32,446 bases of DNA from an uncultured SAR86 cluster bacterium (GTDB taxonomy: Bacteria; Pseudomonadota; Gammaproteobacteria; Magnimaribacterales; D2472). Location of the stretch: contig CACEDQ010000014.1 in NCBI GenBank assembly GCA_902558375.1, forward strand, positions 1 to 32,446, in the 5' to 3' direction. Positions 1 to 32,446 of the stretch are shown piece by piece (the first letter of the stretch is position 1; each line of letters begins with the position of its first letter). The translations under genes were made by a program, and so were the position numbers. Under the pieces are notes generated by a model. The model saw only the letters and a program-made list of their open reading frames with translations, was not told where the DNA came from and made no database searches.

Positions 1-809
1 CACTAAACATTGCAAAAGAAGTTGAGCAAGTAGTATTAATGGTCGGCACGAATTCAGACTGGGAAACTGAAGGGAATGACAGAGTAGATTTTAATCTTCC
101 TGGTAAGCAAAATGAGCTTATTGAAAAAGTATTAGAAATAAATCCTAATACAATAGTTGTTTTAAATACTGGCTCACCAATAAATATGCCATGGATTAAC
201 AAAGCGAAAGCTGTTATTCAATCATGGTATGCCGGTCAAGAATATGGTAATGCTCTTGTTGATGTTTTAACTGGGGCCACAAACCCATCTGGAAAGTTAC
301 CGACAACATTTCCAGTAAACCTCTCAGACACTCCTGCTTTTAAATCCTATCCCGGCAAAAATTTACAAATGGATTATGATGAAAAATTATTGGTAGGCTA
401 TAAATGGTATGACAAGAATTTGGTTGAACCCCTTTTCCCATTTGGCCACGGCTTATCTTATACAGAATTTAAATATTCCAAATTAAAAATTAAAAGGAAT
501 ATAAATAATAGTTTTATTTGTTCATATATGGTTAAAAATACTGGAGATACTCCCGGTTCTGAGATTTCACAATGTTATGTGCAGCCAAATGAAAGTGAAC
601 ATGATGAACCAGTTAAAACACTTCAGGGTTTCGATAAAACATTTTTAAATCCAGGTGAGTCCAAAGAAATTGAGATCACATTAAATAAAAGAAATTTCTC
701 CTCATGGGATTTATCAAAGAACGACTGGGATGTTAAATTTAAAGAATATGATATTTTAATAGGGTCTTCATCAAGGGATATTAAACTGGTTGAAAGAATT
801 AAGTTATAG
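1..809 (+). CDS. GH3 family beta-glucosidase-like glycoside hydrolase, 3' part only
   Basis: The reading frame is open from base 3, so the true start lies left of the window; the ATG at 39 is internal. The visible part is the C-terminal domain of a family 3 glycoside hydrolase. A strand followed by VGTNSDWETEGNDR carries the Glu expected as acid/base residue. YAGQEYGNALVDVLTG, NPSGKLPTTFP and PLFPFGHGLSYTEF are typical GH3 blocks. From about base 470 an Fn3-like domain follows to the stop at 807-809. The (beta/alpha)8 domain with the nucleophile Asp is off the left edge. The likely role is release of terminal beta-linked sugars, with product uptake by the GPH symporter nearby; exact substrate is unknown. 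Localisation cannot be judged without the N-terminus. The stop overlaps the end of the convergent neighbour by 11 bases. Confidence 0.9.
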   Translation, partial: LNIAKEVEQVVLMVGTNSDWETEGNDRVDFNLPGKQNELIEKVLEINPNTIVVLNTGSPINMPWINKAKAVIQSWYAGQEYGNALVDVLTGATNPSGKLPTTFPVNLSDTPAFKSYPGKNLQMDYDEKLLVGYKWYDKNLVEPLFPFGHGLSYTEFKYSKLKIKRNINNSFICSYMVKNTGDTPGSEISQCYVQPNESEHDEPVKTLQGFDKTFLNPGESKEIEITLNKRNFSSWDLSKNDWDVKFKEYDILIGSSSRDIKLVERIKL

Positions 810-2802
810 TTAATTGTTCAATTTCTGCGTCGGTTAAATTAACGCTTGTAGCAAAAATAGAGCTATTTAATTCGTTTATAGTTCTTGGTCCAATAAGTGG
901 GAATATTATTTTTGAAGATTGTATTACGTATGCAAGAGCTACCTCTATTGGTTCAATATTTCTTTCTGCTGCTATCTTAAAACAAATCTCCCTTTTTTTT
1001 AGATTAGTTTCACTATGCCAAACTCTTTTTTCTTCATCCACAGATGGATTTGAAAAATGATCACTTGTAGCTATTTCTTTTTTCTTAATAAAAAAGCCTC
1101 TTGCAGTGCTAGACCATGGAAACAATATGATATTGTTTTGATCAATATAATCTAAAAAATTATTATCAATAGCCACACAACCAGGCCACACAGGATCAAT
1201 CATTTCTGCAAGACTAAAGTTATTACTTAATATAGTAAAAGGTTCCTTATTTTCTTTAAGAGCAAAATCTCTGGCTTGCTTAAACCTTTCTAGCTTCCAA
1301 TTAGAGGCCCCAATTTTATGAATAAGACCTTCGGCTTTTATTTCATCAAGAGCATCAATAAATTCAGATACTGGTATTTCGTTATTGTCCCTGTGGAGAC
1401 AATAAATATCAATTTTATCAAGATTTAATCTTTCTAATGATTCAATGATTTGCGGTTTAATACATTCCGGTCTGCAATCAGGTGTATGCGCTCCTTTGCC
1501 CAAAACTAAAACCTCTTCTTGAACGCCTCTAGAATTAATCCAATTTCCTAAATATTTGTCACCCATGCCATTGTTATAAATATATGCTGTATCGAAAACT
1601 CTTCCCCCTGCTCCGTAAAAATAATCAAACATAGCAAAAGCATGAATGTCTGAAGTTTGATTGTCGCAACCAAGAGCTAACCTAGAAAAATCTTTATCAA
1701 ATCCATCGATTTTGATTCCCTCAAGTTTTTTATTTTGGGTGGAAAAAAACTTTGATTTAATAAGTTGAGAAGTCTCTCTTGATTCGTGAGGGCATTTAAT
1801 ACCAAGCTCTTTTCTCCATTTATCAAGCCACAACATTATGCTTTGAGAATCAGCATGAGATATTAAATCAGATTCCAATTTATTGTTAAGAATACATTCA
1901 GAAGCGTGATCGATTTCTCTTGTAAAGAGCCCAACCTCATCTTTGTAAGAAATTTCATCAACAAGTTTATTTTTAGAATAAATCTTTATTGAAGAATGTC
2001 CGTCTTGAAATTGACCACAGTGCCATGGTTGGCTAACACTTAACTTATAGTCGCCACTAATAATTTCTAAGTTATTTTCATATACCTCATTAATGGCGCA
2101 TGAGATATTAGCCTCAATATTTTCTGAAAACAAAATACGAGCTTTTGAATTGCTATCAACACCAGTCTCATCCAAATTACCACTAGCTTCAATGCTTATT
2201 GGGTCTGCATACGATTTTTTTAATATATGTCCTGCTAATAATTTACTCATTGATAAGGGATAACAACCTACATCCATAATAGCTCCGCCGCCTAACATAG
2301 GGTTTCTTAGTCTATGGTCTTTAGGTATTTCTGCATGGAATCCAAATGAAGAATTAATTTCTACTTTTTGATTAGTGTCACACAGGCTCTCAATATTTTT
2401 AAGAATATTAAAAGTTTGTGGATGTGTTCTATACATATAAGCTTCCATTAAGAAAACTCCACAATCTTTAGCCAGTCCAAATAAAACCATACTTTCAATA
2501 TGATTCATTGCAATTGGCTTTTCACATAAGACGTGTTTATTGTTCTTCATTGCTTGCAATGCATAATCAAAATGTGAGCTGTGAGGTGTTGCAATATAAA
2601 TTGCATCTATTCCGTTTGATGTAACTAGTTCATCAATATCATTTATACCAGCAACATCGAATTTCTGAGAGAATGTTTGAAGTGTCTCTTTATTTCTTCC
2701 ATAAACAGCACTCAACTCTGAATGATTGCAATGCTTTATTGAATGCGCGAAAGCGTTCGCTATTGAACCAGTTCCAATAACGCCCCATCTAACCTTAGAC
2801 AT
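799..2802 (-). CDS. Fused Gfo/Idh/MocA-type sugar dehydrogenase and aldo/keto reductase
   Basis: 667 residues in two domains. Residues 1-335 are a Gfo/Idh/MocA NAD(P)-dependent oxidoreductase: Rossmann motif GVIGTGSIA near 7-15, CEKP at 93-96, and GGGAIMDVGCY near 171-181 with the catalytic-type Asp and Tyr. Residues about 360-667 are an aldo/keto reductase with a complete-looking tetrad: Asp404 and Tyr409 in FDTAYIY, Lys436 in VLGKGAH, His470 in YCLH. Each half matches the length of a stand-alone enzyme, so this is a true fusion and not a frameshift artefact. The two redox activities could act in sequence on one sugar or sugar acid, for example an oxidation followed by a reduction that recycles cofactor; that coupling is inference. 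The start lies inside the 3' end of the upstream symporter gene (8-base overlap), so the two are co-transcribed. Confidence 0.9.
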   Translation of the reverse strand: MSKVRWGVIGTGSIANAFAHSIKHCNHSELSAVYGRNKETLQTFSQKFDVAGINDIDELVTSNGIDAIYIATPHSSHFDYALQAMKNNKHVLCEKPIAMNHIESMVLFGLAKDCGVFLMEAYMYRTHPQTFNILKNIESLCDTNQKVEINSSFGFHAEIPKDHRLRNPMLGGGAIMDVGCYPLSMSKLLAGHILKKSYADPISIEASGNLDETGVDSNSKARILFSENIEANISCAINEVYENNLEIISGDYKLSVSQPWHCGQFQDGHSSIKIYSKNKLVDEISYKDEVGLFTREIDHASECILNNKLESDLISHADSQSIMLWLDKWRKELGIKCPHESRETSQLIKSKFFSTQNKKLEGIKIDGFDKDFSRLALGCDNQTSDIHAFAMFDYFYGAGGRVFDTAYIYNNGMGDKYLGNWINSRGVQEEVLVLGKGAHTPDCRPECIKPQIIESLERLNLDKIDIYCLHRDNNEIPVSEFIDALDEIKAEGLIHKIGASNWKLERFKQARDFALKENKEPFTILSNNFSLAEMIDPVWPGCVAIDNNFLDYIDQNNIILFPWSSTARGFFIKKKEIATSDHFSNPSVDEEKRVWHSETNLKKREICFKIAAERNIEPIEVALAYVIQSSKIIFPLIGPRTINELNSSIFATSVNLTDAEIEQLTIT

Positions 2803-4165
2803 TTTTTAGCTTTCTTAAATTAATCTCATCAATTAATTTTTTATGGAACTCTCTGTCAATTGGGTAAAAATATACCAAAACAAAACTTATAAAAACTCCA
2901 ATAAGAGGAATAAGTGACATTAAATCTTTTAAGGATTCTAAGGTTTGCTCGGTCTGAACTTCATTGGGTTCAAAACCTATATTCGTTAGTATTATTCCTA
3001 AAATTACTGCGGCGAATGCTATTGCCCCTTTCTGAGCAAAAGTCATAAAACCATACAGTGACGATTCGGTCCTGATACCAGTCTTCCATTCACCATATTC
3101 AATAGTATCTGGGAGCATTGACCAAAATAAGACACCAGTGGCACCATTAGCAAATCCAATAAAAGCCAAAATAAATAACAGCTCATTTAGTTCTGCTATT
3201 GGATAAAGATAAAACATACAAAATCCTATGAATAATAAAGTCATAGAGAGCATCCATGTGTTTTTCTTTCCTAAAATTATTGCTAAAAAGGCCCATATAG
3301 GTATAGCAAGAAGATTAGCCCCACTAAGAACAGCTAAGATTGTACCTTGATATTCATGAAGGCCTAAGGCATATTTTGTAAAATAAATTAGATTGTTGTT
3401 AAACATTAAATACGTTGATATCAAAATTAAAATAGCTGCAAAAACTATCCAAAAAGGATAATTGTTTGTTACAGATTTAAAGACATTTTTAAAACTTGGC
3501 AGTTCTTCTTTAGTAAATTGAAAAGGCCTTTCTTCAACAAAAAATACTGTGATTGAAAGTATAACCACAGCAGTAAAGCCCGCAATGAGGCCAAGATATA
3601 CAAAACCTAAAGCTTCTTCACCACCCCCAAAAAATAGAACAATTGGAAATGCAAGAGCAGAAATTGAAAATGTGCCAGCAGCTGCAGCTAGCATCCTAGC
3701 GGTAGTCAATTTTGTTCTCTCATCACTGTCATCAGTAATTCTTGCTGTTAACGAAGAATAAGGAACGCTTACAACTGTAAAACAAGTTCTATGAATTAAA
3801 TTTACAAGCAATAAGAAAATAAATAAGAAAGTTCCTTCAAATGGAGGAACCCATAAAAGAAGTACAAAAGACAGAGCTAATGGAACTGAACCATAAAATA
3901 TATAAGGCCTATAACTTCCCATTTTTGTTCTAGTTCTCTCAGCCATATAACCCATAAAGGGATCGGTGACTGCATCCCATGCTATGCCTAAGGCATATAT
4001 CCAGCCAGCCATTAGTGGCGAAATCCCTACAACATCTGTATAAAAATAAAGCAGATAAAGGCTAACGCCACTCCAATATAAACAAATAGCATAATCACCT
4101 ATTCCATAGGCGGCCCTTGTTTTGTTTGCACTAAAGAATTCTTTAATATCTAGATTAAGGTTCAT
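2795..4165 (-). CDS. GPH-family sugar:cation symporter (MFS)
   Basis: 456 residues with about 12 hydrophobic segments. The family signature of glycoside-pentoside-hexuronide symporters is in the loop after helix 2: WDAVTDPFMGYMAERTR near 63-79, followed by KMGSYRPYIF. An acidic/polar central loop (about 208-232) separates the two six-helix halves. It should bring an oligosaccharide, glycoside or uronate across the inner membrane with Na+ or H+. It is the first gene of a two-gene unit with the fused oxidoreductase and shares a 47-base divergent spacer with the alpha/beta hydrolase gene. No clear Shine-Dalgarno precedes the ATG. Substrate cannot be read from sequence; the GH3 gene nearby suggests a beta-glycoside or its product. 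Confidence 0.87.
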   Translation of the reverse strand: MNLNLDIKEFFSANKTRAAYGIGDYAICLYWSGVSLYLLYFYTDVVGISPLMAGWIYALGIAWDAVTDPFMGYMAERTRTKMGSYRPYIFYGSVPLALSFVLLLWVPPFEGTFLFIFLLLVNLIHRTCFTVVSVPYSSLTARITDDSDERTKLTTARMLAAAAGTFSISALAFPIVLFFGGGEEALGFVYLGLIAGFTAVVILSITVFFVEERPFQFTKEELPSFKNVFKSVTNNYPFWIVFAAILILISTYLMFNNNLIYFTKYALGLHEYQGTILAVLSGANLLAIPIWAFLAIILGKKNTWMLSMTLLFIGFCMFYLYPIAELNELLFILAFIGFANGATGVLFWSMLPDTIEYGEWKTGIRTESSLYGFMTFAQKGAIAFAAVILGIILTNIGFEPNEVQTEQTLESLKDLMSLIPLIGVFISFVLVYFYPIDREFHKKLIDEINLRKLKNV

Positions 4166-4212
4166 ATAAATTTTTTTTAATAGCTTGAGGTTCTAATGTA
4201 TATGAAAAAGCT

Positions 4213-5154
4213 ATGTATTGCATGCCTAAAATATGTAAGACTAGTCCTATGAGCTATGAAGAGGGGTATTCAGAGAATAATGGTGTAAAAATATTTTATA
4301 GAGACTATGGACCAAAGAATGCTACACCAGTTCTTTTAGTTCATGGGCTTGGAGCACAATTGGTTCATTGGCCTGAGCATCTGATTGATTTTCTAATAGA
4401 AAATAATTACAGGCCAATTACTTTTGATAATAGAGATTCTGGACTATCAACAAGATTTAAAAAGAAACCATCAATTGTTTTAGGTTATTTAAGATATTTT
4501 TTTAGATTGCCAATAAGATCTGAATACACTCTTAATGATATGGCAAGAGATGGTATAAATGTTTTAGATCATTTGAACATCAATCAAGCACATATAATAG
4601 GTACTTCTATGGGAGGCATGATTAGCCAAATTATTTGTGCTAAATATCCTCAACGTGTGAAAACTTTTACCCTAATAGCTTCAACAGCATCTGTACCAGG
4701 ACCTTTGAATGGAGCTACAAAAGAAGTTCGAGACATGATGGTTAGTCGATCACAGACTACAAATCCAACTATGGATGAGGTTTATCAAAGAGAGCTAAAA
4801 TGGGTTGGACTAATTGGAATGGAAGGCAAAGATATAGATACTCCTAAATTTAAAGAAGATACTATAGATAACTTTAACAGAATAAAGGATGTCAAAGATG
4901 GATTTGGTTATGCTAGGCAGCTTACAGCAATATTATCTTCAAAAAATAGAATCAAAAAAATTAAATCTATAAAAGCGAAAACACTTCTAATTCACGGAGA
5001 ACAAGATCCAGTCTTGAATGTTAAAAATTCTTATTTAATGAATGAGTTAATTCCAGATAGCAACCTAATTGTTATTCCTAACATGCGCCATTTAATTGAA
5101 GAAGAAATTCTTGATCAATTTAAAGACAAACTAAAAACCCACCTTAAGGCTTAA
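4213..5154 (+). CDS. Alpha/beta-fold hydrolase
   Basis: 313 residues. The canonical fold markers are present: oxyanion-region HGLG near 44-47, nucleophile elbow GTSMGG with Ser132, acid Asp265 in HGEQDP, and His293 in NMRHL. There is no signal peptide, so it is cytoplasmic. The family includes esterases, lactonases and C-C hydrolases, and substrate cannot be assigned. The first ATG (4213) is used here; an in-frame ATG at 4249 (MSYEEGY) would remove 12 residues lacking homology features and may be the true start. The gene is divergent from the symporter operon. A 7-bp inverted repeat (4180-4186 and 4208-4214) reaches into the first start codon. Confidence 0.85.
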   Translation: MYCMPKICKTSPMSYEEGYSENNGVKIFYRDYGPKNATPVLLVHGLGAQLVHWPEHLIDFLIENNYRPITFDNRDSGLSTRFKKKPSIVLGYLRYFFRLPIRSEYTLNDMARDGINVLDHLNINQAHIIGTSMGGMISQIICAKYPQRVKTFTLIASTASVPGPLNGATKEVRDMMVSRSQTTNPTMDEVYQRELKWVGLIGMEGKDIDTPKFKEDTIDNFNRIKDVKDGFGYARQLTAILSSKNRIKKIKSIKAKTLLIHGEQDPVLNVKNSYLMNELIPDSNLIVIPNMRHLIEEEILDQFKDKLKTHLKA

Positions 5155-5229
5155 TTAAATAAGTGGAACTAAGGGTATGTTGCAGGAAGATATAAGAAAT
5201 AGACTAAATAATAATATTAATAATTTCAT
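5155..5229 (-). CDS. Possible tiny lipoprotein (24 residues)
   Basis: A 25-codon frame in the spacer after the DmdA-like gene reads MKLLILLFSLFLISSC followed by NIPLVPLI and a stop. It has a charged N-terminus, a hydrophobic core and a perfect lipobox ISSC, leaving a mature acylated peptide of nine residues. It ends one base past the stop of the convergent hydrolase gene. No strong Shine-Dalgarno is visible. It lies beyond the terminator of the DmdA-like gene, so it would need its own promoter. The lipobox match makes chance less likely, but a 75-base frame in AT-rich DNA can arise randomly. No function is assigned. Confidence 0.4.
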   Translation of the reverse strand: MKLLILLFSLFLISSCNIPLVPLI

Positions 5230-5286
5230 AATTTAATTCTGCCACAACACCACCACAGGAAGAAATATATTTTGCACTTTATAAAT

Positions 5287-5312
5287 AAAAAGAGCCCTTA
5301 AAGGGCTCTTAA
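5287..5312 (-). terminator. Rho-independent terminator of the DmdA-like gene
   Basis: On the minus strand, 18 bases after the stop codon, there is a perfect GC-rich hairpin. AAGAGCCCTT (5290-5299) pairs with AAGGGCTCTT (5301-5310); a realistic fold has an 8-bp stem with a 4-5 base loop. On the minus strand it is followed directly by TTTTTATTT, the expected U-tract. It is the clearest intrinsic terminator in the window. Confidence 0.88.
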
Positions 5313-5329
5313 TGTTAAATAGGTATTAA

Positions 5330-6634
5330 CTATTCAGCAAAATCTAATCCTTTAGCGGCTTCAACTTCTCGCTTATTTGGATTTACAGACTCCCTAAATG
5401 GGACATCTACAATTTCAGCATCAACAGAGACCCCAGGGGTTTCTGAGTATTCATCAGGAAGTTTAACTTTGTATTTTGTTCCTACTTCTGATGCCTCCCA
5501 TGGTACCCATGCAAGAGCAATATTGGTTTCTAATTCAGGCGACCACCAAGGAGAAGTTACATAACCCACCTCTTTGTCATCTGTATCTGTGACCAACCAA
5601 AAATCAGGAGCATAGTTTGTAATCTCTTTTCCCCCAAGAGTAATACCAACCATCTTCATTTTAAATGGAGCATTTCCTTCATCAATTATTGCTCTTTGCC
5701 TTTCAAGCTCCTCTTTACCAATGTAATCAGATTTTTTATTACGAGGCACTTGATAGCTCAAGTTAACTTGAAATGGCGAGGTCTCATGATCAAGATCTTG
5801 TCCCCAAGACAAAATGCCTGCAGCAATTCTTCGATGATGAGCAGGAGCAATAACCATTAAACCAAATTCTTCACCTGCTTCAAGAACTGCATTCCACATT
5901 TTTTCAGCATTTGCATGCGCATCACGAACATAGATCTCATAACCTTTTTCACCGGTGAAACCAGTTTGACTTATGACACAGTCAGCTCCACCAACTTTAC
6001 ATTCCATAAGCCCATAGTAAGGAATTTCTCTAAGCTCTTCCCCTGCAAGTTTTGCCATTAAATCTTCAGACAATGGGCCCTGAATTTGAACAGGACATAC
6101 ATCTATTTCATCAATCTCAACATCATATTTTTTAGTGACATTTACACCTTGTAACCAAAGCAAGAGATCGCTATCTGATATTGAGAACCAAAATTCATCC
6201 TCTGATAGTCTTAATAAAACTGGGTCGTTAAGAACACCACCTTTTTCATTACATAAGATGGCATATTTACCATGCATTGGTTCAATCTTTGTGGCATCAC
6301 GAGTTATCACATAATCAGTGAACGCCTCGGCATCAGGACCTTTAACTCTTATCTGTCTTTCGACAGCAACATTCCACATTGTTACTCTATTGACAAGGGC
6401 TTCATACTCAACCATGGCTCCGCCATCTTCTGGCTTTACATAACCTCTAGGATGATAGATACGATTATAAACTGTTGCTCTCCAGCAGCCAGCTTCATGC
6501 GATAGATGCCAAAAAGGCGACTTTCTTACTCGTGTAGAAATTAAAAGCTCTGTCTTAGTTGGCCCACTTTGTCTAAGATTTATTGGAACCACTCTATCGC
6601 TTTGATCAACACTTGGATGATTAGGATTTGTCAT
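5330..6634 (-). CDS. Tetrahydrofolate-dependent aminomethyltransferase-family protein, DmdA-like
   Basis: 434 residues of the GcvT/DmdA/LigM fold. Visible family blocks are VERQIRVKGPDA (92-103), GKYAILCNEKGGVLNDPV with Asp137 at the conserved folate-site position, SDSDLLLW (153-160), VQIQGP (182-187) and TGFTGEKGYEIY (224-235); a C-terminal beta-barrel domain follows. The opening block STRVRKSPFWH and the WNVAVERQ block resemble dimethylsulfoniopropionate demethylases more than glycine-cleavage T proteins. No gcvH or gcvP lies nearby, which argues against the glycine cleavage system. The likely role is transfer of a methyl or one-carbon group from an S-, N- or O-methylated compound to tetrahydrofolate; DMSP is one possible donor. 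It is longer than Pelagibacter DmdA (about 370 residues), with about 30 extra residues at the N-terminus. A strong ribosome site (AAGGGGGG, 6-7 bases before ATG), its own terminator and about 40% GC in sampled lines suggest high expression. Confidence 0.8.
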   Translation of the reverse strand: MTNPNHPSVDQSDRVVPINLRQSGPTKTELLISTRVRKSPFWHLSHEAGCWRATVYNRIYHPRGYVKPEDGGAMVEYEALVNRVTMWNVAVERQIRVKGPDAEAFTDYVITRDATKIEPMHGKYAILCNEKGGVLNDPVLLRLSEDEFWFSISDSDLLLWLQGVNVTKKYDVEIDEIDVCPVQIQGPLSEDLMAKLAGEELREIPYYGLMECKVGGADCVISQTGFTGEKGYEIYVRDAHANAEKMWNAVLEAGEEFGLMVIAPAHHRRIAAGILSWGQDLDHETSPFQVNLSYQVPRNKKSDYIGKEELERQRAIIDEGNAPFKMKMVGITLGGKEITNYAPDFWLVTDTDDKEVGYVTSPWWSPELETNIALAWVPWEASEVGTKYKVKLPDEYSETPGVSVDAEIVDVPFRESVNPNKREVEAAKGLDFAE

Positions 6635-6698
6635 AATTACCCCCCTTGTAAATTATTAACATTTACCAAATTAAACGACATTTTTTTATCTTTGTAAA

Positions 6699-6712
6699 TC
6701 AAAATATTTTGA
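6699..6712. promoter_or_regulatory. 14-bp perfect palindrome in divergent spacer
   Basis: TCAAAATATTTTGA is a perfect 14-base palindrome centred in the 157-base spacer between the divergently transcribed DmdA-like and DUF411 genes. It is placed where an operator could control either promoter. All but four bases are A or T, so chance cannot be excluded in such AT-rich DNA. Confidence 0.3.
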
Positions 6713-6791
6713 AAATTTATGCACTAAAAAACAACAAAATTTTTAGTAAAAAAAGTCAAAATAAATTACTATTATTGGATGTAATTAAAAA

Positions 6792-7277
6792 ATGGGTCAT
6801 ACGAATTCTATGTACAAAAAATATCTTAATTTTGTAATTTTTTCACTGGCAATATTAATGTTCCAGCATAAATCTATTGCTGATACCGATACTAAGACAA
6901 TGCTATTAACTCATAAAACACCAACATGCGGTTGTTGTAAAGAATGGGTTAAACATGCAAAAGAAAAAGGCTTTAATGTTCATACACAAGATCATCAAAA
7001 CCTTGAAGGTATTAAAAAAATGTATGCTATCAAACCAGAATATAGGTCTTGTCATACAACCGTATCTACAAATGGTTTTATTTTCGAGGGTCATATACCA
7101 GTAAAGTACATAACCAAATTTTTATCAGAAGATCATCCTAATGCCATAGGTTTATCAGTACCAGGAATGCCTTTAGGGTCACCTGGCATGGAGTTTGATG
7201 ATAGGTTTACACCTTATGACGTGCTTATCTTATATAAAGACGGATCTAATAAAGTATTCGCAGAAGTGAGAAATTAA
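6792..7277 (+). CDS. DUF411 periplasmic metal-binding protein
   Basis: 161 residues of the DUF411 family, often found with copper or other metal resistance genes. An N-terminal hydrophobic segment (about 11-25) ending near SIADTD looks like a signal peptide. The mature part has TPTCGCCKEW (Cys46, Cys48, Cys49), SCHT with Cys87 and His88, EGHIP with His101, and the Met-rich PGMPLGSPGME. These are the conserved potential metal ligands. The upstream ATG is listed; the second ATG (codon 7, MYKKYLNF) gives a more typical signal peptide. No copper pump or oxidase is adjacent, so the metal role comes from the family only. Monocistronic; it ends 8 bases before the stop of the convergent neighbour. 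Confidence 0.83.
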   Translation: MGHTNSMYKKYLNFVIFSLAILMFQHKSIADTDTKTMLLTHKTPTCGCCKEWVKHAKEKGFNVHTQDHQNLEGIKKMYAIKPEYRSCHTTVSTNGFIFEGHIPVKYITKFLSEDHPNAIGLSVPGMPLGSPGMEFDDRFTPYDVLILYKDGSNKVFAEVRN

Positions 7278-7285
7278 TAAATTGC

Positions 7286-8635
7286 TTATGAATTAAGCCT
7301 TTTGTTTATTTCTTCTTTTATAAGCCACATTCTATCCTGGCCCCACACATAGAATGGATTATCATCATTTGCATCTGTTATCTTGAAACTAGGCACACCC
7401 CAACAATTACCTGAGTACATGTCTTTTAAATTATCATCTAAAACTTTTTTCCAATCATTGCTTCCTAGTTTTTTAGAGATAATATTCCAATCAAGACCAA
7501 GCTTTTCAACTGTAGACTTTAGATAGTCATCCTCTCCAATATTAATCCCATCGTAAAATGAGGCTTGAAGTAATTCATTAATGTACTCAAAACCTTTTCC
7601 AGCCTCATTAATAATTGGGAATATAGAATAAGCTTTCCTAGCTGGCTTTCCTAATGGAGAATAAATCTTACCAATTGGATTATTCTTTTTTAGCCCCTCT
7701 CTTGCAGCATCAGAAATAATGTATTTAGCTTTAAAATTTGGAATAGTCATTTTGCGCATTAGCATTGGTAAAACTGGTTTGGTTATTAGATTAATTGGGT
7801 ACCCATCTTTTATTTCTTGTACACCTGTTACGCTCACAAAAGTATATGGACTATTTAAAGATGGGTAATAGTAAAGATTAAATTTATATTCACTTTCAAG
7901 TTTATCTGGTGCTTTTAAATTTGGAAAACAAACAGACTCATTCATTGAATCTTTTCTTAAACCTAATTCATCCAATCTCTCTTCGAGATGATTAATTCTA
8001 TCAACTCCCCAGTAAAGCTCTTTTCCATAAAAAAAAGCTGATCCAAAATAGTAATCTTTATCGTCTCTTATTGTATTCCCTTGCTCTAATTTTTTTAAAA
8101 CTTCATCAGGAGTTGCCTTATGTTTTGTTGAAAGCTCTTCTAAAGTTTTTTGATCATGAGACCATAATGCTTTACTAACTCTTTTGGCAAGGGAGGTAAA
8201 ATCCGACTCATCTGCTGCAGTCAAAATAGAATTAGCTAAATTAACCAAATTTTTTTCTGGATAGGTCTGTGATGAAAATGCCACACCATAATAATCTGCA
8301 ATACGGTTTACATCTCTTAAACAATAATCACCATATAAAGTTGGCTCATGAACAGTTTCGGGATTTTCTTCACCAACAAGAACAGGCTTTAACAAAACAT
8401 CAAATGTAGAAGCAATTTTTTCAACATATTCAACTGTTAAAGCTGAATAAGGATCATCAACTTTATGAAAATAAATAACAGTATGTGGTTTTTGTGATTC
8501 TTTTCTTTCGACTTCAAATGTCACTCGTGCCTTTTTAATGAGATCATAGTTTGCATAGGTATTCATAACTTTATTTCTTACCTTTGCAAAAATTGTTCGG
8601 CGAGACATAAAATTTATAAAAGCTTTTGAAATCAT
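7286..8635 (-). CDS. Tandem DsbA-family / HCCA-isomerase-like protein
   Basis: 449 residues containing two copies of the thioredoxin-like fold of 2-hydroxychromene-2-carboxylate isomerases and kappa-class GSTs. The first copy starts at VIYFHKVDDPYSALT (53-67) and ends with FFYGKELYWGVDRINHLEE (201-219). The second starts at LYYYPSLNSPYTFV (254-267) and ends with CWGVPSFKI (411-419) and YVWGQDRMWLI (429-439). The paired 'SPY' openings and 'W-G-x-D-R' endings show the duplication. No CxxC disulfide motif is present, so a thiol oxidase role is unlikely. Related single-domain enzymes use glutathione in aromatic breakdown; the substrate here is unknown. It lies 108 bases downstream of the Old Yellow Enzyme on the same strand and may share its regulation. 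Confidence 0.75.
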   Translation of the reverse strand: MISKAFINFMSRRTIFAKVRNKVMNTYANYDLIKKARVTFEVERKESQKPHTVIYFHKVDDPYSALTVEYVEKIASTFDVLLKPVLVGEENPETVHEPTLYGDYCLRDVNRIADYYGVAFSSQTYPEKNLVNLANSILTAADESDFTSLAKRVSKALWSHDQKTLEELSTKHKATPDEVLKKLEQGNTIRDDKDYYFGSAFFYGKELYWGVDRINHLEERLDELGLRKDSMNESVCFPNLKAPDKLESEYKFNLYYYPSLNSPYTFVSVTGVQEIKDGYPINLITKPVLPMLMRKMTIPNFKAKYIISDAAREGLKKNNPIGKIYSPLGKPARKAYSIFPIINEAGKGFEYINELLQASFYDGINIGEDDYLKSTVEKLGLDWNIISKKLGSNDWKKVLDDNLKDMYSGNCWGVPSFKITDANDDNPFYVWGQDRMWLIKEEINKRLNS

Positions 8636-8743
8636 ATTAATTAATTTTTAATAAGTATTGTTTAAAAAGGATGCCACAACTAAAAATTTTAACAAAATAT
8701 TTGTTCTATAGATTTATTAGCAGCTAATGTGCAGATTAAAATA

Positions 8744-10060
8744 TTAGTTATTATCTAAATAATCTTTTATAGCAAGCTTGTCTGCTTTCATATCAGCTCT
8801 AAAGGCATTAAAAAGCTTTTGTTTATGGTTAGGCATAAGACCTTTAGCCATATTTTTAATTTGTTGATAAAACCAAGCCATAGCACCAAACGCATTAATA
8901 ACTTTAATTATAGTAAATGGGCTCGATGGAGATAGGATCGAAGGTCCTAAAGACAGAGTCTTTTCAAAACTTGGAAGAACCTCCAGTTCTCCCGCTATCA
9001 TTTTTTTAACACAATAAGGGTCTGCGCATAAAGGTCTTCCAATACCAACTATCTGACAAACATTACTTTGTAGCGCATCCTCAATACCTTCTCTTGTTCT
9101 AAAACCGCCTGTAACCATCAGGGGCAAAGAAACTGCTTTTCTAATATCTTGAGCATATTCAAGAAAATAAGCCTCTCTTGCAATTGTGCTCTCTTTTCTT
9201 TGTTCGCTTCTTTTTGGATTAATGGTTAAATCATCAACACCTATTAATTTTGGTTGCTCATAGGTACCGCCTGAAATTTCTATAATATCCACACCCGCAT
9301 TTTCTAACATTTGAGCGACCTGAATACTTTCATCAGGAGTGAATCCACCCTTTTGGAAGTCTGTAGAATTTAATTTAACTGAAATAGGGAAATCCTCTCC
9401 AACTTCCTTTCTGCATTTATTAATTATTTCTAAATGAACCCTAGCCCTATTTTCAATACTGCCGCCCCAAGCATCAGTTCTATTATTGATATCAGATGAT
9501 AAAAACTCTGATAAAAGATAGCCATGAGCTGAATGAAATTGAACGCCAGTAAAACCTGTTTCTCTAGCAATTTTTGCAGTAAAAACAAACCTATCTATTA
9601 CGTCGAGAATATCTTCTTCTGTCATGGGTGTTGGGGTGCCATAATTCTTACCTGGAATTTTTAATCCAATATTAGATGGAGCCAAGGGTGAAGAATTAAT
9701 TTCACCTGGTGTTTGCCTTCCTGCATGCGAAATTTGCATCCATAACTGCGTATTATCTTTTGTTCCTGCTGCTGACCATGCTTTAAGTGCATCGTATTGC
9801 TCTTTATAGTTATTCTTATCAATCACTACATTTGCAGGACCTTCAAGGTTTTTGCGGTCAATCTGAACATTTCCAGTTAACAGAATACCTATATTGCCTT
9901 CTGCCCACCTATCATAAAGATTTGCATGACCTTGATGAGCTAAATTATCTCCTTTAGCAATACGTTCAGTCATTGCTGCTTTGCAAACTCGATTTTTAAC
10001 AACCTGTCCACATGGCAATATAAAAGACTCATTCATTAAATTTGGCATTTGCTCTCCCAT
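8744..10060 (-). CDS. NADH:flavin oxidoreductase, Old Yellow Enzyme family
   Basis: 438 residues forming an FMN-binding TIM barrel. Visible blocks are NRVCKAAMTE near 23-32, WMQISHAGRQ, FHSAHGYLLSEFLS, NNRTDAWGGSIENRAR, and the C-terminal phosphate-binding region VTGGFRT plus VGIGRPLCADP. Members reduce activated C=C bonds or nitro groups with NAD(P)H. The 2,4-dienoyl-CoA-reductase type has extra Fe-S and FAD domains, which this protein lacks; the tail after about residue 370 is short and helical. An in-frame ATG at codon 5 (MPNLMNE) is an alternative start. An 18-bp near-palindrome sits 29 bases upstream. Confidence 0.88.
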   Translation of the reverse strand: MGEQMPNLMNESFILPCGQVVKNRVCKAAMTERIAKGDNLAHQGHANLYDRWAEGNIGILLTGNVQIDRKNLEGPANVVIDKNNYKEQYDALKAWSAAGTKDNTQLWMQISHAGRQTPGEINSSPLAPSNIGLKIPGKNYGTPTPMTEEDILDVIDRFVFTAKIARETGFTGVQFHSAHGYLLSEFLSSDINNRTDAWGGSIENRARVHLEIINKCRKEVGEDFPISVKLNSTDFQKGGFTPDESIQVAQMLENAGVDIIEISGGTYEQPKLIGVDDLTINPKRSEQRKESTIAREAYFLEYAQDIRKAVSLPLMVTGGFRTREGIEDALQSNVCQIVGIGRPLCADPYCVKKMIAGELEVLPSFEKTLSLGPSILSPSSPFTIIKVINAFGAMAWFYQQIKNMAKGLMPNHKQKLFNAFRADMKADKLAIKDYLDNN

Positions 10061-10088
10061 TGGTACTTAATAATAAACCAATTAACAA

Positions 10089-10106
10089 TATTCTGAATTC
10101 AGTATA
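10089..10106. promoter_or_regulatory. 18-bp near-perfect palindrome, candidate operator
   Basis: The sequence TATTCTGAATTCAGTATA has a perfect 10-bp core (CTGAATTCAG) and three more matching pairs outside a single mismatched pair. It lies between the divergent Old Yellow Enzyme gene and the GST remnant, 29 bases upstream of the former's start. Position and symmetry suit a dimeric TetR- or MarR-type repressor. No such regulator is encoded in this window. Confidence 0.45.
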
Positions 10107-10117
10107 GACTTTTTTCT

Positions 10118-10447
10118 ATGTTCAATGATCCGGTAATTCTTTATGGCTCTAGTATTTCTTATTTTACTGGGAAAATGGAAAATTACTTCAAAGTTAGAGG
10201 TATACCCTATAAAAGAGTAGTTGCTCCTTATCCATCCTTTGAAAAAAAATGAAACAAAAGGCTAAAGGAGCTTCAGAACAAATATCATCAGATGCCTCAA
10301 GATAAAAAAGAAGAAACAAGAAAATTGCCCAGTAAATATGAATGCTGGGAACCATTATGGAGGTATCAAGATTTACCTATGGATACCGCACAAGAAGAAA
10401 AACTCCCCTTCTGGGCAGATAGAAAAATGATTGGAGTTAATGAATAA
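10118..10447 (+). pseudogene. Remnant of a glutathione S-transferase gene
   Basis: An ATG at 10118 opens a frame encoding 44 residues that read like the N-terminal thioredoxin-fold strand and helix of a GST (ILYGSSISYFTGKMENYF, then KVRGIPYKRVVAPYPSF). It stops at a TGA at 10250. The same frame continues without further stops to TAA at 10445-10447, with RLKELQNKYHQMP, KYECWEPLWRYQDLP and PFWADRKMIGVNE, which look like a C-terminal tail. Together they give about 108 residues against roughly 200-250 for a full GST, so most of the middle is missing and one in-frame stop interrupts the rest. It is interpreted as a decayed gene with an internal deletion. The GST assignment rests on the N-terminal part. 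Confidence 0.6.
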
Positions 10448-10512
10448 AATAGTCATAAAAGAAAAAAATAAACTTCTAATTTTTATAAATAAAATGTGTT
10501 TATTTGTATTTT

Positions 10513-10555
10513 TATAATACCTTTATTACTATCATACTAATTTAATAATAAAGGA
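10513..10555 (+). promoter_or_regulatory. Probable -10 box and Shine-Dalgarno of the coiled-coil gene pair
   Basis: A perfect TATAAT (10513-10518) lies 47 bases before the first ATG. AAGGA (10551-10555) ends 9 bases before it, a good ribosome site by the standard of this genome. No convincing -35 hexamer is present at the right distance. Confidence 0.4.
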
Positions 10556-10564
10556 AAACTTTTC

Positions 10565-11290
10565 ATGGCATCAGATAATCCATTAGCAAGACAGGCAAAA
10601 ATTAGCAACGCTTTGATGGTGGCGCAAAGCTTCCAGATGGCAAATATGAATAAAGGTCTTACTAACGTTGCAAGAACAATGGAAAAAAATAACCAAATTC
10701 AAGCTGCTTTATATGGTGTTCAGAATGACATAAAAAAAGTTCAAACAGCTCAACTAAAAGAGGTAATTAAAGCAAATAAATTAAAAGAGTATGAAATTGA
10801 ACAGAACAGGCTTAGGTTCGAACAAGAGCAATCAGAAAAAGAATATATCCGAAGTCAAAGAAATCTAGCATTCGAATTAAAGAACTCCGTTCAAGAAGTT
10901 GAAAAGTCTGATAGCACTGTTCTTGAAAAATATTTCTTCTTGAAGACTTCTCTGGAAGTTTTTGAAGAACTTGATACTGAAAAATTTCAGATAAGTGAAA
11001 TGGAATATTCAAGAGATGCATTTAATTCTATGAATGAAAGTAAAAATAAATATGAGTCTTTGCTTACTGAGAAAGATATTAATGATTTAAATACAATCAA
11101 AAACATAGAATTAGAAGATGAAAATCAATATTTAACAGAAATCAAAGCAAGCTTGAAAAAATTTGAAAAATTTAAGCACTCTTTACAAGAGCTCAGAAAT
11201 ATAAATAGTAAAAATATATCATCATCCTCAACCAAAGTAGTATTAAAGGAAGAGATGAATAATTTTTTAAAAGAATTAAAAAATTTATGA
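10565..11290 (+). CDS. Unknown soluble coiled-coil protein
   Basis: 241 residues matching no family I recognise. There is no signal peptide or membrane segment, so it is probably cytoplasmic. Residues about 1-60 are Asn/Gln/Ala-rich and possibly helical (NPLARQAKISNALMVAQSF). Residues about 60-110 are strongly charged with heptad-like spacing and should form a coiled coil. The middle and C-terminal parts are also predicted helical by eye, with repeated Lys/Glu runs and a Ser-rich link near 218-225. Its stop overlaps the start of the next gene (ATGA, 4 bases), so both are made from one message and the products probably act together. GC is low (about 27% in a sampled line), below most neighbours. 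No enzymatic motif is visible; a structural or scaffold role is possible but unproven. Confidence 0.72.
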   Translation: MASDNPLARQAKISNALMVAQSFQMANMNKGLTNVARTMEKNNQIQAALYGVQNDIKKVQTAQLKEVIKANKLKEYEIEQNRLRFEQEQSEKEYIRSQRNLAFELKNSVQEVEKSDSTVLEKYFFLKTSLEVFEELDTEKFQISEMEYSRDAFNSMNESKNKYESLLTEKDINDLNTIKNIELEDENQYLTEIKASLKKFEKFKHSLQELRNINSKNISSSSTKVVLKEEMNNFLKELKNL

Positions 11291-12414
11291 CAAAGATTAA
11301 AAAATTTATTTGTATAAGTTTTCTTTTCTTGTCTCAGATGATAATTTCACAACCATCATTATCGGAAATAATATCCTCGCAAAATTACTCTAAAAAACTT
11401 TCCCAGCCAATATGCTCTGAATACAAACTATCAGGATCCTTAGAGGAAGCAAATGTACTTGGCATGCTGATTACATTAGGAGCTACAACAATAGGGACAT
11501 TTAGCTGTGCTTTTTACGTGGGCTATGAGGGTAAATATCCAGATGATTGTGATGAATTAAGATGCAGGGTGAATAACCAACAAGCAATTATAAACAATGC
11601 AAAACATGTGATAAATATATCCAATAATTATCTTAATAGCCAAAGTTCTTCAACATCATTAAAAAGAAAGGTGCAGCAAGGATTAGTAAAAATTAATAAG
11701 ACAATGAGTGAATGGCAAAAAGTAACGCCCTCAACACCAATAAATAGAGGCAATGTAAAATTTATTGAACAGAACCTAAATACCCCTCTCGAAAATCTAA
11801 TCATCAAACAGTTTTCAATTTTACCTACTCAATTTAAAAAAGATTATTTCATAAAAGAAGCTGAAAAAGAAAGACGAAGAATTGTTGCTGAGATGGAAAA
11901 ACAAAGAATAGCAGCTGAGAAAGAAAGGAAAAGGTTAGCGGCTGAGAAAGAAAGGAAAAGAATAGAAGCTGAGAAAGAGAGGAAAAGAATAGAAGCTGAG
12001 AGAAAAAGAAAAAGAGCTGAACTTAAACGACTAATGCTAATTATACTCCCAGTCCTAATTCTTCTCATAATAATTACAAACATAAGAAAAAGAAAAAAAA
12101 TAGCGGCTGAGAAAGAAAAAGAGAGAAAAGAAACTGAAAAACAAAAAATAAAAGCACAAAAAAACAAGGAAAAATTTATTGAAGAATTGAATAAGCAAAT
12201 AAATAATTATCAAAAAAAATATTCTGATAAGTTAAGTAATTATCAAAATGAATTTCAAGAAATAACTAAAAAAATTGATGCTGAAGAAAAAGAGTTGATT
12301 GATCTGAAGAGCCGACATCCTAAAATAGAAATGATTGTTTCATCACGAAAAATAGGCGATTCCAACCAAAAGACTATTACAGAAATAAAAAAGCTACTAA
12401 ACAAGCTTAAATAA
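11287..12414 (+). CDS. Unknown membrane-anchored coiled-coil protein with charged repeats
   Basis: 375 residues, family not recognised. Residues 3-25 look like a signal peptide or anchor (KIKKFICISFLFLSQMII). Residues 56-79 are a second hydrophobic stretch ending in FSCAFYVGY. Four Cys (43, 74, 88, 93) cluster around it and could form disulfides. A helical region follows, then a highly basic coiled coil (about 190-245) built of 9-residue repeats AEKERKRIE. A clear transmembrane helix LMLIILPVLILLIIITNI lies at 249-266 with clusters of Arg/Lys on both sides. The C-terminal 105 residues form another Lys/Glu-rich coiled coil. Basic residues on both flanks of the helix make topology ambiguous. 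It is translationally coupled to the preceding coiled-coil gene and ends 15 bases before the tRNA 3' end. Confidence 0.72.
   Translation: MTKIKKFICISFLFLSQMIISQPSLSEIISSQNYSKKLSQPICSEYKLSGSLEEANVLGMLITLGATTIGTFSCAFYVGYEGKYPDDCDELRCRVNNQQAIINNAKHVINISNNYLNSQSSSTSLKRKVQQGLVKINKTMSEWQKVTPSTPINRGNVKFIEQNLNTPLENLIIKQFSILPTQFKKDYFIKEAEKERRRIVAEMEKQRIAAEKERKRLAAEKERKRIEAEKERKRIEAERKRKRAELKRLMLIILPVLILLIIITNIRKRKKIAAEKEKERKETEKQKIKAQKNKEKFIEELNKQINNYQKKYSDKLSNYQNEFQEITKKIDAEEKELIDLKSRHPKIEMIVSSRKIGDSNQKTITEIKKLLNKLK
11887..12021 (+). repeat. 27-bp tandem repeat inside coding sequence
   Basis: Units start at 11887, 11914, 11941, 11968 and 11995, each beginning GCTGAGA. Copies at 11941 and 11968 differ at one base, the copy at 11914 by a few bases, and the outer copies are more diverged and partial. 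Each unit encodes nine residues of the pattern A-E-K-E-R-K-R-I-E. Copy number can change by slippage without breaking the frame. Confidence 0.85.
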
Positions 12415-12429
12415 TAGAACCTATGAAAA

Positions 12430-12506
12430 TGGTGGGCCCGGGAGGACTCGAACCTCCGACCAATGGATTATGAGTCCACTGCTCTAACCAACTGAGCTAC
12501 AGGCCC
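12430..12506 (-). tRNA. tRNA-Ile2 (CAT anticodon, lysidine type)
   Basis: A 77-base cloverleaf on the minus strand with encoded CCA. The acceptor stem is GGGCCTG with CGGGCCC (one T-G wobble), the D arm GCTC/GAGC, the anticodon arm GTGGA-CTCATAA-TCCAT, and the T arm GGAGG-TTCGAGT-CCTCC. The CAT anticodon fits initiator Met, elongator Met or Ile2. The first acceptor pair G1-C72 rules out a typical bacterial initiator. C4-G69 and C5-G68, reported determinants for the lysidine synthase TilS, and similarity to E. coli ileX point to Ile2 reading AUA. As I recall, ileX is also close to rpoD in E. coli, which agrees with this location. Confidence 0.87.
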
Positions 12507-12539
12507 CTTTAATCGATGATATCGAATAGAGAACGAGCA

Positions 12540-12567
12540 ATTATATAAGAATATATAATTTAGGGAA
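12540..12567 (-). promoter_or_regulatory. Candidate tRNA promoter
   Basis: On the minus strand a perfect TATAAT (12540-12545) lies 34 bases upstream of the tRNA 5' end. It is preceded by TTCCCT (12562-12567) at 16-bp spacing, a weak -35. Placement is right for a tRNA promoter; the -35 match is poor. Confidence 0.4.
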
Positions 12568-12611
12568 GCTTTTATCTCTTGAGAATTTTTGAAATAAGTT
12601 ATTATTAGCAA

Positions 12612-13250
12612 ATGATTAATCTTGATGGAGTACAGCCCTTTGCCGAAGGTGGCAACAGAAGATGTTATGTACATCCTGAAAATAGCTATCGCTGTCTGAA
12701 AGTTACTATTCAAGATCAATCAAAGATAGCTAGGCAAAATGCTCCTTGGTATAAAAAATTTAGAAGTGAATCCACATTTGATGACAATATTCGTGAGCAA
12801 AAAGCCTATGCCCAAAGGGCTTTAAAAAAAGATAATCCTGAAACATGGAAACATCTTGCACGATGGCATGGGATGGTTGAAACGTCTATTGGACTGGCAT
12901 CTGAAACCGATTTAATTCGAGACAATCAAAATAACATTGCTATTACATTAGAAAAATACCTCTTCACTTATGGTATTACTGAAGAGATTCAAAAGGCTAT
13001 TAAAGAATTTGAAACATGGTTAAGATCGTCTTTGGTATTAACAAAGAATATTATTCCTCACAATATTGTTCTTGGTTATGAGGATGGAAAAATTGTATTA
13101 AAAATTATTGATGGTCTTGGTTCTAAATCCTATCTGCCCCTGACCCAAATCAGTGATCTGTTTGCAAGAAGGTATGTCGAAAGGAGAATCCAGTTAATGC
13201 ATTCAAGAATTAACTGGGATTTAACCGGTAGAAAAGGTAATTGGAAATAA
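12612..13250 (+). CDS. yrbL: YrbL-family (PhoP-regulated) kinase-like protein
   Basis: 212 residues matching the YrbL/PhoP-reg family. Recognisable blocks are FAEGGNRRCYVHPE near 10-23, CLKVTIQD with the Lys expected in a kinase-like fold, the central AWEHLARWHG-like KHLARWHGMVET, and IIPHNIVLGYEDG followed by IIDGLG, which resemble catalytic and metal-binding loops of small-molecule kinases. In enterobacteria yrbL is PhoPQ-controlled and its biochemical role is unsettled. Here it lies on the plus strand beside the divergent tRNA gene and ends 2 bases from the stop of rpoD, converging on it. Confidence 0.8.
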   Translation: MINLDGVQPFAEGGNRRCYVHPENSYRCLKVTIQDQSKIARQNAPWYKKFRSESTFDDNIREQKAYAQRALKKDNPETWKHLARWHGMVETSIGLASETDLIRDNQNNIAITLEKYLFTYGITEEIQKAIKEFETWLRSSLVLTKNIIPHNIVLGYEDGKIVLKIIDGLGSKSYLPLTQISDLFARRYVERRIQLMHSRINWDLTGRKGNWK

Positions 13251-13252
13251 AA

Positions 13253-15067
13253 TTAGTCGTCTAAGAAACTTTTTAAATGACTAGATCTACTAGGATGTCT
13301 CAACTTTCTTAAAGCTTTTGCTTCAATTTGTCTTATTCTTTCTCTAGTAACATCAAACTGTTTTCCAACTTCTTCTAAGGTATGGTCTGTATTCATACCT
13401 ATACCAAATCTCATTCTAAGTACTTTTGCTTCTCTTGCTGTTAACGATGCTAGAACATCATCGGTTGCAAAGTGAAGACTATCTTCAGTAGCATTTTCTA
13501 AAGGAGACTCTATAACAGTATCTTCAATAAAATCACCTAGGCTTGAATCTTCATCATCTCCAATTGGTGTTTCAGTTGAAATTGGTTCCTTGGCAATTTT
13601 TAAAACTTTTCTTACCTTATCCTCTGGCATATCTAGTTCTTTACTTAACTCTTCAGGAGTAGGCTCTCTGCCCATATCCTGCATCATTTGACGAGATACT
13701 CTATTGAGCTTGTTAATAGTCTCAATCATATGAACTGGAATTCTGATTGTTCTAGCTTGGTCGGCAATAGATCTTGTTATAGCCTGTCTAATCCACCATG
13801 TTGCATAGGTAGAAAACTTATATCCTCTTCTGTATTCAAATTTGTCGACAGCCTTCATAAGACCAATATTCCCTTCTTGAATTAAATCAAGGAACTGAAG
13901 CCCTCTGTTGGTGTATTTTTTTGCAATAGATATCACGAGCCTAAGGTTTGCTTCAACCATATCTTTTTTGGCTCGTCTCATCTTAGTTTCACCCATAGAC
14001 ATGTTTCGATTGATTTCTTTAATTTCTTTTACACTAAGGCCAACTCTTTGCTCAAGATCAATGATATCTTTTTGGGCAATTACAACATCTTGTTTTACTT
14101 TTTCAAGAAGATCTTTTTTATATTTTTTCTCTTTCATAAGAGAATCAACCCATCTTACTTTTGTTAGATTTTCAGCATAGCTTGCTAAAAAGTCTTTTCT
14201 TGGCATGCGTGCATTTCTTACAAGCTGCTCTTGTATAGATTTTTCTTTTTCTCTAATTCTGCTCAAGCCCGACCTTGCTATTGCAGCAATATCATCAAAC
14301 ATTCTTGGGCTAAACTTGAGGAACTGGAAAATTTCACCTAATTTTTTATATTCAGCATTAGCCTCTTTTGAGTGTCTACCTTTCGAATCAATAACTTTTA
14401 AAGTTTTATTGTATTGACGTTTAAGGTTTGTCATTCTTCTTTGGACTTCCTGCATGTCTGGACCAGAAGAACCTTCCTCGTCTGACTCCTCAGCTGCCTC
14501 AGCTTCTTCTTTAGCTCTTTGACTGCCAGGACCTGCTGATGGTACTTCTTCCATCTCCTCTAAGAATCCGGTTAGAAAATCGTTAATTTTTTTCTCACCA
14601 TCTTTTACCATTTGATGATACTCAATGACATACTCAACTGTTTTAGGATAATTAACACTTGCGGCAAGCAAGTCTCTCATACCCTCTTCAATTCTTTTTG
14701 CAATCTCAATTTCGCCTTCACGAGTTAACAGATCAACGGTACCCATTTCTCTCATGTACATACGAACTGGATCAGTAGTTCTGCCTGTTTCATTTTCAAC
14801 AGCTGCAAGAGCTTCAGCAGCTTGCTCTAAGGCTATATCATCTGAATCTTCGGACTCTGCTAATAATAAATCGTCTGCATCTGGAGCAGTTTCATGAACT
14901 TGAAGACCTAAATCATTGATCATTCCAATAATTTCATCTACCTGATCAGGGTCAGATATGTCTTCAGGCAAATGATCATTTACATCTGCATAAGTTAAGT
15001 AGCCTTGCTCTCTTCCCTTTTCAATAAGCTCAGCTATCTTTGAACCTTTTTTGCTTAATTTATCCAC
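13253..15067 (-). CDS. rpoD: Primary RNA polymerase sigma factor (sigma-70)
   Basis: 604 residues, close to the usual 613. Region 1.1 covers about 1-70, region 1.2 starts at [12 protein letters not shown] (98-109), and the long non-conserved acidic segment between 1.2 and 2 includes [13 protein letters not shown]. Region 2 contains [20 protein letters not shown] and [13 protein letters not shown], which bind the -10 element; region 3 follows HMIETINKL. Region 4 ends with the helix-turn-helix [20 protein letters not shown] that binds the -35 element. The start is GTG, with GGAG 11 bases upstream; no ATG lies close by in frame. It is downstream of dnaG with a 58-base spacer, as in the classical macromolecular synthesis operon, but rpsU is not present upstream. 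Confidence 0.97.
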
Positions 15068-15125
15068 GAATTCTTGTACTCCAAATGTATTAGCTCTATT
15101 TGGTGATGAATTTCATTATTTCAAT

Positions 15126-16901
15126 CTATTTTGAGCTTAAATTTTTTAATAAAATCTGGTCTTCTTCAGACATTACATCCTTTTTTAGGATAATCTGTTG
15201 TAGTTCTCTTTTTTCAGCAGATGTTATTTCTTGCATATTATACTTTTCTTTTAATGTTTCCTGTCTATCTTTTTCAGATTTTGAAATTATATCAATACAA
15301 TCATTAAGCATTTTTTTTGCATTTTCCTCTGATAGTTTTATCTCAGAAACTAATGCTTCTCCAAATAAATTTTTTATTTTTTCATTTTCTATTTGTTCAA
15401 AAAGTATTGAAGGTGGTGCTGTTGGATTGTCTTTATAAAAGTTCCTAACATCATGTAAAAATAAAAATCTTGAATCTTTTGCAATTAGATTGAAGAAGCT
15501 TTCACCCGCTAATTTAGGATATTGAATTAAAACTGTAAAAATACCTAAAACTGATTTTCTAATGACAGAAACTGGAACTTTTTTTGCTGGCTCTTCTTGT
15601 TTTACATTTTCTGGAACAATATTAATAACACCATTAAGTAATTTTCCAAAATCTAAATCACAAATATGCCCAATCTCACTGATATATGCCTCTCTTAATG
15701 TTGGATTTACGATTTTATCAACCAAAGGAACTGCAAACTGAGCAACCCTTGACCTTCCTTCAATTGATGAGAGATCGTCTTGTTTCTTGATGGTATCCAA
15801 GAAGTATTCTGAAAAGGTGATAGCTTCATCTGCTAGCTTTAAAAAAGCATCTTTGCCTTTATTTTTTATAAAACTATCTGGATCATCGCCTGGCTTTAAA
15901 AATATAAAGCTCATCCGCACATCCTCTCTAAGCAAAGGCAAAGCATTCTCGACTGCTCTCCACGATGCCTTTTGACCAGCTTCATCTCCATCAAATACAA
16001 CAAAAATATCATTGGTATAACTTAAAATTTTGCGAAGTTGTTCCGGAGTAAAAGCAGTACCAGAAGAAGCAATAGCATTTTTAATTCCATATTGATGCAA
16101 TCCAATAACATCCATATAGCCTTCAACTAAAAATAGAGATTTGGGCCTTTTTTCTATAAGTCTTGCCTCATATAGACCATATAGCTCATATTTTTTCTTG
16201 TATGTTTTTGTTTCAGGTGAGTTTAAATATTTTGCCTGATTGTCCTTATCAGCAATCAGCCTGCCTCCAAAAGCTATATGCTCTCCTTTAATATTTCTTA
16301 TCGGGAACATTAATCTATCCCTGAAACGATCGTACATCTCCCCGTTATCATTAGTACCAAAAAGGCCAGAGTCTTCTAGATCATTTTGGTTATATTGTGG
16401 GGACAAGATGCTGTGGAGTGATGGATTTTTTTCCATTGAAAAACCTAACTCAAAAAATTTTGCAGTTTCGCCACTTATTCCTCTGGCTTTTAAATAGTCA
16501 ACTGCATTTTTCCCTTGCGGTCCTTTAAGTTGGTCTTTAAAAATTTCAGTTGCCTTAGTATTTATGCTAATGGCATCTGTTAAATCTACTGGCTTTTCTT
16601 GTTTCGGCACTTCCATTCCAACAGAAGCTGCTAACAATTCAACTGATTCCATGAAATCAATACCATCGTATTCTCTTAAAAAATTAATAGCATTTCCTGA
16701 AGCTTTACAGGCAAAGCAATGATAGGAACCAGTTTCTTCATATACTACAAATGATGGTGTTTTTTCGTTACCGTCTCCATGAAAGGGACATTTAGCTTTA
16801 TACCGACCGCCAGATCGCTCTAGTTGCACTCTTCTATTGATAATATCAACAATACTTACAGTAGAAAGTAGTCGGTCAATAAAACTTGATGGTATAGACA
16901 T
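15126..16901 (-). CDS. dnaG: DNA primase
   Basis: 591 residues, typical length. The N-terminal zinc-binding domain has Cys38, His41, Cys62 and Cys65 (CPFH ... CFAC). The conserved DRFRDRLMFPI lies near 191-201. The TOPRIM catalytic centre has Glu260 in FLVEGYMDV and the Asp pair in VVFDGDEAGQK (Asp304, Asp306). The weakly conserved C-terminal domain, expected to bind DnaB helicase, runs from about 430 to the end and is Lys/Glu-rich. It makes RNA primers for replication. It starts 5 bases after the RuvX gene and precedes rpoD, so replication, transcription and redox genes form one co-directional block. Confidence 0.97.
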   Translation of the reverse strand: MSIPSSFIDRLLSTVSIVDIINRRVQLERSGGRYKAKCPFHGDGNEKTPSFVVYEETGSYHCFACKASGNAINFLREYDGIDFMESVELLAASVGMEVPKQEKPVDLTDAISINTKATEIFKDQLKGPQGKNAVDYLKARGISGETAKFFELGFSMEKNPSLHSILSPQYNQNDLEDSGLFGTNDNGEMYDRFRDRLMFPIRNIKGEHIAFGGRLIADKDNQAKYLNSPETKTYKKKYELYGLYEARLIEKRPKSLFLVEGYMDVIGLHQYGIKNAIASSGTAFTPEQLRKILSYTNDIFVVFDGDEAGQKASWRAVENALPLLREDVRMSFIFLKPGDDPDSFIKNKGKDAFLKLADEAITFSEYFLDTIKKQDDLSSIEGRSRVAQFAVPLVDKIVNPTLREAYISEIGHICDLDFGKLLNGVINIVPENVKQEEPAKKVPVSVIRKSVLGIFTVLIQYPKLAGESFFNLIAKDSRFLFLHDVRNFYKDNPTAPPSILFEQIENEKIKNLFGEALVSEIKLSEENAKKMLNDCIDIISKSEKDRQETLKEKYNMQEITSAEKRELQQIILKKDVMSEEDQILLKNLSSK

Positions 16902-16906
16902 ATTTA

Positions 16907-17296
16907 TTAATTTTCACTCAGCCAATTATCAATCAGTATTTTTGCAGCCTCTGCGTCTACCAGATCAGTTTTTAATTCTATAAGATTTTGTCTTGCTTCA
17001 AAACTTGTTAACCTTTCATCTACATATTCACATGGGATATTAGTAATTTTTTTCAATTTTTTAAAAAAAATATCTACCTCCTTCATCATATCACTATCTG
17101 TTCCATCCATATTTAAAGGTTTTCCAACAAGAATAAGTTCAGGCCTCCACTCTGAGACTATAGATTGAATGCTATTCCAATTGATTTTATTGTTTTTGTT
17201 AAAAATAATATCAAGCGGAGAAGATGTTCTAGTTTTTGTCTGGCCCACAGCAACACCAATTTTTTTTAGACCATAATCAAAGGATACTATTTGCAT
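16907..17296 (-). CDS. ruvX: RuvX/YqgF RNase H-fold nuclease
   Basis: 129 residues, slightly shorter than the usual 138. The RNase H-like acidic site is visible: Asp7 in FDYGLKKIGVA, Glu95 in VDERLTS, and Asp114 in LVDAEAA. VGKPLNMDG (57-65) is another family block. The protein is implicated in 16S rRNA 5' processing and/or Holliday junction resolution. Its start overlaps the TonB-like stop by one base. In many gammaproteobacteria yqgE sits just before it; yqgE is absent here. Confidence 0.93.
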   Translation of the reverse strand: MQIVSFDYGLKKIGVAVGQTKTRTSSPLDIIFNKNNKINWNSIQSIVSEWRPELILVGKPLNMDGTDSDMMKEVDIFFKKLKKITNIPCEYVDERLTSFEARQNLIELKTDLVDAEAAKILIDNWLSEN

Positions 17297-17922
17297 TATC
17301 TCTGGTTAAAGTTCCAATCTCTAATTATTTCTAAAATGCCATACTCATTTATCATCTTTGGATCAAATGGTGCAAAGGGTGCTGCTTTTTCAAGGATATC
17401 TATTGCCATTTGATCAACATACACATTTCCAGAAGAGATTAAGATTTCTGATTGTATTAAATTCCCTAAAGAATCGATTTTAGCCATTATTTGAACCTTA
17501 CTATCTGAATATTCAAAATCATTCTCAGATATTATTTTGTCACCAATAGATTCAATTTCTCTCTGCCATAAATTTAAATATATTGCTTCTTCATTGGTAA
17601 CTGTAGAGTTTGCTTCTAATTTTTTTACTTTTTGCGGTTGAACAATCTTTCTTTCTACTTTCTTTGCAAAATTGCCTTCCTTAGGGTTCCTAAATTGAGA
17701 AATATTATCTATAGATTTGTTGAACGCTCCGAGCGAGTCATAAGAAGAGTTTGCAAATTTGACATTAATTATTGGTGATTCATCTATAAGAGGTATTTTA
17801 TAAAAGGTTGTAAATGTAACCCCGAAAATGAGTACTGTATGGAAAAATACAGATAAGAAAAAAGATTTGTTAAGTGTTAATGATCTTTTGCTAGGTCTTG
17901 GGTGTGCTGATAATGAACTCAT
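17296..17922 (-). CDS. TonB-family C-terminal domain protein
   Basis: 208 residues. A basic N-terminus is followed by one membrane helix (about 22-43, FFLSVFFHTVLIFGV), then a periplasmic linker rich in Lys, Pro and Asn, then a C-terminal domain with AIDILEKAAPFAPFDP and EIIRDWNF, typical of TonB C-termini. It probably spans the periplasm and contacts outer-membrane partners, using proton-motive force if ExbB/ExbD associate. A TonB-like gene between gshB and the yqgE/ruvX pair is also known in Pseudomonas, so this position is conserved. The start overlaps the gshB stop by 4 bases. Confidence 0.85.
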   Translation of the reverse strand: MSSLSAHPRPSKRSLTLNKSFFLSVFFHTVLIFGVTFTTFYKIPLIDESPIINVKFANSSYDSLGAFNKSIDNISQFRNPKEGNFAKKVERKIVQPQKVKKLEANSTVTNEEAIYLNLWQREIESIGDKIISENDFEYSDSKVQIMAKIDSLGNLIQSEILISSGNVYVDQMAIDILEKAAPFAPFDPKMINEYGILEIIRDWNFNQR

Positions 17923-18845
17923 AATTTAGAAAAATATTCCTGTATTGGGTTCTTACCAGATTGGTTATATATTTCTCTTGCGCATGTTGGGCTTGTTATA
18001 TTAATTTCAGTTAAGTAATCACCAATCATATCTATACCTGCAAAATTAATTCCTTTTGATACAAGAAATTTTCCAACAATATCTGCAACATCTTTTTGTC
18101 TTTTATTGATGTCCATGACAACCCCCTTTCCACCAGCCGCTAAATTGCCTTTAAAGCTCTCACCTTGAGGTATTCTTGCTAAAGTTTTTTCAAAAGGCTT
18201 GCCATGAATAATTAAAATCCTGAAGTCACCTTGGTAAATTTCGGGTATGAACTCTTGAACTACAATTTGAGTAGTTTCATCTTCTGTCATATCTAAGAGA
18301 ATATCTAAATTCTCCTCTTCCATATCCTCCATTTTATATATAGAATCGCCGCCCATTCCGTCTAATGGCTTAACAATAATAGTTTCATGGTCAGCTTGAA
18401 AATTTATTACTTTCTCGAGATTTGATGTAACCAATGTTCTTGGAATGTAATCTTTGAAATGAAGTGCAAACATTTTTTCATTGAATTCCTTGATAGAATT
18501 TGGCTTGTTAAATACTCTAGCTCCCTGAGTCTCTGCTAGGCCCAGTAAATGAAGAGAATTAATATAATCAGTATCTACAGGAGGATCTTTTCTCATAAAT
18601 GTATATAAAAAATCAGCAACTTTTATAACCTCTTTTCTGATTCCTTCAACCTGACTGGTTCCAATTTCAATTATGTTGCGCGCATCTACATAAACATTAT
18701 CCTTATCAACATAAAGGTGTTTCATTTCTGCTTGATAAACCTTATAACCAAGCGATATAGCCTCCTCCATCATAAAGATGGATGTATCTTTCTCGGGCTT
18801 GAGTTCTCTCATCGGATCTGTGATGAAAAGTACTTTTTTAGTCAT
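17919..18845 (-). CDS. gshB: Glutathione synthetase
   Basis: 308 residues, close to the 316 of E. coli. It joins glycine to gamma-glutamylcysteine using ATP. Visible blocks are DPMRELKPEKDTS near 10-22, YTFMRKDPPVDTDY, the ATP-grasp loop VKPLDGMGGDS, PQGESFKGNLAAGGKG, and the C-terminal NITSPTCAREI. Cytoplasmic. It follows rsmE by 2 bases, the same order as in E. coli. Glutathione made here could serve GST-type and HCCA-isomerase-like enzymes seen elsewhere in the window. Confidence 0.96.
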   Translation of the reverse strand: MTKKVLFITDPMRELKPEKDTSIFMMEEAISLGYKVYQAEMKHLYVDKDNVYVDARNIIEIGTSQVEGIRKEVIKVADFLYTFMRKDPPVDTDYINSLHLLGLAETQGARVFNKPNSIKEFNEKMFALHFKDYIPRTLVTSNLEKVINFQADHETIIVKPLDGMGGDSIYKMEDMEEENLDILLDMTEDETTQIVVQEFIPEIYQGDFRILIIHGKPFEKTLARIPQGESFKGNLAAGGKGVVMDINKRQKDVADIVGKFLVSKGINFAGIDMIGDYLTEINITSPTCAREIYNQSGKNPIQEYFSKL

Positions 18846-18847
18846 TG

Positions 18848-19579
18848 TTATATTTTATCAAAATGGTTTTGAATTAAAGATGCTATCACAATAGGTGCTG
18901 TTTCTGCTCTAAGAATATTTTTTGATACTAGCTTAAAAATTAAATCTTTTTCAGTCATGAGTTTAGTCTCAGAGTCTGAAAATCCAGACTCTGCTCCAGT
19001 AATTACAAAAATATTACTTGCTTTGATTGATCTGGCATCAAAGACATCTTTTGCTTCAACATCAAATACATATATTTCTGAGCTCTCATCAAGCTTTTTT
19101 ATAGCATCAGCTAAGGATGAAACATAGCTTGTTAGTGGTAGAAAATTTGAACCACATTGTTTACATGCTGAAATAATAACGTCTTGAGATTTATTATAAA
19201 TTTTTGATAAATCTTTTTTTGCAATACTTTGATCGATTAAATCAGGTTTATAAAAAATTAACTCAGTAGCACCAACTTCGCAAAGTTTTTGAATCATAAA
19301 ATGAAAATTTTCTTTCTTAATTAGGGGTAATATAAAACCAAGTTTTTTCTTTGAAGGTTTATTTGTTTTGATTTCACTAATTCTTTCAAGAGAGACTGAG
19401 GAGTGATTAATTTCTATTATCTTACATATAGCAGAAGAGCCATGGCCATCAAATGCTTCAATTTCATCATTGATAGCTAATCTAAGGACTTTAATCAAAT
19501 GCATAGATTGAGCCTTATCTAAATCAAAGACACTACTTATTTCTGATACTGACTTACAATATGTTCTATGAACTCTCAC
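18848..19579 (-). CDS. rsmE: 16S rRNA m3U1498 methyltransferase
   Basis: 243 residues with the RsmE layout: an N-terminal PUA-like domain (about 1-70) and a SPOUT methyltransferase domain. LILPLIKKENFHFMIQKLCEVGATELIF is represented by its parts near 85-112; CKQCG near 135, then FVITGAESGFSDSE and ILRAETAPIVIASL form the SAM-binding knot. The usual IGPEGG is TGAESG here, a mild variation. The start is GTG at 19579. It heads the rsmE-gshB-tonB-ruvX-dnaG-rpoD strand run and is divergent from the histidine phosphatase gene with only 30 bases between them. Confidence 0.93.
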   Translation of the reverse strand: MRVHRTYCKSVSEISSVFDLDKAQSMHLIKVLRLAINDEIEAFDGHGSSAICKIIEINHSSVSLERISEIKTNKPSKKKLGFILPLIKKENFHFMIQKLCEVGATELIFYKPDLIDQSIAKKDLSKIYNKSQDVIISACKQCGSNFLPLTSYVSSLADAIKKLDESSEIYVFDVEAKDVFDARSIKASNIFVITGAESGFSDSETKLMTEKDLIFKLVSKNILRAETAPIVIASLIQNHFDKI

Positions 19580-19585
19580 AAGAAT

Positions 19586-19616
19586 ATTATAGCTATAGGT
19601 TGAGCATAAATGTCAG
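19586..19616 (-). promoter_or_regulatory. Candidate rsmE promoter, leaderless arrangement
   Basis: On the minus strand TATAAT (19586-19591) lies only 6 bases before the GTG start of rsmE, and CTGACA (19611-19616, five of six consensus bases) lies 19 bp upstream of it. A start site at or next to the first codon would make the rsmE message leaderless. The -35 box would lie inside the first codons of the divergent gene. A 10-bp palindrome TATAGCTATA (19588-19597) overlaps the -10 box. Confidence 0.35.
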
Positions 19617-20173
19617 AGATAAATCTTTTATTAGTTAGGCACGGGGAAGCTTCAGAAAGTTGGGGCAATCATCCCGACCCTGGTTTAAGTGACCAGGGAA
19701 TTAAACAATCGATTTCATTGCTTGAAAAAAATATGGTCAAATCATTAGACTCATATAACTTTGTTTCAAGTCCAAAGTTGAGAGCAAGACTTACAGCAGA
19801 ACCTTTAACTAAAAAATTTGGTAAGAAATTATTGATTAATGAAACATATTCAGAGATACCATCAAATAATATTGATAATTCTAAAAAAAGAGCCTGGCTG
19901 ACTGACCTTGTAAATGCAGATATTGCAAATTTGCCTGAAAATGTAGCACTTTGGAGAACTAATATAATTAAGCACTCTCTAAATATTGCTCAAAACACAA
20001 TTATATTTACCCATTTTATGGTCGTGAACGTACTGATAAGCGCCTTGCTTAAAAAAAATAGAATCATGTATTTCCATCCTGATTATGTGTCTGTCACTAA
20101 AATTACTTTTGAAAATTATGAAGTTAAAAGCATTACCCTTGGTGATGAGAAAAAAACAGTAGTAAATCTTTAA
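19610..20173 (+). CDS. Histidine phosphatase superfamily protein (SixA/phosphoglycerate mutase-like)
   Basis: 187 residues. The catalytic RHG motif is LLVRHGEAS with Arg10 and His11; GLSDQGIKQS follows, SSPKLRAR carries the second conserved Arg, Glu81-type residues follow in NETYSEIP, and His135 in IFTHFMVVN completes the site. It is larger than E. coli SixA (161 residues) and smaller than most phosphoglycerate mutases; a phosphatase acting on a protein phosphohistidine or small phospho-compound is likely. It lies 69 bases upstream of fis on the same strand and may share its transcript. Confidence 0.85.
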   Translation: MSEINLLLVRHGEASESWGNHPDPGLSDQGIKQSISLLEKNMVKSLDSYNFVSSPKLRARLTAEPLTKKFGKKLLINETYSEIPSNNIDNSKKRAWLTDLVNADIANLPENVALWRTNIIKHSLNIAQNTIIFTHFMVVNVLISALLKKNRIMYFHPDYVSVTKITFENYEVKSITLGDEKKTVVNL

Positions 20174-20242
20174 AAATCTATTGAGCAATTTTTAAACAGC
20201 TGTAAACTGGTATTTCTTCTTATTAATTTAAAAATATTCAAT

Positions 20243-20509
20243 TTGAAAAGTAAAAAGAAATCATTTGATAGCTATTCTAAAAAACCTCTCAAAGACGAGG
20301 TTAGAAAGGCTATGAAAAGATACTTTGCTCAGCTAGATCAAAAAAATATGCCAATTGATGTTTATCAACTTGTACTAAATGAAGTTGAGCCCCCGCTCTT
20401 AAATGCTGTGATGCAATTTGCTAATAATAATCAATCAAAAGCCGCAAGGATTTTAGGAATTAATAGAACAACACTTAGAACTAAACTAAAAAAATACAAC
20501 ATAAAATAA
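20243..20509 (+). CDS. fis: DNA-binding protein Fis
   Basis: 88 residues starting at TTG; E. coli Fis has 98. The blocks PLKDEVRKAMKRYFAQLD and VLNEVEPPLLNAVMQFA are diagnostic, and the C-terminal helix-turn-helix NNQSKAARILGINRTTLRTK matches Fis almost position for position. Fis is a nucleoid protein that bends DNA and stimulates rRNA and tRNA promoters. The start is uncertain: no ATG fits before the conserved core except one at about 20311, which would cut the first helix, and no good Shine-Dalgarno precedes the TTG. The stop overlaps the purH start by one base (TAATG). fis next to purH-purD is a conserved gammaproteobacterial arrangement; dusB, its usual upstream partner, is not here. Confidence 0.93.
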   Translation: MKSKKKSFDSYSKKPLKDEVRKAMKRYFAQLDQKNMPIDVYQLVLNEVEPPLLNAVMQFANNNQSKAARILGINRTTLRTKLKKYNIK

Positions 20510-22047
20510 TGCATTCAATAAAACCAAAAACTGCTCTTATAAGTCTTTCAGATAAATCAGGTCTTGAAGAACTGGTTAAATTTCTAGTTTCAAAAGAAGT
20601 AAAAATGTTATCTACTGGTGGCACCTTCAAAGCAATAAAGGAAATTACATCAGAAGTTGTTGAGGTTTCTGATTTTACTGGATTTGAAGAAATGATGGAC
20701 GGAAGAGTAAAAACTTTGCATCCAAAAATCCATGCAGGGATTCTTGCAAGACGTGATCAAGATATGCAGATACTTCAAGAAAGAGGCTATGAACCAATTG
20801 ATTTAGTTGTAGTTAATCTTTATCCCTTCAAAGAAACAATTGCTCAAGATTGCTCTTTTGATGAAGCAATCGAAAAAATAGATATTGGCGGCCCCACTAT
20901 GATTAGGTCAGCAGCTAAAAATTTTAAAGACGTTGCTGTTGTATCTAATCCTTCTGATTATTCTAGGCTTATTGAAGAGTGGGACAAAGGTGATGGCATT
21001 TCATATGATTTCAGAAAAGAATTATCTCAAAAGGTATTTGAGATAATGGCCGATTACAATCTTTCCATTTCAAATTACCTAAAAGAAGAATCCAGTTCTC
21101 TGCCAAATTATAGTTTTAATAAAAGCTCATCATTAAGATATGGTGAAAACCCCCATCAAACAGCAAATCTTTTTACCTTTACTAATTTAAAACACAAAAA
21201 TATTGCCAATGCAGATATCTTACAAGGCAAAGAACTTTCCTATAACAACATAGTAGATGCTGATGCTGCTTGGGAATGCGTGAGAGCGTTTGATGATCCT
21301 GCTTGTGTAATTGTAAAGCACGCTAACCCTTGCGGTGTTGCAGAATCAGATGATATCAATAGTGCCTATGATTTAGCATTTAAAACCGATCCAACATCAG
21401 CATTTGGCGGAATCCTTGCCTTAAATAGAACATTAGACACAAAAACAGCTAAAGAAATAAATTCTAGGCAATTTGTTGAAGTTATTTTGGCAACTGACTA
21501 TGAAGAAGGCGCATTAGCTGAATTTGCTAAAAAGAAGAATGTTAGAGTTCTGAAAGTTGATCTTGAGCAAGATAATCCCTACCCAGGAATAATTAAGAAA
21601 GTATCTGGAGGAATTTTAATTCAGTCAGATGATAATTATGTTGTACCGAAAGAAGATCTGAAATGCGTAACAAAAAGAGAGCCAACACCAGAAGAATTAA
21701 ATGATCTGATGTTTGCCTGGAGAGTGGCTAAGTTCGTTAAGAGTAATGCAATAGTTTATGTAAAAAATCGTCAGACTATTGGAATTGGGGCCGGCCAAAT
21801 GAGCAGAGTTATAAGTGCTGACATTGCAAATTTGAAAGCTAAAGAAGAAGGCCTGGAAGTTCAAGGCGCTTCCATGGCTTCAGATGCCTTTTTTCCATTT
21901 AGGGATGGGATAGATAAGGCTGCCTCAAGTGGTATCTCGTCAATTATTCAACCAGGCGGATCAATGCGTGATGATGAGGTAATTGCGGCTGCTGATGAAA
22001 ATGACATTGCAATGGTATTTACAAGCACAAGACATTTTAGACATTAA
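20509..22047 (+). CDS. purH: Bifunctional AICAR formyltransferase / IMP cyclohydrolase
   Basis: 512 residues, usual length about 529. The N-terminal MGS-like cyclohydrolase domain (about 1-195) has ISLSDKSGLEEL, STGGTF and GRVKTLHPKIHAG. The C-terminal transformylase domain has LRYGENPHQ near 209-217, the catalytic KHANPCG with Lys270-His271, and SDAFFPFRDG. It carries out the last two steps of de novo purine synthesis, from AICAR to IMP with 10-formyl-tetrahydrofolate as donor. It sits in the fis-purH-purD unit with one-base overlaps on both sides. Confidence 0.97.
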   Translation: MHSIKPKTALISLSDKSGLEELVKFLVSKEVKMLSTGGTFKAIKEITSEVVEVSDFTGFEEMMDGRVKTLHPKIHAGILARRDQDMQILQERGYEPIDLVVVNLYPFKETIAQDCSFDEAIEKIDIGGPTMIRSAAKNFKDVAVVSNPSDYSRLIEEWDKGDGISYDFRKELSQKVFEIMADYNLSISNYLKEESSSLPNYSFNKSSSLRYGENPHQTANLFTFTNLKHKNIANADILQGKELSYNNIVDADAAWECVRAFDDPACVIVKHANPCGVAESDDINSAYDLAFKTDPTSAFGGILALNRTLDTKTAKEINSRQFVEVILATDYEEGALAEFAKKKNVRVLKVDLEQDNPYPGIIKKVSGGILIQSDDNYVVPKEDLKCVTKREPTPEELNDLMFAWRVAKFVKSNAIVYVKNRQTIGIGAGQMSRVISADIANLKAKEEGLEVQGASMASDAFFPFRDGIDKAASSGISSIIQPGGSMRDDEVIAAADENDIAMVFTSTRHFRH

Positions 22048-23315
22048 TGAAAATTTTAATTATTGGTTCAGGTGGAAGAGAACATGCTCTAGCATGGAAA
22101 TCCTCTCAAGATAGTGCAGTAACCAAAGTCTATGTTTGTCCAGGTAACGCTGGAACTGCTCTAGAAGAAAAATTAGAAAATATCTCACTAGATTTAAACA
22201 ACTTTGTAGAAATAGCAGATTTTTGTAAAAAGGAAAAAATTGCTCTTGTAATTATTGGTCCTGAGCAGCCACTTGTGATGGGAATGGCTGATTTTCTCCA
22301 AGCCAATGATATTAATGCTTTTGGTCCCTCTGAAGCAGCTGCACAACTTGAAGGCTCAAAAACATTCTCAAAAGATTTCTTTATTAAATATGGGATACCT
22401 ACTGCGGGCTATGCAGCTTTTGATTCATATGATGCAGCACTTACTCATCTTAATGAGATCGAATATCCAACCGTGGTTAAGGCTGATGGTTTGGCTGCAG
22501 GTAAAGGTGTAATTATTTGTAGCTCAAAAGAAGAGGCAGTGAATGCTCTCGATAGTATATTTAAAGATCAAACATTTGGTGAGGCTGGTAGTAGTGTTGT
22601 AATCGAAGATTTTTTGGAGGGAGAGGAAGCTAGTTTTATTGCTGTTGTAAGTAAAGACAAAATTATACCTTTAGCAACTAGCCAGGATCATAAAGCTGTA
22701 GGTGAAGGTGATGTTGGGCTTAATACGGGTGGTATGGGTGCATACTCACCAGCTCCAATAGTAGATGAGAAAATTCATCAAAAAATTATTGACGAGGTTA
22801 TGACCCCAACAATGCATGGTCTTATTTCTGAAGGATCACCCTACTTGGGATTTTTATATGCAGGTTTGATGATTAAAGATGGTGAAATAAAAGTTCTAGA
22901 ATTTAACTGCAGATTTGGGGATCCTGAAACTCAACCAATTTTATTAAGACTTAAGTCAAGCTTGGTGGAACTATGTTTAGCTGCTATAAATGATGAACTT
23001 GAATCTCATGAGATTGAATGGACTGAAAAGCATTCTTGTGGAGTGGTAATTGCATCACAAGGTTATCCTGAAAGTTATGAGTCTAATAAATTAGTATCAC
23101 TTCCTAATAATAGCGAAAGTGAAACAAAACTATTTCATGCTGGAACTAAGCTTTCTAACAATGAGGTTTTAACATCTGGTGGAAGAGTTTTTTGTGCAAC
23201 AGCTCTTGGTGATAACTTGAAGGAAGCGCAAGCGAAAGCATATAATCTCGTTGACCAAGTATCCTTTGAGGGTGCTTTTTTTAGAAAAGATATTGGTTTT
23301 AAAGGAATTAAATGA
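22047..23315 (+). CDS. purD: Phosphoribosylamine-glycine ligase (GARS)
   Basis: 422 residues, standard length. Visible: IIGSGGREHALAWK at the N-terminus, VIIGPEQPLVMG, the ATP-grasp loop VVKADGLAAGKGV, TGGMGAYSPAP, and EFNCRFGDPETQ with metal-binding residues. It joins glycine to 5-phosphoribosylamine, the second step of de novo purine synthesis. The start is fused to the purH stop (TAATG) and its stop overlaps coq7 by 4 bases. Confidence 0.97.
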   Translation: MKILIIGSGGREHALAWKSSQDSAVTKVYVCPGNAGTALEEKLENISLDLNNFVEIADFCKKEKIALVIIGPEQPLVMGMADFLQANDINAFGPSEAAAQLEGSKTFSKDFFIKYGIPTAGYAAFDSYDAALTHLNEIEYPTVVKADGLAAGKGVIICSSKEEAVNALDSIFKDQTFGEAGSSVVIEDFLEGEEASFIAVVSKDKIIPLATSQDHKAVGEGDVGLNTGGMGAYSPAPIVDEKIHQKIIDEVMTPTMHGLISEGSPYLGFLYAGLMIKDGEIKVLEFNCRFGDPETQPILLRLKSSLVELCLAAINDELESHEIEWTEKHSCGVVIASQGYPESYESNKLVSLPNNSESETKLFHAGTKLSNNEVLTSGGRVFCATALGDNLKEAQAKAYNLVDQVSFEGAFFRKDIGFKGIK

Positions 23316-23947
23316 GCTTAGTTAATAATATTATTAATGAATTTGATATTGCATTAAAAACACTGTCCAATAAAAAATTAGGCACCGGAAGAGCTTATCC
23401 TGCAGATTCGATTCAAGATAATACCGAAAGCCTTTCTCAAAAAGAAAAAGATTTATCAATACAAATGATGAGGGTGAACCTTGCTGGAGAGGTGGCTGCA
23501 CAAGCTTTATACAGAGGACAAGCACTTGTTTGCAAAGATCAAAAGATAAAAGAGCATTTAATTGAGGCTGGAGAGGAAGAAACGGATCATCTGGTGTGGT
23601 GTAAAAAAAGATTGGATGAGCTTGATGGCAAAGAATCAATACTTAACCCATTATGGTATGCAGGTTCTTTTGCAATAGGCGCAATTTTTGGTAGATATGG
23701 AGAAAAGGTTAGCCTAGGTTTTGTTGAAGAAACTGAAAAACAAGTAGTGGTACATTTAGATAAACATCTCAACAAAATATCTTCAAAAGACAAAGAAACA
23801 ATTGAAATTCTTCAAACCATGAGAGCTGATGAAGATGCTCACGCCCAGCAAGCTGTTGAGAACGGTGGAGAAGAATTAGAGATACCTACAAAAAAGATTA
23901 TGAAATATACCGCCAAGGTAATGACATCAACAAGCGCACATATCTAA
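23312..23947 (+). CDS. coq7: Demethoxyubiquinone hydroxylase
   Basis: 211 residues with the Coq7 diiron signature: Glu60 in RVNLAGEVAAQALYRGQ, Glu90 and His93 in EEETDHL, Glu142 in VEETEKQVVVHL, Glu174 and His177 in ADEDAHAQQA. It inserts the C6 hydroxyl in ubiquinone synthesis, using O2, so the organism respires aerobically. The first 40 residues are a charged, less conserved N-terminal extension common in bacterial homologs. Last gene of the plus-strand purine run; its stop overlaps by 4 bases the stop of the convergent helicase gene. Confidence 0.95.
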   Translation: MSLVNNIINEFDIALKTLSNKKLGTGRAYPADSIQDNTESLSQKEKDLSIQMMRVNLAGEVAAQALYRGQALVCKDQKIKEHLIEAGEEETDHLVWCKKRLDELDGKESILNPLWYAGSFAIGAIFGRYGEKVSLGFVEETEKQVVVHLDKHLNKISSKDKETIEILQTMRADEDAHAQQAVENGGEELEIPTKKIMKYTAKVMTSTSAHI

Positions 23948-25116
23948 ACCTGTTTCATTTGTTGCCATTTAATAGGCACGCCCTCAAGCTTATATCTATT
24001 GGATTCTTCTCTTAATTTATCAAACTCGGTTTTAGAGGAATATACAGTAACTATTAACGCATTTTGCTTATTAGCTGTAATTCTTAGTACCCTCCCCATT
24101 CTTTGGATTCTTTGTCTTTTAGATGATGAAGCACTAAGTATCATTGCTCCATCTGCTTCTGGCATATCAAACCCTTCGTCAAGAGCTGTACAGCTAACCA
24201 GAACATTTAAATTACCATTTTTAAAATTATTTAAATTTTCTTCTCTCTCGGCATTGTCTAAATCAGTATTATAAATTGCAGATTTATATCCTTTGGTGTT
24301 AATAATTTTATTGAACTCTTTTGCTTGTTTTTTATTCTCGGTGAACACAATCCAACTATCTCTCTTGTGTTTTTGCAGTAACTCAATTCCAAAAGGAATT
24401 CTATTTTTAGAATTTTTTACCATTCTGGCTCTATTAAAAATTAACATTTTTAATGGGTAGTCATTCATATCATTTCCACCTATGGTGGCTGCCCTTCTTT
24501 GAATGCTCTTTGTAAACTTCTTATATTTTTCCTCTTCATCTGGAGTCATAGCAGCATAGGCATAAAGAAGTTTAAAATTAACTATTACTTCATCTTCTCT
24601 TGCATCTATATAGTCATAATCAAAGATAATATCTCCCAATATTTTTCTAATAATGATATAAAAATTATCGTCGTAATCTCTTTCAGGTGTTGCTGAAAGG
24701 CCTAAAGTGGCATGCCAATTATTCGTGAGAACCTCTCCTCTTTTTTCAGTGCCGATTTTGTGACACTCATCAACAATAAGAAGAGTTTTTGATGCATCAA
24801 ATTGTTCAATAATATTTTTTACAGAATCAATGGTGGATATATTTATTCTTGAGAGATGTTCTAAATGTTCTCCACCTCCGTTTAAAGCAATGTTTTTTTC
24901 ATTAAAATCTTTTTGTAATCCTTCATACCATTGATCTAGTAAAGCTATGGATGGAACGACAATAAAAATTGAATGGTCTTTGTTTTCTTCTAGATACTTA
25001 GCTAGGCAATGAATAGCAAAAACTGTTTTACCACCTCCCGTAACTACTTTAACAATACCTCTTTTTTTTGCCCACCATAAGGGAAATGCTTTTGCTTGCC
25101 ACTCTCTTAGCTTCAA
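23944..25116 (-). CDS. XPB/Ssl2-like superfamily 2 helicase
   Basis: 390 residues with all core SF2 motifs: Walker A VTGGGKT (Lys30), motif II DECH (116-119), motif III SAT (141-143), motif V region CTALDEGFD, and motif VI QRMGRVLR (337-344). The N-terminus LREWQAKAF serves as the adenine-side motif. The compact size has no nuclease, methyltransferase or extra DNA-binding domain. XPB-like bacterial proteins unwind DNA 3'-5', but the role here is unknown. It starts inside the trpC 3' end (4-base overlap), so it is the last gene of the trp message. Confidence 0.88.
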   Translation of the reverse strand: MKLREWQAKAFPLWWAKKRGIVKVVTGGGKTVFAIHCLAKYLEENKDHSIFIVVPSIALLDQWYEGLQKDFNEKNIALNGGGEHLEHLSRINISTIDSVKNIIEQFDASKTLLIVDECHKIGTEKRGEVLTNNWHATLGLSATPERDYDDNFYIIIRKILGDIIFDYDYIDAREDEVIVNFKLLYAYAAMTPDEEEKYKKFTKSIQRRAATIGGNDMNDYPLKMLIFNRARMVKNSKNRIPFGIELLQKHKRDSWIVFTENKKQAKEFNKIINTKGYKSAIYNTDLDNAEREENLNNFKNGNLNVLVSCTALDEGFDMPEADGAMILSASSSKRQRIQRMGRVLRITANKQNALIVTVYSSKTEFDKLREESNRYKLEGVPIKWQQMKQV

Positions 25117-25862
25117 GCAAAATCTCCTCTCATCAGGCTCTCGCCAATAAGAAATACGTGAATGTTATTTTCTTTGAGTAAATCAATATCGGATTGATTT
25201 TTAATGCCAGACTCAGCAACAAAAATATTATCTGCTTGAAATTCTTCCCTAAGATTAATGGAATTATTTAGATCAACCTCAAAGGTTTTTAGATTTCTAT
25301 TATTTACTCCAATAATGGCATTCTTATATGCCTGAACTCTTTTTAACTCATCCAAATCATGCACCTCGATTAAGTAATCTAGCTCCAATTCTTCTGCTAA
25401 ATTAACAAAATCTTTTATCTGAACATCATCAAGAACACTTGCTATAAGAAGAATGCAATCGGCGCCTATTAATTTAGCTTCATAAATTTGATACTCATCT
25501 ACCGTAAAGTCTTTTCTTAGTATTGGCAGATTGGTTATCTTTTTTACATCCTTAAGGTATTCAACACTTCCTTGAAAGTAGTCTTCTTCAGTAAGAATTG
25601 AGAGCGCTGAAGCACCAAAGGACTCATATTCTTTTGCTTTTTTAACTGGATCAAAATTGGTATCTATTATGCCTGCACTGGGCGAAGCTTTTTTTATCTC
25701 TGCAATGATAGCTTGGTCTTTACCAATTATATTATTCTTAAAATTTGCTTTAGGACACTGTGTTTTTTTTAGTTGATCCAAAATATTTTCAACAGGTAAG
25801 TCTATCTTTTTTTGGACTAATTTTGTCTTAGTGTTTTCTACAATTTCATCGAGAATAGTCAT
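25113..25862 (-). CDS. trpC: Indole-3-glycerol phosphate synthase
   Basis: 249 residues, stand-alone without a fused TrpF. A TIM barrel with IIAEIKKASPSAGII (catalytic Lys and Ser positions), LTEEDYFQGS, LRKDFTVDEYQI, GVNNRNLKTF, VAESGI and LIGESLM. It closes the indole ring in tryptophan synthesis. It shares one base with trpD and overlaps the helicase gene by 4. Confidence 0.97.
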   Translation of the reverse strand: MTILDEIVENTKTKLVQKKIDLPVENILDQLKKTQCPKANFKNNIIGKDQAIIAEIKKASPSAGIIDTNFDPVKKAKEYESFGASALSILTEEDYFQGSVEYLKDVKKITNLPILRKDFTVDEYQIYEAKLIGADCILLIASVLDDVQIKDFVNLAEELELDYLIEVHDLDELKRVQAYKNAIIGVNNRNLKTFEVDLNNSINLREEFQADNIFVAESGIKNQSDIDLLKENNIHVFLIGESLMRGDFA

Positions 25863-26872
25863 TAGATATTTGAAACCCTTACATAGGCTGCTAATTTGTC
25901 AGCAGCTTTTCCATTATTCATTAAATCAAATGATAGCTCTACTCCCTCACTTATTGAATCTACCTTTCTAGCAATATAAAGCGCTGCACCTGAATTGAGA
26001 GCAATCATATCTTGAACTGCAGATTTTTCTCCAGCAAAAGCTTCTTGCACCATCCTTAAACTTTCTTCAGATGATTGAGCAGCAATTTCATCAAATGGAG
26101 CAGAGGCTATTCCAAAATCTTCAGGACATATTGAATATTCATTTATTTTAAAATCTTTATATTCGGATACATTCGTAGGGCCGGTTATGCTTATTTCATC
26201 TAAACCATCCTCCCCATGAACAACCATGACATGCTCCATGTCTAAATTTTTTGCAACTCTTGAAAAGGTACTTAAAAGACTATTGTCATAAACTCCAATT
26301 ATCTGTCTTCTTGCCCCACAAGGGTTGGTATGTGGTCCCAATAAATTAAATATTGTTTTCTTGCCTATTCTTTGTCTTGCCGGCATTACGTATTTCATTG
26401 ATTCATGGTGCAAGGGTGCAAAAAGAAAGATAAATCCAACCTGATTAAACACATTTAGCAATTTATTTCTATCGTGAGTTATATCTGCGCCAGCTTCCGT
26501 TAGAAAGTCTGCACTACCAGATTTACTAGAAATAGCTTTATTTCCATGTTTTGTTATCGACGCTCCGCCAGCAGCAGCAACAAAAGATGAAGCAGTTGAG
26601 CAATTAAAAGTATGGAGTCCGGTTCCTCCGGTACCACAAGTATCTATGTGGGTTCCATCTCCAATATCAAACTTAAGAGATTTTTCTCTCATAACGCTAG
26701 CTGCAGCTGTTATTTCTGGCTCTTGAATACCTTTTTCGTTTAAGGCTAAAAGAAAACTTTCTATGTCATTATCTTCGACTTCGCCACACATAATGTGATT
26801 TACAACATCCTGCATTTCTTGATTTGAAAGATCTTCCTTGCGACTTAATTTATTAAGAATCTCTTTAATCAT
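25862..26872 (-). CDS. trpD: Anthranilate phosphoribosyltransferase
   Basis: 336 residues, not fused to TrpG. The PRPP-binding loop is DTCGTGGTGLHTFNCST (near 78-94); KHGNKAISSKSGSADFL and NLLGPHTNP follow as expected. It transfers phosphoribose to anthranilate. The start overlaps the trpG stop by 4 bases. Confidence 0.97.
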   Translation of the reverse strand: MIKEILNKLSRKEDLSNQEMQDVVNHIMCGEVEDNDIESFLLALNEKGIQEPEITAAASVMREKSLKFDIGDGTHIDTCGTGGTGLHTFNCSTASSFVAAAGGASITKHGNKAISSKSGSADFLTEAGADITHDRNKLLNVFNQVGFIFLFAPLHHESMKYVMPARQRIGKKTIFNLLGPHTNPCGARRQIIGVYDNSLLSTFSRVAKNLDMEHVMVVHGEDGLDEISITGPTNVSEYKDFKINEYSICPEDFGIASAPFDEIAAQSSEESLRMVQEAFAGEKSAVQDMIALNSGAALYIARKVDSISEGVELSFDLMNNGKAADKLAAYVRVSNI

Positions 26873-27432
26873 AACTCTAAAAAATTTTTAATAAGCTTCA
26901 TGCCGTGCCCTGTTTCAATAGATTCAGGATGAAATTGAACTCCATAAATTGGTTTATCTTTATGTTCAATTGCCATAATAACATCTGGGTTTTCTTCTAA
27001 CACTGCAGTAATTTCAAGCTCGTTTGGCAGAGAATCTTTTTCTATTACAAGACTATGATAACGAACCACCGAATAAGGGCTATCTATGCCATTAAAAATG
27101 CCTTCCTGACTGTGTGAAATTTTAGACAACTTTCCATGAATAATTTCTGGCGCTTTTATAATTTTGCCACCGAAAGCAGCTCCTATAGATTGATGTCCAA
27201 GACATACTCCAAGTATTGGAACTTTTGCTTCTTGAATTAACTTTACAGATATTCCCGCTTCATTTGGCGTACAAGGTCCTGGTGAAATTAGTATTTTTTC
27301 TGGATTAAGGTCCTCAATTCCTTCTATTGAAATTTCATCGTTTCTAACAACTAATACTTCCTTACCACATTCACCCACATAGTGGACAAGGTTATATGTG
27401 AAACTATCATAATTATCGATCACTAATATCAT
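26869..27432 (-). CDS. trpG: Anthranilate synthase glutamine amidotransferase subunit
   Basis: 187 residues. A class I glutaminase with nucleophile Cys77 in GVCLGHQ, and His168 and Glu170 in QFHPES. DNYDSFTYNLVHY opens the protein. It supplies ammonia to TrpE; a shared role in folate synthesis (PabA) is possible, since many bacteria use one subunit for both. Start and stop overlap the neighbours by 4 bases each. Confidence 0.96.
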   Translation of the reverse strand: MILVIDNYDSFTYNLVHYVGECGKEVLVVRNDEISIEGIEDLNPEKILISPGPCTPNEAGISVKLIQEAKVPILGVCLGHQSIGAAFGGKIIKAPEIIHGKLSKISHSQEGIFNGIDSPYSVVRYHSLVIEKDSLPNELEITAVLEENPDVIMAIEHKDKPIYGVQFHPESIETGHGMKLIKNFLEL

Positions 27433-28895
27433 GAGATCATTTCCAGGGCGTCTATAAAGGCTTTAGATTTTTGAATACATTCCAACCATTCATTTTCTGG
27501 GACTGAGTCAGCAACTATTCCAGCGCCAGCACCTACATGAATTTTGTTATCTTTTATAACAGCAGTTCTTATAGCAATTGCTGTATCTATATTTCCATTC
27601 CAAGAAATATATCCTATAGCGCCGCCATATATACCTCTTGAACTGGGCTCTAACTCATTAATTACTTCCATCGCTCTAATTTTTGGCGCACCAGATAATG
27701 TCCCCGCTGGCAATGAAGCTTTTAGCGCATCAAGATAATCGAGACCTTTGGAGAGAGTTCCTTCTACATTTGAAACTATATGCATGACATGTGAATATTT
27801 TTCAATAACCATTTTATCTGTCACTTTTACTGAGCCTATTTCTGAAACTCTACCAACATCATTTCTTCCTAAATCAATTAGCATCAGATGCTCAGCCAAC
27901 TCTTTTGGATCATTTAACAAGTCTTCTTCATTTTGTTTATCTTCTTCTAAGTCCTTACCCCTCTTTCTTGTTCCAGCAATTGGTCTTAGAGTCAATTTAG
28001 TGTCTTCAAGTCTCACCAAAATCTCAGGTGAAGACCCTACTACTTGGCACTCTTCAAGATCTAGGTAATACATATAGGGAGAAGGATTAAGCTTTCTTAT
28101 GGCTCTATATAAATGAAAAGGATCTAAATCAAACTTAGAGTAAAAATCTTGAGCTAAGACAACCTGAAATACATCACCTTCTTTAATATAATTTTTGATT
28201 GTATTTACTGCATCAAGATAATCTTCTTTTTTAAAATTTGATTCAAAATGCTGAGAACCCGATGGTTCCTTAAATTTTAATTCTTCTAGATTAGAACTAT
28301 GTGAAAAGTGTGCTTTCATTTCATTTATTCGTTCTTGAACAACTTCATATGAATGTTTTTCCGGATCAGCATTAAATATAACTTGAGCAGAATTTTTAAA
28401 ATTGTCGTATACAACAAGTTGCTCTGCCTTAACTAAGAAAATTTCAGGCATATGTTTCTTAAATTTAGATTCTTTAGATGGAAGGTTTGCAATTCTTTTT
28501 TCAGCATACTGTGCACTTTCATAAGCAAAAAAGCCTACGTAGCCTCCATGAAATCTTGGAAAATCAGTCATATCAGGCGATTTGAACATTGATGTAATTT
28601 TTTGTATCTCACCTAATGGATTGTCTGAAGTAAAAGAATTCACCTCATTTGCACTATTTAACTCAATAACATTTCCAGTAACCTTAATAGTTTCTGAACA
28701 ATTAAATCCAATGATTGAGTACTGTGACCACCTATCTCCACCTTCAACAGACTCTAGTAGAAATGTATTATTCTTTTTAGATACCTGTGAATATAAAGTT
28801 AAAGGTGTTTGATTTTCTCCAGGCAAATTTTCTATAACAGGAATAATATTAAATCCTGAATCAATATATGCTTGAAATTCTTCTTTACTTAGCAT
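27429..28895 (-). CDS. trpE: Anthranilate synthase component I
   Basis: 488 residues. The feedback-sensitive N-terminal motif LLES is at 46-49, and the chorismate-binding domain includes IKEGDVFQVVLAQ, RPIAGTRKRG, DLGRNDVGRV and GGAIGY. It makes anthranilate from chorismate. The gene is internal to an operon and overlaps the DUF192 gene by 11 bases; no leader peptide with Trp codons precedes it, so classical attenuation is not expected and control is probably by feedback inhibition or a distant promoter. Confidence 0.97.
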   Translation of the reverse strand: MLSKEEFQAYIDSGFNIIPVIENLPGENQTPLTLYSQVSKKNNTFLLESVEGGDRWSQYSIIGFNCSETIKVTGNVIELNSANEVNSFTSDNPLGEIQKITSMFKSPDMTDFPRFHGGYVGFFAYESAQYAEKRIANLPSKESKFKKHMPEIFLVKAEQLVVYDNFKNSAQVIFNADPEKHSYEVVQERINEMKAHFSHSSNLEELKFKEPSGSQHFESNFKKEDYLDAVNTIKNYIKEGDVFQVVLAQDFYSKFDLDPFHLYRAIRKLNPSPYMYYLDLEECQVVGSSPEILVRLEDTKLTLRPIAGTRKRGKDLEEDKQNEEDLLNDPKELAEHLMLIDLGRNDVGRVSEIGSVKVTDKMVIEKYSHVMHIVSNVEGTLSKGLDYLDALKASLPAGTLSGAPKIRAMEVINELEPSSRGIYGGAIGYISWNGNIDTAIAIRTAVIKDNKIHVGAGAGIVADSVPENEWLECIQKSKAFIDALEMIS

Positions 28896-29334
28896 TTTGT
28901 ATAACTGTACTTATGTTAATAAAGTCGCCAACATTAAGTTCATTTTTTTTAAACCAGCCTTTATTTACTTCTAATGCATATAAAACAGGCTTTTTAGAAC
29001 ATACTGACTTCCTTGATAATGGCACCATATCATAAATACCTATTATTTCACCCGTATCTTCAATATAAGCAACACTTAATGGTATTGAAGTGTTTTTCAT
29101 CCACATGCATTGAATTTTTTTTCTATCCCATGCAAATATCATACCGCTATCATCAGACAAGCTCTTTCTATACATTAAGCCGATTTTTCGAGCTTCAGGA
29201 TCAGAAACAATTTCTATTTGCGATAAATATTTTTCAAGAAAGATAAAGTCTTTACCTTCAGCGGAAATATTTATAGAAATTAAAAAAGAAAGACTAAGTA
29301 ATTTGAGCACGGAGCGTGCTAATGGTCTGCTCAT
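28885..29334 (-). CDS. DUF192 exported protein
   Basis: 149 residues. A hydrophobic N-terminus ([16 protein letters not shown]) looks like a signal peptide. The rest matches DUF192: [42 protein letters not shown] and the C-terminal [18 protein letters not shown]. Function of the family is unknown. As given, the start overlaps the rpe 3' end by 41 bases; an in-frame GTG at 29310 (VLKLLSLSF) would cut the overlap to 17 and give a more usual signal peptide. No good ribosome site precedes either. Confidence 0.85.
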
Positions 29335-29962
29335 AATTATCAGTATTGAAGATAGCTGATCCAGCTACAAATGTATCAGCTCCTGCTTGTGCAGCAAGAT
29401 TTATAGTATCTTTGTTTATTCCGCCATCAACCTCAAGGCGAATATCTTTACCTGTTTCATCTATCATTTTTCTAACTTTTTCTATTTTATCTAAAGAACT
29501 ATGAATAAATGATTGGCCCCCAAACCCAGGATTGACACTCATTATTAAAACTAAATCTAAATCTTCAATTACGTTTTCTAATATATCTAAAGAAGATGCC
29601 GGATTAAAAACTAAGCCAGCTTTGCAGTCTTGGTCTTTTATTGCATGAATTGATCTGTGGACATGCTTTGAAGCTTCTGGATGAAAGCTAATTAAATCCG
29701 CGCCCGCCTTTATAAAGCTTTGTGCTAATTCATCAACAGGATCAATCATTAAATGAACATCAATAAATTCTTTTACACCAAAATCTCTAAGAGACTTACA
29801 TACCATGGGCCCAATAGTTAAATTAGGCACATAATGATTATCCATAACATCAAAGTGTATCCAATCCGCCCCAGCACTAAGAACGTTTACAACTTCTTTG
29901 CCTAGTGTCGCAAAATTAGCAGATAAAATTGATGGGGCAATAATGTAATTACTCTCGCTCAT
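29294..29962 (-). CDS. rpe: Ribulose-phosphate 3-epimerase
   Basis: 222 residues, usual length. Blocks are [12 protein letters not shown] with Ser11, [16 protein letters not shown] with metal ligands His37 and Asp39, VHLMI with the third His, SVNPGFGGQ, and EVDGGI with the catalytic Asp. It interconverts ribulose 5-phosphate and xylulose 5-phosphate. In Pseudomonas rpe is also just upstream of the trpE cluster. The gene starts 3 bases after murU. Confidence 0.96.
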
Positions 29963-29965
29963 AAG

Positions 29966-30637
29966 TTAATTTTCGTCTTTATAGGTTTTATTAGCAAGCT
30001 CTAAGCGATCAATAGTTCCAGTATCTACCCACGTAGATTTTGAAAGTTCACCAGTAACTTTATTTTTTTTAACATACTCAATAAGTATAGATTTCCATAT
30101 ATCAAATGGTGCATCTTCTATATTTAATCCATCAAATATTTTTGGATTAATGACCGATATACCACTCCAAGTGAATTCATTAACATTGTTATTAATGGAT
30201 ACTAATCCGGAATCCAGTGAAAAATCTCCATCAACATTATGATCGGGATTATATACGCCAACCAAATGCGCAATATCTACTTCCTGCTTTATATCTTTTA
30301 ATTCAATTTGATGATAAATATCAGCATTTATAAGCAAAAAAGGACCATCTCCAAGCAACTCAATAGCATTTAGAACACCCCCTCCTGTTCCAAGAGGAGT
30401 TTTTTCTTCAGAAAAACTAATATTAACATTTGGGAACTTCTCTAAAACATGCTCTTTAATCATGCCAGCAAGGTAAGAGACATTAATGATAATGTCATTG
30501 AATCCCGCAGCTAATAAAGCATTGATATTTCTTTCGATGAGGGACTCATTGCCAATTTTTAATAGCGGCTTTGGTAAACTTTTTGTTAGCGGCATCAGTC
30601 TTTTACCATATCCAGCTGCAAGAATCATAGCCTTCAT
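29966..30637 (-). CDS. murU: N-acetylmuramate alpha-1-phosphate uridylyltransferase
   Basis: 223 residues, the size of Pseudomonas MurU. Nucleotidyltransferase signature MILAAGYGKRLMPLT with PKPLLKIG, then EEKTPLGTGGG, the metal-binding ININADIYH-like LLINADIYH, and GISVINP. In the anabolic recycling route it turns MurNAc 1-phosphate into UDP-MurNAc. The adjacency to amgK (4-base overlap) is what separates this assignment from other sugar-nucleotide transferases. Confidence 0.88.
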   Translation of the reverse strand: MKAMILAAGYGKRLMPLTKSLPKPLLKIGNESLIERNINALLAAGFNDIIINVSYLAGMIKEHVLEKFPNVNISFSEEKTPLGTGGGVLNAIELLGDGPFLLINADIYHQIELKDIKQEVDIAHLVGVYNPDHNVDGDFSLDSGLVSINNNVNEFTWSGISVINPKIFDGLNIEDAPFDIWKSILIEYVKKNKVTGELSKSTWVDTGTIDRLELANKTYKDEN

Positions 30638-31593
30638 AAAGCCTTTAACTCCTCATGTAGTTTTGGCATTACAGAATAACTTAGATGATTCTTTAAAGAC
30701 ATAAATTCATCATTGGGAATTAAAGTAATTAAATTTTCAAGAATCCTTGGTAAATCCTTTAATCTAAAAGTTCTATTGTCTTGAATATATAACTTACTAA
30801 GAGTACCTAAAATTCTCATATTACGTTGGATACCGCCCCACCTTAACCATTCAAAAACATCGTTAACAGTAACATCTAACTGAATACAATCTACGTAATG
30901 TAATAGTGCATCATTAATTAATTCATCAGAATAAGAAATATAATGATCTATGATTATTCCAGCTAGGTCTATACCAACAGGAGCAATGCATAAGTCTTGG
31001 AAATCTATTACTGCAATTTCATCGTTAGAATCTATCATTAGGTTTCTTCTTTCAAAATCAAAATGACAATTCATCCAGGGCTGTTCTGATAGCTTAGATA
31101 GAACTTTAGATTCAAGGATTTTTAGCTCATCCAATCTTTCACAAGATAAGAATTTTTCTAAAAAAATTGATTGTATTGTTTCCATTTGCGCTATTAAAGA
31201 ATCTTTGTCTAGTTTCTTAACTTGAGGAATGTGTGCTGTCTGTATTTTAGAAAGGACTTGAAGTGATTTATTCAACAGCTCAGGATGATCATTGCAGTCC
31301 ATATCAATCAAACAATTATCTCCTAAATCTTGCTGAATAATAACTCCGGCTTCATGGTCAACCTGAATAATTTCAGGAGAATTAATTCTTAAGCTTGAAA
31401 AAAAATTTGATACATGAAGGAATTTAGTATGGCTACCTTTTTTAGGATCGAGGTAGCACATAACCAGAGACTCTGAATTATCAAAATGTAATCTGTAGTA
31501 CTCTCTTCCACTTGCCTCAAGCTTTAAAACATCAACTTGATTGGCGTTAAAACCAATTTTTTTGGCTAAATCTAGTGCTTCTTCTTTATTCAA
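30634..31593 (-). CDS. amgK: Cell-wall amino sugar kinase AmgK
   Basis: 319 residues, aminoglycoside phosphotransferase-like fold. The catalytic loop HFDFERRNLM and the metal motif VIDFQD followed by APVGIDLAG are those of AmgK. It phosphorylates MurNAc/GlcNAc at the anomeric carbon, feeding MurU; the pair recycles peptidoglycan sugars around the fosfomycin-sensitive MurA step. The stop of the SDR gene directly abuts its start. Confidence 0.87.
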   Translation of the reverse strand: MNKEEALDLAKKIGFNANQVDVLKLEASGREYYRLHFDNSESLVMCYLDPKKGSHTKFLHVSNFFSSLRINSPEIIQVDHEAGVIIQQDLGDNCLIDMDCNDHPELLNKSLQVLSKIQTAHIPQVKKLDKDSLIAQMETIQSIFLEKFLSCERLDELKILESKVLSKLSEQPWMNCHFDFERRNLMIDSNDEIAVIDFQDLCIAPVGIDLAGIIIDHYISYSDELINDALLHYVDCIQLDVTVNDVFEWLRWGGIQRNMRILGTLSKLYIQDNRTFRLKDLPRILENLITLIPNDEFMSLKNHLSYSVMPKLHEELKAL

Positions 31594-32446
31594 TTAACTA
31601 TTTTTAACTTCATCTGGTACAGGAGTATCATCTGGTACAAAAAAATCAGGCATAAGTTCACTGTATGGAACATTGGCATATTTTGAAAAATCTTTCACTC
31701 CTGCTTCATAAAGTACTAAGTCATCAATGCAAAAATTACCGGTAAACGACTTGGAGTCTTTTATTAGGATTTCATACGCAGCATCAGCCATAATATCTAC
31801 ATTTCGAGATAGCCTCATAATTTCATCACCACCCAAATGATTTTGGACTGCAGCAGTTGCAATTGCTGTTCTAGGCCAAAGAGCATTTACTGCTATGCCT
31901 CTGTCAGCAAACTCTTGAGCCATACCTAGAACACACATGCTCATGGTATATTTGGCCATTGAGTAGGCAACAGTGCCGGCAAACCATTTTGGATGCATAT
32001 CTAAAGGTGGAGATAAATTTAGAATGTGTGGATTTGACGCCTTCTCTAAATGCGGCAAACAATACTTGCTTACCATATAAGTGCCTCTTCCATTAATTTG
32101 GTGCATGAGATCATATCGTTTCATTTCAGTGTCTTTAACATTTGTTAATTGAATGGCTGAGGCATTATTAATACAGATATCTATACCACCAAAGTGGTCA
32201 ACTGCATTATTTATAGCATCCCTAACATTGTCTTCACTTCGAATATCACAAATGATAGGCAATGCATCACCTCCTGCTTCAATAATTTCATCGGCAGCAG
32301 TATATATAGTTCCAGGTAATTTCGGATGTGGATCAGCGGTTTTCGCTGCAATAACAATTTTTGCACCATCATGGGCTGCCTTCTTTGCCATGGCCAAGCC
32401 AATACCTCTACTACCCCCAGATATAAATATTACTTTATCTTTTAAA
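31594..32446 (-). CDS. Short-chain dehydrogenase, HSDL2-like, 5' end outside window
   Basis: The frame is open to the window's right edge; codons beyond the apparent TTG start at 32397 read VIFISGGSRGIGLAMAKK, the NAD(P)-binding motif, so the gene begins outside. The visible 284 residues include INNASAIQL, AYSMAKYTMSM with catalytic Tyr and Lys, and LWPRTAIATAAV. Overall layout and the tail SFTGNFCIDDLVL resemble the dehydrogenase domain of human HSDL2 and bacterial relatives. The SCP2 lipid-binding domain that follows in HSDL2 is absent. Substrate unknown, probably a lipid or steroid-like alcohol. It directly abuts amgK. Confidence 0.88.
   Translation of the reverse strand, partial: LKDKVIFISGGSRGIGLAMAKKAAHDGAKIVIAAKTADPHPKLPGTIYTAADEIIEAGGDALPIICDIRSEDNVRDAINNAVDHFGGIDICINNASAIQLTNVKDTEMKRYDLMHQINGRGTYMVSKYCLPHLEKASNPHILNLSPPLDMHPKWFAGTVAYSMAKYTMSMCVLGMAQEFADRGIAVNALWPRTAIATAAVQNHLGGDEIMRLSRNVDIMADAAYEILIKDSKSFTGNFCIDDLVLYEAGVKDFSKYANVPYSELMPDFFVPDDTPVPDEVKNS

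Follow-up and report, generated by a model that had tools for sequence, protein, structure and literature searches.

The window considered here, that is, the whole stretch of DNA that was analysed, comprises 32,446 nucleotides of contig CACEDQ010000014.1 from an uncultured SAR86 cluster bacterium, whose SAR86-type assembly (G000, GCA_902558375.1) spans 1.0 Mb and is 72% complete. Two of its genes, ORF1 and ORF2, were first singled out as an unexplained pair in an initial annotation made from the letters alone. Both reading frames were recovered, and they overlap by the four bases ATGA, as that annotation had it (Table 1). Among the 31 window ORFs taken as genes (mean GC 0.335, sd 0.026), ORF1 has the lowest GC, 0.288, and ORF2 the third lowest, 0.300, in agreement with the earlier remark that the pair is poor in GC. 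A ribosome-site-like AAGGA, judged by eye, is likewise present 5' of ORF1. The TATAAT that had been offered as a signal is indeed found at 10513, but it occurs at chance level, with 11 and 15 copies on the window's two strands; since the hexamer is abundant window-wide and is used by no predicted promoter, we give it no weight. A promoter scan of positions 10000-12700 returned 12 sites versus 11.5 in shuffles, the TATAAT at 10513 being in none of them, and a scan of the same interval for terminators returned none. Folding of a hairpin across the ORF1 ribosome site was not better than in shuffles (z -0.74).

Table 1. Features at and around the ORF1-ORF2 locus, in positions of the window
Feature	Position	Strand	Description
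GST-like gene remnant	10118..10449	+	inner part missing, two ends kept; left flank of cassette; name by reading
Inserted cassette	10450..12425		1,976 bp; ORF1 and ORF2 only; extra relative to nearest relative G014
ORF1	10565..11290	+	241 aa; soluble helical protein
ORF2	11287..12414	+	375 aa; membrane protein
ORF2 signal-peptide-like N-terminus	11287..11364	+	residues 1-26; hydrophobic 7-25 after KIKK; cleavage site guessed by eye
ORF2 outer domain	11392..11856	+	residues 36-190; conserved Cys 43, 74, 88, 93
ORF2 basic 9-residue-repeat coiled coil	11854..12021	+	residues 190-245
ORF2 transmembrane helix	12028..12084	+	residues 248-266; Kyte-Doolittle 2.64
ORF2 C-terminal tail element	12259..12348	+	residues 325-354; also C-terminal in four ORF1-linked proteins elsewhere
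tRNA-Met (CAT)	12430..12506	-	right border of cassette

The layout proposed earlier for ORF2 was confirmed: a signal-like N-terminus, cysteines, a basic repeat coiled coil, one strong transmembrane helix and a coiled-coil tail. Its hydrophobic segments lie at residues 7-25 (1.60), 57-75 (1.61) and 248-266 (2.64), its cysteines at 9, 43, 74, 88 and 93, and the basic coiled coil is underlain by 27-bp (9-residue) DNA repeats from about 11860 to 12010. ORF1 has neither a transmembrane-like segment nor a cysteine, and its model is helical, so that its description as soluble and helical stands. Its AlphaFold model, made from the single sequence, consists of one helix of about 108 residues and then shorter helices (pLDDT 74.8, pTM 0.40); that of ORF2, made from three input sequences, has a pTM of 0.41. 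The two models are too weak to claim a fold. A Foldseek search with ORF1 gave nothing at 0.001 (best E 0.87), and no fold search gave a significant match. Against the MIT, BAG and Vipp1-ESCRT-III folds, VIA-align Z values for ORF1 reach at most 10.6 over 74 residues (rmsd 2.0), which falls inside the range stated by the tool for helical bundles, and the rows for MIT, BAG, 14-3-3 and Vipp1 are probably generic helix bundles. The single PDB sequence match of ORF1, at E 0.05, is a designed bundle and was rejected; the ORF2 outer domain had none.

What are these proteins? They are described by no family in the libraries searched, much as had been surmised. Neither matches Pfam or NCBIfam at the curated cut-off, the best PHROG match (E 0.004) is not convincing, none of the 5027 models of PADLOC-DB 2.0.0 matches either one at E up to 1, and the phage, plasmid and viral collections gave no match to the queries used. 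Weak library matches of the coiled-coil type were set aside. Searches of open-licence PMC papers turned up no description of the pair in titles and abstract beginnings. The general kind, an accessory pair with a membrane-anchored coiled coil, is already known.

The two genes reached this locus together. The nearest relative, G014, was picked by its YrbL protein, the neighbouring gene product, which is 97% identical. Blastn homology between the window and this relative (L046) ends at 10449 (L046 9726) and restarts at 12426 (L046 9724), the two flanking alignments overlapping by 3 bases (AAA), so that the ORF1-ORF2 pair is one insertion unit at the window locus. In G014 the order is a CPBP-like gene, which is missing from the window, an intact 365-aa GST-like gene (L046:8627-9724), tRNA-Met and YrbL, the CPBP and GST names being given by reading. 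The cassette ends 4 bp off the 3' end of tRNA-Met. It holds no integrase of its own and no att duplication, its only plausible genes being ORF1 and ORF2 and the flanking repeat being no longer than 3 bases.

The YrbL search found 23 places, the window's own included, in 22 of 61 genomes; 17 of the other 22 were read; they come from 16 genomes, and two (L047, L061) are short. In 0 of these 17 loci did tblastn find ORF1 or ORF2. tRNA-Met is present in 14 and absent from the stretch in the other three; six of the 17 have an oxidoreductase gene no more than 75 bp away from the tRNA 3' end, and four (L050, L051, L053, L062) have other genes between the tRNA and YrbL. The tRNA-Met neighbourhood is thus a site of gene turnover. 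In G011 (L051), a stretch of about 7 kb with a Phage_integrase-family gene is found between YrbL and the same tRNA-Met. The cassette has the tRNA neighbourhood in common with tRNA-gene integrative elements such as this one, but it is found on the opposite, 3' side of the tRNA, lacks an integrase and has two genes only.

Where else does ORF1 occur? An order-wide profile search matched 7 of 203 genomes, of which three were accepted (G000, G021, G079) and four, at E 0.003-0.009, rejected, two of their loci having been read. In the class sample 4 of 369 genomes matched, namely G000, G021, G343 (1.1e-12) and G433, the last rejected as spurious; among relatives of G343, three of 144 matched (G343, G582, G572); and the phylum sample gave 1 of 190, again G000, and none further. 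In successive searches 3 of 5, 4 of 7 (order) and 1 of 4 (class) matched genomes were dropped as false. Rejected matches include one with no fitting ORF (L003, whose stops are shared by L004), one inside a pheT-like gene (L005), one that is trpD-like (L015), a coiled-coil protein encoded next to a trpS-like gene (L017), two with an internal stop (L016 and L018) and one inside a very long frame (L084), the three gene names being given by reading.

Five kinds of ORF1 locus remain, with G343 and G582 counted as one. In G021, a 251-aa ORF1-like gene overlaps by 4 bases a gene whose 296-aa product has a coiled coil and four hydrophobic segments; a BLASTP match of this product to the window's membrane protein (E 0.013) was set aside, as it covers little besides the repeat coiled coil. 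G079 has a single 382-aa fusion of an ORF1-like part, a 49-residue hydrophobic span and a tail. G343 and G582 have a 506-aa fused frame with a tail and no transmembrane segment, and the G582 copy has one in-frame stop; dN/dS for the two is 0.38. Divergent from the 506-aa gene is a 103-aa gene with two hydrophobic segments (L105:8554-8865 in G343; L108:2089-2400), possibly a separate membrane partner. In G572 the order is reversed: first comes the gene of a tail-bearing 205-aa protein that has two hydrophobic segments, and this gene overlaps a 354-aa ORF1-like gene.

The family is found in members of two SAR86 genera, at three different places. Blastn found the G021 pair in none of the 19 congener loci read, 17 of which show both flanks (of 30 genomes searched, 25 had the flank gene, and loci came from 20 including G021). 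The fused gene of G079 is also absent from all 19 congener loci read, each with both flanks, which abut within about 35 bp (25 genomes, 22 with the flank gene, loci from 20 including G079). Like the window cassette, both are discrete insertions that congeners lack.

One might ask whether these proteins are related at all. The alternative is chance coiled-coil similarity, in which unrelated helical genes of biased composition make up no shared system. A work listed among the references of PMC10907252 warns in its title that convergent coiled coils can mislead HMMER, and shuffles and linkage tests were used for that reason; coiled coils inflate similarity scores, a caveat for the family and tail comparisons alike. 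The composition is indeed biased, the identities among ORF1 relatives are only about 20%, and the tail statistics given below are moderate and partly fail. However, when each of the five members is left out in turn, it outscores all unrelated frames among 2852 drawn from 112 partly overlapping loci. The weakest left-out member, window ORF1, has 20.0 bits versus 13.9 for the best unrelated frame, and 17.5 bits versus 4.8 for the best of 300 composition-preserving shuffles. Profile matches are also rare (beyond the known genomes, 2 of 369, one of them spurious, and 0 further of 190), and gene overlap and fusion recur. We therefore consider chance similarity very improbable, and on these scores regard ORF1 as a member of a small, previously undescribed family.

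Is anything of ORF2 retained along with ORF1? Left out of training, the C-terminal tail element of ORF2 scored 11.2 bits at L=30, a value reached by 0 of 1000 shuffles. With the target at full length and training on the other four members, the window tail was reached by 0, 0, 0 and 3 of 1000 shuffles at L=30, 40, 50 and 70; when it served for training, the window row ended at residue 357, a point chosen after the motif was seen. At the same four lengths the counts were 0 throughout for G343, 0, 0, 3 and 0 for G021, 9, 21, 29 and 0 for G079, and 2, 0, 953 and 0 for G572, while for the controls, G126 and ORF1, 416-957 of 1000 shuffles were as good. Without G572 the window tail is not significant (76, 20 and 405 of 1000 at L=50, 70 and 90), and in an earlier test without G572 the window scored under the best shuffles. 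In the comparison of 2852 frames, run at L=40, the left-out window came first among non-training frames (11.0 vs 8.0), as did G021 (14.1 vs 11.2) and G343 (21.3 vs 17.0); G572 came second (10.7 vs 14.0), and G079 was not among the best 10. The rival that outranked G572, at 11-17 bits, is a spurious antisense frame in L050.

We judge the tail similarity to be moderate, and the evidence for it weaker than that for ORF1. With that grading of the tails, at all five kinds of locus a tail-like C-terminus goes with the ORF1 part, either in fusion with it or on the adjoining protein. It looks as if the core were ORF1 plus tail, with the membrane or outer part swappable. The hydrophobic spans of G079 (49 residues) and G572 (57 residues) were read as hairpins. 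If so, the tail would lie on the cytosolic side at four loci alike, those of the window, G021, G079 and G572. G079 is a caveat here, as it has one non-overlapping hydrophobic segment only, and a single transmembrane helix would put its ORF1-like part and tail on opposite sides of the membrane.

The claim that the pair is a soluble-plus-membrane unit has thus gained support from the single insertion, the overlapping membrane coiled-coil gene of G021, the reversed pair of G572 and the fusions of G079 and G343. It had been proposed that finding one protein regularly apart from the other would speak against a system, and on this point the outcome is divided. ORF1 keeps a tail-bearing partner, but the outer domain of ORF2 does occur away from ORF1, in loci of the type of G126, from another SAR86 lineage. 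In the order this domain is found in 2 of 199 genomes, G000 and G126 (E 2e-34), and in the class sample in 1 of 369, its own genome, with no further match. A search of genome contigs found three loci, all of the G126 type (CACPDB010000002, DCQT01000046, BPAJ01000003). One locus of this type, L021, has many broken frames. Another (L020, DCQT01000046) is filed as Bacteriovoracaceae; two of its genes are 86 and 96% protein-identical to a SAR86 locus, and it is probably misbinned.

The G126-type pair has a 289-aa Cys-containing protein first and a 535-aa membrane protein second. Like the window pair, it combines an ORF2-like outer domain with four cysteines, a coiled coil, a transmembrane segment and a 4-base overlap; the outer domains are 38% identical, all four cysteines being kept, and dN/dS for the ORF2 relative is 0.24. 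Unlike the window pair, its partner is not recognisably related to ORF1, and its membrane protein has a longer C-terminal part in which a tail is undetectable (816-954 of 1000 shuffles as good in an earlier test, 416-936 in a later one). It also differs in sitting in a larger island (L009:3257-18083) with genes for a KAP NTPase (PifA model, 6e-31), WYL, RmuC and MkoA-like proteins and an AAA_11/12 helicase that also carries an RNase_H_2 domain. A 697-aa gene of this island has a C-terminal part that may resemble a pentameric ligand-gated channel (YPFDKQ, several hydrophobic segments; no Pfam match).

How might the pair work? A scenario is that a self-contained accessory cassette was gained as one unit beside tRNA-Met. 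ORF2 would be an inner-membrane protein with its Cys-containing helical domain and coiled coil exported, one transmembrane helix, and a coiled-coil tail in the cytosol. ORF1 would be a cytosolic helical protein working with that tail, for which the tail may serve as the dock. With the outer part of ORF2 as sensor or anchor, the pair would act at the inner membrane and connect a sensor on the envelope side with a helical adaptor or effector in the cytosol. What the data show is the single insertion unit and the joint occurrence of ORF1-like with tail-like parts next to varying membrane parts; we infer the topology, the physical docking of ORF1 on the tail, the direction of signalling and the role.

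Our leading reading, to which we give slightly less than an even chance, is that ORF1-ORF2 is a membrane-anchored two-part accessory module with phage defence as its likeliest single role. The clean insertion, the absences in congeners, the ORF1 and tail scores and, as signs of selection, the dN/dS values count in its favour; the G343/G582 fusion without a transmembrane segment, the weakness of both models and the blank in the phage, plasmid and viral collections count against it. Defence is favoured by the PD-T4-3-like and DUF2779 genes beside the G572 pair, the G126 island, the G021 methyltransferase, the patchy occurrence and the spread as cassettes. The DUF2779 gene adjoins the G572 pair, and the PD-T4-3-like gene lies 1.0 kb from it (PADLOC 5.8e-21; Pfam GIY-YIG 26.7 bits against a cut-off of 27); a passage in PMC12923530 describes PD-T4-3 as a single-component GIY-YIG defence nuclease. 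The C5 DNA methyltransferase gene of G021 (L008:16474-17439) is 5.7 kb from the ORF1-like pair. This is guilt by association with neighbours in some relatives, and G126 shares no more than the outer domain. The suggestion of an accessory defence module finds an echo in those neighbours, but PADLOC matched neither the pair nor the three window neighbours scanned; one G079 neighbour scanned gave no match either. Matches of the G572 membrane protein to LeoA and DndD models (8e-4 and 0.005) were taken as coiled-coil noise. Upstream of the same reversed pair is a 118-aa gene of near-identical Gly/Ser-rich repeats (L109:3132-3488).

Zorya offers a comparison. Its ZorA/ZorB pair includes a membrane protein with a long coiled coil, as in ORF2, and the G343 relative weakly matches the ZorA3 model (E 9e-4). 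However, the MotA/ExbB-type domain of ZorA and the OmpA-type domain of ZorB have no match in ORF1 or ORF2, either in Pfam or, at E up to 1, in PADLOC.

On structural grounds a scaffold or tether is plausible, and one might picture an envelope scaffold or stress module that has no defence function, ORF2 spanning the inner membrane and ORF1 forming a coiled-coil layer beneath. The long helices, the conserved cysteines in a probably exported domain and the PADLOC blank in the four scanned neighbours would fit. Yet ORF1 is present in 3 of 203 order genomes, a patchiness unusual for housekeeping, and defence-like genes lie near G572, G126 and, at 5.7 kb, G021; we regard this alternative as rather unlikely. 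It is also conceivable that the two genes, small, overlapping and inserted together, are a toxin-antitoxin-like pair, in which ORF1 holds a toxic membrane protein, ORF2, in check. But G079 and G343 carry both parts on a single polypeptide, ORF2 is a large protein whose outer domain is conserved, and the gene order differs in G572, so that such a pair seems improbable.

To return to the two-part module, a bolder version of it, which we put forward as doubtful, is a modular system, previously undescribed, that would serve marine gammaproteobacteria with small genomes against phages (or in envelope surveillance). In it a conserved cytosolic core of ORF1 and tail would be combined with an exchangeable membrane or periplasmic sensor, and it would spread as cassettes of just one or two genes. 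SAR86 bacteria are both abundant and streamlined. Should the core bind in the way the fusions suggest, these loci would make up a family, open to testing, of accessory systems that are tethered to the membrane and have exchangeable outer parts. If the role is not defence, the pair would still illustrate how small genomes take up single cassettes that lack mobility genes, at tRNA and housekeeping loci.
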